A DNA stretch of 64,000 bases from Gemmatimonadota bacterium (GTDB lineage Bacteria; Gemmatimonadota; Gemmatimonadetes; Gemmatimonadales; GWC2-71-9): assembly GCA_003220935.1 (NCBI GenBank), contig QHTT01000066.1, positions 26,990 to 90,989 on the forward strand, in the 5' to 3' direction. The notes beneath the pieces were generated by a model that was not told where the DNA came from, ran no database searches, and saw nothing but the letters and a program-made list of their open reading frames with translations. Numbering within the stretch: position 1 is the first letter of the stretch; every line of letters starts with the position of its first letter. Below, one piece after another: positions 1 to 64,000 of this stretch. Position numbers and translations under genes: made by a program.

Positions 1-117
1 CCATCTCTATTGCGCGCCGCGAGTTAACTCGTTCTCAGCCGCTGCGGTGCGGTTCCGACCGCGTTCGCATTCGCAACAGCGGAAAACGGAGCTATGTTAG
101 CGGCGCGCGGTGAGACC

Positions 118-132
118 CCGGTTAGAAACCGG
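118..132. promoter_or_regulatory. Perfect inverted repeat CCGGTT-AGA-AACCGG 8 nt before the SARP GTG start
   Basis: seen directly at 118-132. Confidence 0.3.
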
Positions 133-140
133 TCAAACGA

Positions 141-2096
141 GTGCGTGCGGTGCTGCAACTCAGGACCTTCGGCGGATTGTCGATTGAAGCGAACGGCGCT
201 CCTCTCACGGGAGCGGCCGTGCAGCGCAAGACGCTCGCCCTCCTCTCCCTCCTCGCCGCTGCGGGCAAGAATGGGGTGAGCCGGGACAAGCTGGTCGCCT
301 ACCTCTGGCCCGAGAGCGACGCCGAGCACAGCCGCAGTCTCCTCAAGCAAGCCTGCTACGCGCTGCGGCGCGATCTCCACGAGCCTGAGCTGTTCCTCGG
401 CACGACGGAGCTGCGCTTCAATCCCGAGGCCATTACAAGCGACATGCAGGTCTTCGAAGAGGCTCTGCGGGTGGGCGATCGCTCTCGCGCGGTGGAGGTA
501 TACTGCGCGCCGTTCCTCGACGGCTTCTATCTGAATGAAGCGGAGGAGTTCGAACGCTGGGTGGAGGACAAGCGTGCGCGCTTGGCGGAGCAAGCACGCG
601 ACGCGCTCGAGTCGCTCGCGACCGCCGCAGCGGCGAGCGGCGATGCCCGCGCAGCCGTCGCATGGTGGCGCCGCCTGACCGCGCTCGATCCGTTGAACTC
701 GCACGCGGCGGTGGGGCTCATGACCGCGCTCGCCGCGCTAGGCGAGCGGGGTGCGGCGATCGAGCACGGCCTCGCGCACGCCGCCTTCTTGCAGGCGGAG
801 CTCCATGCAGCACCTCCCAGCGCCGTGACCGAGCTCGTCGAGCGTCTGCGACACGGATCGGGTGACCTGGTGGTGAAGTCACGCGACCGACGAGCTGTGG
901 CCGGGCCCGAACCAGTGAAGCGCGAGACCCCGCCACGTCGGCGTCGCTCCGCACGTGCCGGCCTGATCACGGCGGGATCCCTGGTCCTCGTTGCAGCCGG
1001 AATTGCGGCGCTCAGCGTCGGAACGCACGGCTCCACCCCGGTCCTCGCCGTTGGCGCCATCCGCGACTACGCCGATACGGACGACGCCGCGCCGACAGTG
1101 GCCGAGATGCTCGCGACCAACCTCGCGCGCGTGCCCAGGTTGCACGTCCTCAGTACTGCGCGACTCTACGAGCTGCTCGGTTCTGTGAAGGGCCCCGCCC
1201 AGGAGAGTACGGAGATGACGCGGGTGGCGCGGGCGGCGCGAGCGAACCAGCTGCTGGAGGGCGCCTTGTATCGTCGTCCGGGGAACCGCCTACGGCTGGA
1301 GCTGCAACGGATCGACGTGCAGAGCGGAGTGGTGCTGGGAGCGTACGCCGTCGAGGGCAAAGATGCGTTCGCGGTGACCGACTCCGCCACGGCTGCCCTG
1401 GCCGCCAGCTTCGGGGTGAGCGCCGATACCATCCGCGTAGCCGACGTCACGACGCGCTCGTTCGCCGCGTATCGGCTGTACGTCGCAGGACTCCGGGCCC
1501 TGTACCGGGACGAGGACTCCCCGGGGGCGCTCCGAATGTTCGAGGCGGCGCTGGCCGAGGACTCGGGGTTCGCGATGGCCGCCTACTACGCTGGAGTGAT
1601 CGACCCGATCCTCTCGGGGCCCGAGTCGCACCTGGCCCAGGCGGTGCGCTTGGCGGCGTACGCCTCCGACCGCGAGCGCTTGCTCATTCGCGCGGCTTGG
1701 GCGCGGGAAGCGATGGATCCAGGCGACCTGGCGATCGCCGAGACACTGGCCATCCGCTACCCGGCGGAGCCGGACGGCCACTACTTCGAGGGAATCGCGC
1801 GGCGGGCTGCGCGGGGCGACGGTGCGGTGCCGGGGTTGCGAGGCGTTGGCGAATATCGTGACCGCGTACGGAATGGCCGACTCCCTTCCGGCGGCGGAGC
1901 GCGCAGCGCGCGAGTTTCTGGTGCTGCAGCCCCGTTCAACCGGGGCGCGGCTAGCGCTCGCGGTGACGCTCGAGCACGCCGGCCGCTTCGACGAGGCACT
2001 CACCGCGTACGACTCCGTCTTGCATCTGTCCCCAACTACGAGCGACAACATCTACTTCCGCGTACCGATGGCCACTCGCCGCGGCGACTTCGCTGA
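141..2096 (+). CDS. SARP/BTAD-type transcriptional regulator with TPR-like C-terminus (5' part; frame lost after about 1800)
   Basis: GTG start; N-terminus MRAVLQLRTFGGLSIEANGAPLTGAAVQRKTLALLSLLA...DKLVAYLWPESD is BTAD/SARP-like; a TM segment follows near aa 275; sequence after about 1800 looks out of frame and continues in the next ORF. Confidence 0.75.
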   Translation: MRAVLQLRTFGGLSIEANGAPLTGAAVQRKTLALLSLLAAAGKNGVSRDKLVAYLWPESDAEHSRSLLKQACYALRRDLHEPELFLGTTELRFNPEAITSDMQVFEEALRVGDRSRAVEVYCAPFLDGFYLNEAEEFERWVEDKRARLAEQARDALESLATAAAASGDARAAVAWWRRLTALDPLNSHAAVGLMTALAALGERGAAIEHGLAHAAFLQAELHAAPPSAVTELVERLRHGSGDLVVKSRDRRAVAGPEPVKRETPPRRRRSARAGLITAGSLVLVAAGIAALSVGTHGSTPVLAVGAIRDYADTDDAAPTVAEMLATNLARVPRLHVLSTARLYELLGSVKGPAQESTEMTRVARAARANQLLEGALYRRPGNRLRLELQRIDVQSGVVLGAYAVEGKDAFAVTDSATAALAASFGVSADTIRVADVTTRSFAAYRLYVAGLRALYRDEDSPGALRMFEAALAEDSGFAMAAYYAGVIDPILSGPESHLAQAVRLAAYASDRERLLIRAAWAREAMDPGDLAIAETLAIRYPAEPDGHYFEGIARRAARGDGAVPGLRGVGEYRDRVRNGRLPSGGGARSARVSGAAAPFNRGAASARGDARARRPLRRGTHRVRLRLASVPNYERQHLLPRTDGHSPRRLR

Positions 2097-2949
2097 GGCT
2101 GACGCTCTGTTACGCCCGAACCAACGGCACGCAACCCCGGCGCAGCAGTGGGGAGCGTGGTGGTGGAGATCGACCAGCTTTCGTTATCAAGGAAGACTGA
2201 GAGAGGCCCTCGCTATCGCTCGGGAGATGCGTGCAGTGGAGTACGACTCTGTCACCTCGCCACCCAGACCTCCGTACAACGCGAGCCTGATTAGGGGCGC
2301 GGTTCTGCTGGAGATGGGCCATGCGCGGGAGGCCGCCGCGCTGTTTGACTCGCTCGCCACGTTCTACGCCCGCGATCGCCTGGTGGGCGGTCGATACGCA
2401 CGGTACCTCTGCTGGACCCTGACCCACCGCGCGAGCGCGCTCGCGGCTGCCGGGGACACGACCGTGCTCCAGCGTCTGGCGGACAGCCTCGAGGTGCTCG
2501 GCCCGCAGAGCTCGTACGGGCGGGACCGCCGGCTGCACCACCACGTGCGCGGCCTGCTCCTGCTCGCGCGGGGACGACCGGGGGAAGCAGCAGTGGAGTT
2601 CCGGGAGGCGGTGTTTTCCCCGACCTACGGCTACACCCGAACCAACCTCGAGCTAGCCCGCGCCCTGATGATAATCGGCCGGCCGCGCGATGCCGTGGCG
2701 GTTCTCCAGCCGGCCCTCCGCGGTCCCCTCGATGCGTCGAACCTGTATGTGACGCACACCGAGCTGCACGAAATGCTGGCCAGGGCCTTCGAGGCAGCCG
2801 GCGAAGGCGATAGCGCGGTCGCCCACTACCGCTGGGTGGTCCACGCCTGGCGCCGTGCCGACCCCGAATTCCAGCCGCGACGTGACTTCGCCCAGCGACG
2901 GCTCGCGGCGCTGGAAGCGAGGCTCGGCCTCGCGCGATCGGATCCCTGA
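1822..2949 (+). CDS. C-terminal TPR part of the SARP-type regulator (frameshifted continuation)
   Basis: CEALANIVTAYGMADSLPAAERAAREFLVLQPRSTGARLALAVTLEHAGRFDEALTAYDSVL: TPR-like, continues the upstream ORF in another frame. Confidence 0.65.
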   Translation: MRCRGCEALANIVTAYGMADSLPAAERAAREFLVLQPRSTGARLALAVTLEHAGRFDEALTAYDSVLHLSPTTSDNIYFRVPMATRRGDFAEADALLRPNQRHATPAQQWGAWWWRSTSFRYQGRLREALAIAREMRAVEYDSVTSPPRPPYNASLIRGAVLLEMGHAREAAALFDSLATFYARDRLVGGRYARYLCWTLTHRASALAAAGDTTVLQRLADSLEVLGPQSSYGRDRRLHHHVRGLLLLARGRPGEAAVEFREAVFSPTYGYTRTNLELARALMIIGRPRDAVAVLQPALRGPLDASNLYVTHTELHEMLARAFEAAGEGDSAVAHYRWVVHAWRRADPEFQPRRDFAQRRLAALEARLGLARSDP

Positions 2950-3011
2950 CGCATTGAGGCTCCGAAGGCCCGCGCGTACCGCACGATTACGGAGCCACCG
3001 AGGCCGATCAC

Positions 3012-3335
3012 TCAGAGCTTCAGCAGCGCGATCACGGTTCCGAGCGTCCCCACCCAGAGCACGAGCGTGAGCCGAGCCAGCCGTCCCTCCGCCATGCCGA
3101 TGCGGGCGAGAAGGCCCCGTTCGAGCCGTGCCAGCCCGGTCTGGATCTCAGTGCGGAGCTCAGCCGCCCGTTGCTCGAGCTTCGCGTCGAACCGGGCGAA
3201 ATTGAGCTCGTTGAGATCTCGGAGCTCCTGCTTGTACGTGGCATCCACCGCGTTGAACCAGTTCACGAGCTCGTCAACGACCGCGTTTCCGAACTTGTCG
3301 TAGAATTGTTTCGACAGCTTCGCCGTGATCGGCAT
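3012..3335 (-). CDS. Small coiled-coil protein with C-terminal TM helix
   Basis: MPITAKLSKQFYDKFGNAVVDELVNWFNAVDATYKQELRDLNELNFARFDAKLEQRAAELRTEIQTGLARLERGLLARIG...TLVLWVGTLGTVIALLKL. Confidence 0.65.
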   Translation of the reverse strand: MPITAKLSKQFYDKFGNAVVDELVNWFNAVDATYKQELRDLNELNFARFDAKLEQRAAELRTEIQTGLARLERGLLARIGMAEGRLARLTLVLWVGTLGTVIALLKL

Positions 3336-3475
3336 GCAAAGTCCCCAGGTCAATCTCGGCGATACCATAACCTACGCTCGGCACGGGACGGGAATCAAAT
3401 CCGTGCTGCCGGGGGCTTTTCCGCGCGATGAACGCGCTTTGCACCGCCGTTCGCGGCGGTTCACCAACTCATCTC

Positions 3476-4174
3476 TTAGAACCGCGACGCTACCCTCCCC
3501 GCCAGCACGACCCCCACCAGCACGCTCGCCGCCGCCGAGCCGAGGTGCAGCAGCGTCGCCCATTTCGCCCCCTGCCCCGACGCGAGCCGCACCAACCCCG
3601 CGAGCGAGAACGACACCAGCAGCATCCCGATCATCGTCCCGCTCGCGAACGCGACGAAGTAGGCGAGCTGCGCGGCGCGCGTCGGCGCCGCGGCGATGAG
3701 CAGGACGAGTATTGCCGCGCTCCCGGCGAGCCCGTGCAGCAGCCCGAACCCGAGCGAGCGCCGCGCGTCACCCCGTGGGTGTTGATGCACGTGGGCCGCG
3801 CCGTGGGCGTGGCTGTGCAGATGGAGATGAGGGGCACCGTCACTGTGCGTGTGCACGTGCAGGTGCCAGCGCCCGCGCGCGTACCGCAGGAGCACGGATC
3901 CGCCGAGGCCGATCAGGAGCAGCGCGACGAGGAAGTCGGCGGCTGGCCAGAGCCGGTCGGGCAGATGGAGCCCGAACAGCATGATCACCGCTACCACCAC
4001 GCCGACACTCGCCGTGTGCCCGAGCGCCCATGCGAGCCCGAGCCGACAGGCATCGAGCAGGCGACCCTGTCGGGTGGCGAGCGTCGACACCGCAGCGAGG
4101 TGGTCGGGCTCGAACGCGTGACGGAATCCGAGCAGCAGGCCGAGGCCCGCGAGAGCGAGAAGGCTGGGACTCAT
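3476..4174 (-). CDS. NicO/HoxN-like nickel/cobalt transporter family protein with His-rich loop
   Basis: RHAFEPDHLAAV (HX4DH-type motif), multiple TM segments, HLHVHTHSDGAPHLHLHSHAHGAAHVHQH loop. Confidence 0.8.
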   Translation of the reverse strand: MSPSLLALAGLGLLLGFRHAFEPDHLAAVSTLATRQGRLLDACRLGLAWALGHTASVGVVVAVIMLFGLHLPDRLWPAADFLVALLLIGLGGSVLLRYARGRWHLHVHTHSDGAPHLHLHSHAHGAAHVHQHPRGDARRSLGFGLLHGLAGSAAILVLLIAAAPTRAAQLAYFVAFASGTMIGMLLVSFSLAGLVRLASGQGAKWATLLHLGSAAASVLVGVVLAGRVASRF

Positions 4175-4211
4175 GGCGGCCCGCAATTTAGCCTATTCTA
4201 TATGAAGAAAC

Positions 4212-6077
4212 ATGGAACCCGGCCTGATCGCAGCTTCCGAACGGCGGGCGCTCGATGCGGTGCACGCGCGCTACGCTCCCGTGAACGACCGGGTCGCCGC
4301 CATCCTCGAAAACATCCGCAGCGACTGCCGCCAGCTCGCCTCCGAAACCCGCAACCGCGGCAACGAGCGCCAGGTGGAGGAGTTCATCGCCCGGCTCTCC
4401 GCCGAGGTCGGCAACCGGGCCTACGAGGTCAGCCGCCGGGGGGGCCGGGAGCCCGTCGGCCCCGAGGACGCGCGCCGCTGGGAGGCCGCCTGCCGCCGCA
4501 ACGACGCCCCGTGCGTCGTCATCGAGCGCCAGCGCCTTTCCGCGCTCGCGGTCCGTACGACCCGCTGGAACTACTTGTTCACCGTGCCGGGCGCGAGCGA
4601 GGACCGCGTCGTCCTGGTGGCGCACTACGACACCTGGCGCGGTCCCGGCGCGGACGACAACACGACCGGCGAAGAGATCCTCAAGCAGTACCTCCTCGCC
4701 GACTTGCGCGCCGGCCGCCGGCCCGCGCTGACCCACACCTACTTCATGGCCGGCTCCGAGGAGTGCGGGCTGGTCGGGCTCACGTCTCAGATCCTGCTCG
4801 CGCTCGGCCTGCAGGCCGCGAATCTGGCGCTCACGCAGCAGGACTGGCTGTACGGCGCCCTCGCGGTCGCGCTGGCACCGCTCGCCAGCTACCGCTTCGG
4901 CGTCTCGGGGTCGCGCGAGTACGTGAAGACACTCTCGGCCGACGAGCTGCGCCGCATCCGGGGGGTGGTGTCCATCGACTCGGTGGGCGACGGTCGGCTG
5001 TACATCCCCCGCGGCACGATGGGCGCAGACTTTCTGCATGTCTTGATTCCATTTGGAGACTACGACTCGATCAACGACCTGCTGGAGGAGGCAGCCCATC
5101 TGCACGGCATCAAGTACAACAACTTTCTCGCGGGCGGCACCACCGACCACGTGTCGTTCCTGGAGGTGAACAACGGGCTGTGGAGCCGGGCGCGCGATGT
5201 GGTGCGCCGCGCCGCCGCGCGCCTGACGGGCCGCCGCTACACGCCGCCGCTCCGCATCCCCGCCACCGCGCTCGTGGCGATGGTGCCCGGGAAGGCGTCG
5301 CCGATCGTGTTCGGGGGCAAGATTCACACGCCCCGCGACACGCCCGACCGGGTGTACCCCGAGCCGCTGCGCGAAACCCTCCTGATCCTCGATTATTTTT
5401 TTCACCGCCTCGAAGGAGGCACGCGCGTGGGCGAGCCGCGCTTCCTCGACGAGTTCCACTACGCGCGGCTGTACCGTGCGGGCGACGGACACCTCCTCGC
5501 GCTGAAGGATGCCGTCGAGCACAACCGTCGCAACGTGAACGGCGTGTACCGGGTGAAGGCAACGATCGACGGCGCGCGCGCCGTGGCCCACGTTCAAGAG
5601 ATGGTGGGGTGGGGCGTGGAGACGCGGCTGCGCGACCAGGTCGCCGACACGTGCGCCCGGCTGGGCCTCTCCTGGGAACGGGAGCGCATCGCCCAGCTCG
5701 AGGTCATCGGGGACGGCACACGGCTGCACTTCGCCCGCAAGCTCGGGCCATGGCGGCGGCTCGCACAGCTCTACCACCGCGCTGTCGCCGCCTGCCAGGC
5801 GGTCGTGCGCCGCTTCATCTTCGTCACGTTCTTTGTGCTGGCGTACGTGCTGGCGCAGGCGTTCGGCTGGGCGTTCGACGTGGCGTTCGACCTGTCCCCG
5901 CGCTTCGCGATCTGGGTCGCGAGCCACACCACCGTGACGCTGGTCGCAGTGGTGGTGACCGAGCTCGCGATCCTACTCTACCTGATGGCGCGGCGCATAC
6001 CTACGTGGATAGACAACGGGTACAGGCACGAGAACAGGGCCGACAATTTGGGGAGTTTAAGACGCGTGCGGGAATAG
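4212..6077 (+). CDS. M28-family Zn peptidase with C-terminal TM segments
   Basis: VVLVAHYDTWRGPGADDNTTGEEIL, GSEECGLVG, IDSVGDG; C-terminal hydrophobic helices. Confidence 0.8.
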   Translation: MEPGLIAASERRALDAVHARYAPVNDRVAAILENIRSDCRQLASETRNRGNERQVEEFIARLSAEVGNRAYEVSRRGGREPVGPEDARRWEAACRRNDAPCVVIERQRLSALAVRTTRWNYLFTVPGASEDRVVLVAHYDTWRGPGADDNTTGEEILKQYLLADLRAGRRPALTHTYFMAGSEECGLVGLTSQILLALGLQAANLALTQQDWLYGALAVALAPLASYRFGVSGSREYVKTLSADELRRIRGVVSIDSVGDGRLYIPRGTMGADFLHVLIPFGDYDSINDLLEEAAHLHGIKYNNFLAGGTTDHVSFLEVNNGLWSRARDVVRRAAARLTGRRYTPPLRIPATALVAMVPGKASPIVFGGKIHTPRDTPDRVYPEPLRETLLILDYFFHRLEGGTRVGEPRFLDEFHYARLYRAGDGHLLALKDAVEHNRRNVNGVYRVKATIDGARAVAHVQEMVGWGVETRLRDQVADTCARLGLSWERERIAQLEVIGDGTRLHFARKLGPWRRLAQLYHRAVAACQAVVRRFIFVTFFVLAYVLAQAFGWAFDVAFDLSPRFAIWVASHTTVTLVAVVVTELAILLYLMARRIPTWIDNGYRHENRADNLGSLRRVRE

Positions 6078-6255
6078 ACGATGAGGGAGACGCCAAGGTG
6101 CCGAGACGCTGAGTGGATGTGAGGCGTAAGACGATAGGCGAGACCTATTTACTGACCCCTAGGATCCGCTCGGCGTATCTGCGACGCGGCGTCTTGCTTG
6201 CCGGCGCGTTCCCTGCAACAACCTTTTGACCCCTAAGCCCTATCAAATCGGGCAC

Positions 6256-6858
6256 ATGGAGCTCACCAGTCCCGGGGTGACGACACTGCGACGAGATCCG
6301 GACCAGGCGGCGACGGGCGCGGGGGGCGCGGGGGGCGGGGGGGACGCGGAAACAGCCGATGTGGCGCTCGCCGCCAGTGGCGACGGGCGCGCGTTCGAGC
6401 GGCTGTACCGGGGCCACGTGGCCCGAGTGCACAGCCTGGCGCGGCGCATGATCGGCCCGGAGGCGGCCGACGACGTCACCCAGGACGTGTTCGTCCGGGC
6501 TTGGACCAAGCTCGCGACGTTCCGCGGCGAGGCGGCGTTCGGCACCTGGCTCCACCGGCTGGCGATCAACGTGATCCTGGCGCGCCGCACGTCGCTCGGC
6601 ACGGAGCGCGGGCGGTATCACGACGGGGAGGACGTGTTGGACGCGGTGCCGAGCCGCCCTGTCGCGAACGAGCTGTCGCTCGATTTCCAGGAGGCGATCG
6701 GCCGGCTCCCCGACGGCGCGCGCGAGGTGTTCGTGCTGCACGACATGGAGGGCTATAAGCACGACGAGATCGCGGACATGCTCGGCATCGTGCCCGGTAC
6801 TTCGAAATCGCAGCTGCATCACGCACGGATGGCGTTGAGGAAGCACCTCGATCGATGA
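6256..6858 (+). CDS. RNA polymerase ECF sigma factor
   Basis: AFERLYRGHVARVHSLARRMIGPEAADDVTQDVFVRAWTKL...GTWLHRLAINV...REVFVLHDMEGYKHDEIADMLGIVPGTSKSQLHHARMALRKHL. Confidence 0.92.
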   Translation: MELTSPGVTTLRRDPDQAATGAGGAGGGGDAETADVALAASGDGRAFERLYRGHVARVHSLARRMIGPEAADDVTQDVFVRAWTKLATFRGEAAFGTWLHRLAINVILARRTSLGTERGRYHDGEDVLDAVPSRPVANELSLDFQEAIGRLPDGAREVFVLHDMEGYKHDEIADMLGIVPGTSKSQLHHARMALRKHLDR

Positions 6859-6871
6859 GGGTGGAGGCATC

Positions 6872-7567
6872 ATGAAAGACCAATGGACTGATCGGCTGTC
6901 CGGCTACCTCGACGGTGATCTGGGCGTGGCCGAGCGGGGCGCGCTCGAGGCTCATCTCGCCGGCTGCCCGGCGTGCGAGGCCACGCTGGACGAGCTGCGC
7001 CGAGTGGTGGCGCGCGCGCAGGCGCTCGAAGACCAGCCGCCGGCGACCGACCTGTGGCCCGCCATCGCGGAGCAGATCGGGGTGTCATCGGGCGCGCACC
7101 GCGTGGTGAGTCTCGCGGCGCACCGCGCCCGCCGCCGCGTCTCGCTCACGGTGGCGCAGCTCGCGGCGGCTGCCGCCGTACTGCTGCTGCTCGGCTCGGG
7201 CGGCGCCTACCTGGCGCTGCACCGCTCGACGCAGGACAACCGCCCGCTTGCGCGGCGCCAAACCGGCATCGAGCCGGTTACTGGCACGATCGGGTGGGTG
7301 CAGAAGACGAGTGCCAGCTACGACTCCGCCGTCGCCGAGCTGCAGGGCGCCCTGGAGCAGGGGCGCAACAGCGGCCGGCTCGACAGCGCTACCGTGCGCG
7401 TGCTCACCCAGAGCCTGGTGACGATCGACTCCGCGATCGTGCAGGCGCGACGGGCGCTCGCGGCCGATCCCGGCAGCGCCTATCTGAATCAACACCTCGC
7501 CGACACCATGCGGCGCAAGCTGGAGCTGCTGCGGCGCGCCAACACGCTCGTGCCGGCCAGGACTTAG
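6872..7567 (+). CDS. Anti-sigma factor with zinc-finger-type N-terminus
   Basis: WTDRLSGYLDGDLGVAERGALEAHLAGCPACEATLDELRRVV then a single TM; directly after the ECF sigma. Confidence 0.85.
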   Translation: MKDQWTDRLSGYLDGDLGVAERGALEAHLAGCPACEATLDELRRVVARAQALEDQPPATDLWPAIAEQIGVSSGAHRVVSLAAHRARRRVSLTVAQLAAAAAVLLLLGSGGAYLALHRSTQDNRPLARRQTGIEPVTGTIGWVQKTSASYDSAVAELQGALEQGRNSGRLDSATVRVLTQSLVTIDSAIVQARRALAADPGSAYLNQHLADTMRRKLELLRRANTLVPART

Positions 7568-7580
7568 GGGGAAAGACATC

Positions 7581-8459
7581 GTGCTCTTGAACGTCGCGGC
7601 CGTCATCACGCTGGTTGTGACCCAGCAGACCGATACGACCGTGCCCGTCCGGCCAGGCATGCGGCTCGACGTCGACAACTTCGGCGGCGAGATCGTGGTG
7701 CGGGCCTGGAACCAGAACGCCGTGCGCGTGCAGGCGACGCACTCGAGTCGCGACCGCATCGATGTCGGGGTCGGGAGCTCGACCGTGAGCGTGAAGGCCG
7801 AGAGCCGGCGCGGCCTGGCGCAAATGGTGGAGTACCAGATCAGTGCTCCCACCTGGATGGAAATGAATTTGCACGGCGTCTCTACCGACATCGAGGTGGA
7901 CGGCGCGCAGGCTGGTGTCACCGCCGAGACGGTGAACGGCGAAGTCAAAGTGCGCGGTGGCAGCGGGCAGCTGTCCCTCAAGTCGGTGCAGGGAGCGGTG
8001 ACGCTGCAGAACGCCAAGGGGCACATCGACGTCTATACGGTGAACGAGGAGGTGACCCTGGAGAACGTGAGCGGCGACGTCACGGCTGAAACCGTGAGCG
8101 GCGACATCTCGTTGGGGGGGATCGAGTCCGCGAGCGTCGAGGTCAGCACCGTGAGCGGCGACGTCCACTACGACGGCACCATCAAGGACGGCGGCCACTA
8201 CCGATTCGCTACGCACAACGGCGACGTATCGGTGAGCGTTCCGGAGCGGGCCAACGTGACCGTGTCGGTGGCGACGTTCAACGGCGATTTCGACTCCTGC
8301 TTCCCCGTGAGCGTCACTAACACGAGCAAGCACCGATTCAGCTTCACGATCGGATCCGGTAGCGCCCGGGCCGAGCTCGAGACGTTCAACGGCGACATCA
8401 AACTGTGCCGACCCGGGCAGCTGCACGACAAGCGCCACAACGACCAGGAGGACCACTGA
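7581..8459 (+). CDS. DUF4097-type beta-repeat protein
   Basis: repeated TVNGEV/NVSGDVTAETVSGDISL/TVSGDV motifs. Confidence 0.8.
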   Translation: MLLNVAAVITLVVTQQTDTTVPVRPGMRLDVDNFGGEIVVRAWNQNAVRVQATHSSRDRIDVGVGSSTVSVKAESRRGLAQMVEYQISAPTWMEMNLHGVSTDIEVDGAQAGVTAETVNGEVKVRGGSGQLSLKSVQGAVTLQNAKGHIDVYTVNEEVTLENVSGDVTAETVSGDISLGGIESASVEVSTVSGDVHYDGTIKDGGHYRFATHNGDVSVSVPERANVTVSVATFNGDFDSCFPVSVTNTSKHRFSFTIGSGSARAELETFNGDIKLCRPGQLHDKRHNDQEDH

Positions 8460-8461
8460 CC

Positions 8462-9244
8462 ATGCGTGCCATCTCGCTCGCCGCCAGCGTGCTGCTCGCG
8501 GCTGGCGTCCGGCCTGTCGCGGCCCAGGGGGAGTTCCATTGGAGCGGCCGACTCGCGAGCGGCAAGCGGTTGGAGATCAAGGGTGTGAACGGGGATATCC
8601 ACGCCGTCGGCGTGGCTGGCGGCCAGATCGATGTTACGGGCACAAAGCACGCGCGTCGCAGCGATCCCGCGTCCGTCGAGATCAAGGTCGTGGAGTCGAA
8701 CGACGGCGTGACCATCTGCGCCGTCTATCCCACGCCGCGCCACGCGCGGCAGGACAACGAGTGCACGCCGGGCGATCACTGGTCCTCGAGTACCGAGGAC
8801 AACGACGTGGCAGTGGACTTCGAGGTGCGCGTCCCGGCGGGCGTCAAGTTCTACGGGCACACCGTCAACGGCGAGGTGGAAGCGGAACATCTCGGCGCCG
8901 ACGTGTGGGCCTACACGGTGAACGGCAGCGTACGCGTATCCACCACCGGGTACGCCGAAGCGACGACGGTGAACGGATCGATCGCGGCCGCGTTGGGGCG
9001 GGCGGACTGGTCGGATGAGCTCGAGTTCCGCACCGTGAACGGCGGCATCACGCTCGACCTGCCCGCGACGTTCAGCGCCGAAATCCGGGCGGAGACCGTG
9101 AACGGCGACCTGGTGACGGACTTTCCGCTCACGGTCACCGGCAAGTTCGGACCCCGGCACATGCACGGGACGATCGGCAATGGCGGACGCCAGCTTTCCC
9201 TCACGACCGTCAACGGGAGCATTAGGCTGCGCAAGGCCACGTGA
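8462..9244 (+). CDS. DUF4097-type beta-repeat protein, signal peptide
   Basis: MRAISLAASVLLAAGVRPVAAQ signal; repeated TVNGEV/TVNGSI/TVNGDL motifs. Confidence 0.8.
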   Translation: MRAISLAASVLLAAGVRPVAAQGEFHWSGRLASGKRLEIKGVNGDIHAVGVAGGQIDVTGTKHARRSDPASVEIKVVESNDGVTICAVYPTPRHARQDNECTPGDHWSSSTEDNDVAVDFEVRVPAGVKFYGHTVNGEVEAEHLGADVWAYTVNGSVRVSTTGYAEATTVNGSIAAALGRADWSDELEFRTVNGGITLDLPATFSAEIRAETVNGDLVTDFPLTVTGKFGPRHMHGTIGNGGRQLSLTTVNGSIRLRKAT

Positions 9245-9258
9245 ACGGTGACGTCTCG

Positions 9259-9289
9259 GTAGGGGGCGCAGCATGCTGCGCCCCTACCA
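9259..9289. repeat. Dispersed palindrome GGTAGGGG(G)CGCAGCATGCTGCGCCCCTACC, terminator-like
   Basis: near-perfect palindrome right after the DUF4097 stop; second copy at 17024-17051. Confidence 0.7.
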
Positions 9290-9395
9290 CGCCCGCACAC
9301 TCGTTTTCGCATTAATCCGGCCCCACCTGCAACAGCCCGGTACCTAATCCTTAGGCTCTGTGACGTAGCGTAGCCCCGTCTTCGGTAAGGGGCCC

Positions 9396-12300
9396 GTGGT
9401 GCTGCGAGACCTTCTCGCCCGCACCGAGCGGATCGACGATCTTCGCGACCTTTTTGGCGCGCTCGGCTTCAAAGCGGCGTGGGAGAACGTGCCACCCGGG
9501 CCCTGGCTAGGTGAGGCGCACGCGGAGGCGGCGGGCGTGTCCCGGGTGCTGCTCGTGGCGCGTCACGACGCTTTCCGCGTGTTCGCGCTCGAAGCCGCTG
9601 ACCCTGAGCGCGCCGTGCGGGCGGCGGCCCAGCGGCTCGCGGCCCGTGCGGAACGCGGGCTCGCCTGCGCGCTGGGGACCGCGCCCCACCGCCTGATCTG
9701 CGCGGGCTGGCGCCCGGGTGGGCGGCCCGGCGCGGTGCGCGTGGCGGCGTGGCCGCTCGTACACCCGCCCGGCAGCGCCGTCGGCACGCTCGAGCGGTTC
9801 GGCCCCGTGCCAGGCGAGACCTCGCTTGCCCTGAGCCTGCGGATCGGCGAAGCGCTCGCGAGCGAGGGCGTCACGCCACGCTTCTTCAAGGCGTTTCGCA
9901 GCGTGCTCGAGCGGCTGGCCGACCGGCTGGCAGGCCCGCGCGGCCGCGCGGAGCGACATGCGCTCGCCCTCACCGCGCTGACGCGGGTGCTGTTCCTGTA
10001 CTTCGTCCAAGCCAAAGGGTGGCTCGACGGCGACCGCCGCTACCTCATCCGCCGCTTCGACGAGGGTGTCGCGCTGCGGCGCAGCTTTCACCGCCACGTC
10101 TTCGACCCGCTGTGCTTCGGTGCACTCAACAAGCCTGGGTGCGACCGGTCGCGCGGCGCACGCGCGCTGGGAAATCTGCCGTTCCTGAACGGCGGCCTGT
10201 TCGAGCCCACCACGCTCGAGCGCCGCCACGGCACGGCGGAATGGACCAACGCCGACTGGCGCGACGCGTTCGACTCGCTGTTCGAGCGGTTTCACTTCTC
10301 GGTGCGCGAATCGGAGAACGCCGACTTCGTGGCGCCGGACATGCTCGGCCGGGTGTTCGAAGGGGTGATGGATCCCGATGACCGGCGTGCCAGCGGGAGC
10401 TACTACACTCCGGCGGCGCTCGTTCGGGAGCTGGTCCGGGCGGCTCTCGAGGCCGCGCTCGTGAGCCGCTGCGGGCTCGCGCCCGGGCCCGCCGAACGGT
10501 GGGTCCACCGCGGCGAGCCACCGGCGCGACCCCCCGGCCTCACGCGCCTCCGCGTGTGCGACCCGGCGGTGGGCTCCGGGGCGTTTCTGCTCGGCGCACT
10601 GGAGGAGCTCACGGCGCTGCGGCGGACCACCGGAGAAGGCCCCGCCGGCGTCGTGCGGCGGGACGTGCTCGCAAACTCCCTGTTCGGCGTGGACGTGAAG
10701 CTCACCGCCGTGCGACTGGCGGAGCTCCGGCTGTGGCTCGCACTGGTGGCGGACGACGACGAGATGGACGTGACGCGCATCGCGCCGCTCCCCAACTTGG
10801 ACGGCCACGTGCGCCAGGGCGACGCCCTGCTCGACCCGCTGTCGCTGGGGCGGGCGTTGGGAGGCGGCCCCGCCCTCATGGGCGGGGCTATGCAGCTCGA
10901 GCGGCTCGGTGCCGCCCGCGGGGCGCTCTTCAGCCTCACGGGGCCCGCCAAGCACCAGGCTGCGGCGGAGCTGTGCCGGGCCGAGGCGGCCCTCGCCAGT
11001 GGGCTATTCGAGCAGGCGATCGGGCTGCTCGACACGCGGATCGCCGAGCTCCTCGCCCTCGCCCGTGACCGCGACCTGTTCGGGCGGCGCCGCGGCCTCG
11101 ACGCACGGCAGCGCGCCCTGCTGCGGCGCTTGCGAGCCAGCCGGCGCGAGCTGCGCGGGGCGCTGCGGCGACTGCGCCGTGAGGGCGGCGTGCCTTTCTT
11201 CGCGTTCGAGGCGCACTTCGGCGACATCGTCGCACGCGGTGGGTTCGATATCGTCGTGGGCAACCCCCCCTGGGTCCGGGGCGAGCGGCTGGCGCCGCAG
11301 GTCCGGGAAGCGCTCACCACGCGCTACGCGGCGTGGCGTCCCGCGAGCCACCGTGGCTTCGCGCACCTTCCCGATCTCGCCGTGGCGTTCGTCGAGCGCG
11401 CCCTGGAGCTCGCCGCTCCGGGCGGCGTGGCCGCGCTGCTCGTCCCCGCGAAGCTCGCCTCGTGCGGCTACGCCGAACCGCTGCGGCAGCTCCTGGCGCA
11501 CGGGACGCGGATCGAGCGCGCGGCACCCGTCGAGGGAGCGGCAGCGGCGTTCGGGGCGGCCGTGTACCCCATGGCGCTGATCGCTGCCCGCGCCGAGCCG
11601 GCCCCCCACGACCAGGTGGCCGCGGCGCTCGGGCCGACGAGCGCGGCGCCGCGTGTGCCGCAACGGCTGCTCCAGTCCGGCGGTCCCTGGATCCTGAGCC
11701 CCCAGGCCAGCCGTGTAGCGGGACGCCTCCGCGACCGCTTCCCGGCGCTGGGCGATCGCTGGACGCCGCAGCTGGGCGTGAAGACCGGGGCGGACAATCT
11801 GTTCCTGGTCGCTGCCGCGGCGCCCTGGACGCGCCCCGCGCTGCGCGGGCGCGACCTCGCACCGTGGCGCGTCACGCCGCGGGCACACGTCCTCTGGACC
11901 CATGCAGCGGACGGGCGGCCGCTGGCGCGACTCCCCCGCGAGCTCGCGCGCCTGCTCGAGCCGCACCTCGAGCGCTTGCGACGCCGCAGTGATTACCGCA
12001 CGGGCGCGCCGTGGCAACTGTTCCGCACCACGCTGGCGTACGCGCCGCACCGCGTCCTCTGGCCAGACGTCGCCCGCCGGCTCGCGGCAGCGGTGCCGGG
12101 CCCGGAGGTCGTGCCGCTCAACACCGTGTACGGCATCGCCACGCGGACGGCCGACGACGCTCATGCGCTCGCTGCGCTTTTCAACTCCCGCTGGCTGACG
12201 GCGCTGGCGCGGCTCGTGGCAGATCCCGCGCGCGGCGGGTTCCGGCGCTTCAACGCCCGCGTGGTGCGTGCGCTCCCGGTCCCGCCTGCCGAGGCCCCGG

Positions 12301-12461
12301 CGTGGCGTGCTCTCGCCGCCGCCGGCTCCCGCGGCGCCACCGACGACGACGCCGTAGCGGAACTGTATCACCTCGATGCCTCGGACCGCCGTGCGTTGGC
12401 ACCCCTGGCACCCCTGGCCCCCCCGGCCCCCCCGGCCGCAGGCGCCGCGGATCCTTGCTGA
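9396..12461 (+). CDS. Eco57I-like class I SAM-dependent DNA (adenine-N6) methyltransferase
   Basis: [21 protein letters not shown] (motif I), [16 protein letters not shown] (motif IV), [12 protein letters not shown] and a TRD-like C-terminus. Confidence 0.88.
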
Positions 12462-14745
12462 GCAGCTCGCGCCGCTCCGGGAGCCGCTCGCCGCGCTGCT
12501 CCGGCCCGGCACCGAAGCGCCGCCCGCAGTCGTCGCGGCGGCCGGCGCGCGGGCGCTGCTCGACTTGGCGCCGCTGGAGGAGGCGCCGCAGGCGTGGCCG
12601 CGGTGGCTCGCGTCGCATCAGGTCGCCGCCGCCCAGCGGCTCATCGCCATCCTGCAGCGTTACGGCGGCGCCCTCCTCGCGGATGCCGTGGGCCTGGGGA
12701 AGTCGTACGTCGCGCTGGCGGTGGCGCTGGCACTGGGAGAGCCATTCGCGCTCGTTGTGCCGGCCGTCCTCGTGCCCCAGTGGCGCGCCCTCCTGGCTCA
12801 GCGTGGCGTCGCAGCGCCCGTCATCACGCATGAGGGCATGAGTGTCCGCACGGTCCGACAGTCCGTCAGTCCGTCAGTCCGACTGTTTATCGTCGACGAA
12901 GCGCACCGGTTCCGGAACCCCGACACCAACCGCTACCGCGCGCTCGCTAAGCTCGTCGTCGGCGCGCGCGTGTTGCTGGTCACGGCGACGCCGATACACA
13001 ACCGCATCGCCGACTTGTGTCATCTGTTTCGTCTGTTCTTGCGGGACCACGATCTCACAGCGCTGGGCGTGTCGTCGCTGCGGCTCGCCGCACGAGCGGC
13101 CCTCGATGCAGAGACGCTCGGCGCCGTGGCGGCCCGCCTGATCGTCGCGCGCTCCCGCAGTCGCGTGCAGGCGGCGTACGCTGAGGGACCGCTCGCGCTG
13201 ACGTTCCCGGCCCGTGCAGCGGGAGAGATCGTGCGGGCGGGGCCGCTGCCCGACGACGTCCTGGGACGCGTGATCGCGGGCGTCCAGCGGCTCGAGCCGC
13301 CGGGCGATGCGGCGGTCCTGTTCCGCCTCGTCCTCTTGTCGCAGCTGGCATCGAGCCCGCCGGCGTTCCGGGCCAGCCTGGTGCGCTACGAGGCGTTTCT
13401 CGATCTCGCGCGCGACGCGGCGGCCGACGGCCGCGCGCTCACGCGGCACGAATTCCAGCGCTCGTTTCCGCGCACCGCAGGGGAGGATCTGCAGCTTGCG
13501 TTCCTGCCGCTGCTCCTCGCGCCGGGACCGATGCGCGCAGACGCCCGCGATCGCGACGTGGTGCGGGGCCTGCGCGACCTCGCCGAGGCCGCTCACGACC
13601 CCAAAGCAGAGGCGCTCGAGCGCCTGCTCGCCGACCGCGCGGGGAAGACAATCGTGTTCGTGCAGCCACGCGTGACGGTGCGGTACCTGCTGCGGCGGCT
13701 GCGCGGGCGCAGGGTCGCCGCCGTGATCGGAGACACCGGTCTGTTCGGCGACGAGCCCGCGACCCGGGCCGAGGTGCTCGCGGCGTTCGCGCCGCGGGCG
13801 CAGCACGCGCCGCCGCCTGCCCGCGCGCTCGAGACGGACATCTTGATCGCCACCGACCTGCTGAGCGAGGGCCTCAACCTCCAGGACGCCACGCGGGTCG
13901 TGCACTACGACCTCCCTTGGAGCCCCGCCCGCCTGGCACAACGGGTTGGACGCGTCGATCGGCTGGGATCGCCGCATACCCGCGTCGAAACCGTGACGTT
14001 CCTCCCGCCGCCGGCGCTCGAGGGCGCCCTCGCCGTCGAGCAGCGACTCGCAACGAAGCTCGTGACGCAGGCTGCCGCGGGCGCGGCGCAGCTCGAGTCC
14101 GTCGCGGGCCCCGAGGCGGCCCGCGGCCGGCTTGACTGGTGCGACCGGCTGCAGCGGCTGCAGTCGGGCGTCGCAGCACCCTCGACGGGCACGGTCGCCG
14201 CCGTGGCGGCGCAGCTGAGCGCGGTCGTGCTGATCGTGCGGATCGGCTCGCTCGTCGAGGCGCTCGTCGTCACCGACCACCACGTCCGGCCGGACCCCGG
14301 TGAAGCGACCCGGCTGCTCGAGGAGGCCGCGTGCGCGAGGCCGGTCGGGCTGGATCGCGCGCGCCTCGAGCAGGCCGTACAGCGCGCTGCCCCGCTGGTC
14401 CGCGCGCGGCTCGCGGCGCTCGAGGACGCACGCTGGCGCGCGTCGGACCGCGACCGCCTCGGCCGGCGGCTCATCCCCTGGGTGCTCGGCGCGGCACGCC
14501 GAGCGGCCCAGCGCGGGGACGCGCGCCAGCTCTCTCGACTGGACGCGCTGGTGTCGCGGCTGGCGCTCGGGATGACGGCGGGAGAGGAGCTGTTGCTCGA
14601 GCAACTCCTGGCGCGGCGCACGCCGCTGAGCGTGCGAGACGTGCTCGCCTGGCACGCGGGGCTGCCGCCCCTGCCTGAGGGAGGCGTGGCACCGCGCGCG
14701 GAGCTCGTGGTGGCGGTGGCGATACAGCCCCAGCGCCCCGCCTAA
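12376..14745 (+). CDS. SNF2-like SF2 helicase paired with the methylase
   Basis: [16 protein letters not shown] (Walker A), [64 protein letters not shown]. Confidence 0.88.
12397..12438. repeat. GGCACCCCT-GGCACCCCT-GG-C7-GG-C7-GG tract in the methylase/helicase overlap
   Basis: directly visible; encodes [14 protein letters not shown] in the methylase frame and [14 protein letters not shown] in the helicase frame. Confidence 0.8.
12852..12884. repeat. GTCCG(A/T)CA octamer repeat inside the helicase
   Basis: ggtccgacagtccgtcagtccgtcagtccgact. Confidence 0.75.
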
Positions 14746-14746
14746 A

Positions 14747-16333
14747 TCACTCCGGCTCGAGCAGCAGCTCCTCGAGATCGAGGTCGCGCTGCACGCGCCG
14801 CATGACGGCGTCGCTGATCGCTCCCTCGTCACGCAAGCGGAGCAGCTCCCGCCGCTCCACGGTCAAGAGCTCCTGCACGAGACGCCGGTCGGCCGCGGAG
14901 ATGGTCTCTTCACCGCCGTCCGCGACGCCATCCGACTGGCCGCGGAACCGACGCGTGCGGTGGCGATAGCGGTCGCGCGTATGGGCCAGCGTCTCCGGGT
15001 GCATCCACTGCGCGACGGCCAGCTGCTCGAGTCGCGCGAGCGCCGCCTCAGAAGCCTGGAGCCGGGCCGCGGTCTCCTCGCGGCGCTCGTCTTCGCCCGT
15101 CTCGTGCACGCCGAGCCACCGCGCTAGCGGCGCGAGCGCGAATCCCTGCCCCATCAGGGTTACGAGGATCACCGCGAACGTGAGGGCGATGATTGCATCG
15201 CGGCCGGGAAAGGGAGCGCCGGCGACGGTCGCCGTAGGGATGGCGGCCGCGAGCACGAGCGACTCCGCACCCCGCAAGCCGGCCCACGACACGATCGCCG
15301 GCAGCTGCCACCGCGGGGAGGGATCGCGCGCCCGCACGCGCCGGCTCAAGAAGCGCGGCAGGTAGGTCGCCGGGTACACCCACACGAAACGGGCCGCGAT
15401 GACCGCCAAGCTCACCAGGCCGGCTCCCCGCGCCAGCTCGAAGGCGCTTGCCTCGCTCAAGCTGCCCAGGATCGGCCGCAGGGCGAGGCCAGTCAGGATG
15501 AAAATCAGCCCCTCCATGATGAACACCACCACTGCCCATACGCCGGTGTTCTGCACGCGCGTATCGGCCGCCACGAACCGCGGGCCCACTCGCCCCAGGT
15601 ACAGCCCCGTGGCCACCACTGCCAGGATCCCTGAGACCCCGAGGTGTTCGGCCGGCAGGTACGCCGCGTACCCGGTCAGGAGCGAGATCGTGTTCTCCAC
15701 TTCGGGATCGTGGATGCGGCGCCGGACGAGCCCGAGCAGCCACGCGACGGCGAGACCGACCGCGATCCCGCCCGCGCCCACCAGGAGAAACCGCCCACTT
15801 GCCTGCGTGAACGAGAACGAGCCCGTGACCGCGGCCGCAACCGCCATGCGGTATGCCACGATCGCGGCGGCGTCGTTGATCATGCTTTCGCCCTCGAGGA
15901 TGGTGACGAGGCGCCGCGGCAGCGGCAGGCGGCGCAGGAACGCGGTCGCGGCGGCCACGTCCGGAGGCGAGACGACGGCGCCGAGCGCAAACGCCGAGGC
16001 CCACGGCAAGCCGGGAACGGCGAGGTGCGCGACCCAGGCGACCGCGACTGTCGCGAACAAGACGTGACCGACGCCGAGCAGGAGGATGGGGCGAAGGTTC
16101 GCACGCACATCGCGGTACGACGCCAAGAGCGACGCGCGATACAAGAGCGGCGGGATGAAGACCAGAAAGACGAGCTGGGGGTCGAACTGAACCGCTGGCA
16201 GGCCCGGGAGCAAGGCGACGAGCAGCCCGCCGGCGACGAACAGCGCCGGCGTGGGAACGGCCAGCCGGCGCGCCAGCAGCGCCAGGAAGGCCACGCCGAC
16301 GAGGAGCGCGAGGACGGTCTCGAAATGGTGCAT
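14747..16333 (-). CDS. Na+/H+ antiporter, CPA1 family
   Basis: MHHFETVLALLVGVAFLALLARRLAVPTPALFVAGG...GAVVSPPDVAAATAF...LEGESMINDAAAIVAY. Confidence 0.88.
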   Translation of the reverse strand: MHHFETVLALLVGVAFLALLARRLAVPTPALFVAGGLLVALLPGLPAVQFDPQLVFLVFIPPLLYRASLLASYRDVRANLRPILLLGVGHVLFATVAVAWVAHLAVPGLPWASAFALGAVVSPPDVAAATAFLRRLPLPRRLVTILEGESMINDAAAIVAYRMAVAAAVTGSFSFTQASGRFLLVGAGGIAVGLAVAWLLGLVRRRIHDPEVENTISLLTGYAAYLPAEHLGVSGILAVVATGLYLGRVGPRFVAADTRVQNTGVWAVVVFIMEGLIFILTGLALRPILGSLSEASAFELARGAGLVSLAVIAARFVWVYPATYLPRFLSRRVRARDPSPRWQLPAIVSWAGLRGAESLVLAAAIPTATVAGAPFPGRDAIIALTFAVILVTLMGQGFALAPLARWLGVHETGEDERREETAARLQASEAALARLEQLAVAQWMHPETLAHTRDRYRHRTRRFRGQSDGVADGGEETISAADRRLVQELLTVERRELLRLRDEGAISDAVMRRVQRDLDLEELLLEPE

Positions 16334-16365
16334 GGCGTTTGTGTCTCCCAAAGTTACTTTCCGGC

Positions 16366-17004
16366 GTGGCGCTCACCACCTTCCTGTTCGACCTGGACGG
16401 CACGCTGATCGACTCGATCGAGCTGATCCTCCGCTCGTATCGCCACACCATGCGCGCGCACCGTGGGCTCGAGCCGCCGGACGAGGTGTGGATGAAGGGC
16501 CTCGGCACGCCGCTGTGGGTGCAGTTCCGGGATTGGACCGACGATCCCGCGGAGATCGAAGCGATGGTCGCCACCTACCGCGCTTACAACCTCGAGCATC
16601 ACGACGCGTTGGTGCGGCCCTATGACGGCGTCGTCGCCGCGGTGCGAGCGCTGCGGCATCAAGGGAAGACGCTCGGCCTCGTCACGAGCAAGATGCGCAG
16701 CGGGGCGCTTCGCGGGCTGCGGCTCGCGGGTCTCGAGGACACGTTCGCTGTGATCGTGGGCGCGGACGAGGTGACGCACCCCAAGCCCCACCCCGAGCCC
16801 GTGCTCAAGGCGCTCGAGTGCCTGAGAGCGCCGGCCACGGGCGCGGTGTTTATCGGCGACTCGCGCCATGACATCGAGTGCGGTCGGGCCGCGGGGGTGA
16901 AAACGGCAGCCGCGTTGTGGGGACCCTTCGACCGCGCGCAGCTCCAGGACCTCGAGCCCGATTACTGGCTGGAACGGCCGGAGGATCTCGCCGCGCTCGG
17001 CTGA
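16366..17004 (+). CDS. HAD-family hydrolase (phosphoglycolate phosphatase/PpaX-like)
   Basis: TFLFDLDGTLIDSIELI, GLVTSKM, HPKPHPEPVLKAL, VFIGDSRHDIECGRAAGV. Confidence 0.88.
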   Translation: MALTTFLFDLDGTLIDSIELILRSYRHTMRAHRGLEPPDEVWMKGLGTPLWVQFRDWTDDPAEIEAMVATYRAYNLEHHDALVRPYDGVVAAVRALRHQGKTLGLVTSKMRSGALRGLRLAGLEDTFAVIVGADEVTHPKPHPEPVLKALECLRAPATGAVFIGDSRHDIECGRAAGVKTAAALWGPFDRAQLQDLEPDYWLERPEDLAALG

Positions 17005-17023
17005 CGCCCGCTTCGGGGTTATT

Positions 17024-17051
17024 GTAGGGGCGCAGCATGCTGCGCCCCCAC
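17024..17051. repeat. Dispersed palindrome GTAGGGGCGCAGCATGCTGCGCCCCCAC
   Basis: second copy of the 9259-9289 palindrome, just 3' of the HAD gene. Confidence 0.7.
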
Positions 17052-17092
17052 AGCGTTTCGTCCTTCCGCCGATCTCTAAGGAGGTGGGCCGC

Positions 17093-18217
17093 GTGCGCTT
17101 CGTCCCTTTCGAGCTCGAACGCTGGCAGAGCACCTGGGAAAACCGGGTGCGTTTCAACCTCTCCGAGTCGGGGGTGCACCCGCTCTCGATCCAGGAGCTC
17201 CTGGGCCTTGCTGGCGCCTCGGCGCTGCCATTGCTCGAGGTGCGGCTCGGCTACAGCCAGTCCAACGGGACCGACCTGCTCCGTAGCCGCATCGCGGCGC
17301 TCTATCCGGGCGCGTCCCCCGACCAGATCCTCGTCACCACCGGCAGCGCCGAAGCCAACTTCTGCGTCTGCTGGCGCCTGATCGAGCCGGGGGATACGGT
17401 CGCGGTCATGCTCCCGAACTACCTGCAGACCTGGGGACTGGCAGAGAACTTCGGGGCTCAAGTGCGCGGTTTCCCACTGCGCCCGGAGCTCGAGTGGGAG
17501 CCGACGGCCGAAGAGATCCGCGCGGCCATTGCGCCGGGCACGAAACTCGTGGTGGTCACGAACCCCCACAACCCCACCGGCCACGTGCTGTCGGCCGAGA
17601 TGCGGCGCGTCGTCCTCGAGCGCACCGCGGAGGTCGGCGCTTGGCTGCTCGCGGACGAGGTGTACCAGGGAGCGGAGCGCGACGGCGGGACGACGCCGTC
17701 CTTCTGGGGCGGGCACGAGCGCGTCATCGTGGTCAACGGGCTGTCCAAGGCGTACGGGCTGCCGGGGCTGCGCATCGGCTGGATCGTCGCGCCGCCAGCG
17801 CTCTCGGCCGAAGCGTGGGCGCGGCACGACTACACCACCATCGGCCCAGCGGGGGCGAGCGACCACCTCGCTGCCGTGGCACTCGAGCCGCGCGTGCGCG
17901 ACCGGCTGCTCGAGCGCACCCGCCGCATCCTCAACGCCAACTACCCTGTGCTCGAGGGCTGGCTCAAGCGCTTCGGGGACACGTTCAGCTGGCACCCGCC
18001 GCAGGCCGGCGCCATCTGTCTTGTGAAGTACCGCCAGGCGCTGAGCGCGCTCGACGTGGTCGAGCGGATGCGCGCCGAGCACAGCGTGCTGCTCGTGCCC
18101 GGCGAGCATTTCGGCCTGCCCAATCACATCCGCTTCGGTTACGGCGAGGAGCTGCACCACTTCCAGGAGGCGCTGGCGGAGACGGAGCGCGGCTTGACGC
18201 GCGTGTTCGCCGACTAG
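17093..18217 (+). CDS. Class I/II PLP-dependent aminotransferase
   Basis: VVTNPHNPTGHVLS, LLADEVYQG, VNGLSKAYGLPGLRIGW; AAGGAGGT SD about 8 nt before the GTG. Confidence 0.88.
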   Translation: MRFVPFELERWQSTWENRVRFNLSESGVHPLSIQELLGLAGASALPLLEVRLGYSQSNGTDLLRSRIAALYPGASPDQILVTTGSAEANFCVCWRLIEPGDTVAVMLPNYLQTWGLAENFGAQVRGFPLRPELEWEPTAEEIRAAIAPGTKLVVVTNPHNPTGHVLSAEMRRVVLERTAEVGAWLLADEVYQGAERDGGTTPSFWGGHERVIVVNGLSKAYGLPGLRIGWIVAPPALSAEAWARHDYTTIGPAGASDHLAAVALEPRVRDRLLERTRRILNANYPVLEGWLKRFGDTFSWHPPQAGAICLVKYRQALSALDVVERMRAEHSVLLVPGEHFGLPNHIRFGYGEELHHFQEALAETERGLTRVFAD

Positions 18218-18219
18218 AG

Positions 18220-19167
18220 ATGCGGGTCATCCCACTCGAGGCGTTCCGGGATCGGATCCCCTTCGCCGTCGGCGTGAACGCAGTGGAGCGGGGCTTCCGC
18301 GCCCTTGGCCTCGGCGAGGCCACGCTCCCCGATCCGATGGTGGTCGAGCTCGCCGAGCAGCAGGCCGAAGTGCACGTGAAGGGTGCGCACCTGCGCGGCG
18401 CGCGCCACATCGTGCTCAAGGTGGCGACGGGCTTCTACCGGAACCGGGCGCGCGGCCTGCCCTCAGGCGACGGCATGTTTCTGCTGCTCGACGCCGAGAC
18501 GGGGGCGCCCGACCTGCTGCTCGAAGAGCACGGCTACCTCACCGATTTCCGCACCGCGGCGGCCGTGGGCCTCACCCTCAGGTACCTCGCGCCAAAGGAC
18601 GTGCACGACGCGCTGCTGGTGGGCGCGGGCGCGCTCGCGCGGCTCACCGCGCGGGCGATGGTCGCCGAGCTGACGCTCCAGCGAATCACCCTGTGGAACC
18701 GCACGCCGGAGCGGGCGGGCGCCCTCGCCAAGGAGCTCGCGCCCGTCGTCGCCACGCGCGTCGCGCCCGCGCTCGAGCACGCCGTGCGCGACCACCAGGT
18801 GATCGTGACCGCGACGGCGAGCATCACGCCGCTGATCAAGGCCGCATGGGTGACCCCGGGCATGCACATCACCTCCGTCGGCACCGGCAGCCCGGAGAAG
18901 GTGGAGCTGGAACCCGCAGTCTTGCTAAAGGCCGACAAGCTGATAGCCGATCGCGTCTCTCAGACCGAGCGATACGGGAACCTGCATCACGCCCTCGCCG
19001 CCGGCGTCGTCACCAGGGACAAGGTCTACGGCGAGCTCGCGGACCTGGCGGCCGGTCGGATCGTGGGGCGGGAACGAGCGAGCGAGATTACCGTGGCGGA
19101 TCTGACCGGCGTCGGCGTGCAGGACGCCGCCATCGCGCAGGCCGTCGTGGAAGTGCTGGGACTGTAA
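18220..19167 (+). CDS. Ornithine cyclodeaminase/mu-crystallin family protein
   Basis: MRVIPLEAFRDRIPFAVGVNAVERGFRALGLGEA...LLVGAGALARLTARAMVAE...VSQTERYGNLHHAL. Confidence 0.85.
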   Translation: MRVIPLEAFRDRIPFAVGVNAVERGFRALGLGEATLPDPMVVELAEQQAEVHVKGAHLRGARHIVLKVATGFYRNRARGLPSGDGMFLLLDAETGAPDLLLEEHGYLTDFRTAAAVGLTLRYLAPKDVHDALLVGAGALARLTARAMVAELTLQRITLWNRTPERAGALAKELAPVVATRVAPALEHAVRDHQVIVTATASITPLIKAAWVTPGMHITSVGTGSPEKVELEPAVLLKADKLIADRVSQTERYGNLHHALAAGVVTRDKVYGELADLAAGRIVGRERASEITVADLTGVGVQDAAIAQAVVEVLGL

Positions 19168-19223
19168 TGCGCTACCGGCGGGTGGGGATGATCGACGCGT
19201 CGCAGCTGCAGCGCCGTCCGCCG

Positions 19224-20261
19224 TCAGTGGATTAGGGCTCGCAGGACGAGGTACACCACGCCCGCGATGCCCGCCGCCGCGGGGATCGTGAGCAGCCACG
19301 CCCAGACGATCCGTCCCGCGACCCCCCAGCGCACCGCCGACAGCCGGTGCGCTGCGCCGACGCCCGATATCGCACCGGTGATGGTGTGTGTCGTGCTAAC
19401 CGGGATGCCGAAGTGCGATGCGACGAACAGCGTGATGGCGCCGCTCGTCTCGGCGCAGAAGCCGCCGAACGGCTGGAGCTTGGTGAGGCGCTGGCCCATT
19501 GTCTTAACGATGCGCCAGCCGCCCGACATGGTGCCGAGCCCCATCGCCGCGCCGCAAGCGACGACGACCCACGCCGGCACCGATGCTGCGTCCGTCAAAT
19601 GGAGTGCGCCGATCGGCGAGCCCGCGAACAACTGCTGCTCGGCGACCAACAAGCCGACGATGATGCCCATCGTCTTCTGCGCGTCGTTGGACCCGTGCCC
19701 CAGAGAATACGCGGCGGCCGACCCGAGCTGCAGCACACGAAACACGCGGTCCACCCGACGTGGCAGCGAGCGCCGCAGCATCCAAGACAGCGCGACGGTG
19801 AGCACCAGCGCGATCGTCAGGCCCATCACCGGCGCGATGACGATGAAGACAAGGGTGGAGATCCACTTGCCGGGGAACAACAGCGCGGTGAAGCCCGCCT
19901 TCGCCACGGCCGCCCCCCCGTAGCCGCCGATGATCGCGTGGGACGACGACGTCGGCAGCGCTAGCCACCACGTGATGACGTCCCACACGATCGCCCCGAC
20001 GAGTCCGGCGAGGATGACGTTGGCATCAACGGCTGCGAGGTCCACCAACCCCTTGCCCATAGTCTTCGCGACCGCCGTCCCGAACAGAAAGACAGCGAGG
20101 AAGTTGAACGCCGCTGCCCAGACCACGGCGGCTGAGGGCGACAGCACACGGGTTGAGACGACCGTGGCGATGGAGTTCGCCGCATCGTGGAATCCGTTGA
20201 TGAAATCGAAGGCGAGCGCGACCACGACGATCGCGAGCACGAACGACGCGTCGTGCGTCAT
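19224..20261 (-). CDS. Inorganic phosphate transporter, PiT family
   Basis: FDFINGFHDAANSIATVVSTRVL, GHGSNDAQKTMGII, SHFGIPVSTTHTITGAI. Confidence 0.92.
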   Translation of the reverse strand: MTHDASFVLAIVVVALAFDFINGFHDAANSIATVVSTRVLSPSAAVVWAAAFNFLAVFLFGTAVAKTMGKGLVDLAAVDANVILAGLVGAIVWDVITWWLALPTSSSHAIIGGYGGAAVAKAGFTALLFPGKWISTLVFIVIAPVMGLTIALVLTVALSWMLRRSLPRRVDRVFRVLQLGSAAAYSLGHGSNDAQKTMGIIVGLLVAEQQLFAGSPIGALHLTDAASVPAWVVVACGAAMGLGTMSGGWRIVKTMGQRLTKLQPFGGFCAETSGAITLFVASHFGIPVSTTHTITGAISGVGAAHRLSAVRWGVAGRIVWAWLLTIPAAAGIAGVVYLVLRALIH

Positions 20262-20875
20262 CAGGCGTGCTTGAGCGTGATGGACTCCAGCACGTTGGCG
20301 ACGTCCTCGCCCTGGTCGAGGGTCATTTCCAGGGTGTCGTAGATCTCCTTCCACTTGATGACTTCGAGGGCGTCGCGCTCCTTCTCGAACAGCTGGCCGA
20401 GCGACTCGTGGTAGATCGCGTCCCCTTCTTCCTCCAACTGCTTCGCCTCGATGCAGTAGCGCATTACGTCGTCGCCCTTCTTGAGGCGTCCGACCCCTTC
20501 GCCGAGCACCGTCACCATCCGCTCGATGACCTCGGTGAGCTGCTTCACCCCCTGCGGGGCCAGGCCGAGCCGAAAGATCTGCGAGCGCCGCGCCGTGCCG
20601 TCCATCGCGTCCATCACGTCGTCGAGATCCGAGGCGAGCTGATGGATGTCCTCCCGGTCGAGCGGCGTGATGAAGGTGCGGTCGAGCCGGTTCACGATCT
20701 CGTGGGTGACCTGATCGGCTTCGTGCTCGAGCCGCTTGAGCGCCTCGACATACGGCGTGCGCCGCTCCGGCGGCGCGGCGAACAGCTCGCGGAGGTGACG
20801 CGCCGCTTCTTTGTTGCGGTTGGCGACCTCGACGAACAAGGCGAAGAATTCCTCTTCCCGCGGCAATAAACGCAC
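20261..20875 (-). CDS. DUF47/PhoU-like phosphate transport accessory protein
   Basis: EEFFALFVEVANRNKEAARHLRELF...HEADQVTHEIVNRLDRTFITPLDREDIHQLASDLDDVMDAMDG; adjacent to PiT. Confidence 0.9.
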   Translation of the reverse strand: MRLLPREEEFFALFVEVANRNKEAARHLRELFAAPPERRTPYVEALKRLEHEADQVTHEIVNRLDRTFITPLDREDIHQLASDLDDVMDAMDGTARRSQIFRLGLAPQGVKQLTEVIERMVTVLGEGVGRLKKGDDVMRYCIEAKQLEEEGDAIYHESLGQLFEKERDALEVIKWKEIYDTLEMTLDQGEDVANVLESITLKHA

Positions 20876-20980
20876 GGCGATCCTCTGCGCTGAAGAGAGC
20901 GGCGCCGGAGAATATGGCGGCCTCCGGCGGGAGCCACTAGGTTAACCACGGCCCGCCAACCCACAAGGAGCGAGAGCCCG

Positions 20981-22408
20981 ATGGCGACCACGCAACAGCC
21001 GCGGACCGACTTCGTCAAGGCGATCTCCCGGCTCGATGCCACGGCCCTCGTGGTCGGCTCGATGATCGGCTCGGGCATCTTCATCGTCTCGGCCGACATC
21101 CTGCGCCAGGTGCACGCCCCGGGGGTCATGCTCCTGGTCTGGGCCCTCTCCGGGGTCGTAACCCTGATGGGCGCCCTCGCCTACGGCGAGCTCGCCGCCA
21201 TGTTCCCCCGGGCGGGCGGCCAGTACGTGTACCTGCGGGAGGGGATCTCCCCCCTGTTCGGCTACCTGTACGGCTGGACCCTGTTCTTGGTGATCCAGAC
21301 CGGGACCATCGCCGCCGTGGCGGTGGCGTTCGCCCGCTTCACAGCGGTCTTCTTTCCCGGCTTGTCGCCCGATGTCTTCCTCGGCACCACGGTCAACCTC
21401 GGCAGCGGCCCCATCCAGGTAGGGCTCTCCCCCCAGCGGATCCTCGCCATCCTCTCGGTGATCGTGTTGACGTGGATCAACGTGCGTGGCGTGAAGACCG
21501 CAGCAGTCATCCAGACTTCGCTCACGGTCATCAAGACGACGGCGCTCGCCGCGCTCATTCTGCTCGGCGTCACGATCGGTCGCAACGCCGCGGCGATCGA
21601 CGCAAACTTCGGGCCCGCGTTCTGGCCGGCCGGCGGGCTCGCGGCGGGACTGTGGCCCGTGATCGGTGCAGCGATGGTGGGATCGCTGTTTTCCATGGAC
21701 GCTTGGAACAACGTCGGCTTCGCCGGCTCGGAGCTGAAGGACGCGAAGCGCGACCTGCCGATCGCCATGGCGGCCGGCACGCTGATCGTGACCGTGCTGT
21801 ACCTGCTCGCGAACGTCAGCTACCTGAACGTGCTGCCGGCGGAGGCGATCGCCCACGCCCCGCAGGACCGAGTCGGTACGGCCGCCCTGCAAGCGATGTT
21901 CGGCAACGCGGGATTGTACCTGATGGCCGGCGCGATCATGATCTCGACGTTCGGCTGCAACAACGGGCTGATCCTGTCCGGCGCCCGGGTCTACTACGCG
22001 ATGGCGCAGGACAACCTGTTCTTCCGCTCCATCGGCGTGCTCCACCCCGGGCACAAGACGCCCGCCGTCGCGCTCGTCGTCCAGGCGGTGTGGACCAGCC
22101 TGCTGTGCCTCTCGGGCACCTACAGCGAGCTGCTGAACTACGTCATCTTCGCGGCCCTGCTGTTCTACATGTTGACCGCCGTCGGCTTGTTCTTCCTGCG
22201 GGCCCGGCGTCCCGACGCGGAGCGCCCAGTGCGAGCCGTCGGCTATCCCTGGCTGCCGGCCCTCTACGTCCTTGGCACGGGCGTGTTGTGCGTGAACCTG
22301 CTGTTCCAGCAAACCCGCTACGCGGGCCTGGGATTGATCATCGTGGCGCTGGGCGTGCCGGTGTATTTCGCGTGGCGGCGGCTCGTGGGAAGCGCGCCCG
22401 CGCTGTAG
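20981..22408 (+). CDS. APC-family amino acid permease
   Basis: LDATALVVGSMIGSGIFIVSADILRQV, multiple TM segments, AYGELAAMFPRAGGQYVYLREG. Confidence 0.9.
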   Translation: MATTQQPRTDFVKAISRLDATALVVGSMIGSGIFIVSADILRQVHAPGVMLLVWALSGVVTLMGALAYGELAAMFPRAGGQYVYLREGISPLFGYLYGWTLFLVIQTGTIAAVAVAFARFTAVFFPGLSPDVFLGTTVNLGSGPIQVGLSPQRILAILSVIVLTWINVRGVKTAAVIQTSLTVIKTTALAALILLGVTIGRNAAAIDANFGPAFWPAGGLAAGLWPVIGAAMVGSLFSMDAWNNVGFAGSELKDAKRDLPIAMAAGTLIVTVLYLLANVSYLNVLPAEAIAHAPQDRVGTAALQAMFGNAGLYLMAGAIMISTFGCNNGLILSGARVYYAMAQDNLFFRSIGVLHPGHKTPAVALVVQAVWTSLLCLSGTYSELLNYVIFAALLFYMLTAVGLFFLRARRPDAERPVRAVGYPWLPALYVLGTGVLCVNLLFQQTRYAGLGLIIVALGVPVYFAWRRLVGSAPAL

Positions 22409-22418
22409 GACCGCGCCG

Positions 22419-23255
22419 TCACCCTCGCGGCGTGAAGCGGGCGTACTCGCCCAGCAGGGTGATCACCGCGCCCTGCGTCGCCAGCGCCGCGAGCGCGGAG
22501 CGCATCGCGGGCTCGGCGGCCCGCCCTTCCACGTCCAGATAGAAGAGGTACTCCCACGGCGTCGAGCGGTCGGGACGGCTCTCGAGCTTCGTGAGGTTGA
22601 GCCCGGCGTCGGCGAACGGGGCGAGCGCGCGCGCCAGCGTCCCGGGACGGTGCGGCAGCTTGAGGCGGAGCGTGGTCTTAGCCGGGACGTCCGCGGGCGG
22701 TGGCGTCGCGTCGCGCGCCACCAGCAGAAACCGGGTCTGGTTGTGCGGCTCGTCCTCGATCCGTTCCGCGAGCACCTCCAGACCGTAGCGGCGCGCCGCG
22801 AGCACTCCCGCCACGGCGCCGAGCGACGTGTCCTTGCGCCGGGCGACCTCCGCCGCCGCGCCCGCGGTATCGTAGAACGCGACGACCTCGACCCCTGACA
22901 GCTCGCGCAGAAACCGCTCGCATTGCGCCAGCGCCACCGGGTGCGAGAGCACCCGGCGCAACGCTGCGCGCTGCGCCCCGGGCACGCCCAGCAAACAGTG
23001 ATGCACCGCGCTCACGACCTCGCCCACGATCGCGAGCGCCGACTCGGCAATCAGGTCGAAGTTGGTCGCGATCGAGCCCACCAGGGAGTTCTCGATCGGC
23101 AACAGCCCGAGCTCGGCACGGTGCTCGAGCACGGCCTGCGCGACATCGCGGAACTCGCGGTACGGCTGCGACTGGGCATCCGGGGCCAGCAGAAACAGCG
23201 CCTCTTCACTGTAGGCGCCCGGCTCGCCTTGAAAGGCTATCCTCTTGATCGTCAT
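22419..23255 (-). CDS. pheA: Prephenate dehydratase
   Basis: RIAFQGEPGAYSEEAL, LLPIENSLVGSI, SHPVALAQCERFLRE, C-terminal ACT-like region. Confidence 0.9.
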   Translation of the reverse strand: MTIKRIAFQGEPGAYSEEALFLLAPDAQSQPYREFRDVAQAVLEHRAELGLLPIENSLVGSIATNFDLIAESALAIVGEVVSAVHHCLLGVPGAQRAALRRVLSHPVALAQCERFLRELSGVEVVAFYDTAGAAAEVARRKDTSLGAVAGVLAARRYGLEVLAERIEDEPHNQTRFLLVARDATPPPADVPAKTTLRLKLPHRPGTLARALAPFADAGLNLTKLESRPDRSTPWEYLFYLDVEGRAAEPAMRSALAALATQGAVITLLGEYARFTPRG

Positions 23256-23347
23256 CTGTTTACGCTAATGCGCCACCGCCCTTGCCGATAGGTTGCTTCG
23301 GAATAAATTCGGTGATAGCGTACCGAACGAAAACCGAACGCCAGAGG

Positions 23348-23509
23348 ATGCGCATGCAGGCGCCTCTCGAGTTGCCCAGTCCCATACCCACTGCTCCCAT
23401 CTCCCAGCCACCGTCCCAATCCTCGCCCTGCCCGGACTGCGGCGCCGGGCTCGTGCGGCAATCGGGCTGCCTCGTGTGCGTACAGTGCGGCTGGGCGCGA
23501 TGCGGGTGA
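23348..23509 (+). CDS. Small zinc-ribbon protein
   Basis: CPDCGAGLVRQSGCLVCVQCGWARCG. Confidence 0.55.
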   Translation: MRMQAPLELPSPIPTAPISQPPSQSSPCPDCGAGLVRQSGCLVCVQCGWARCG

Positions 23510-23511
23510 GG

Positions 23512-23546
23512 CGTCGGACGGTTGGACGGTCGGACAGTCGGACGGT
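23512..23546. repeat. Octamer (GGTCGGAC) repeat, left arm of an inverted repeat
   Basis: cgtcggacggttggacggtcggacagtcggacggt. Confidence 0.75.
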
Positions 23547-23552
23547 GAGAGC

Positions 23553-24629
23553 ATGATCACGCACTCCGCGACCCCGGACCAGCTGCAACTCTTACCGTCC
23601 GACAGTCCGACCGTCCGACTGTCCGTCCTCGATGAGCGCCTCCGCGGCACGAAGTTCGTGTCGCTCACGCCGAAATCGATCCTCAACTCTCCGCAGCAGA
23701 CCGGCGTGGATTTTTGGTCTCTGAACCCGTACGTGGGCTGCGAGTTCGGGTGCAGCTATTGCTACGCCCGCTACGCCCATCGCTATGTCGTCGAGCGCGC
23801 GCACGACGCAGGGAAGCTCTCCGACGGCGAGTTTCAGGATTTCCGGGGACCGCACGGCTGGGAGGCGTTCGAGCGCAGGATCTTCGTCAAGGACCAACTC
23901 CTCGGCGCCCTGGAAGCCGATCTGCGCCGCTATTATCGGTCCATCGGTGCGTCGGTCCGCGAGTCCGTCCCGATTGTGATCGGCACCGCGACCGACCCCT
24001 ACCAGCCGGCCGAGCGCCGGTTCCGGCTCACGCGGCACATCCTGGAGCGGCTGGCACGCTGCGAGGGGCTGAACATCGGCGTCATCACGAAGAGCCCGCT
24101 CGTGGCTCGCGACGTGGACGTGCTGCGCCGGCTCCAGGACCGCAACGACCTCGAGGTGTACGTGTCATTGATCTCGGTCGACGCCGCACTGATCCGCAAG
24201 ATCGAGACTCGCTCCCCCTTGCCCGCGGTCCGGCTGCGCGCGCTCAGGCGGCTCACCGATGCAGGGGTCAACGCCGGGCTCATCGTGGCGCCGGTGCTCC
24301 CGGGCATCACCGACGACGTTCCCCACCTGGAAGCGCTGTTCGGGGCGGCGCGCGAAGCGGGTGCTCGCTTCGTGCACGCGGGACCGCTGCGCCTCTACGC
24401 CGCGGTGCGGCACCGCTTCCTCCCGCTATTGGGAGAGCATTTCCCCGAGTTGCAGGAGCGCTATCGGCGCGCCTATGCGCGGACGAGCGGCGCGCCGCGG
24501 GACTACGCCGCGGCGCTCGCCCGGCGCGTCAAGCGGCTGCAGCGAAAGTACGGCTTCCGGATGAACGACGGCATGCAGGATCGCTACACGCGGCGGCTCG
24601 CGCCGCCGCAGGGAGACCTCGGGTTATGA
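23553..24629 (+). CDS. Radical SAM protein (SplB / Rv2578c-like)
   Basis: NPYVGCEFGCSYCYARYAHR (CxxxCxxC), IVIGTATDPYQPAERRF. Confidence 0.88.
   Translation: MITHSATPDQLQLLPSDSPTVRLSVLDERLRGTKFVSLTPKSILNSPQQTGVDFWSLNPYVGCEFGCSYCYARYAHRYVVERAHDAGKLSDGEFQDFRGPHGWEAFERRIFVKDQLLGALEADLRRYYRSIGASVRESVPIVIGTATDPYQPAERRFRLTRHILERLARCEGLNIGVITKSPLVARDVDVLRRLQDRNDLEVYVSLISVDAALIRKIETRSPLPAVRLRALRRLTDAGVNAGLIVAPVLPGITDDVPHLEALFGAAREAGARFVHAGPLRLYAAVRHRFLPLLGEHFPELQERYRRAYARTSGAPRDYAAALARRVKRLQRKYGFRMNDGMQDRYTRRLAPPQGDLGL
23594..23628. repeat. Octamer (GTCCGACC) repeat, right arm of the inverted repeat, inside the radical SAM N-terminus
   Basis: accgtccgacagtccgaccgtccgactgtccgtcc. Confidence 0.75.
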
Positions 24630-24776
24630 CGGCCGGCTCCCGCGGTGATCGCCCACCGCGACGATCTCCGCCCAGAGCGCACTCAGATCGAGCGGCTTCG
24701 AGAGGAAGCGCTCCGTTTGCACCGGGCCGTCGAACGAGTTTTCCTCGACGAGCAGGATCGAAAGTGGCTGAGGCAT
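24624..24776 (-). pseudogene. Remnant of a response-regulator receiver domain
   Basis: MPQPLSILLVEEN...FLSKPLDLSALWAEIVAVG: receiver start and end without the middle. Confidence 0.45.
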
Positions 24777-24804
24777 GTCGCTCCGCCGCACCGGAAGCCA
24801 GGAA

Positions 24805-24820
24805 ACTGCACAAACTGCAC
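24805..24820 (-). promoter_or_regulatory. Motif GTGCAGTTTGTGCAGT upstream of the receiver remnant
   Basis: plus-strand actgcacaaactgcac; identical copy at 25627-25642. Confidence 0.4.
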
Positions 24821-24873
24821 ACCCGATATACCGGGCCCACGCGGGGGCCCGCAAGGCCCCGAGGCCGAGAGCT

Positions 24874-25296
24874 TCAGGCGACGCCGCTCGCTCCTGTGCT
24901 GGCCCGGGGCTCGTAGTGCCTGACCAGCTCCCGTACCCAGCGGGGCGGCGCGAGCCGGCGCACCTCGTACGACTCGACGAGCAACGCGGCGAGGTGGCGT
25001 CCCATTTGCTCCGTCTGCTGGGGGGAGAGGTCTCCCGACACTTCGTTCAACAGGCGGATGAACTGGCCGACGTTGGGAGGCCGGGTGACCCGTCCCTTGC
25101 TGGAGAGCCAGCGCTCGAGCTTGGTGCGCGTGGCGCTGCGGGGAGTCGCGCCATGCAGGAAGTCGCGCACCCCGTTCGGGCTCATGGAGATCTCCTTGGC
25201 GACGCGTCGCAAGGAGACCTGGCCCGCTTCCCGGGCCACCGCGTCGCGCAACAGCGCGATCGGCAACGTGGGAACCGTGTGGCGGCCGGCGGTCAT
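24874..25296 (-). CDS. HTH-type putative regulator, paralogue 1
   Basis: LLRDAVAREAGQVSLRRVAKEISMSPNGVRDFLHGATPRSATRTKLERWL; similar to 25706..26125. Confidence 0.6.
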   Translation of the reverse strand: MTAGRHTVPTLPIALLRDAVAREAGQVSLRRVAKEISMSPNGVRDFLHGATPRSATRTKLERWLSSKGRVTRPPNVGQFIRLLNEVSGDLSPQQTEQMGRHLAALLVESYEVRRLAPPRWVRELVRHYEPRASTGASGVA

Positions 25297-25323
25297 GCGC
25301 CGCCCCGAGGCCGGCCTCCCACG

Positions 25324-25587
25324 TTACGACTTCCGCTTCGCCGGAGCGTAATGCGCGACGAGTTCCCTGACCCAGCGCGGCATTGGCTGCGGCCGCTCTC
25401 CATACGCGTCTACCAACAAGCGCGCGATGCCCCGGCCGATCAGCACGCCGTCGTGCGAGCCGAGGCTGTCACTCAACGCCTCAACGAGGCGCACGATTTC
25501 CATAACCTTCGGATGCGAGGCGTGCTTGGTCGCCAGTGGGCGTGAGGCGCTCGTCCGACTGGTGGCGTGCGTCCCGGTGCGCTTCAC
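25324..25587 (-). CDS. Shortened paralogue lacking the HTH region, keeps the C-terminal domain
   Basis: VMEIVRLVEALSDSLGSHDGVLIGRGIARLLVDAYGERPQPMPRWVRELVAHYAP aligns with LLVESYEVRRLAPPRWVRELVRHYEP. Confidence 0.5.
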   Translation of the reverse strand: MKRTGTHATSRTSASRPLATKHASHPKVMEIVRLVEALSDSLGSHDGVLIGRGIARLLVDAYGERPQPMPRWVRELVAHYAPAKRKS

Positions 25588-25626
25588 CCGGCTCCTGCCA
25601 TGTGGCTACCGCGTAAGGGCGAGACA

Positions 25627-25642
25627 ACTGCACAAACTGCAC
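25627..25642 (-). promoter_or_regulatory. Motif GTGCAGTTTGTGCAGT
   Basis: identical to 24805-24820; about 40 nt upstream of 25324..25587. Confidence 0.4.
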
Positions 25643-25705
25643 GATCCACCAACTACTAGGTAGCACCGTGGCGACATGATGGCAAGCCCCGCTCAGAGGC
25701 CCGCG

Positions 25706-26125
25706 TCAGGCGACTTCGCTGGCGGCTTTGCCCCGCGGACGGAAATGGCGCAGCAGTGCCTGTACCCAGTGGGGCGGCTCGAGCCGGCGCGTTTCGTACG
25801 CCTCGGCGAGCAGCTCGGCGATGTCGCGCCCCAGCTGCGCGGTCTGCTTGGGAGAGAGGTCCCCCGAAAGCTCGTTCAGCAGGCGGACCAGCTGACCGAC
25901 ACTCGGGGGTCGGGAGACGCGCCCCTGGCCGGCGAGCCAGCGCTCGAGCTTCAAGCGCGTAGCGCTGCGGGGCGCGGCGCCATTGAGGAAGTTGCGCAGC
26001 CCGTTCGGGCTGATGGAGATGGCCTCGGCCGCGCCTCGCAACGACATCCGCGCCGTCTCGCGCGCGACCGCGTCACGCAGCAGCGGCACGGGCAGCGTGG
26101 GCACGCTGCGACGACTAGCGCTCAA
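25706..26125 (-). CDS. HTH-type putative regulator, paralogue 2
   Basis: LLRDAVARETARMSLRGAAEAISISPNGLRNFLNGAAPRSATRLKLERWLAGQGRVSRPPSVGQLVRLLNELSGDLSPKQT. Confidence 0.6.
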   Translation of the reverse strand: MSASRRSVPTLPVPLLRDAVARETARMSLRGAAEAISISPNGLRNFLNGAAPRSATRLKLERWLAGQGRVSRPPSVGQLVRLLNELSGDLSPKQTAQLGRDIAELLAEAYETRRLEPPHWVQALLRHFRPRGKAASEVA

Positions 26126-26141
26126 GCGACGCCCCCCTGGC

Positions 26142-26156
26142 GTGCACTTTGTGCGG
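26142..26156 (+). promoter_or_regulatory. Motif variant GTGCACTTTGTGCGG upstream of paralogue 2 (inverted orientation)
   Basis: 13/15 match to GTGCAGTTTGTGCAG. Confidence 0.3.
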
Positions 26157-26207
26157 TTTTCCGCAGATTACACCACGATACCTAGCATCAGTCGGGACAG
26201 GCCGCAA

Positions 26208-27170
26208 CTAGGCCTGCGCGCTCCCCCCCCCGCACATCTCGGCCAGCGCGCGGATCGTCCCAGGCGCGTTCCCTTCGGCGCGGTTGTTCACGTGGATCAC
26301 GGCCTCGATGCCGCGGCGCCGGGCTTCGCCGGTGAGGCACAACAGGTCACGGCGCAGCTCGGGCAGCACCTCGCGCACGCGATCGTAGGGCTCGAACGCC
26401 CGGACCGCTTCGGCGTATTTGCGCCCCGGCTTCATCAGGGCGCGGGCGACGGTGAACCCCGCCGCGAGGGTCCAGGGGAGATGGAGCTGCGTGCCGATCG
26501 GCGGCATCTCGGTCCAGGAATTGAACACGTGCGCCACGCCGTGCCGCGCGAGCACCGCGCCGTGCCGGTCGGTCAGGAGCTCGGCGTTCCGCAGCTCGAC
26601 CGCGTACCGGAATTCCTTCGGCAGCTGCGCGAAGAAACGATCGAGCCGCTCGGCCCACTCCACGTCGCCCAGCAGGTCCGCGCCCCGCATCGCCTGGAAC
26701 TGGAAAACGAAGCAGAGCGACTGCCGGCGGAACACCCGCTGGTAGCGCGCCAGCACGCTGTCGAGAAACAAGCGCGCATTGAGGAAATCGGGATTGAGCT
26801 GCCCAGCCAGGTCGCCCCAGCGCCGGTCTCGGATGAAGCGGCGCGCCGTGATCCGGTCCCACACCTTGACGACGCAGGAATAGCCGTCCGGCAGCGCGCG
26901 AGCGTACGCGTCGAGAATGCGCTCCGAGGGGGACTCGTAGAAAGCGCTGTTGATGCCGACGGTGCGGAACAGCGGATATCGCACATACTCCTCGAGCCGC
27001 GCCGCCGGCTGGGCTCCCCGATAGCTCCGCTGGTACACCTCGCCGGCCCAGCCGTCCTCCGTCCAGCTCGCCGTCCCGAACTTGATGCCCGGCGGCAGCG
27101 CCGCCGCGAGCGCGACGAGCTCCGGGCGCGGCGGCGGCAGGGGCAGTGGGTGCGAGACGGGGCCGGTCAC
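26208..27170 (-). CDS. DUF72 family protein
   Basis: IKFGTASWTEDGWAGEVYQRSY...FLDSVLARYQ...FVFQFQAM...AVELRNAELL...VFNSWTEMP. Confidence 0.85.
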   Translation of the reverse strand: MTGPVSHPLPLPPPRPELVALAAALPPGIKFGTASWTEDGWAGEVYQRSYRGAQPAARLEEYVRYPLFRTVGINSAFYESPSERILDAYARALPDGYSCVVKVWDRITARRFIRDRRWGDLAGQLNPDFLNARLFLDSVLARYQRVFRRQSLCFVFQFQAMRGADLLGDVEWAERLDRFFAQLPKEFRYAVELRNAELLTDRHGAVLARHGVAHVFNSWTEMPPIGTQLHLPWTLAAGFTVARALMKPGRKYAEAVRAFEPYDRVREVLPELRRDLLCLTGEARRRGIEAVIHVNNRAEGNAPGTIRALAEMCGGGSAQA

Positions 27171-28120
27171 TGCCCCTCCCCCGTCAGCGCCGCGACGAGC
27201 GCCCGGATCGTCTCCGGCGCGTTGCCCTCGAGCCGGTTGTTGACGAGGATCAGCGCCTCGATCCGCCGCCGCATCGCCTCGGCGACCAGCCGCAGCAGGT
27301 CCTGGCGCAGCTCGGGCTGGGGATCTCGGATCCGGTCATAGGGCTCGAACAGCTGCACCGCGTCGGCGTACTTGCGTCCGGGCCGCAGCAGCGCCCGCGC
27401 CAGCGTGAAGCTCGCCGGGAACGTCCACGGCAGCTCGAGCTGCTCGCCGAGCGTAGGCATCTCGGTCCACGAGTTGAAGACGTGAGCGGCGCCGTGGCGC
27501 GCCAGCACCGCGCCGTGTGCGTCGGCGAGCAGCTCGCGGTTCCGTAATTCGACCGCGTAGCGGAAGTCGCGCGGCAGCTGCCGCAGGAAGCCGTCGAGGT
27601 TGTCGGCCCAGCGCGCAGGATCCGGGAGATCCTTGCCGCGCATCGCCTGGAACTCAAACACGAAGCAGCCTGCATGGTCGCGAAACGCGCGCTCGTACGG
27701 ACCCAGCACCGCGTCCTTAAAGAGGTCCGCGTTCAGGAAATCAGGATTCACTCGCTGATCGAGCCGCTTCGCGGTGATTCTGTCCCACACCTTGCTGACG
27801 CAGGGGAAACCCGGCGGTAAGGCCTTCGCGTACGCGGCGAGCACCGGCTCCTCCGGCGGCTCATAGTACGCGCTGTCGATCCCCACCGTCCGGAACAGCG
27901 GATAGCGGGCGTACTCCTCGAGCCGGCGCGCCGGCTGCGCGCCGCGATAGGTCCGATGGTACACGTCGCCCGCCCAGCCGTCGTAGGTCCAGGTCGAAGT
28001 GCCGAACTTGATGTTGGGAGGAACACGACGGCCGAGCTCGATGAGCTCCGCAACGGGCTCCGGTAGAGTGGCGACGTCGTCAAACAGGCTCGGTTGCCGG
28101 CGACTTGTCATAGAAGTCAA
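27167..28120 (-). CDS. DUF72 family protein (tandem paralogue)
   Basis: IKFGTSTWTYDGWAGDVYHRTY...FVFEFQAM...AVELRNRELL...VFNSWTEMP. Confidence 0.85.
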   Translation of the reverse strand: MTSMTSRRQPSLFDDVATLPEPVAELIELGRRVPPNIKFGTSTWTYDGWAGDVYHRTYRGAQPARRLEEYARYPLFRTVGIDSAYYEPPEEPVLAAYAKALPPGFPCVSKVWDRITAKRLDQRVNPDFLNADLFKDAVLGPYERAFRDHAGCFVFEFQAMRGKDLPDPARWADNLDGFLRQLPRDFRYAVELRNRELLADAHGAVLARHGAAHVFNSWTEMPTLGEQLELPWTFPASFTLARALLRPGRKYADAVQLFEPYDRIRDPQPELRQDLLRLVAEAMRRRIEALILVNNRLEGNAPETIRALVAALTGEGQ

Positions 28121-28217
28121 AATATATCAATGAGTTATATCACTGGGAACCCTCCTTGCGGCCTGGTCGATCTTCGGGATATATTCGGGGCCCCTGACAG
28201 ATCATTGCAATCTCCAG
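28121..28217. promoter_or_regulatory. AT-rich divergent promoter region between DUF72 and imuB
   Basis: unusually AT-rich (aaaatatatcaatgagttatatcac; ggatatattc) in a high-GC window. Confidence 0.35.
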
Positions 28218-29495
28218 ATGGCCCACCTGACGAGCACTACCGCTGCCTGCTGCTGGATCCCGCTCTTTGCCCTGCGCTGCGAGGAGGCACGGCGGCCCGA
28301 GCTCGCCTCCCAACCCGGCGCGTTGCTCGCGCCCGATACTGCCCGCCTGTTGTGGCAGGTCTCACCGCTCGCCCGTCGCGCCGGAGTGAAGCCGGGGATG
28401 ACGGTGAGCCAGGCGATCGGTCTCTGTCCGTCGCTGCGGTTGTGCGAGCCCGACCCAGTCTATTACGACGAGCAGTTCGCGCGGCTGCTTGCCGCGCTGA
28501 GCGAGGTGAGCCCGGTGGTCGAGCCGGCGGAGCTGGGGCTGGCCTACGTGGGGACCGACGGATTGGAAGGGCTGTACGGTGCGCCGGAAGGGATCGTCGA
28601 GGTGATCAAACGCGGAACGCGGAACGCGGAACGCGGAACAGAGGCTGGAAGATCGCTCGCCTGTTCCGCGTTCCCACTTCCGCGTTCCGCGTTCCGGGTG
28701 GGGTGGGGGAAGGGCAAGTTCGTCTCCTGGGTCGCCGCTACGCGCGCGCGACCGGGGGAAGCCGTGATCGTCCGCCCGGGGGAGGAGGCGCCGTTTCTCT
28801 CCGCCCAACCACTCGCCGTCCTCCCGCTCGATCCCGACACGCACCGCCGGCTGCGCCAGCTCGGGCTCAAGACTCTCGGCCGGCTCGCCGCGTTGCCGGA
28901 GGAAGCGGTCGTCTCGCAGTTCGGCGGTGCCGGCCGCAGGCTGTGGCAGCTCGCAGCGGGGGTGGCAGTCGAGCAGGTCGTGGGCCGTGAGACGCCCGAG
29001 CCGATCGTCGCCGCGATCACGTTCTTCACTCCGGTCGCCGAGCGCGAGCTGCTCGCGCGCGCGCTGAACCAGCTGCTCGAGCGCGCGCTCAAGCATCCGC
29101 GTCGCATCGGCTGGCGGGTGCAGGTGGCGCGCGTGCGGGCCGAGCTCGAGCACGGCGAGTCGTGGCTGGTCGAAGCGACTCTCAAAGATCCGTCTGCCGA
29201 CCGGGATCGCATCGCTGCGCCGCTCCGGACCCGGCTCGAGCAGGCACCACCCACGGGGGCGGTGGAGCGGCTCGCCGTCGAATTCACCGCGTTCGCGCCG
29301 GGCGCCGCCGATCTGCAGCTCTTCGCACGCGACGCGAGCGCCGCCGCGCGTGCCGGCCGGCGTCGCGCGCTCCGCAGCGCGGTCCAGGAGATCAAGCTCC
29401 GGCTCAAACGCTCGCTGCTCTATCACGTCATCGAGGTGCAGCCATGGTCGCGGCTCCCAGAGCGGCGGTATGCGTTGATCGATTATGAACCGTGA
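28218..29495 (+). CDS. imuB: ImuB-like Y-family DNA polymerase
   Basis: SPLARRAGVKPGMTVSQAIGLCPSLRL...LPLDPDTHRRLRQLGLKTLGRLAALPEEAVVSQFGGAGRRLWQLA; followed by DUF6504 and dnaE2. Confidence 0.85.
   Translation: MAHLTSTTAACCWIPLFALRCEEARRPELASQPGALLAPDTARLLWQVSPLARRAGVKPGMTVSQAIGLCPSLRLCEPDPVYYDEQFARLLAALSEVSPVVEPAELGLAYVGTDGLEGLYGAPEGIVEVIKRGTRNAERGTEAGRSLACSAFPLPRSAFRVGWGKGKFVSWVAATRARPGEAVIVRPGEEAPFLSAQPLAVLPLDPDTHRRLRQLGLKTLGRLAALPEEAVVSQFGGAGRRLWQLAAGVAVEQVVGRETPEPIVAAITFFTPVAERELLARALNQLLERALKHPRRIGWRVQVARVRAELEHGESWLVEATLKDPSADRDRIAAPLRTRLEQAPPTGAVERLAVEFTAFAPGAADLQLFARDASAAARAGRRRALRSAVQEIKLRLKRSLLYHVIEVQPWSRLPERRYALIDYEP
28613..28689. repeat. Palindromic GGAACGC-heptamer element (copy A), in frame inside imuB
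   Basis: left arm 28613-28641, 19-nt loop, right arm 28661-28689; encodes RGTRNAERGTEAGRSLACSAFPLPRSAFR. Confidence 0.88.
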
Positions 29496-29793
29496 TCAAA
29501 CACGGAACGCGGAAGGCGGAACGCGGAACAGAGCGGACAGACTTCGGGCCCTGAATGCGCCTCATCGAGTGACAGTAGAGCTCGACGCAAACGGACAGCC
29601 TGTCGGGATGCGGGATGCGGGATGCGAGATGCGTCGGGCCGTTGAGGCCGTCGGCGAAGTCTGGCGCATCGACGATGAATGGTGGCGACAGCCGATCTCG
29701 CGTAGATGCGTCGAAGTGGTTTTTGAAGGTGGTGGAAGAGCTGTGCTGTTCGAAAATCTGATCACCGGGGAGTGGTGGATGCAGAAACCCTAA
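29485..29793 (+). CDS. DUF6504-like protein of the mutasome cassette
   Basis: AVEAVGEVWRIDDEWWRQPISRRCVEVVFEGGGRAVLFENLITGEWWMQ; located between imuB and dnaE2. Confidence 0.75.
   Translation: MNRDQTRNAEGGTRNRADRLRALNAPHRVTVELDANGQPVGMRDAGCEMRRAVEAVGEVWRIDDEWWRQPISRRCVEVVFEGGGRAVLFENLITGEWWMQKP
29503..29531. repeat. GGAACGC-heptamer unit (copy B), left arm 5' of/within DUF6504
   Basis: CGGAACGCGGAAGGCGGAACGCGGAACAG. Confidence 0.85.
29605..29635. repeat. GGGATGC heptamer repeat inside DUF6504
   Basis: gggatgcgggatgcgggatgcgagatgcgtc. Confidence 0.75.
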
Positions 29794-29818
29794 GCACGAG
29801 GAATGGCGGACCGTCTTG

Positions 29819-29847
29819 CTGTTCCGCGTTCCGACTTCCGCGTTCCG
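29819..29847. repeat. GGAACGC-heptamer unit (copy C), right arm just before the dnaE2 start
   Basis: CTGTTCCGCGTTCCGACTTCCGCGTTCCG; 28/29 match to the reverse complement of copy B. Confidence 0.85.
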
Positions 29848-29854
29848 ACTTTCT

Positions 29855-32800
29855 ATGTACACCGAGCTCCACTGCCACTCCGCCTTCTCGTTTCTCGACG
29901 GAGCTTCTCTGCCCGAGCAGCTCGCGCTCACGGCGTCGCAGCTCGGTTACACCGGGGTAGCGCTCACCGACCACAACGGCCTCTACGGCTCGATGGCGTT
30001 CGCGCACGAAGCGAAGCAGCTCGGCCTCCAGGCGATCACCGGCGCCGAGGTGACGCTGCTCGACGGTGCTCACGTGACGCTGCTCGCCGAGACGCCCGAG
30101 GGGTACGCGAACCTGTGCCGGTTGACTACCGCAGCGCATCTGGGCCGCGCCGACCGGCGCGATCCGCGGCTCGACTTCGCCTCGCTCGAGGCGCGGCACG
30201 AAGGGCTGATCGTCCTCTCCGGCTGCCGCAGCGGCCTGCTACCTAGCGTGCTGCAGCACGAGGGACCCACGGCGGCTCGGGCGTTCGTCGAGCGGTGCCT
30301 CGCGGTGTTCGGGAGGGAGAACTTCTTCGTTGAGCTACAACGGAACTACGTGCGGGGCGATCGTGCACTCACCCGAGCCCTGATCGACATAGCACGCGAC
30401 GTACAACTTAGCGTCGTAGCGACGGGCAACGTGCATTACCACGCCCGCGCCCGTCACCGATTGCACGACGTGCTCACGGCGATCCGCCACCGCACCACGC
30501 TCGACGGCTCGCACAACGTGCGGCGTCCCAACAGCGAGTTCTCCCTGCGGCCACCCGAGGACGTCGCCGCGCTGTTTGGTGACTGTCCGGATGCTGTCGC
30601 GAATACGCTTGCCATCGCCGAGCGCTGCCGGGCGTTCGACCTCACGCGGGATCTGGGCTACGGGTTCCCGGACTTCCGCGGGGCCGCTCGCGCGCCCGCC
30701 CCGCTGGCGCTCGCCGAGCTGTGCCGCGCCCGGCTCGTCGAGCGCTATCCGGAGGGCTCCGAGTACCGAGCCGAGGCCGAGCGACGGCTCGCGGAAGAGC
30801 TGACACTAATCGAACACCATCGACTCAGTGGGTTTTTCTTGGTCTATCATGACCTGTTCGACTTGGCTCGCGAGGTGGCGGCGGACGTGCGCCGGGGCAG
30901 CCGGCGGGCCCAAGGGAACCTGCTCCCCGGTCGCGGGCGCGGCTCGTCGGTGTCGTCCATCGTGTGCTACCTGCTCGGCCTGTCGCACATCGATCCGATC
31001 GCCAACCGGCTCTTCCTGGGCCGGTTCCTGAACGAGAGCCTCGCCTCGGTGCCCGACATCGACCTCGATTTCCCGCGTGAGATCCGCGAGGAGCTGATCC
31101 GCCGGGTCTACAAACGGTACGGCGACGAGCACGTCGGGCTCGTCTGCTCGTTCCCCACCTACCGGCTCCGCTCCGCCGTGCGCGAGATCGGCAAGGCGCT
31201 GGATCTGCCGCAGGGCGAGATCGAGCAGGTCGCCAAACTGGCGGACCGGCGGTCGGGCGGTCTGGCGGACGAGTTGGACCAGCTTCCGGGCTTCAAGGGA
31301 CGGAAGCACGCTCCGCTGTGGAAGGAGCTGTGCGAGCTGGCCGAGGAGATCGCAGGGCTCCCGCGCCACGTGTCGCAGCACGTCGGCGGGATGATCATCT
31401 CCAGCCGGCCGCTCGTCGAGGTCGTGCCGCTCGAGCGCGCCGCGATGGAGGACCGGGTGGTGTGCCAGTGGGACAAGGACTCCTGCGACGACGCGCGCTT
31501 CGTCAAGATCGACTTCCTGGCGCTCGGTATGCTGTCGCTCGTCGAGGAGTGCGTCGAGCTGATCGCGGCGCGCGCAGGGAAGACGCCCGACCTCTCCCGC
31601 ATCGACTTCGCCGACGCCGCGGTCTACGACCGCATCTGCCGCGGCGACACCGTGGGGCTGTTCCAGATCGAGAGCCGGGCGCAAATCCAGATGCTGCGCC
31701 GCACCCGGCCGCGCAATCTCGAGGATCTCGCGGTCGAAGTCGCGATCGTGCGACCCGGGCCGATCGTAGGCGGCGCGGTGAACCCGTACGTGCGGCGGCG
31801 CGAGGAGCAGCGCCGCGCCGCAGCCAGGGGACGTCGCTACCGGCCGCCGATGGACCACCCGCTCCTGCAGGAAGTCCTCGCGGAGACTTTGGGGGTGATC
31901 CTCTACCAGGACCAGGTGCTGCAGGTGTGCCAGGCGCTCGCGGGGTTCACGCCGGGGCAGGCGGAAGCATTGCGGCGCGCGATGAGCCGCCGGCGGAGCC
32001 GCGAGCTGATGGCGGAGTTCTGGGACGAGTTCCGGGTCGGCGCGGCGGGCCGCGGCGTCTCGGAGGCACTGGCGCAGCGCGTCTTCACCCAGGTGATCGC
32101 ATTCTCCGAGTTCGGCTTTCCCAAGTCGCACGCGGCGGCGTTCGGGTTGCTCGCGTATCAATCGGCGTGGCTCAGGCATTACCACCCCGCCGAGTATTAC
32201 TGCGCGCTTTTCAACAACCAACCGATGGGATTCTACTCGCTCGACGCCCTGGGGCGGGACGCCAAGCGGAACGGGATCGAGATCCGGCTGCCGGACGTGA
32301 ACGTGAGTGACGTGTGGTGTACGGTTGAAGGCCGGGGAAGAGGCCGGTGGAAGGCCGGGGAAGGGGGACAAGAAGCGGGTGGCGTGCGGGTGGGGCTCGG
32401 GTTCATCCGCGATTGGAGCGAGGACACGGCCACCGCCGTCGTGACGGAGCGCACGCGCCGCGGCCCGTTCCGGAGCGTCGGCGACATGGTGCGGCGCGCG
32501 CCTCCCAAGCTCAAGCGCACCGCCATCGAGCACCTGGTGTGGGTGGGCGGGTGCGACGGCTTCGGGCTCACGCGCCGCGAGCTGCTGTGGCAGGTGGGGC
32601 TGTGGCTCCCGCCCGAGGCGGAGCGCGGCGGCGATGCGCGCGGCCGGCGCCAGCTCGAGCTGGCGCTCGACCACCCGTACGAGCGCTTGCGCTTCGGCGG
32701 CCTCGCGGCGGACGAGCGGCTGCTCGCCGAATACGCGGTGCTGGGGTTCGCGGCGAGCGGCCACCCGCTCGAACTGCTGCGCGACGTGCTGCCGCCCGGA

Positions 32801-33208
32801 GTGGTGCAGAGCGACGCGCTCCCCCGGCTCGAGCACGGGGCGTGGGTGGAGGTCGCGGGACTGGTTGTCGCGCGCCAGCGCCCCGAGACCGCGAAAGGAT
32901 TCATCTTTGTGCTGCTCGAGGACGAAGCGGGCATGGTGAACGTGATCGTGCGGCCCGACGTGTACCAGGAGCACCGCACAGCGATCCGCGGCGAGCCGCT
33001 CCTGTGGGTGCGTGGCAAGCTCGCCAAGGACGACGGGACGGTGAACGTGATCGCGGAGGAGGCGCGCGGTCTCAAAGTCGGAACGCGGAACGCGGAACGC
33101 GGAACAGAAGGCGGGGACGACGGTTCCGCGTTCCGACTTCCGCGTTCCGCGTTCGCTTTTCTCAAGTCCATGCGCCGCGTGGCGCCGGAGTCGAAAGACT
33201 GGGGGTGA
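29855..33208 (+). CDS. dnaE2: Error-prone DNA polymerase III alpha subunit
   Basis: MYTELHCHSAFSFLDGASLPEQL (PHP), GRGRGSSVSSIVCYLLGLSHIDP, VPDIDLDFPREIREELI, PKSHAAAFGLLAYQSAWLR. Confidence 0.92.
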   Translation: MYTELHCHSAFSFLDGASLPEQLALTASQLGYTGVALTDHNGLYGSMAFAHEAKQLGLQAITGAEVTLLDGAHVTLLAETPEGYANLCRLTTAAHLGRADRRDPRLDFASLEARHEGLIVLSGCRSGLLPSVLQHEGPTAARAFVERCLAVFGRENFFVELQRNYVRGDRALTRALIDIARDVQLSVVATGNVHYHARARHRLHDVLTAIRHRTTLDGSHNVRRPNSEFSLRPPEDVAALFGDCPDAVANTLAIAERCRAFDLTRDLGYGFPDFRGAARAPAPLALAELCRARLVERYPEGSEYRAEAERRLAEELTLIEHHRLSGFFLVYHDLFDLAREVAADVRRGSRRAQGNLLPGRGRGSSVSSIVCYLLGLSHIDPIANRLFLGRFLNESLASVPDIDLDFPREIREELIRRVYKRYGDEHVGLVCSFPTYRLRSAVREIGKALDLPQGEIEQVAKLADRRSGGLADELDQLPGFKGRKHAPLWKELCELAEEIAGLPRHVSQHVGGMIISSRPLVEVVPLERAAMEDRVVCQWDKDSCDDARFVKIDFLALGMLSLVEECVELIAARAGKTPDLSRIDFADAAVYDRICRGDTVGLFQIESRAQIQMLRRTRPRNLEDLAVEVAIVRPGPIVGGAVNPYVRRREEQRRAAARGRRYRPPMDHPLLQEVLAETLGVILYQDQVLQVCQALAGFTPGQAEALRRAMSRRRSRELMAEFWDEFRVGAAGRGVSEALAQRVFTQVIAFSEFGFPKSHAAAFGLLAYQSAWLRHYHPAEYYCALFNNQPMGFYSLDALGRDAKRNGIEIRLPDVNVSDVWCTVEGRGRGRWKAGEGGQEAGGVRVGLGFIRDWSEDTATAVVTERTRRGPFRSVGDMVRRAPPKLKRTAIEHLVWVGGCDGFGLTRRELLWQVGLWLPPEAERGGDARGRRQLELALDHPYERLRFGGLAADERLLAEYAVLGFAASGHPLELLRDVLPPGVVQSDALPRLEHGAWVEVAGLVVARQRPETAKGFIFVLLEDEAGMVNVIVRPDVYQEHRTAIRGEPLLWVRGKLAKDDGTVNVIAEEARGLKVGTRNAERGTEGGDDGSAFRLPRSAFAFLKSMRRVAPESKDWG
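32324..32373. repeat. GGAAGGCCGGGGAAG-type simple repeat inside dnaE2
   Basis: gttgaaggccggggaagaggccggtggaaggccggggaagggggacaag, encoding EGRGRGRWKAGEGGQ. Confidence 0.65.
33079..33149. repeat. Palindromic GGAACGC-heptamer element (copy D) near the dnaE2 3' end, in frame
   Basis: left arm 33079-33107, 13-nt loop, right arm 33121-33149; encodes [27 protein letters not shown]. Confidence 0.88.
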
Positions 33209-33267
33209 GAGTGGCGCAATACACCGGGAATCGCAAACGTGTAGCAAGCCCCATTGCAGAGGTCCGG

Positions 33268-34998
33268 ATGCCTCCCTCCAAACCCGGCGACTCCGCCAAG
33301 GATCTGCTGAAGGCCCTGGCCGAGCTGCGCGATGCAGCGCACCAGCTCCAGGACACTACGAGGTCCATCGAGGACAACGCGCGCCGCCTCGTCCAGAGCG
33401 TCCGTACGAGAACGGACCACCGTGCGGAGTTCGCGCCCGTGCGGGCCGCCGACTTCACGGGCCTCGACCTCGACTTCTACGCCCGCACGGAGCGCGAGCT
33501 CGCCGCGGCCGGCGTGCGGGTACTGGGTGACTACGAGGACGCGGCGTTCAACCGCCGCTCGCCCAACAAGCGAAGCTTCTATCGACTCGGCTTGAGCGAC
33601 GACGGTACGGTGGCGGCGAGCTGGTTCGTCTACCCGGCCCCACAGCCGATACGCTGTCTCGTACTCCACTCCTGGTGCGGGGACGGGCGCGTGTTCGTGA
33701 CGATGCGCGGAGGATCGGAATCGCACATCCCGCCGCCGCCCTGGCTTCACACCCGGCGACTCGCGGCCGAAACCCGTACTGCGGATGCCGTACGCTCGCA
33801 CCGCGAGCGCGTCGCGGCCGCGGCGGGCGCGCCCCGCTCGCTCGCCGGTGGCGACGAACTGCTGGCCGCGCGCACGGCCGAGGAAGCAATGATCGCCGAG
33901 TTCCGCAGCGCGCAGGGCCTCGAGCTGTTCGAGCCGATGTTGCGTAAGATGCTGGGTGACAAGTTCGAGAAGCGCGGCCGGCCCCTACTGGACGCAATCC
34001 GGCGACACCCCGAGTGGTGGACCGGGGAGCGGCCGGCGCCGTCCGGCGGCGGGCCCGACACGCGGCCCGATGGGTCGCCCATTGGTATGTTCCTGCGCTC
34101 GCGCGAGCGCGACGGCGACCGGGCGCACCTCACGACGTTCGGGCTGACGCTGCACGGCCTGCCCGAGCTGCAGATGAAGCGCGTGGCCGCGAACCATTGC
34201 CGCGCGGCTCGGTTCTTGATGGACACCGTCGCCCGCAAGCTCCTGGCGCACGTCGCCCAGCTCGCCCCGAGCGACGAACCCCTGGAGCGACGGATCTCCG
34301 ACGTCGAGTTCCCGCTCAGCCGCGCCGACGTTTCACCGCGCGGGAGGTTCGTAATGCCCGGAGGCTATCCGGAGACCGACGAACAGGGTCCGGTGCGAGT
34401 GCGCCTGGTCCTCGAGGGCTTCACGCGAGGGAGCGACCGGAAGCGAGGCATGCTCTCCGGCCTGCTCACGGCCTTTCGCTCCGATCCCGAGCTGCTCCAT
34501 GTTACCCCGCCACGCGATCACGCCGGTACGAACGACGCATGGCTCCGCGAGTCCTGCCGTCGCCTCGGCCACGATGCACCCCCACCCCGGCGGCTCGACG
34601 AGCTCGAGACACAGATGCAGGTCGCCAGCCGGAAGGCCCGAGAGACGCTGGCCGAGTGGCGCGAGCGCTTCCGCAGCGGGCTTCCCCCAGATCAGGCGCT
34701 CGCCATCAAGGTGGGGCTCGCGACGACGGCGGGCCGCCGCGAGTTCGTGTGGGTGAGGGTCACGGACTGGCTCCAGGATGGGACGATCGTCGGGACGCTC
34801 GAGAGCAAGCCACGCGACTGCCCCGGTTACGAATGCGGTCGGGAGATGCGGATCGCCGAAGCGGAGGTATTCGATCGCGCGTTCTACGAGCGGGCCCATG
34901 GCATGGTCGAGCACGCTCCGACGGACATCGTGGCCGCAGAGTTCGGCATCGACCTGCAGGCGGGTGGCACTTTGGCCTTTCTCGGAGGATCCCCATGA
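33268..34998 (+). CDS. Uncharacterised protein with DUF2314-like C-terminus (paralogue 1)
   Basis: N-terminal region shared with the next gene; C-terminal EFVWVRVTDWLQDGTIVGTLESKPRDCPGYECGREMRIAEAEVFD resembles DUF2314; upstream GTG at 33211 also possible. Confidence 0.7.
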   Translation: MPPSKPGDSAKDLLKALAELRDAAHQLQDTTRSIEDNARRLVQSVRTRTDHRAEFAPVRAADFTGLDLDFYARTERELAAAGVRVLGDYEDAAFNRRSPNKRSFYRLGLSDDGTVAASWFVYPAPQPIRCLVLHSWCGDGRVFVTMRGGSESHIPPPPWLHTRRLAAETRTADAVRSHRERVAAAAGAPRSLAGGDELLAARTAEEAMIAEFRSAQGLELFEPMLRKMLGDKFEKRGRPLLDAIRRHPEWWTGERPAPSGGGPDTRPDGSPIGMFLRSRERDGDRAHLTTFGLTLHGLPELQMKRVAANHCRAARFLMDTVARKLLAHVAQLAPSDEPLERRISDVEFPLSRADVSPRGRFVMPGGYPETDEQGPVRVRLVLEGFTRGSDRKRGMLSGLLTAFRSDPELLHVTPPRDHAGTNDAWLRESCRRLGHDAPPPRRLDELETQMQVASRKARETLAEWRERFRSGLPPDQALAIKVGLATTAGRREFVWVRVTDWLQDGTIVGTLESKPRDCPGYECGREMRIAEAEVFDRAFYERAHGMVEHAPTDIVAAEFGIDLQAGGTLAFLGGSP

Positions 34999-36299
34999 CT
35001 CGATCGCCGTTCGACGAGTCCGCCCGGCGCATCGTCCGAAGCGTCCGCACCATGGTGGACCACCGCGCCGAGTATCGCGCCGTGAACGCCGCGGAATTCC
35101 CCGGCCGCGACGCCGAGTTTCTCGACGGCACCGCGCGCGAGCTCGCAGCCGAAGGCTGGCAGACGCTCGGCGACTTCGAGGACGCGGCGTTCAACCGAGG
35201 ACGCCAGAACAAGAACTTCGTCCGGATGGCGCTGAGCGGCGACCGGACCGCGTACGCGATGTGGTTCTCCGCTCCGGCGGCTCCACGGCCGGCACGGGTC
35301 CTCGGGTTGCGGTCACTCCTCGGAGACGGCCGGGTCCTCCTCACCCTACGCGGCGGCAGCAAGACCGACCTCCCGACGCCGCCGGCGTACCTCGTGGAGC
35401 GGTTGGACGAGGGCGCGTCGACCGGACAGCAGGTGCGCCGCCACCGCGAGCGGGTCGACGCCGCCGACGCCGCTCCCCGGACGCACCAGGGCGTGGCGGA
35501 ACTCGCCGCCCTCGCGACCGAGGAGAAGATGCAGTCGGAATTCCGCGCCGCACGGGGGCTCGCTCTGTTCGAGCCGATGCTGCGAGCCAAGCTGGGGCCG
35601 GACTTCGACGAGCGCGGTCAACCGCTGCTCGATTCGATCCTGGCGCATCCCGAGTGGTGGACCGCAGCGCCCGGGAGCCCGGCGGGACAGTACCCCCACC
35701 TCGTGATCGCCCGGCTGTACGAGCCGATCCAGCCGATCGACCGCGGCACACGCTACGAGGACCCGCTGCAGGCCGCGCTCGGCACCCGGGCGCTCGGTGG
35801 CGTCACCGGCGGGGGGTCGGCCCTGACTCGCGAGGGCGAGATCGCGTACGTCCAGCTCGACCTCTCCGTCGCGAACGTCGGCGCAGCGCTCGACGTCGCC
35901 AAGCAGGTGCTGGAGCAGGCCGGTGCGCCGCGCGGCTCGGAGCTCCGCTTCGAGCGTGAGGGGCAAGCAATGGTCGTGCCGTTCGGGACGAGCGAGGCGC
36001 TCGCGATCTATCTCGACGGCACGGGGCTGCCGGACGACGTATACACCCGCTGCAACATCAACGAGCTCGTCGAGCGGGTCGACGCCGCGCTCGGCGGATC
36101 GGAAAAGATCCGCGGATCCTGGAGCGGTCCGCGTGAGACGTCGCTCTATCTCTACGGTCCGAGCGCAGATGCCATGTTCGACAAGTTACAATCCGTGTTC
36201 GCCGACTACCCGCTGTGCCAAAACGCCCGCGTCGTGATCCGGCACGGGAATCCGGCACTCGACTCCCGCACCGTGCGACTGCCGTTCCCCCGTGGTTAG
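34995..36299 (+). CDS. Uncharacterised protein (paralogue 2), shared N-terminus, different C-terminus
   Basis: VRTMVDHRAEYRAVNAAEFPGRDAEF...LGDFEDAAFNRGRQNK...ALFEPMLRAKLGPDFDERGQPLLDSILAHPEWWTA parallels paralogue 1; overlaps its stop by 4 nt. Confidence 0.7.
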   Translation: MTRSPFDESARRIVRSVRTMVDHRAEYRAVNAAEFPGRDAEFLDGTARELAAEGWQTLGDFEDAAFNRGRQNKNFVRMALSGDRTAYAMWFSAPAAPRPARVLGLRSLLGDGRVLLTLRGGSKTDLPTPPAYLVERLDEGASTGQQVRRHRERVDAADAAPRTHQGVAELAALATEEKMQSEFRAARGLALFEPMLRAKLGPDFDERGQPLLDSILAHPEWWTAAPGSPAGQYPHLVIARLYEPIQPIDRGTRYEDPLQAALGTRALGGVTGGGSALTREGEIAYVQLDLSVANVGAALDVAKQVLEQAGAPRGSELRFEREGQAMVVPFGTSEALAIYLDGTGLPDDVYTRCNINELVERVDAALGGSEKIRGSWSGPRETSLYLYGPSADAMFDKLQSVFADYPLCQNARVVIRHGNPALDSRTVRLPFPRG

Positions 36300-36329
36300 C
36301 TTCCCACCAACCACGTCCAGGAGACGCCT

Positions 36330-36878
36330 ATGGCTCCACACGAAACCGCCACCCTCGCCGGAGGCTGCTTCTGGTGCCTCGAAGCCGCATTCCAGGATCT
36401 GAAGGGCGTCGAGCAGGTGCAGTCCGGATACGCGGGCGGCCACGCGTCCAACCCAACCTACGAAGTCGTGTGCACCGGAACGACCGGCCACGCCGAGGTG
36501 GTACAGATCACGTTCGACCCAGCCGTCGTATCGTTCCGCGACCTGTTGCACGTCTTCTTCACCATCCACGATCCCACCACGCTGAACGGTCAGGGACCGG
36601 ACGTCGGAACCCAGTACCGCTCGGCCGTCTTCTACCACACGCCGGAGCAGAAGGCAGTCGTGGAGCAGGTGATCCGCGAGCTGCAGGCCGAGCAGGTATG
36701 GGATGACCCGATCGTCACCGCGGTCGTCCCACTCGAGGTGTTCTATCCGGCGGAGGAGTACCACCGCGACTACTACCGCCGCAATCCGAATCAGGGCTAT
36801 TGTCGCGCCGTGATCGCGCCCAAGGTGGCCAAGGTCCGCAAGCTCTACCTCGACAAGCTGAAGCAGCCGGTGGGCTGA
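36330..36878 (+). CDS. msrA: Peptide-methionine (S)-S-oxide reductase
   Basis: [51 protein letters not shown]. Confidence 0.95.
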
Positions 36879-36959
36879 GCTCGCCCGGTGCTTTATCGCT
36901 ACTTGACCGAGGCGCCGTACCTGGGGGGCGAGGTTGAGTCCCCTTTGACGGAGGCAGCA

Positions 36960-37337
36960 ATGTCACATCTAGCCTGGGCCAGCAGCGCAGAGGGCAAAGG
37001 AGCCGAGCGTGGGTTGCGCCGCGGCGCCTGGTATCCCGTGCTCGAGACTTCGGACCGGTTTGTAGTGCTCGACGTGAACGACATCGAGGTGCGGTTCACG
37101 CGTGAGCGGCTGCGGTTTCGCGCCGCGCCACCGAGCGGCTGGACCGTGGTGCAGCTCTCGCCGGAGGAGGCGACCGCCGAGGCGCGAGCGCACGGACATC
37201 CCGACACCGAGGGGGTCCGCGTCTACCTCGTCTGTCCGGGCTGTCACTCCCGCTACCACCTGCGTGAGGTGGCGCAGGAAGCGCGCTGCGAAGAGTGTGG
37301 CAACACGTACCCGGTCCACGGGGCGACCACGGCCTGA
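36960..37337 (+). CDS. Small zinc-ribbon protein of unknown function
   Basis: CPGCHSRYHLREVAQEARCEECGNTYPV (CxxC...CxxC). Confidence 0.55.
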   Translation: MSHLAWASSAEGKGAERGLRRGAWYPVLETSDRFVVLDVNDIEVRFTRERLRFRAAPPSGWTVVQLSPEEATAEARAHGHPDTEGVRVYLVCPGCHSRYHLREVAQEARCEECGNTYPVHGATTA

Positions 37338-37414
37338 GAAGGCACGGCACGAGCGTTTGCGGCGGGGCGCCGGGGCCCGCAGCTTAAGGAGCTGCGACCC
37401 TTGAGGAGGGAGCC

Positions 37415-37852
37415 ATGACGCGCTGGTCGATGCTCGCGGTGCTCCTCGCGGCGCCGGTCTCGGGCGCGGCGCAGGCGCCGCCATCCGGACCGAGCGAGCC
37501 GTTCGTAGTGGAGTACTACTACAAGGCCCGGTGGGGCTACGCCGACGAGTTCATCCGACTCTTCAAGAAGAACCACTACCCGGTCTTGAAGCGTCAGATG
37601 GAACTGGGACGCATCCAGGAGATCACGGCGGCAGCACCCAGGTTCCACGCGACGGAGGAGGGTCGCTGGGACTATCGCGTCACCGTCGTGTGGAAGACCG
37701 CCGCCGCACCGCACGAAGCTTTCGCCGAGGCGGAGCTGCGGCGCCTGTTTCCCGACCAGGAGACCTTCAAGCACGAGGAGCAGCGCCGCTTCGAGATCCT
37801 CGCGGGGCACTGGGACGTCCCCGTCGTGACCGTGGACCTGACCCGGCCGTAG
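37415..37852 (+). CDS. Secreted protein of unknown function
   Basis: signal peptide MTRWSMLAVLLAAPVSGAAQA; YYYKARWGYADEFIRLFKKNHYPVL. Confidence 0.6.
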   Translation: MTRWSMLAVLLAAPVSGAAQAPPSGPSEPFVVEYYYKARWGYADEFIRLFKKNHYPVLKRQMELGRIQEITAAAPRFHATEEGRWDYRVTVVWKTAAAPHEAFAEAELRRLFPDQETFKHEEQRRFEILAGHWDVPVVTVDLTRP

Positions 37853-37857
37853 CGCCG

Positions 37858-40800
37858 CTACCGCCCCGCTCGCGTCTTCCCGAGGTAGGTCCGCACCAGC
37901 GGTGCGACCCGGCCCCGCACCAGGGCTGTCCGCAGTGCCTCCGCCTCCTCGGCCGTCACGTCTGTGAGGAAGCGCTCCCCCCTCCCCTCTCCCTCCTTCA
38001 CCGCTACCGGAATGCCGTCGCGGTACAGAACCCGGTTCGTCGCGAGCGCGGGCAAGGGGTCTCCCGGCGTGATGATGCCGACCAAATTCAGCGGGTCGGC
38101 GCCGCTCAGCGTGACGAGCGCACCGCTCGTCTCCTGCCGGCGGACGGAGCGCAGCAGCCCGACGGCCTCTGGAAGCGCATACTGTTCGCCCGAGAACCCG
38201 CCCACGAAGCGGCCGCCACGCACCTCGCCGCGCGCCTCGAGGCGGCGGTACACGCGCAGTAGATCACGCCACGGTGCGAGCAGCGTTTCGCGCGTCACGA
38301 CGCGGCGGAACACCACCCCGTAGCGCCGCAGCAGCTGCCACGCGACCGCCTCGGCGAGCTGGTCCTCGGGGACCCCGGAGGCCCCTGCTTGACCCCCTCG
38401 CTGCACGCGCGACCAGCGGCCCGCTGTCTCGACGCCGAAGGGCGCTAGCCGGCCGCGCCGCCGGAAGGTCCCCGCCCCGATGGGCCGTCGGCGGTCGGAT
38501 GGCACCAGCAGGGCGCGTAACCCGGCGAAGCTGTCCGACGTGACCAGCCCCCACGCTACCAGCTCGCCCAGTCCCTTCTCGACCTCGGTGCGCAGCAGCC
38601 CTGTCGCGTTCACGAGGTCGCCGAAGAACGATGCGCCGCGCCCGTCGAGCACCTCCAGCACCGCGCGCCCCGCGTGCGACAGCGGCAGCTCCTTAGGGTC
38701 CGGTTCCGGCGTCAGGGACCGCCAGACTGCCCCCCGCTCCCGGCGGAACAGGGCCACCGGCGTCGTCCGAATCGGGCCCGACTTCCTGTTCCGCGTTCCG
38801 CCTTCCGCGTTCCGCGTTGCGGTGAGCCGGCCCCAAGCGATTTCGCCCGAGAGGCAGAGCCCGTCGAGCCACAGCGGATCGTACTCCCCGAGCCGCGCAG
38901 GGAGGACGTCCGTCTCCCAGGCTGCGGCCGGCAGCTCGAAGCCGTCGAGCAGCTCCAGCACGGCCGCGAGCCCCTCCGGCCCCTCCGCCCGCGCGTCCGG
39001 GGCGACGCGCTGCCAGCGGAACAGGAAGCGCATGAAGTCGGCGGCCGTTACCGGCTCGATCTCCTTGCGCAGGCGATCGAGCGTGTAGCGATGGATGCGC
39101 GCCAGCAGCCGCCGTTCGCACCACTCGAGCTCGGCCACGCCAGGGGTGAACCGGCCACGCAGCACGAACCCCTCGTGCTCGAGCGCACCGAGGGCGAAGT
39201 CGACGTCCGGCGCTGGGACGCCGAGCAAGCGCCCCAAATCCGCCGCCGTCGTCGGGCCGACGGCCTCCAGTCGCCCGCGCACCAGCTCGCGCAGCGCATC
39301 CTCCCGGGTCCACGTCTTGTCGCGTTCCCGCTCGGGCGGCACGAGCGGCGGCTCGCACGCAGCTCCGGGGAACACCGCCGCCAGCATTGGCACTCGCTCC
39401 GCGGCGATCCAAAGGCGCGGTTCGCTGAGCAGCGTGCCGGCACGTCCGGCGCGCACCAGCTCCTCGAAATAGGGCAGCCACGACGCTTCCCCCTTCCCCC
39501 TTCCCCCTTCCGCCGCCGTCACCCCGCCGATCACCAACAGCGCGTCGTGCAGTTCGTCGCCGGAACTGACGTCAGGCCACGCTTCGTCCCGCACCCGATC
39601 GATCGCGTCCTGGTCGAGTTTGCCGAGCTCGTCGGCGTGCTTCACGTCGAGCCCGCGGCGGGTGATCACCGCCTGGGTGCGGCGCTCTTCGAGCGGGGCG
39701 TCGTCCAGGAACGCGTACGGCTTTGCGTTCAGCACCTCGTGCGACAGTGGTGACGGCTCGGCCGTGTCCCGCGCGATGAGCGTGAAGCGCCCCGCTTCCA
39801 GCGCTTCGAGCACACGCTTCAACCCCGGGAAGTCCATCGCCTCGAGCAGGCAGTCTTCGATGGTCTGCTTTACCAGCGGATGGTCGGGGATCTCGCGGTC
39901 TCCCACCAGATTCTCCGGGCATGCGAGCTGGTCTGGGAACACCGCCGCCACGAGGTCTTCCGCCTCCATCCGTTGCAGCGGCGTCGGGACCTTCTTGCCA
40001 CCACGCGCCCGCAGCACCGCGAGCGCGCGCGTCGCGTTCCAACGCCACCGGGAGCCGAACATCGGCGCGTCCAGCATCGCCTGCACCAGCAGGTGCTCGG
40101 CGGTCTCCGGCTTCAGGTAGTGGAACACGTCGTCCAGTGGGAAGCTGTGCTGCGGCCCGAGCGACAGGACGATCGCGTCCTCGGTAGCCGCAGCCTGGAG
40201 CTCGAAGTTGAAGCTGCGGCAAAACCGCTTCCGGAGTGCGAGGCCCCACGCCCGGTTGATCCGGCTCCCGAATGGCGCGTGCAGCACGAGCTGCATCCCT
40301 CCCGCTTCGTCGAAGAACCGCTCGAGCACGAGGGTCTGCTGGGTCGGGATGACACCGAGGACTTGCTTGGCCGCGCCCAGGTACTCGACCATCTGGCGCG
40401 CCGCTGCCTCCGGGAGCCCCGGCACCGCGCCCGCGAGCCAGGCGATCGCGGTGAGCGGATCGTCGAGGCGGTCCGCGACGTCCTGCCGCAGGCGAGACAC
40501 CTCCTCCGACAGCTCCGGCGTGCGCGCCGGCGCCTCGCCCAGCCAGAACGGAATGCTGGGCGGCTGGCCGTGCGCGTCCACCACCCGCACCTGGCCGGAC
40601 TCGACCTTGCTGATGAGATAGGAGGTGTTGCCGAGCTGGAAGATGTCGCCCGGCATGCTCTCGATCGCGAAGTCCTCGTTCAAGGTGCCGACGAAGGTCT
40701 CGGTCGGGTCGAGGATCACGCGATAGTCCCCGATGTCGGGGATCGCACCGCCGGAGGTGAGCGCCGCGAGTCGGGCGCCGCGCCGGCCGCGCAGCCGGTG

Positions 40801-42216
40801 GTTCACCCCGTCGTAGTGGATGTACGCGCCGCGCCGGCCCCGGCGCGTGGTGAACCCCTCCGCGAGCATCTGTACGACGTCGTCGAAATCCTTGCGGGTG
40901 AGGTCGCGGTAGGGGTAGGCGCCGCGCACCAGCTCGTACAGCGCCGCCTCGTCCCAGTCGTCGGCTGCCACAGCCGCCACGATTTGCTGGGCGAGGATGT
41001 CGAGCGGGTGGCGGGGGATGACCAGCCGGTCGAGCCGGCGCTCCGCGGTCGCCCGTACGAGGGCGGCGCACTCGATCAGCTCGTCGCGCGACAGCGGGAA
41101 CAGCCGTCCCTTCGGGACCGCCTGCAGGTGATGTCCCGCCCGCCCCACGCGCTGCAGCAGCGTCGCGATCGAGCGAGTCGAGCCAATCTGGCACACCAGG
41201 TCCACCGTGCCGATGTCGATCCCGAGCTCGAGCGACGCCGTCGCCACCAGCGCCTTGAGCTTGCCCTCCTTGAGCCGCGTCTCGGCGTCGAGCCGCTTCT
41301 CCTTTGACAAGCTGCCGTGGTGCGACGTCACGTGCTCCGCCCCGATGCGCTCGGAGAGGTGCAAGGTGAGTCGCTCCGCGAGCCGCCGCGTGTTCACGAA
41401 CACGAGCGTGGTGCGGTGCGCGCCGATCAGCTGCGCCAGCCGGTCGTACAGCTCGTCCCACACCTCACCCGCCATCACCGCCTCGAGCGGCGAAGAGGGG
41501 ATCTCGATGGCGAGGTCGAGCGCCCGCGCGTGCCCCGAGTCGATGATGGTGGGGGCTCGGGACTCAGGTGCCAGGAACTGAGCGATGTCTTCGATGGGCT
41601 TTTGTGTCGCCGAGAGCCCGACGCGCTGCAGTCGCCGCCCGGCGAGGTGCTCCAGCCGCTCCAGCGACAGGGCCAGGTGGCTGCCGCGCTTGTCGCGCGC
41701 CACTGCGTGGATCTCGTCCACGATGACCGTGCGCACGGTGCGGAGCATGTCGCGCGCGTGCTCGGATGTGAGGATCAGGTATAGCGACTCGGGCGTCGTC
41801 ACGAGGATGTGCGGCGGCCGTTTCACCATCGCCTGCCGGTCAGCCGCCGGCGTGTCCCCGGTGCGGACGAGCGTGCGGATCTCCACGTCCGGGAGACACA
41901 TCGCCTCGAGCGTGCGGCGGATCTCGGCGAGCGGCTCCGCCAGGTTCTTCTGGACGTCGTTGGAGAGCGCCTTCAAGGGCGAGACGTAGACCACCTGCGT
42001 CTCGTCGCGCAGCGCCCCGTCGAGCCCTTGGCGGAGGAGGGAGTCGATCGCCGCCAGGAAGGCGGCGAACGTCTTCCCCGAGCCCGTGGGGGCGGCGATC
42101 AGCGCGTTCCGGCCCGCGTGAATGACGGGCCAGGCGCCCCGCTGCGGCTCGGTGGGCTCCGAGAATCGGGCGCCGAACCAGCGCTCGATGACGGGGTGGA
42201 AGCCGGAGAGCGGCAT
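37858..42216 (-). CDS. lhr: Lhr-like DEAD/DEAH helicase
   Basis: [97 protein letters not shown]. Confidence 0.92.
38786..38814. repeat. GGAACGC-heptamer unit (copy E), single arm inside lhr
   Basis: CTGTTCCGCGTTCCGCCTTCCGCGTTCCG, identical to the reverse complement of copy B; encodes [11 protein letters not shown]. Confidence 0.85.
39485..39513. repeat. CCCCCTT heptamer repeat inside lhr
   Basis: gcttcccccttcccccttcccccttccgcc. Confidence 0.75.
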
Positions 42217-42240
42217 GGAGGAAATATCGCTAGGCTAACG

Positions 42241-42257
42241 CCGGGGCGCCGCCCCGG
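42241..42257 (-). terminator. Terminator-like hairpin 3' of ispH (CCGGGGC-GCC-GCCCCGG)
   Basis: 7-bp perfect stem just after the ispH stop. Confidence 0.45.
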
Positions 42258-42259
42258 GG

Positions 42260-43468
42260 TCAGCCGCCCAGGACTCCCTCCAGCGTCAAGCCCCGCGCCG
42301 CGGCGATCCGCTCGATCGTCTCGCCGATCTTGTTGTTGGGTGTCGAGGCGCCCGCGGTGATCCCGATCGTCACCCGCCCGGCGGGCAGCCACGCCTCCCG
42401 GCACTGCTCGTCCGGCGCTCCCACGGAGCGGAACCGGATCGTGCCGGCGTGCGGGTCGATGCACGCCGCGTCCTCGACGTGATAGGTCGGCACCTTCTGC
42501 TGGCAGATCGCGGCGAGGTGCGTGGTGTTGCTCGAGTTGTATCCCCCGATCACGACCATGAGATCGAGCGGCTCGGCGATGAGCTTGACCACCGCGTCCT
42601 GCCGGTCCTGGGTCGCCGAGCAGATCGTATCGAAGGTGCGGAAGTGCTGCGGTACCGCCGCCTCCCCGTAGCGCGCCGCCACGCTGGTTCGCAGCTCCGC
42701 GGCGATGGCGAGCGACTCGCCCGACAGCATCGTCGTCTGGTTCGCCACGCCGACCCGTACGAGGTCGCGCTCGGGCTCGAATCCGGGTGACAGCTTCCCG
42801 ACGAAGCGCGCGAGCAGCTGCTGCTTGCTCGCCGCGCCTTCGATGTAGCTGCAGACCTCACGCGCTTCGGCCATGTCGCGCACCACGAGGTAGCGGCCGC
42901 CGGGATACTTCGTCACCTGGCTCGACGTGGCCTTCGTTTCTTCATGATAGTACTTGCCATGGATGATCGCAGTGAAACCGTCCTTCGCGTACGACTCGAC
43001 CCGCTTCCACACGTTCAGCACGGAGCCGCAGGTCGTATCGACCAGCACGCAGCCGATGGCCCGGAGCCGCTCGAAGTCCTGCACCGTCACGCCGAAGGCG
43101 GGGAGGATGACGACGTCGTCCGGCCGCACCGCGCTCAGCTCGAACTCGCCCCCTTCCGGCCGGCCGAGGAGCTCCACGCCCATGGCGCGCAGCTTCGAGT
43201 TCACGTGCGGGTTGTGGATGATCTCGCCCACGAGGAAGAGACGCTTGTCGGGGAACTTGGTGCGCGTCTCGTACGCGTACTCGACCGCGCGGTCGACGCC
43301 GTAGCAGAACCCGAATTCGCCCGCGAGCTTGAAGGTCAGGTCGCCCAGCGCAAGCACGTACCCGTGCTGGCGGATCCGGTCTACGACGTGGCTGTGGTAG
43401 TCCGCCGCCAGGGCGCCCTCGATGCGCCCCTTCAGCCCGAACCCTCTCCGGAAGTAGGTCTGCTCCAC
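42260..43468 (-). CDS. ispH: 4-hydroxy-3-methylbut-2-enyl diphosphate reductase
   Basis: GEFGFCYGVDRAVEYAYET, LVGEIIHNPHVN, VDTTCGSVLNVWKRVE, VIGGYNSSNTTHLAAIC, ITAGASTPNNKI. Confidence 0.92.
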   Translation of the reverse strand: MEQTYFRRGFGLKGRIEGALAADYHSHVVDRIRQHGYVLALGDLTFKLAGEFGFCYGVDRAVEYAYETRTKFPDKRLFLVGEIIHNPHVNSKLRAMGVELLGRPEGGEFELSAVRPDDVVILPAFGVTVQDFERLRAIGCVLVDTTCGSVLNVWKRVESYAKDGFTAIIHGKYYHEETKATSSQVTKYPGGRYLVVRDMAEAREVCSYIEGAASKQQLLARFVGKLSPGFEPERDLVRVGVANQTTMLSGESLAIAAELRTSVAARYGEAAVPQHFRTFDTICSATQDRQDAVVKLIAEPLDLMVVIGGYNSSNTTHLAAICQQKVPTYHVEDAACIDPHAGTIRFRSVGAPDEQCREAWLPAGRVTIGITAGASTPNNKIGETIERIAAARGLTLEGVLGG

Positions 43469-43472
43469 GCGG

Positions 43473-44531
43473 TTAATCTAAACGGACCCCTGGGCCGGCG
43501 CGCACGGCGTCCATGACCCGCTGGACCGCGACACCGTCGTGGAAGGTGGCGGGCTCGCCTGTCGCGGGCCGCCCCTCCAGGACGCCGACCAAATCCCGCA
43601 TCAACCGCACGCACGAGCGCGCCCACATGTTGTCGGGAACCGTTTGCCCGGACAACTCATCGGGAACGCTGACGTCCTCGAGCGCAACTCCCGGACGACC
43701 GACTTCGAGCTTCGTTTCACCCGTCAGGACGAGCGAGCCGTCGGGTCCCGTCACCCGCACGAAGTGGCCGGGCCCGTGGGACGCGAACGTAGTCAGCGTG
43801 ACCGTCGCGACCGCGCCGCTGGCGAGGCGCATCACGAAGCTGACGTAATCGTCGGCCGTGACGGCCCGCGCCACGCCATGCTCGTCGCGGCGCTCGGGGA
43901 CGAAGGTGGCGACCTGGCCGCTCACTGCGACGACGTCGCCTCCCGTCCAGAACCGGCACAGATCGATGAGATGCGACCCCACGGCTCCCAGGATCCCGCC
44001 GCCCCGCGCCGCGTCGTGCCACCAACTCCAGGGCGCCTCGAAGGCCTGAGGTCGCCCGTCGCCGCGCAGGTAGGACACCGCGAGCTCGAGATGCAGCACC
44101 GGGCCGATCGCGCCGGCGCGGATCAGTTCTCGCGCCCGGCGCCGGTTCGGCTCATAGCGCAGCTCGTGGTCGATGCGGGCGCAGCCCGGGCTCCGCTCGG
44201 CCACCTGGACCATGCGCTCCGCCTCACGCGCGGTGAGCGCCATCGGCTTCTCGCACAACACGTGCTTGCCGGCCTCGAGGGCCGCGATGGCGTGGCGCGC
44301 GTGGGCGTCCGGGGTCGACGACACGAAGACGAGGTCGACGTCGCGGCAGCGGGCCAGCTCCTCGCCGCTCCCGAACGCGTGCGCAATATCGAACTCCCGG
44401 GCCACGGCGGCCGCCCGCGTGCGATCCCGGCTCGCCACCGCCGTCACCACCGCCCCTGGCACCAGCCGCAGCCCCGGCAGCTGCACCCGTCGCGCGAACC
44501 CCGTGCCGATGACACCGACTCGGACCGTCAT
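43473..44531 (-). CDS. Gfo/Idh/MocA family oxidoreductase
   Basis: VRVGVIGTGFARRVQLPGLRLVPGAVVTAVASRD; HVLCEKPMALTAREAERM. Confidence 0.9.
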   Translation of the reverse strand: MTVRVGVIGTGFARRVQLPGLRLVPGAVVTAVASRDRTRAAAVAREFDIAHAFGSGEELARCRDVDLVFVSSTPDAHARHAIAALEAGKHVLCEKPMALTAREAERMVQVAERSPGCARIDHELRYEPNRRRARELIRAGAIGPVLHLELAVSYLRGDGRPQAFEAPWSWWHDAARGGGILGAVGSHLIDLCRFWTGGDVVAVSGQVATFVPERRDEHGVARAVTADDYVSFVMRLASGAVATVTLTTFASHGPGHFVRVTGPDGSLVLTGETKLEVGRPGVALEDVSVPDELSGQTVPDNMWARSCVRLMRDLVGVLEGRPATGEPATFHDGVAVQRVMDAVRAGPGVRLD

Positions 44532-45034
44532 GGCTGCACCGCGCACGGCAGCGTGTCCGCTCCGATCCGCACCGACTCGAACGACGCGTCGAGCGTGACG
44601 CGAGCGGTCCCGGCGACCTCGCTGCCCGAGCCCCGCGCCCTCGCCGCGAGCGTGTCGCCCGCCCGGATCACCGACACCGTCCCGCTGTCGAGGGTGACGC
44701 CGTGCGCCACGTCGCCCACCATGAAGCGCGCCGCCACGACCGCACCGCGCTCCGTCGTGCTGTCGCCGCGCGCCAGCAGCGGGAACTCACCGCTTGCGAC
44801 CGAGTCATTCGAGCGCAGGTGGATGAGCACGCCGTTGCCCCGCTCGCTGCCTTGCAGCAACAGGCCGCGCCGGCCGGTGCGCCCGCAGCGCTCCGCGATC
44901 GCCGGCGTGACGAAGCGCAGCGTGTCGCGCGGCGGCCGGGTGATGCGGGCGCGCAGCTGGGCCGCCGGCGGCCCGCGGCTGCCGCACGCCGCTGCGGCGC
45001 CGAGCGCGAGCAGCCCCAGCCCGCGTGTGTTCAG
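44528..45034 (-). CDS. Lipoprotein-like protein of unknown function (start uncertain)
   Basis: LGLLALGAAAACGSRGPPAAQLRARITRPPRDTLRFV; stop overlaps the oxidoreductase start. Confidence 0.55.
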   Translation of the reverse strand: MNTRGLGLLALGAAAACGSRGPPAAQLRARITRPPRDTLRFVTPAIAERCGRTGRRGLLLQGSERGNGVLIHLRSNDSVASGEFPLLARGDSTTERGAVVAARFMVGDVAHGVTLDSGTVSVIRAGDTLAARARGSGSEVAGTARVTLDASFESVRIGADTLPCAVQP

Positions 45035-45498
45035 GGGGACGGCGGGGGAGCGCCGAGCTGTGCGCGCGCCGCTTCCAACGGCAGCGTGTGGGGCGCCAGC
45101 GCCTCGACCAGCCCGGCCGGGAGTGGTTGCGGCTTCAAGTGTGTCCGATTCACGCAGACGAGGACCATCCACCCCGCCGCGGTGAGAGAGCGGCCCGGGC
45201 CACGGAACACGTCGAAGTTCAGCGTCAGCGACGTGGTGCCGATCCGCCCGACATAGGTAGCGACGCGCAGCCGGTCGTCGAGGCGCGCCGGCGAGTAGAA
45301 CTCGCTGTGCACGGCCTTCCGGGGCAGGAAGATGTCGTAGCGATCGAAGACCTGGGCGTAGGCGAGGCCGCAGGCGCGGAACAGCTCGGTTTCCGCGATC
45401 TCGAAGAAGCGAACGTAGGAGCCGTAGAAGATTATGCCCGCGAAATCCACGTCGGACCAGCGGACATAGTCTTCGATGACGTACGGCGTGGCGGGCAT
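45031..45498 (-). CDS. Acyl-CoA thioesterase (4-hydroxybenzoyl-CoA thioesterase-like, hotdog fold)
   Basis: EDYVRWSDVDFAGIIFYGSYVRFFEIAETELFRACGL. Confidence 0.85.
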   Translation of the reverse strand: MPATPYVIEDYVRWSDVDFAGIIFYGSYVRFFEIAETELFRACGLAYAQVFDRYDIFLPRKAVHSEFYSPARLDDRLRVATYVGRIGTTSLTLNFDVFRGPGRSLTAAGWMVLVCVNRTHLKPQPLPAGLVEALAPHTLPLEAARAQLGAPPPSP

Positions 45499-45558
45499 GG
45501 CTTCCCGGGCGTGGCCTGAGCGGGAAGCTAGACGGCCGGAAACTACGACGCCAGCAGC

Positions 45559-46086
45559 CTACACGCGCGCCGTGGGCCCGTGGCTGCCGCGCGCGTCGGG
45601 CCGGAGGCCGTAGGCGCGAAGCCTCCGCCACAGCGTGGTGCGACTGATCCCGAGCCGGCGCGCCGTCTCGGCCAACTTGCCGTGCGTCTGCTCCAGCGTG
45701 TCCAGGATCGCCAGCCGTTCGCGCTCCGCGAGCGTCTTCGCGTGATCGCCGTCGGCCAGGAAGATCGCCTCACCGAGCTCCGCCGAGCCTTGCTTCAGCG
45801 AGCGTGCTCGACCGCCCAGCGCGACCAGCCGCTCCCGCAAGGCGCCGCCGCGCAGAAACGTGGCCTCGCCCAGGCTGTCCACGACTCTGCGCGCGCGCTG
45901 GTTGGCGTAGATCATTCGGCCGTAGGCGTCGAACACCACGACACCCTCCCCAAACGACTCCAGAACCGCTTGACCGAGCGGCGCGAAGGAGAGCGGAGGC
46001 GGGACGCTGGTAGTCTTGTCTCGTTGAGCCATACGTAATTGCATACTCGGATGCGGGGTCAGAGTTTCAGGCAGCACCGCCGCCAT
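45559..46086 (-). CDS. PAS-like plus Fis-type HTH regulator
   Basis: VVVFDAYGRMIYANQRARRVVDSLG; TLEQTHGKLAETARRLGISRTTLWRRLRAYGLRPD. Confidence 0.75.
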   Translation of the reverse strand: MAAVLPETLTPHPSMQLRMAQRDKTTSVPPPLSFAPLGQAVLESFGEGVVVFDAYGRMIYANQRARRVVDSLGEATFLRGGALRERLVALGGRARSLKQGSAELGEAIFLADGDHAKTLAERERLAILDTLEQTHGKLAETARRLGISRTTLWRRLRAYGLRPDARGSHGPTARV

Positions 46087-46131
46087 AGAGAGGACCCCCG
46101 GATCCGCCCGAGGTCACACCTCACCTGTCCG

Positions 46132-48678
46132 CTAGCGGCGGCGCCCGCCCCGGACCAGGCGGACGCGCTCCGCGCGCGACAGCCCGCTCAGCTGCCGGCG
46201 CAGATCCTCCACCGTATCGGCGCGCACCGCGTCCCGCTTGCCGCGCAGCACTATGAAACGCACGGGGCGGTCCAGCGGTGGGAGGTCGCGGAGCTGCAGC
46301 CGGCGCGCCTGCCCCTCCTTGAGCCGCAGGCGGATCACGCCCGCGGCCTGCTCCACTTCGTAGTCCAACGGGACGCGGTCGCCGTAGAGGTGGATCGAAG
46401 ATGGCAGCGCTTCGAGCTGGTGGCGCAGGTCCGGGGGGACCGCCGCATCGACGTCGAGCGCGATGCGCGTATGGATGAACTCGTCCCACGAGCTGACGCC
46501 CTCGAGTTGAGCGGCGAGCCGGGCGGTCAGTCGCTCGCTCCCCGCCTCGGCAACCCGTCCCCCGGAACGTCGCCAATAGAAGTCGAAGCGCTCGAGCGCC
46601 TTACGGATCCGCCCCTGGTCGGGATGGGGCGTTTCCCCCGCCAGCAGTGCCTCTACTAGCGCCGCCCGCGCGGCGGCGGCGAGCTCGGCCGGGAACGGGC
46701 TTCGCAGGGGCTCCACGTCGCGCTCGAGCACGAAACCGAAGTACTCGACGGTGCGCACCACCATGAGCCCCTCCCGCCGCCGGTGCCGCTCGAACACCAC
46801 GGTCGGCGTCCCGCGTCGCGCGTAGCGACGCAGCGCGCGCTCGGGAAGCTGGGTCCCTTCGATGCTCGCCCGCGGCACGCCGAACCGGTCCGCGAAGTAG
46901 CGCAGCGTCCCCGCGACTGCCCCCCAGCTGCCGCACACGGAGCCCCGGCTCACCCGCGCCTCCCGCCTGTCCGCCGTCTCCTCGTCGATCACCAGGTCGA
47001 ACGGCATGATCTTCGCGACCAGATCGGCGAACCCCGCGAGCGTCTTCTCGCCGGCGTAGGGCAGCTTGTCCGGCAGCGCGAGCTCGAGCTGGCGGTACAC
47101 CGACGCCGTGCCGAGGGCGACGTCCTCGATCGCCTTGACGAGCACGCCGCGGCCCTCGGCCCAGGCATCGATGCGCTCGTGGAACAGGTGGCGCGGGAGT
47201 CCGTACACCTCCCCCAGGTAGCCGTGCTTGTTGACCGCCTCGGCATAGACGTTGTAGGCGGTGAGGTGATCGCTGCCCGGCACGATCAGTCCCTTCAGCT
47301 CCCGCTCCTCCCGAGTCATGCGGTGGAGCGATTCGATGTTGGCAGCGACGGCGACCACTGGGATTAACTCGTCCTCCGCGTGATAGAGGAGCTCGCCCCA
47401 CGGCCGCTCCACCGGCATCGCCTCGACCTCGCGTCCGTAGCGCGTGAGCCGGCCCTGTTCGATGAGACCCCGGTCGGTCAGGAGCTGGAGGGCATCGCGA
47501 TACGCCTTGCGGTCGAGCGGGACGGGCAGGTCGAGGTCACGCGCGTCGACGCCCAGCGCCGCACAGGTGATCGCGACGCGCTCTGCGTCGCCGGCGAGCT
47601 GAAACTCCGGCGGCGTCGGCACCAGCTGCTCGAAATCGAGGTCGCGGTCGCTCAAGATGTAGACCTCGCCCCCTTCGACCCGCCCGTGCACCCGGCCCGC
47701 CATCTGGAGGATCTCGTTCGCCCCGAGGTACAGCCGGGTGAGCACGTTGCGGCCCCGTTGCACGACGTTGGTGTAGCGCGCGTCGTAGATCACCACTGTG
47801 TCGAGTCCGCGGATGTTGAGCGCGGACTGCCCCGCTGCCGTCATGGCGAGCAGGAACGGGCGCCGCACCTCCCCGTCGAGGAACGGCCGGATGACCCGGA
47901 TCGGCTCGCCGCCGTGGTAAAACGCCGTGGGCAGAGTTTGCCAGCGAGCACCCAGCTCGCGTGCGATTTGCTCGACTTCGGCGCGAGTCGGCACGAACAC
48001 GGCCACGCCGCGACGCTGCCGCATCACCTGCCTGACGAAGCGCTCGTTCAGGAACTCGAGCGGTTGCTGGGGGAGCACGCGCACCTGGGCCGCCTTCGCC
48101 GGGTCGAACGCCCGGGTCTCGAGCACCTCCACCGAGCCGAGGTAGCGGGCGTAGAAGGCCGGATCCACGGTCGCCGACAGCCAGATGAAGCGACAGCGCG
48201 CTCGCTTGCCGAGCGCGAGGCAGAGCTCGAGCTCGGCCGACGTCTGGTGGATCTCGTCGACGACGAGCGTGTCGCGGCTAGTGATCAGGCCGTCCTCGAA
48301 CCAGCGGCGCGCGATCCCGGTCGTGACGATCACCACGTTCCAGGTGGGGGTTTCGGGGGTCGCTTCGCGCTCCCGGTTCACGACTCCCACCTTGAGAGGC
48401 GCCTGCAAAATAGTCTCGGCGATCGACCGGATGGCGAGCGTCTTCCCCGTCCCGGTGCCCGCCACGATCCCGAACCCGCGCCCCGAGCCCGCGAGGCGCC
48501 GGATGTCGTCACCGTGCTCGCGCTCGAGCAGGGTGTCGATGTCTAGGCCGAGGGCGAGCTCGATCGTTTCGCACGCCGCCCGAGTCGGGGCGATGACCAC
48601 GACCCGCCCCGTGGGGGGCTCAGCGGCGAGGAAGGCCTGCGGATCGGGAGGAAGAAAGTGGTCGCGCGAGACTCGCAC
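46132..48678 (-). CDS. DEIH-box SF2 helicase
   Basis: GIVAGTGTGKTLAIRSIAETIL, TLVVDEIHQTSAELELCLALGKR, FIWLSATVDPAF, LQMAGRVHGRVEGGEVYIL. Confidence 0.8.
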   Translation of the reverse strand: MRVSRDHFLPPDPQAFLAAEPPTGRVVVIAPTRAACETIELALGLDIDTLLEREHGDDIRRLAGSGRGFGIVAGTGTGKTLAIRSIAETILQAPLKVGVVNREREATPETPTWNVVIVTTGIARRWFEDGLITSRDTLVVDEIHQTSAELELCLALGKRARCRFIWLSATVDPAFYARYLGSVEVLETRAFDPAKAAQVRVLPQQPLEFLNERFVRQVMRQRRGVAVFVPTRAEVEQIARELGARWQTLPTAFYHGGEPIRVIRPFLDGEVRRPFLLAMTAAGQSALNIRGLDTVVIYDARYTNVVQRGRNVLTRLYLGANEILQMAGRVHGRVEGGEVYILSDRDLDFEQLVPTPPEFQLAGDAERVAITCAALGVDARDLDLPVPLDRKAYRDALQLLTDRGLIEQGRLTRYGREVEAMPVERPWGELLYHAEDELIPVVAVAANIESLHRMTREERELKGLIVPGSDHLTAYNVYAEAVNKHGYLGEVYGLPRHLFHERIDAWAEGRGVLVKAIEDVALGTASVYRQLELALPDKLPYAGEKTLAGFADLVAKIMPFDLVIDEETADRREARVSRGSVCGSWGAVAGTLRYFADRFGVPRASIEGTQLPERALRRYARRGTPTVVFERHRRREGLMVVRTVEYFGFVLERDVEPLRSPFPAELAAAARAALVEALLAGETPHPDQGRIRKALERFDFYWRRSGGRVAEAGSERLTARLAAQLEGVSSWDEFIHTRIALDVDAAVPPDLRHQLEALPSSIHLYGDRVPLDYEVEQAAGVIRLRLKEGQARRLQLRDLPPLDRPVRFIVLRGKRDAVRADTVEDLRRQLSGLSRAERVRLVRGGRRR

Positions 48679-48747
48679 ACCCGCAATATAGATTAGTCGC
48701 GGCGCCCGCTCACCGAACCCAAGCCCTCGACTGAGGAGGAGGCGGGA

Positions 48748-49635
48748 ATGTCCGCTCGCTGGCTCGCTTGCGTCGTGCTGCTCCCCTGGGGCGCCGCCTC
48801 CGCGCAGAAACTGGAAAAGCAGCCGCTCACGCCCGAGCAGTTGGAAGCCCAGCTCCGCTACCAGACCGGTCGCGTGTCCATCCGCAATGGACTCGCGACG
48901 CTCGAGCTCCCGGCGAAATTCCGCTACCTCGACTCGCGTCAGGCGGCCACGGTGCTCCAGGCTTGGGGGAATCCACCCGGCAGCCGCACGCTCGGCTTGC
49001 TGCTCCCGTCGGAGGTCAGCGTGTTCGCCCGCGAGGCGTGGGCCGTCGTGATCACCTACGACGAAGACGGCTACGTCAAGGACGACGAAGCGGCCAAGAT
49101 CGACTACGACGACCTCCTGAAGAAGATGCAGCGGGCGATCCGTGATGGAAACGCCGAGCGCCAGCGCGCCGGTTACCCCACGGTCGAGCTCAACGGATGG
49201 GCCGAGCCACCGCACTACGACAGCGCCAGTCACAAGCTGTACTGGGCGAAGGACCTGCGATTCGGCGGCGACAGCGGGCGCACGCTCAACTACAACATCC
49301 GCGTGCTCGGGCGGCGCGGCGTCCTGGTACTCAACGCGGTCGCCGCGATGGACCAGCTCGAGTCGATCAAGCGGGCGATGGGCCAGGTGATGGGCTTCGT
49401 CGAGTTCAACGAGGGGCACCGCTACGCCGACTTCGTCCCGGGTACCGACAAGGTCGCCGAATACGGGATCGCCGCGTTGATCGCCGGCGGCGTCGCCGCG
49501 AAGGCAGGGCTCTTCAAGGTGTTGCTCGCCGCCTTGATCGGGCTGAAGAAGCTGCTCGTCGTAGCGCTCGCCGCGGGCGCCGCGTTCTTCCGCAAGCTGT
49601 TCCGCCGCAAGCCGGCTGACGCGGCCGCACCGTAG
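48748..49635 (+). CDS. DUF2167 membrane protein
   Basis: ATLELPAKFRYLDSRQAATVLQAWGNPP, GYVKDDEAAKIDYDDLLKKM, C-terminal hydrophobic segments. Confidence 0.85.
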   Translation: MSARWLACVVLLPWGAASAQKLEKQPLTPEQLEAQLRYQTGRVSIRNGLATLELPAKFRYLDSRQAATVLQAWGNPPGSRTLGLLLPSEVSVFAREAWAVVITYDEDGYVKDDEAAKIDYDDLLKKMQRAIRDGNAERQRAGYPTVELNGWAEPPHYDSASHKLYWAKDLRFGGDSGRTLNYNIRVLGRRGVLVLNAVAAMDQLESIKRAMGQVMGFVEFNEGHRYADFVPGTDKVAEYGIAALIAGGVAAKAGLFKVLLAALIGLKKLLVVALAAGAAFFRKLFRRKPADAAAP

Positions 49636-49651
49636 TCGCCGAAACAAGAAA

Positions 49652-49682
49652 GCGGAGGCGTGCGTGCAACGCCTCCCGCTGG
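49652..49682 (+). terminator. Terminator-like imperfect hairpin after DUF2167
   Basis: gcggaggcg...cgcctcccgc. Confidence 0.35.
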
Positions 49683-49765
49683 ACCGTACCTGCGGCACTG
49701 TCTAGGGCGTCATGTGACCGCATCGGCGATCCCGGCACGCCGCAACCGATTTGGTACGGCCCGTG

Positions 49766-50047
49766 TTAGTCCGATTGCGGCATCCGCCGTGCCGTGGTGG
49801 TGCACGTGCACTCCCACCGGCCGTGCTCGGCTCCCACTTGGCACTGCACCGCCTCGCAGCCCCAGAGCCACTCGTCCACCAGATCCTTGATCGATGGAGA
49901 CGGGGGCGAGTGGCGCGGGGGTCGCGGCGGGCTGACCATTGCTCCCGGAGGCGCCCAGGCGAGCGGTCGATGCCAGCACGCAGTGACGAGGAGCGCCAGC
50001 GGCAGGGCCACCCCCGCGAACCCCGGCCGCGACCGCTCACTCGTCAT
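49766..50047 (-). CDS. Small putative lipoprotein
   Basis: MTSERSRPGFAGVALPLALLVTACWHRP (LVTAC lipobox-like). Confidence 0.4.
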   Translation of the reverse strand: MTSERSRPGFAGVALPLALLVTACWHRPLAWAPPGAMVSPPRPPRHSPPSPSIKDLVDEWLWGCEAVQCQVGAEHGRWECTCTTTARRMPQSD

Positions 50048-50339
50048 CGTAGTCGTAGTGGTGGACATGGCGGTGATGATGCCGGTAGATCCTCGGCCGG
50101 CTCACGAACACGCGATCGACGAACACCGGACGCACGGGATAGGGCCGGCGCACGACGACGACGAGCGGCGGTCGATAGAAGTACGGGCGGTATAAGTACG
50201 GCCGCCCTACGACCACGACGCCCGCCACGTCGGGCCGCGGAACACCGAACCCCACCGCCACGCTGACCCGCGTCTGCGCCGCGGCGGGCGCGGCAGCGAG
50301 CGCGCATACCAGTCCGAATGCCCAAGCTGTGCGTTTCAT
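50037..50339 (-). CDS. Small secreted Tyr/Arg/Pro/His-rich protein
   Basis: signal peptide MKRTAWAFGLVCALAAAPAAAQ; RPYLYRPYFYRPPLVVVVRRPYPVRPVFVDR...HHHRHVHHYDYDDE. Confidence 0.55.
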   Translation of the reverse strand: MKRTAWAFGLVCALAAAPAAAQTRVSVAVGFGVPRPDVAGVVVVGRPYLYRPYFYRPPLVVVVRRPYPVRPVFVDRVFVSRPRIYRHHHRHVHHYDYDDE

Positions 50340-50498
50340 AGGTCACCTCCGCGCCCCGCCCGTCGGAAGGGTCGTGCCACAGCGGGACAGCATCGGATAA
50401 CATTCGCCGTTGAGCCCACTTAGGGGCGTTGGCCGCGGAGCGTCGGGTGGCGCGGGGTTGTCACCCCGAGCGGTCACCGTGTCGCGCGTTCGGGTGCC

Positions 50499-51566
50499 TC
50501 AATCTCCCAGGCTGATCCCCAGGTCGCGCGCCGTCGCGATGGTATCGGAGTCGAGCGGGACGACCTTCGGCATGGCGAGCGCCTCGGCGATGGGGATGGG
50601 GGCGATGGCGGGGGGTCGTAGCGCCACCATCGTTCCGAACTTCCCCTCTGCGATCACGCGCACGGCCGCCGCACCGAACCGCAGGCCCAACAGGCGGTCG
50701 AACGTCGTGGGGCTGCCACCACGCTGGAGGTGCCCCAGCACGAGCGTGCGCGTCTCCTTGCCCGTCATTTCCTGGATCGAGTTGGCGACCTTGTCGCCGA
50801 TTCCGCCGAGGCGCTCGTGCTCGGGATCGATCAGCGACACGGTGCCGCCCTTCGGTGCCGCTCCCTCCGCAACCACGACGATGCTGAAGTGCCGGCCCTC
50901 GCGTTCGCGTCGCTGGATTTTTTCGCACACCTTCCTGATATCGAAGGGGATCTCGGGGATCAGGATCACGTCGGCAGAACCGGAGATCCCGGAGTGGAGG
51001 GCGATCCACCCGGCGTGGCGCCCCATCACCTCCACGACCATGACGCGTTCGTGACTCTCGGCCGTGGAGTGGAGCTTGTCGATCGCGTCGGTGGCGGTCT
51101 GGACCGCGGTATCGAAGCCGAACGTAGAGACGGTGCCACCGACGTCGTTGTCGATCGTCTTGGGCACGCCGACCACCGGGATCCCTTTCTCGAACAACCG
51201 GTGCGCGATGCGCAACGAGCCGTCTCCGCCAATCGCGATGAGGGCGTCGATGCCTTTGGTCCGGAACGCGGCGATAAGCTCGTCGGTACGGTCCCGCTCG
51301 ATCCAACTGCCGTCGGGGAGCCGCTCTCGCCACCGGAACGGATCGCCGCGGGTGGTCGACCCAAGGATGGTGCCGCCGAGGTGCGTGATGCCGCGGACCG
51401 CGTTGACATCGAGCGTCACGACGCGGTCCTCGTCCAGCAGTCCGTCATAGCCGCGCCGGATACCGACGCACTCCCAGCCGCGGTGGATCGCAGCGAGCAC
51501 GGCGCCGCGGATCACGGCGTTCAGCCCCGGGGCGTCGCCGCCGCCGGTGGAGATCGCGATTCTCAA
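50499..51566 (-). CDS. pfkA: ATP-dependent 6-phosphofructokinase (TTG start)
   Basis: RIAISTGGGDAPGLNAVIRGAV, IAIGGDGSLRIAHRLFEKGIPVVGVPKTIDND, GFDTAVQTATDAIDKLHSTAESH. Confidence 0.92.
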   Translation of the reverse strand: MRIAISTGGGDAPGLNAVIRGAVLAAIHRGWECVGIRRGYDGLLDEDRVVTLDVNAVRGITHLGGTILGSTTRGDPFRWRERLPDGSWIERDRTDELIAAFRTKGIDALIAIGGDGSLRIAHRLFEKGIPVVGVPKTIDNDVGGTVSTFGFDTAVQTATDAIDKLHSTAESHERVMVVEVMGRHAGWIALHSGISGSADVILIPEIPFDIRKVCEKIQRREREGRHFSIVVVAEGAAPKGGTVSLIDPEHERLGGIGDKVANSIQEMTGKETRTLVLGHLQRGGSPTTFDRLLGLRFGAAAVRVIAEGKFGTMVALRPPAIAPIPIAEALAMPKVVPLDSDTIATARDLGISLGD

Positions 51567-51802
51567 CGCGCCGGCGGCGCCGTCTGCTGAATCAGGCGCA
51601 GCACTTCCCCGGGTTCAGCGTGCCGCCCGAGGGCCTTTTTGGAGAACAGGCGACGCCCGTCGACCTCGACTTCGAACACGCCGCCCGAGGACTGGATCAG
51701 CTTGACGTCCGCGTGCGGGTGGGCCTTGCGGATTTCGGCCGCCAGACCGGCGGCCCGAGGCTCGTAGTTTCAGACGACACAGTACTCGATGGTGACGCGC
51801 AT
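51563..51802 (-). CDS. SelW/Rdx-type selenoprotein with in-frame UGA (CxxU); not in the ORF track
   Basis: read on minus strand with TGA (51772-51770) as Sec: MRVTIEYCVVUNYEPRAAGLAAEIRKAHPHADVKLIQSSGGVFEVEVDGRRLFSKKALGRHAEPGEVLRLIQQTAPPAR*; stop overlaps the pfkA TTG start. Confidence 0.85.
51737..51755 (-). promoter_or_regulatory. Candidate bacterial SECIS stem-loop 3' of the Sec UGA
   Basis: minus strand GGCCGCC-GGTCT-GGCGGCC: perfect 7-bp stem, 5-nt loop, GGUCUG at nt 22-27 after the UGA. Confidence 0.7.
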
Positions 51803-51915
51803 ACGGGGTGTGGGAGAGCTGGCTGGGTTGCGTGTAAGGATAGTCGCGCTTGACACGCCACGCCACAGTCCCGAGTTTGCGCGGCATCCACCCCTGAGGA
51901 TTCAGACCGGCCGGC

Positions 51916-54036
51916 ATGAGCATCGTTCCCCGCCTCAAGGCCTCGCCCGGCGTGCTCGTGCGGACGCTCGTGTCGCTCGGAGCCGTGCTCGCCGTTGTCG
52001 CGGCCGTCGCCGCCTACGCCAGCGGGCAGGCGGTGCTCGGTGCCGGTCTCGGCTCCGAGTTCGTCATGCTGGTGGCGATCGGTGCGCTGTCGCGGCGCTA
52101 TGGGGTGGCGCTCCCCGGCAATGGCTTTTCGTCTTACATCGTGGGCGTCACGGCGTTCGCCGTGCTCGACCGCGGCTGGGCGTGCGCGGCCCTTGTCGCC
52201 CCGACGGCCATGGTCGCGGGCGACCTGCTGTCGCGGCGGCTGCCGGCCCGCACGGCGCTGGGCAACGCCGCCCATCTCACCGCCGGCACGGCGGTCGTCG
52301 GCCTCATGTACGAGCGCCTCGGCGGCCTCCTGGGCGCCGACGCGCTCGACGCGACGAATCTCGCGCCACTCGCCGCGCTGCTCGCGCTCCTACCCGTCGT
52401 CGTCAACGCCACGTTCTACCTCGAGCTCGCGCTCGGTCGCTCGCTGGCGTGGGTAGACGCGTGGCTCACCGCGCGGTGGGAGACGATAGTGTACGCCTGC
52501 TCCGCCGGGCTCGCCCTCGCCTGGCTGCGCCTCGCCCACGCCGGGCTTGGCCCGGTCGAGACGTTCGTCGCGGGCGCGGTCCTCGCCACGGCGACCGCGA
52601 CCAGTGTGTACGTCATCCGGCTCGGGGTGCGCGCCGACGAGCTCGCCTTGATCCAAGGGCTCTCGCAGGTCATCGCGCGAGACATCTCGCTCGCCAAGAG
52701 CTTCGCGCGCATTCAGGAGCTCACACGGCGCCTGGTGCCGTGGGAGCAGATGGGCTTCGCCCGCTACGACTCCCGCACCAACCAGATGGAGCTCGTCGCC
52801 GACACCGCGGCCGGCGGCCGGACCAGCTTTCGCTTCGACGCGAACGCCGGGCTGACCGGCGAGGCGGTCCGGCTCCGCCGACCCGTCGTGGCGCACGCGC
52901 TGCGGCCGGACCAAGTCGTCGCCCCGGGCCAGGAGCGACCCGGGGCGGAGGTGCTCGTCCCGCTCTATCACGCCGGCCAGCTTGTGGGGCTGTGGAGCGT
53001 GCGCCACTCCGATCCCCTGATGTACCGCGAGACCGACGGCGAGGTGCTGGCGCTGCTCGCCCCGCAGCTCGCGCTCATGCTCGCGATCGAGGCGTCGGTA
53101 CAGCCGGTGGTCGGCGCCTCCGAGCGAACGACCACGTACATCGGGACCCTCACCGCAACGACGCAGCAGATCCATGCGTCGAGCCAGGAGGTGGCCGCGG
53201 CGGCCCAGCGCGCCAGCCACGGCGCCAAGCAGGCGGCGAGTCTCGTGAGCGCCGTGGCGGGTGAGGCGGATCAGCTCAAGCAGCACGCCGGCGAGGTGGC
53301 AGCGGCCGGTGACCAGACGCGCGACTCGGGCTCCGAGATGGAAAAGACAACCGACAGGGTCCGCCTCGCGACCGAGACCGCCGTTCGCCGGCTCACCGAC
53401 CTTGGGGTGACCACCGAGCAGAGCGCCTCCGAAGTGCGGCGGCTGCGCGACGTCGCCGAGCAGGTCGAGAAATTTTCCGAGACGATCGGGTTCATCGCGA
53501 ACCAGACCAATCTGCTCGCTCTCAACGCAACGATCGAGGCGGCGCGCGCCGGCGTACACGGCCGCGGTTTCGCCGTCGTGGCCGACGAGGTGCATAAGCT
53601 CGCGGAAGCAAGCGGGCGCGAGGCCCGGGCCGTCGGCAGGTCGGCGCAGGACACACGCGGAGCCCTCGACCGCGCCGCCCAGCTGCTCGAGGGGCTCCGC
53701 GAGGACCTGACCGAAGTCGTCCAGGGCTCGTCCGAGTGGGTGGCGGATCTGAGTCACATCTCCGCGGCGGCTTCCAGCACCGCGCGGGCGGGGAAGCGCG
53801 TCGCGGAGCTCGCGCGCGGCATCGCGGCGCTGTCGGGCCGCATCGGCGCGGCGCTCGAACAGGCGAAGGCCGGCGCCCAGTCGTCGACCACGGAGGCGGA
53901 GGCGGTGGCGGCCGCTGCGGCGGAGCAGCGCAAGGCCATTGAAGCCCTCACCCACGGCGCCACCGAGCTGGCGCAGCTCGCGGACAACCTTGCGAAAGCG
54001 GTGCGCTTCGTTCGGGGGGAGAACGGTCACCGGTAG
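51916..54036 (+). CDS. Multi-TM protein with GAF-like and MCP signalling domains
   Basis: N-terminal hydrophobic helices to about aa 235; GAF-like centre; [43 protein letters not shown]. Confidence 0.85.
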
Positions 54037-55480
54037 GCTCGCGCCAGCCTGGGCCGTCCTGCTCGCCGCGTGCGGCGACACGATCGGACCGCCCACGCCC
54101 GCCGGGCCCCGCGTCGACTACGTCGACGGCGCGATCGAGCCCATCCTGGTGCGCGGCCAGGCCGCGGTGATCGAGGGCTTCGGGTTTGGTGCCGCGCCGG
54201 CCACCGGGGGCGTCACGCTCGCCGCTGCCGGAGCCAGCGTCGCCGCCCCGGTGGCCGGGTCGAGCGATTGGAGCGACCTCGCCATCCGCATCATCGTGCC
54301 GGACAGCGCGGTTTCGGGAACGCTCACCGTGACCACAGCGGCCGGGCTGCGGCTCACCACCACGGTGCACGTGATTCCTCGCCTCCGGTTCGGCCCGGAC
54401 ACGCTGTCCTGGAGGCAGCGGACTGCTTTCCCGAGCGCCCCCGTGGGCGTCGCGGTCACGGCGGCGGCGATTCCTGCCGGCACCGTCGTTTCGACCGCCC
54501 TGTACGCCGCGGGCGGTGCCGAGCTGGTCGGCGGGCGTCTCGTCCCGGATGCCGGGGTCTACGTCGCCCGGGCGCTCGCGGGGGGGGCGGTCGGCGCCTG
54601 GGTGCGTCAGCCCGACAACGCGGACCCGCTCAAAAGCCGTGTCCTTCCCGCGCCGCGCGGGTTCGCCGCCGTGGCCGTGGCCACGCGCTACAACTCCCAC
54701 TTCGCGGGGAGCGCGCTGTATGTGATCGGGGGCATCGACTCGGCCGGCCGGGCGCAGCCATCGGTGCTCGCGGCCGATGTCACTCCAGACAGCGTCGTCG
54801 GGCGCTTCGCGCCGATCGAGCCGCTTCCCGCGCCGGTGGTGGGCGCGACCGCGGTGGTGCGGCGCGGCCGGATCTACGTCATCGGCGGCACGGACTCGCT
54901 CGGGCGCCCGCAACGCTCCGTGTTCGTCGGGCGCATCGCCGCCGCCGGGCACATCGACGGCTGGTACCGGCAGCCCTTGCTCCCCACGCCACGGGCCTAC
55001 GGTGGCGGCGTGGTCCTCGACGATCGCGCGGTCGCGTTCGGCGGAGTGGCTGATAGCGTGCCGCCGGGTGGCGGACTCGACGCGGCAACGACGCGGCTCG
55101 GCTCGAGCGATACGGCGCCGGTGAGCCTCGTTTCGGGTTTCTTGGCCGGCCCTTGGGCGTCGGGGATCACGCTGTTCCCCGCCCCCCGATCGCAGTTCGC
55201 GACGCTGGACTTGGGCGACGTCGTCCTGCTCGTAGGCGGTATGTACGGCGGCGCCGCCACGAACGATGCGGAAACGCTCGCGGCCGTGGTGATCGGCGAC
55301 TCGCTCGGCCCGTTCACGGGGCCCGTCGGCTCCAGCACGATTGCGGCGCAGGGCGGCGGCACGCTCGTGGGGCCGGCGGGCGTCACCTGGCGCGAGTCGG
55401 ATGGGTCGCGGCATGCGCTTGTGATCGGGGGGATCGACTTGAACACGGGCCTGCGGAAATCGGGCGTCTGGGGTTTCTAA
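53990..55480 (+). CDS. Secreted lipoprotein with IPT/TIG-like and kelch-like repeats (start uncertain)
   Basis: [60 protein letters not shown] repeats. Confidence 0.65.
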
Positions 55481-55530
55481 CCGGAGGCCGAGTTATTACC
55501 GTAGGGCCACACTGGCGACCGGGACGCGTC

Positions 55531-56973
55531 GTGCGCACATTGGCGATTCTGGGAATGGCGCTCACCTGCAGCGTCGGCCATCTCGGCGCACAGCGGGCGC
55601 ATCAGTTCGAGCTCGGCGCGTTCGGCTCGTTCACGCGCTACGACAGGGCGTTCGGCCTCCAGGACCGCGGCGGCGGCGGCGCGCGTCTCGGCTACTTCTT
55701 CACCGACATCGTCGGCGCGGAGCTCGACGTCGGCTACCAGGACTTGAGCCCCAGGACGGGCAGCGCATCACCCACGCTCGCACTCGGCGGCGCGAGCCTG
55801 ATCCTCAATGTCGGGAGCCCACGCCAGTTGTTCTACTTCCTCGGCGGCTACTCGCGCCTGGACTTTGAGAAGACCGCTCCGTATCGCTTCACGGACAACG
55901 CCGTCCACGGCGCGATCGGCGATCGGGTGTTCCTCAGCGACCGAGCCGCGCTGCGGCTCGAGGTGCGCGCCATCTACGCGCCCAACACCGGATTCGCGCG
56001 CGCCTCCTGGGCCGGCCACGTGGTCGCTTCGCTCGGCCTCTCCGTCTTCACCGGCGGGGGAGTGCTCCCGGACGAGGACCACGATGGCGTCCCCGACAAG
56101 CGCGACACCTGCTCGAACACCCCGCTCGGCGCAACCGTCGACGTGCACGGCTGCCCGACCGACGCCGATCAGGACGGCGTATACGACGGACTCGATCAGT
56201 GCTCCGGCACGCCCGCGGGGGCTCGGGTGGATGCGAAGGGCTGTCCGATCGACTCGGACCACGACGGCGTGTACGACGGGCTCGATCAGTGCTCCAACAC
56301 GCCTGCCGGCGCGCACGTAGACGCCAAGGGCTGCCCCGCTGACGCCGACGGCGACGGCGTGCCCGACGGGATCGACCAGTGCCCCAACACCCCGACAGGC
56401 GCGACCGTGGACCCCGCCGGCTGCCCGCTCGACGCGGACAAGGACGGCGTGCCGGACGGGATAGACAAGTGCCCGAACACGCCGCCGGGCACGGAAGTGG
56501 ACAGCACCGGGTGCCAGCGCTTCAAGGACTCCGACGGCGATGGAGTCGACGACACCAAGGACAAGTGTCCCGGTACCCCGCCCGGCTCGCGGGTGGATGC
56601 CTTCGGGTGCGTGATCCTCTTCACGCCGGAGCGGACGCCAGTCATCCTGCGGGGGGTGACGTTCGAGACGGGCAGGGCGGTCCTGCAGCTCGAGTCCTTC
56701 ACCGTGCTCAACATCGTCGCCCAGTCGCTGGTGGCGAATCCGGCCATTCGGCTCGAGATCGCGGGATATACCGACGGGACGGGCTCTGCGGCGACGAACC
56801 TGCGGCTCTCGCAGGCCCGCGCGGAGGTGGTGCGCGCCTACCTGGTGAGTCGCGGTGTCTCGCCCACCCGCATGATCGCACGGGGGTACGGCGCGAGCAA
56901 TCCGATCGCCGTAAACACCACTCCCGAGGGTCGAGCGCAGAACCGGCGGGTGGAGCTGCACCAGTTACCCTAG
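55531..56973 (+). CDS. OmpA-family protein with beta-barrel-like N-terminus and TSP3 repeats
   Basis: DADGDGVPDGIDQCPNTPTGATVDPAGCP-type repeats; VANPAIRLEIAGYTDGTGSAATNLRLSQARAEVVRAYLVSRGV...NRRVEL. Confidence 0.9.
   Translation: MRTLAILGMALTCSVGHLGAQRAHQFELGAFGSFTRYDRAFGLQDRGGGGARLGYFFTDIVGAELDVGYQDLSPRTGSASPTLALGGASLILNVGSPRQLFYFLGGYSRLDFEKTAPYRFTDNAVHGAIGDRVFLSDRAALRLEVRAIYAPNTGFARASWAGHVVASLGLSVFTGGGVLPDEDHDGVPDKRDTCSNTPLGATVDVHGCPTDADQDGVYDGLDQCSGTPAGARVDAKGCPIDSDHDGVYDGLDQCSNTPAGAHVDAKGCPADADGDGVPDGIDQCPNTPTGATVDPAGCPLDADKDGVPDGIDKCPNTPPGTEVDSTGCQRFKDSDGDGVDDTKDKCPGTPPGSRVDAFGCVILFTPERTPVILRGVTFETGRAVLQLESFTVLNIVAQSLVANPAIRLEIAGYTDGTGSAATNLRLSQARAEVVRAYLVSRGVSPTRMIARGYGASNPIAVNTTPEGRAQNRRVELHQLP
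56071..56613 (+). repeat. Six 30-aa (about 90-bp) TSP3 calcium-binding repeats
   Basis: DEDHDGVPDKRD...GCPT through DSDGDGVDDTKD...GCV. Confidence 0.85.
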
Positions 56974-56983
56974 AGGAGCCGAC

Positions 56984-58576
56984 ATGAGACGGTTCGCGGT
57001 GCTGGCGGCATTGCTCACGCTCCCGACAGGACGCCTCGCGGCGCAACACGCCGGGCAGTTCGAGGCCGGTGCGTTCGGCTCGTACACGCGCTACGACGCC
57101 GCCTTCGGTCTTGCCGACAAGTTGGGGGGCGGCGGACGCCTCGGCTACTTCTTCGGTGACGCAGTCGGCCTCGAGGCCGAAGTGCTGTTCCAGCCCCAGT
57201 ACACCGTGTCGAGCGGCGGGACGCCCACCACTCTCCAGCCGCTGATCGGCAGTGCCAGCTTGGTCTTCAACGCTGTGCACGGCAGCCGCCTGATGGTCTA
57301 CCTGCTCGGCGGCTACTCGCTGCTCGACTTCGGGACGCGGGCCCCGTATCGCTTCACCGACAACGCCATGCACGGTGGCGCCGGCGTGCGGATCTTCCTC
57401 ACCCAGCGGGTCGCGCTGCGGCTCGAAGGGCGCGGCGTCTATGTGCCTAGCACCAGGTCCGCCTTCGGGCCGACGACGGCCACGCATTTCGTCGCGACGG
57501 CCGGCCTTTCCGTCTTCCACCTGGGCGGGCCGCCGCAGGACTCGGACAAGGACGGCATCCCCGATAAGAAGGACGCTTGCCCCAACACGCCGCTCGGGGC
57601 CACGGTCGACGCGCGCGGCTGCCCGACGGACTCGGACAAGGACGGCGTGTACGACGGGCTTGACAAGTGCCCCAACACGCCGGCCGGCGCCACCGTGGAC
57701 GCGAGCGGCTGTCCCACCGACTCGGACTCAGACGGCGTGCCGGACGGCATCGATCAGTGCCCCAACACGCCGGCCGGGGTGCAGGTCGACCCGAAGGGCT
57801 GCCCCGTCGACTCGGACGGCGACGGCGTGCCCGACGGCGTCGATCAGTGCCCCAACACCCCCGCCGGCGCCACGGTGGACGCGGTGGGATGCCCGGCGGA
57901 TGCCGACAAGGACGGCGTGCCGGACGGCATCGATCAGTGCCCCAATACGCCGATTGGCGCGCTCGTCGATGCGAAGGGTTGCCCGATGGACTCGGACCTG
58001 GACGGCGTGCCGGATGGCCTCGACAAGTGTCCCAACACGCCCGCCGGGACGCCGGTCGACACGACCGGCTGCCCGCTGCCGCGCCAGGTGATCCGGGACT
58101 CCGACGGGGACGGCGTACCCGACGACCGCGACAAGTGCCCGAATACGCCGGCCGGCTCGAAAGTGGACGCGAACGGCTGCATCATCCTGTTCCAACCGGA
58201 AATCGTGCCGGGCGCACCGGGCGCCGCGCCGGCGCGGCCCACGTTGATCCTGCGCGGGGTGAACTTCGAGTGGGGCCGGTCCGCCCTCACGCGCGATTCT
58301 TACGCGGTGCTCGACCAGGTGGCGGGGTCCCTGCTCGCCAACCCGGACATCCGGATCGAGATCGCAGGCTACACGGACAACACGGGGTCGGCGCCTCTCA
58401 ACGTGCGGCTCTCTGAGGCCCGGGCCGCGTCGGTGCGCGCCTACCTGGCGCGCAAGGGCGTGTCGCCCGGGCGGATGGTCGCAAAGGGCTACGGAGCGAG
58501 TGGCTTCATCGCGCCCAACACGACCGCGGCGGGCCGGGCGCAGAACCGGCGGGTGGAGCTGCATAAGCTTCCGTAA
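56984..58576 (+). CDS. OmpA-family protein with TSP3 repeats (tandem paralogue)
   Basis: signal peptide, beta-barrel-like N-terminus, seven TSP3 repeats, OmpA C-terminal LANPDIRIEIAGYTDNTGSAPLNVRLSEARAASVRAYL. Confidence 0.9.
   Translation: MRRFAVLAALLTLPTGRLAAQHAGQFEAGAFGSYTRYDAAFGLADKLGGGGRLGYFFGDAVGLEAEVLFQPQYTVSSGGTPTTLQPLIGSASLVFNAVHGSRLMVYLLGGYSLLDFGTRAPYRFTDNAMHGGAGVRIFLTQRVALRLEGRGVYVPSTRSAFGPTTATHFVATAGLSVFHLGGPPQDSDKDGIPDKKDACPNTPLGATVDARGCPTDSDKDGVYDGLDKCPNTPAGATVDASGCPTDSDSDGVPDGIDQCPNTPAGVQVDPKGCPVDSDGDGVPDGVDQCPNTPAGATVDAVGCPADADKDGVPDGIDQCPNTPIGALVDAKGCPMDSDLDGVPDGLDKCPNTPAGTPVDTTGCPLPRQVIRDSDGDGVPDDRDKCPNTPAGSKVDANGCIILFQPEIVPGAPGAAPARPTLILRGVNFEWGRSALTRDSYAVLDQVAGSLLANPDIRIEIAGYTDNTGSAPLNVRLSEARAASVRAYLARKGVSPGRMVAKGYGASGFIAPNTTAAGRAQNRRVELHKLP
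57539..58187 (+). repeat. Seven 30-aa (about 90-bp) TSP3 calcium-binding repeats
   Basis: DSDKDGIPDKKDACPNTPLGATVDARGCPT and six more. Confidence 0.85.
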
Positions 58577-58593
58577 CAGGCGCGGTCAGGCGC

Positions 58594-58630
58594 ACGGGCG
58601 GTCGGGCGGTCGGCCTCGCTGACCGCCCGT
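58594..58630 (+). terminator. Hairpin ACGGGCGGTC...GACCGCCCGT after the second OmpA gene
   Basis: 10-bp perfect stem 18 nt after the stop. Confidence 0.45.
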
Positions 58631-58685
58631 CGCGTCGCTGGCTCCCAGCACGTAGTTTTCTCCGTCCCGCAACCGCTTGAACATC

Positions 58686-60182
58686 ATGAACGCCCGCTGG
58701 CTGCCTCCAGTCGCGATCGGCCTTCTGAGCGCCGGTCAGCCGATCTGCCTGTCCGCCCAGTCTCCCCCCCATCCCTTCCAAGCGACGGACTACTACCGCC
58801 TCACCACTCTCAGCGACCCGCGCGTCTCGCCTGACGGGCGACGCATCGCCTTTGTCGTGTCGACGGTTGTCGAGGACAAGGACCGACGACACTCGGAGAT
58901 TTGGACAGTGCCGACGGACGGTTCGGCGCCCGCGTTCCGCTACACGAGCCCGGCCACTGAAGCGTCGAATCCGGTGTGGTCACCGGACGGCTCGTTGCTT
59001 GCGTTCACGAGCAAGCGCGAGGGCTTCGACGACGACGTGTGGTTCCTGCGGACCACGGCCCCGGGCGGTGAAGCCTTCCAGGTGCCCGGCGTTCACGCCA
59101 CGCCGCTCTTCTCGGGCGACGGCAAGTGGCTGCTCTACAGCTGGCGCGGCCCGGAGCCCGACAGCCTGAAGAAGGATTCGTGGCGGACGCGGGTCTCTCC
59201 GAGCGCGATCACGCGCGGGCCGGATCCGAAGCGGTTCGACGGCCGGGTGTACACGTCCCTGCCATTTCTGGAGGACGAGCGCGGCCTCGTGCCGCCGCGC
59301 GAGACCCGACGGCCGAGTCATCTGTACCTCGTGCCCAGGGGCGGCGGCGAGCCGAAGCAGCTCACCAGCGGCGACTTGAGCCAGCGGGCCCCAGACTGGT
59401 CACCCGACGGTCGGGCGATTGTGTTCCTACAGGACTCGACCGACACGAGCGAGGTGCGCGACCAGGTCCGGCCGCAACTCTACGTGCTCACGGTGGCGGA
59501 CGGCGCAGTGCGCCGGCTCGCAACGCCGTACGTCGAAAACGTCGAACCCGCCTGGTCGCCCGACGGTAACTCCATCGCCTTCATCTGCTCGAAGGGCCGC
59601 GGCGCGGAGAACGACGTATGCGTCGTGCCCGCGGCCAGCGGGGGCGGGGGCGGGGGCGGGGGCGGGGCAATCCGGAATCTGACGGGCGCCTGGGACTTGG
59701 ATCCAGCCAGCCCGTTCTGGTCTGCGGACTCGAAGACGGTCTATTTCAGGGCCGAAACGCGCGGCAACATCCACCTGTTTAGCGCGCCGGCGGCGGGCGG
59801 GAATGTCCGCCAGATCACGACCGGCGAGCGGCAGCTCGGCGGCCCAGCGCTGACGCGCGACGGGAAGTGGCTCGCGTACACGGCGAGCGACGTGACCCAC
59901 CCGACCGAGCTGTTCGTGGCGCCCGTCGGGAGCGCCGGCGCGGGTGCCGACAAGCGACTCACGTCGTTCAACGACTCGCTGCTCACCCAGGTCGCCACGA
60001 TCGCGGCGGACACGTTCTGGTTCACGAGCGTGGGGGGACTGCGCATCGAAGCGTTCCTCATGCGTCCTCATGGCTACCGCGGGGGGAGGAGCCACCCCCT
60101 GATCCTCTACATCCACGGGGGGCCTCACTCGAACTATGGCAACGTCTTCTTCGCTGGGGGATGGAGGACTACCAAGACCTGA
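58686..60182 (+). CDS. S9-family (prolyl oligopeptidase/DPP-like) peptidase, N-terminal fragment
   Basis: WD-like propeller repeats (SPDGRRIAFVVST, SPDGSLLAFTSKR); ends HPLILYIHGGPHSNYGNVFF then loses frame. Confidence 0.75.
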   Translation: MNARWLPPVAIGLLSAGQPICLSAQSPPHPFQATDYYRLTTLSDPRVSPDGRRIAFVVSTVVEDKDRRHSEIWTVPTDGSAPAFRYTSPATEASNPVWSPDGSLLAFTSKREGFDDDVWFLRTTAPGGEAFQVPGVHATPLFSGDGKWLLYSWRGPEPDSLKKDSWRTRVSPSAITRGPDPKRFDGRVYTSLPFLEDERGLVPPRETRRPSHLYLVPRGGGEPKQLTSGDLSQRAPDWSPDGRAIVFLQDSTDTSEVRDQVRPQLYVLTVADGAVRRLATPYVENVEPAWSPDGNSIAFICSKGRGAENDVCVVPAASGGGGGGGGGAIRNLTGAWDLDPASPFWSADSKTVYFRAETRGNIHLFSAPAAGGNVRQITTGERQLGGPALTRDGKWLAYTASDVTHPTELFVAPVGSAGAGADKRLTSFNDSLLTQVATIAADTFWFTSVGGLRIEAFLMRPHGYRGGRSHPLILYIHGGPHSNYGNVFFAGGWRTTKT

Positions 60183-60709
60183 TGAAGGCGGTGGACGTGG
60201 CGATCGCCCGGGGCGGTGTGGACACGACGCGCCTGGGAGTCGCGGGCGGCTCCTACGGCGGTTTCATGACCAACTGGGTGGTGGGGCACACGCGCCGCTT
60301 CGCCGCGGCGGAGACCGATCGCTCCATCTACGACTGGTATTCCTGGTACGGCTCCTCGGATGCGCAAGGCCTCACCGACTACGAGTTCTCGGGGCCGCCG
60401 TGGGACGCGGACTCGCTGTACCGCGTGCTCTCACCGATGACCTACGCCAAGAGCATTCGCACGCCCCTGCTCATCGTCCACTCGGAGGACGACCGCCGCA
60501 CGCCGATCACGGACGGCGAGCAGCTGTTCGTGATGCTGCGCAAGCGCGGCGTGCCGGCGGAGTTCGTGCGTTACCCGCGATCCTACCACGGCCTGTCCCG
60601 CACCGGCCCGCCGTGGCTGCTCGTGGACCGGCTGGAGCGGATCCGCACCTGGTTTGCGCACTGGCTCGGCAGCGGCGAGACGCCGCCCGCCGCCGGCACG
60701 CTGCGCTAG
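60155..60709 (+). pseudogene. S9-family peptidase catalytic C-terminal fragment, frameshifted from the N-terminal fragment
   Basis: WGMEDYQDLMKAVDVAIARGGVDTTRLGVAGGSYGGFMTNW (GxSxGG nucleophile), LLIVHSEDDRRTPITDGEQLF, RYPRSYHGLSR. Confidence 0.7.
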
Positions 60710-60715
60710 ACCGTG

Positions 60716-63091
60716 ATGCCTCGCGCCCCCGTGGCGCTGCTGGCGGTGGGGCTGCTCGCCGCCCCCCTGTCGCTCGCTGCGCAGCAGCGCCGCGACACCC
60801 GGCAGACCCCGGCCCCGCGGCCGCGACGCGCGCCGGCCAGCGTGGCGCGCGTCCCGACTCCCAAGTCGGTCCTGGGCTTCGAGCCGGGCGAGGACCGCCG
60901 GCTCGCCGACTGGCCGGCGCTGCTGCGCTATTACCAGGCCCTGGCGAAGACGAGCGACCGCGTGCGGTACCGCGAGCTCGGGAAGAGCACGCTGGGCGCG
61001 CCCTTCGTCGCGCTCCTCATCTCGAGCCCGCAGAACCTCAAGAGCCTCGATCGCTATCGACAGCTCAACGCGCGGCTCGCCGATCCGCGGACCATCCGCA
61101 ACAACCGCGAGGCGCAGGAGGCGTTGCGCGACGGCCGCGCCATCGTGCTCATCACGTCGGGCATCCACTCGAACGAAGTAGGCGGGCACCTGACGCCCGC
61201 GATCCTCGCCTACCGCCTCGCGAGCGACACCACCGCCGCCACCCGGACGATCCTCGACAACGTGATCCTGTTGCTCGTCCCCTCGCTCAACCCCGACGGC
61301 GTCTCGATCGTCACCCGCTGGTACAACCGCACGCTCGGCACGCCCGCCGAAGGCACCGACCCGCCCGAGCTGTACCACCACTACACGGGGCACGACAACA
61401 ACCGCGACTGGTACGCCTTCACCCAGGTCGAGACACAGCTCGTGGTCGACTCGCTGCACAACGTGTGGCATCCCGAGATCGTGCACGACATTCATCAGCA
61501 GGACAGCGACGGCTCGCGACTCTTCCTGCCGCCGTACCTCGACCCGGTGGAGCCGAACGTAGACCCGCTGCTGGTGGACGGCGTGAACGCCCTGGGGGCC
61601 AGCGTCGCGTGGCAGCTCGCCGGGGAGGGGAAGCCGGGGATCGCGATCAACGCGATCTACGACGCCTGGACGCCGGCCCGCGCCTACCAGCACTACCACG
61701 GCGGCGTTCGCATCCTCTCCGAGGCGGCGAGCGCCAACCTGGCGTCCCCGATCGAAGTCCCGTTCGACCACCTCGCGACCCGGGCGCGGGGGTTCAACCC
61801 GCGCGAGCGCTCTTGGAACTTCACGAATCCGTGGCCCGGCGGCCGCTGGACCCTCAGGGACATCGTCGGCTACCAAACCGACGCCGCGTACGCCCTGCTC
61901 GAGAACGCGGCGCGCTACCGTGACGTGTGGCTCGCGAATTTCCTCACGGTCGAGAGCCGCGCGGTCCGTGGCTGGCGCGGTTGGCCGTACGCGTACGTGA
62001 TCCCTCGCCAGCCGCGCGACACCGTCGGGCTCACCACGCTGCTCGGCATCCTGCGCCGCGGGCAAGTGGAGATCCGCACCGCCCTGCACCCCATCACGCT
62101 TGGCGGACAGCGGTATGCCGCCGGGAGCTACGTCGTCGTGCTGCGGCAGCCGTACGCTGCCTTCGCCAAGACGCTGCTCGAACCGCAGCATTATCCCGAC
62201 CTGCGTCTCTACCCCGGCGGACCGCCCCTGCCGCCGTACGACGTGACAGCCCACACGCTGCCGCTCCTCATGGGCGTCGCGGCCGTCCCGGCGCGCGACT
62301 CCCTGCGGATCGGCCTCTCGACGCCGATCGAGCCGCCGGCGGCGACCCCCGGCTCCGCCGGCGTCGCCGGCGCGGATGGGCCACGTGTCGGGCTGTACCG
62401 CTCCTACGACGCCGCGATCGACGAAGGTTGGACGCGGTGGGTGTTCGATACGTGGCGCGTGCCGTACGTCTCGGTGGTGGATTCCGAGGTGCGAGCCGGC
62501 AAGCTGGCGGAGCGGTTCGACGTGGTCGTGCTCCCCGATCAATCGCCGGACGAGCTGCTCACCGGCCTGCCGCGCGCATACCCCGCGCCGTACCCAGGCG
62601 GCCTGGGGGACGACGGCGTCAAGGCGCTGCGCCAGTTCGTGCAAGACGGCGGCACGCTCGTCGCCCTCAACGACGCCAGCCGGTTCGCAGCGACGCAACT
62701 GCTGCTCCCAGTGCGCAACGTGCTCGAAGGCGTGGCCGACGACGAATTCTATGCGCCGGGATCGATCTTCCGGCTCGAGCTCGACACCGGCCACCCAGTC
62801 GCGCGCGGCATGCCGGCGCAGAGCATCGCCTGGTACGAGGGCGGCCCGGCATTCGAAGTGCTCGACTCGAGCGCGGCGCGGGTGATCGGTCGCTATCCCG
62901 CCGATGCCGACAAGGTGCTGCTCTCGGGGTGGGTGCTCCATCCGGAGCGGGTGGCGGGCCGGGCCGCCCTGGTCGAGGTGAAACGGGGGGCCGGCCGGGT
63001 CGTCTTGTTCGGCTTCCGCCCCCAGTACCGGGGTCAGAGCATCGCGACGTACCCGTTGCTATTCAACAGCTTACAGGTGTCGGCCCGGTAG
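60716..63091 (+). CDS. Secreted M14-family zinc carboxypeptidase-like protein
   Basis: signal peptide; IVLITSGIHSNEVGG, VPSLNPDGVSIVTRWYNR, HHYTGHDNNRDWYAFTQVET, VHDIHQQ. Confidence 0.82.
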   Translation: MPRAPVALLAVGLLAAPLSLAAQQRRDTRQTPAPRPRRAPASVARVPTPKSVLGFEPGEDRRLADWPALLRYYQALAKTSDRVRYRELGKSTLGAPFVALLISSPQNLKSLDRYRQLNARLADPRTIRNNREAQEALRDGRAIVLITSGIHSNEVGGHLTPAILAYRLASDTTAATRTILDNVILLLVPSLNPDGVSIVTRWYNRTLGTPAEGTDPPELYHHYTGHDNNRDWYAFTQVETQLVVDSLHNVWHPEIVHDIHQQDSDGSRLFLPPYLDPVEPNVDPLLVDGVNALGASVAWQLAGEGKPGIAINAIYDAWTPARAYQHYHGGVRILSEAASANLASPIEVPFDHLATRARGFNPRERSWNFTNPWPGGRWTLRDIVGYQTDAAYALLENAARYRDVWLANFLTVESRAVRGWRGWPYAYVIPRQPRDTVGLTTLLGILRRGQVEIRTALHPITLGGQRYAAGSYVVVLRQPYAAFAKTLLEPQHYPDLRLYPGGPPLPPYDVTAHTLPLLMGVAAVPARDSLRIGLSTPIEPPAATPGSAGVAGADGPRVGLYRSYDAAIDEGWTRWVFDTWRVPYVSVVDSEVRAGKLAERFDVVVLPDQSPDELLTGLPRAYPAPYPGGLGDDGVKALRQFVQDGGTLVALNDASRFAATQLLLPVRNVLEGVADDEFYAPGSIFRLELDTGHPVARGMPAQSIAWYEGGPAFEVLDSSAARVIGRYPADADKVLLSGWVLHPERVAGRAALVEVKRGAGRVVLFGFRPQYRGQSIATYPLLFNSLQVSAR

Positions 63092-63145
63092 CGTGATCCC
63101 CGTCTCTTGTCCGTTGGGAGCGGGATTCCTATCGTGTAGCCCCCT

Positions 63146-64000
63146 ATGGCTGTGGTCCGGCAGGCAGGTGCCCTCTTGCTGGCCGCGCTCTTCATGAGTC
63201 GCGGCCTTTTTGCGCAAGATAGCCTTCCAGCGGCGCCCGCCGCCCCCGGACCGCCCGACGTGCCGGCCGTGCTGCCGACCGCTCCCGCCGATCAGGCCCG
63301 CGTCACGCTCCGGCCAACCGAGCTCCGCTACGTGCAGCAGGAGACTCTGCTCGTGCCCCAGACGTCATCGATCAAGGGGCTGTACGTGAACGCGTGGGCC
63401 TTCGGGTCGCACAAGCTGTGGCAGCTCGTGCGGCTGGCCGACGAGACGGAGATCAACGCCTTCGTCGTCGACGTGAAGGACGACACCGGGTGCCTCCTGT
63501 ATCCGTCGGCAGTGCCGACGGCGGAACAGATCGGGGCGAACAAGTGCGTTCGCGCCAAGGATGTGAAGGCCCGGCTCGACACGCTCAGGGCGCACGGGAT
63601 CTACACCATCGCGCGCTTCGTCGTCGCGAAGGACCCACTGCTGGCGGAGCGGAAGCCAGGCTGGTCGGTGAAGGACCGCAACACGGGCGGGCTGTGGCGC
63701 GACCGAATCAACATCGCCTGGGTGGACGCCTACAACGACTCGGTGTGGATCTACGCGGCGCAGCTGGCCGCGGAAGCGGTGCGGTTGGGGTTCAACGAGG
63801 TGCAGTTCGATTATGTCCGCTTCCCCGACGAACCGCGCGAGCGCATGGCCACCGCGATCTTCCCGGCCCACCGCAGTGGGGAAACGCAGCGGGAGGCGGT
63901 GCGCAACCACATCACCCTGCTACGGAATCGCCTGAAGCCGCTGGGCGTCCCCGTCACTTTCGACATCTTCGGCCTCACCGCTTCAGCCACGACGGGCGAT
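63146..64000 (+). CDS. DUF4015-type putative glycoside hydrolase (runs off window end)
   Basis: signal peptide MAVVRQAGALLLAALFMSRGLFAQ; IKGLYVNAWAFGSHKLWQLVRLADETEINAFVVDVKDDTG; NEVQFDYVRFPDEP; no stop before 64000. Confidence 0.75.
   Translation, partial: MAVVRQAGALLLAALFMSRGLFAQDSLPAAPAAPGPPDVPAVLPTAPADQARVTLRPTELRYVQQETLLVPQTSSIKGLYVNAWAFGSHKLWQLVRLADETEINAFVVDVKDDTGCLLYPSAVPTAEQIGANKCVRAKDVKARLDTLRAHGIYTIARFVVAKDPLLAERKPGWSVKDRNTGGLWRDRINIAWVDAYNDSVWIYAAQLAAEAVRLGFNEVQFDYVRFPDEPRERMATAIFPAHRSGETQREAVRNHITLLRNRLKPLGVPVTFDIFGLTASATTGD

Follow-up and report, generated by a model that had tools for sequence, protein, structure and literature searches.

The 64,000-nucleotide stretch of Gemmatimonadota DNA analyzed here (the window) carries on its minus strand a short gene, selW, followed directly by pfkA. 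selW spans positions 51802–51563, from an ATG at 51802–51800 to a TGA stop at 51565–51563, and encodes 79 amino acids if the in-frame UGA at codon 11 (51770–51772) is read as selenocysteine (Sec); 68 further codons follow this UGA before the stop. The original prediction had given this frame exactly, both in its coordinates and in its sequence. On the same strand, a hairpin with the stem GGCCGCC/GGCGGCC and the loop GGUCU lies at 51737–51755, and a conserved element, TGTCAAGCGCGACTAT, is found upstream of selW at 51840–51855. pfkA (50499–51566, minus strand) matches profiles of ATP-dependent 6-phosphofructokinase (PFK_mixed), and its TTG start at 51566 overlaps the selW stop in the tetranucleotide TTGA (51566–51563), as had been proposed. 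The window's list of standard open reading frames of at least 60 aa has no entry in the selW frame; in this sense the gene was indeed missed, although the SelW family itself is well known.

The identity of the read-through product as a CxxU protein of the SelW/Rdx type, also part of the original prediction, was borne out by Pfam, NCBIfam, PDB sequence matches and the predicted fold. The product scored 72.8 bits against Pfam Rdx PF10262 (cut-off 22.6; 2.7e-20; residues 2–72) and 100.7 bits against NCBIfam NF041051 SelT/SelW/SelH (cut-off 88; 4e-29), and it also matched TIGR02174 above cut-off (5e-16). Both SelW models were matched by all 37 aligned homologues, in which the C and U columns of the CVVU motif (residues 8–11) are invariant. 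An AlphaFold2 model built from the window and related sequences (pLDDT 87.2) places this motif after the first strand (residues 2–8) and predicts a small thioredoxin-like protein; its best PDB match is the SelW-related structure 2fa8 (TM 0.89, 36% identity), and its TM score against mouse SelW (2npb) is 0.68. In the solved bacterial SelW-related homologues a Cys aligns to the selW UGA. These structures (2fa8, 2obk, 3dex, 2oka and 2p0g) share fold and length with the window SelW but carry CxxC, in those shown, where the window protein has CxxU; with Cys in place of Sec, a SECIS element is unneeded. With CVVU as its redox centre, SelW is most likely a thiol/selenol oxidoreductase, its redox activity being putative.

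The UGA itself is strongly conserved. A scan of species genomes returned 79 selW loci, and at the 71 that were inspected, drawn from many phyla, a TGA occupies the Sec position every time; the translation of locus L088, for instance, has U there as in the other inspected loci. Among 41 genomes of the same order we found 33 Rdx matches, each with exactly one in-frame TGA, and none of these 33 was a Cys variant of selW. Conservation of Cys or Sec at position 11, the proposed check on the gene, is thus seen as UGA in all Sec-containing relatives and Cys in the solved homologues. Furthermore, dN/dS 3′ of the UGA was 0.107 across 20 close relatives. A pseudogene or a sequencing error at the UGA was excluded, since the codon is kept in relatives and dN/dS is this low. 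The contigs that match most closely are from Gemmatimonadota MAGs.

The hairpin downstream of the UGA fits the published description of bacterial SECIS elements, which calls for a 3–9 nt loop, an upper stem of 4–16 bp, a G among the first two bases of the loop, a UGA-to-loop distance of 16–37 nt and an MFE of at most −7.5 kcal/mol (PMC13188914). The selW hairpin has a 5-nt loop opening with GG, a perfect 7-bp stem, a UGA-to-loop distance of 21 nt and an energy, in isolation, of −14.9 kcal/mol. Its stem had been predicted base for base, with a start 14 to 15 nt past the UGA; we found 14. The energy itself was rejected as evidence for a SECIS: the local fold energy is ordinary for this GC-rich context (z = 0.17), and a bSECIS-like stem of equal length follows 61 of the 1154 TGAs in the window, so that stem length is not distinctive. 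An Rfam scan of the window gave no match above threshold and no SECIS family call.

Support for the hairpin comes instead from covariation. In an alignment of 67 sequences from many phyla, pairing in the stem was kept at 84.9%, compared with 76.9 ± 0.8% in shuffles and 19–60% in slid controls, and 40 doubly changed cells were counted where shuffles gave 12.5 ± 2.7. Because the stem is coding, we also applied a codon-preserving null, in which codons were permuted within a column among sequences sharing the amino acid. This null reached 81.1 ± 0.6% pairing and 28.4 ± 1.9 doubly changed cells, and neither observed value was equalled in 1000 permutations; both nulls control only in part for relatedness among the sequences. 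The second loop base is G in all 67 sequences, and 13 of the 67 have at least one mismatch within the inner five pairs. Compensated stems are exemplified by loci L082 (ACC/GGT) and L087 (TATC/GATA). The claim of a SECIS-like hairpin thus holds both by the bacterial SECIS model and by covariation across phyla, and the compensatory changes give strong phylogenetic support to the hairpin as a candidate SECIS. As judged from these alignments, the UGA, the protein sequence flanking it on either side and the hairpin pairing are all retained beyond chance.

A further check proposed at the outset was the presence of Sec genes, and it was borne out for selA, selD and tRNA-Sec. Among the refuting conditions named in the prediction, a lack of selB is the only one that applies, and it does so in part: selB was not found in the assembly but is present in three of four congeners. 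The genome is an 85% complete MAG in 154 contigs. It contains selA (contig C14, 544 bits), selD (contig C129, 403 bits) and a tRNA-Sec with the anticodon UCA (contig C128, 78.9 bits). For selB, this assembly gave neither a match above cut-off nor a match to the C-terminal winged-helix domain; matches below the cut-off were discarded, the best two because their length and genomic position are those of EF-Tu genes. In relatives selB was found above cut-off in 31 of 41 genomes, including the congeners G001, G002 and G004. Of a congener's selB region, only the outer parts match the window's own genome. One of these matches falls at the very start of contig C34 (base 275), which suggests that selB may lie in an assembly gap. 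Across the 41 genomes, all 33 that bear SelW have selB and/or tRNA-Sec, and the genomes lacking both (G031, G033 and G035; 98–99% complete) have no SelW (one-sided Fisher P-value 0.005).

Other genes of this genome also have in-frame TGA codons. One lies near the N-terminus of selD itself (AGUAC; L103:2258–2260, contig C129), which leads us to predict that the selenophosphate synthetase is a selenoprotein as well. Two additional candidates belong to the peroxiredoxin family and have a TGA at the active site, in the motifs TPGU and TKGU (L153:1118 on contig C136, TGA near 16117, and L154:924 on contig C15); we take these motifs to be the known TxxU motif of peroxiredoxins.

From this evidence we conclude, with a probability of roughly 96%, that the locus is a functional SelW/Rdx selenoprotein gene heading a selW-pfkA operon, with the hairpin acting as SECIS and Sec inserted at the UGA. 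We infer that insertion at codon 11 would proceed as follows. A ribosome would reach the UGA at codon 11, and the hairpin 14 nt beyond it would be bound as a SECIS by SelB, presumably encoded in the unassembled part of the genome. SelB would then bring Sec-tRNA-Sec, made by SelA, SelD and tRNA-Sec, and Sec would be inserted in place of termination. Translation of selW may in turn be coupled to that of pfkA.

Two other explanations of the UGA were weighed. If selW were a decaying Cys-type gene in which TGT or TGC had become TGA, it would end as a 10-residue stub; TGC to TGA is a single base change, and the assembly does lack selB. However, the UGA is shared by every relative inspected across many phyla, the sequence 3′ of it is under purifying selection and its SECIS covaries, and the genome has tRNA-Sec, selA and selD. 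Decay is thus refuted on comparative grounds and we hold it to be extremely improbable. Decoding of the UGA as an amino acid other than Sec, for instance through a suppressor or code reassignment, would also account for a frame that is open on either side of it. Nevertheless, UGA keeps its ordinary role as a stop codon here, including at the end of selW, the genome encodes selA, selD and a tRNA-Sec whose anticodon is UCA, and the codon falls exactly at the catalytic CxxU site where homologues have Cys. Such a reading of UGA, likewise rejected by comparison, has next to no probability in our judgment.

The relationship of selW to pfkA bears on a further alternative. PfkA has the motifs GGDGS and PKTIDND, which we take to place Gly at E. 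coli position 104 and Lys at 124, and which suggest that the enzyme uses ATP and belongs to the mixed group. Within Gemmatimonadota, pfkA lies directly 3′ of selW in 38 distinct loci. The two genes overlap in 18 of these (13 by NTGA, 5 by longer stretches), are separated by 2–7 nt in 9 and stand farther apart (> 7 nt) in 11; SD-like motifs accompany 4 of the 18 overlapping pfkA starts. Outside Gemmatimonadota the sequences flanking selW yielded no pfkA, and in seven close Gemmatimonadota relatives none was found within 2.5–3 kb downstream of selW. At one locus (L026:3001–4166, QHUC01000110.1) selW is seemingly fused in frame to a pfkA without the N-terminal GGGD part, by either deletion or misassembly. 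The upstream element TGTCAAGCGCGACTAT, which has a single exact match in the window and is present in most close relatives, is the probable promoter of selW-pfkA; a scan for a sigma-70 promoter or terminator found none. In several relatives the element ends ~9 nt before the selW ATG, a spacing that suggests leaderless selW mRNAs in those relatives, and ~30 extra nt are present in the window's genus.

In this arrangement selW could be mainly a leader that gates ribosomes to pfkA according to selenium supply, with the SelW protein secondary. The pairing is kept in Gemmatimonadota and was seen in no other phylum, close to half of the pairs have overlapping stop and start codons, with an SD-like motif before pfkA in only a few of these, and early stops in the first gene of overlapping pairs are reported to abolish downstream translation in H. 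volcanii and to cut it strongly in three of five E. coli pairs (PMC6728339). On the other hand, strong purifying selection acts on the whole length of SelW, and in other phyla SelW occurs with the same SECIS but without a nearby pfkA, which shows that the protein is selected in its own right; in addition, the pfkA start lies more than 7 nt downstream in 11 of the 38 pairs, and the genome has a second PFK gene. We therefore consider a mainly regulatory selW highly unlikely. A more limited effect on pfkA can be envisaged for the functional selenoprotein gene that we favor. Since missed Sec insertion would amount to an early stop, and such stops can block translation of the second gene, selenium-dependent PfkA synthesis is a reasonable inference; that the overlap makes PfkA synthesis in Gemmatimonadota depend on Sec insertion is nonetheless a tentative proposal, to which we give a rather low probability. 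The second phosphofructokinase gene, which is more divergent (contig C118:176–1132, 163 bits to PF00365), likely limits the cellular effect that such a dependence would have.

It has been previously reported that bacteria possess SelW-like selenoproteins with CxxU, an Rdx domain and a SECIS 3′ of the UGA, as in the window SelW, and the window gene differs from the surveyed ones in its Gemmatimonadota host and its pfkA partner (PMC1088965; PMC2398784, survey passages on bacterial selenoproteins, which make no mention of Gemmatimonadota). In Campylobacter jejuni, full-length translation of SelW (CJnc60) past the UGA was demonstrated by Ribo-seq and MS (PMC11955535). That protein resembles the window SelW in its size (~80 aa), its NF041051 type and its omission from annotation; it is described as encoded by an ORF on the CJnc60 transcript, formerly regarded as an sRNA (PMC11955535), whereas the window selW leads a pfkA operon. 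SelW-like bacterial selenoproteins, and the frequency with which annotation misses them, are therefore already known. What is new, on the genomes compared, is the Gemmatimonadota-specific selW-pfkA pair with its overlap in 18 of 38 loci. In a literature search that left most subscription journals outside its reach, we found no study of Gemmatimonadota selenoproteins and no link of any selenoprotein to pfkA.

These findings point to a conserved selenoproteome in soil Gemmatimonadota, comprising SelW, SelD and two candidates of the peroxiredoxin type. They add selW as an example of a gene lost by standard calling, and provide a set of SelW SECIS elements, drawn from many phyla, in which compensatory changes occur. 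The conserved overlap also makes selenium-dependent translation of a glycolytic enzyme directly testable in this phylum. If such a dependence is real, ribosomes would halt at codon 11 when selenium, Sec-tRNA or SelB is low and would miss the pfkA start, and glycolytic flux would be tied to the selenium or redox state of the cell.
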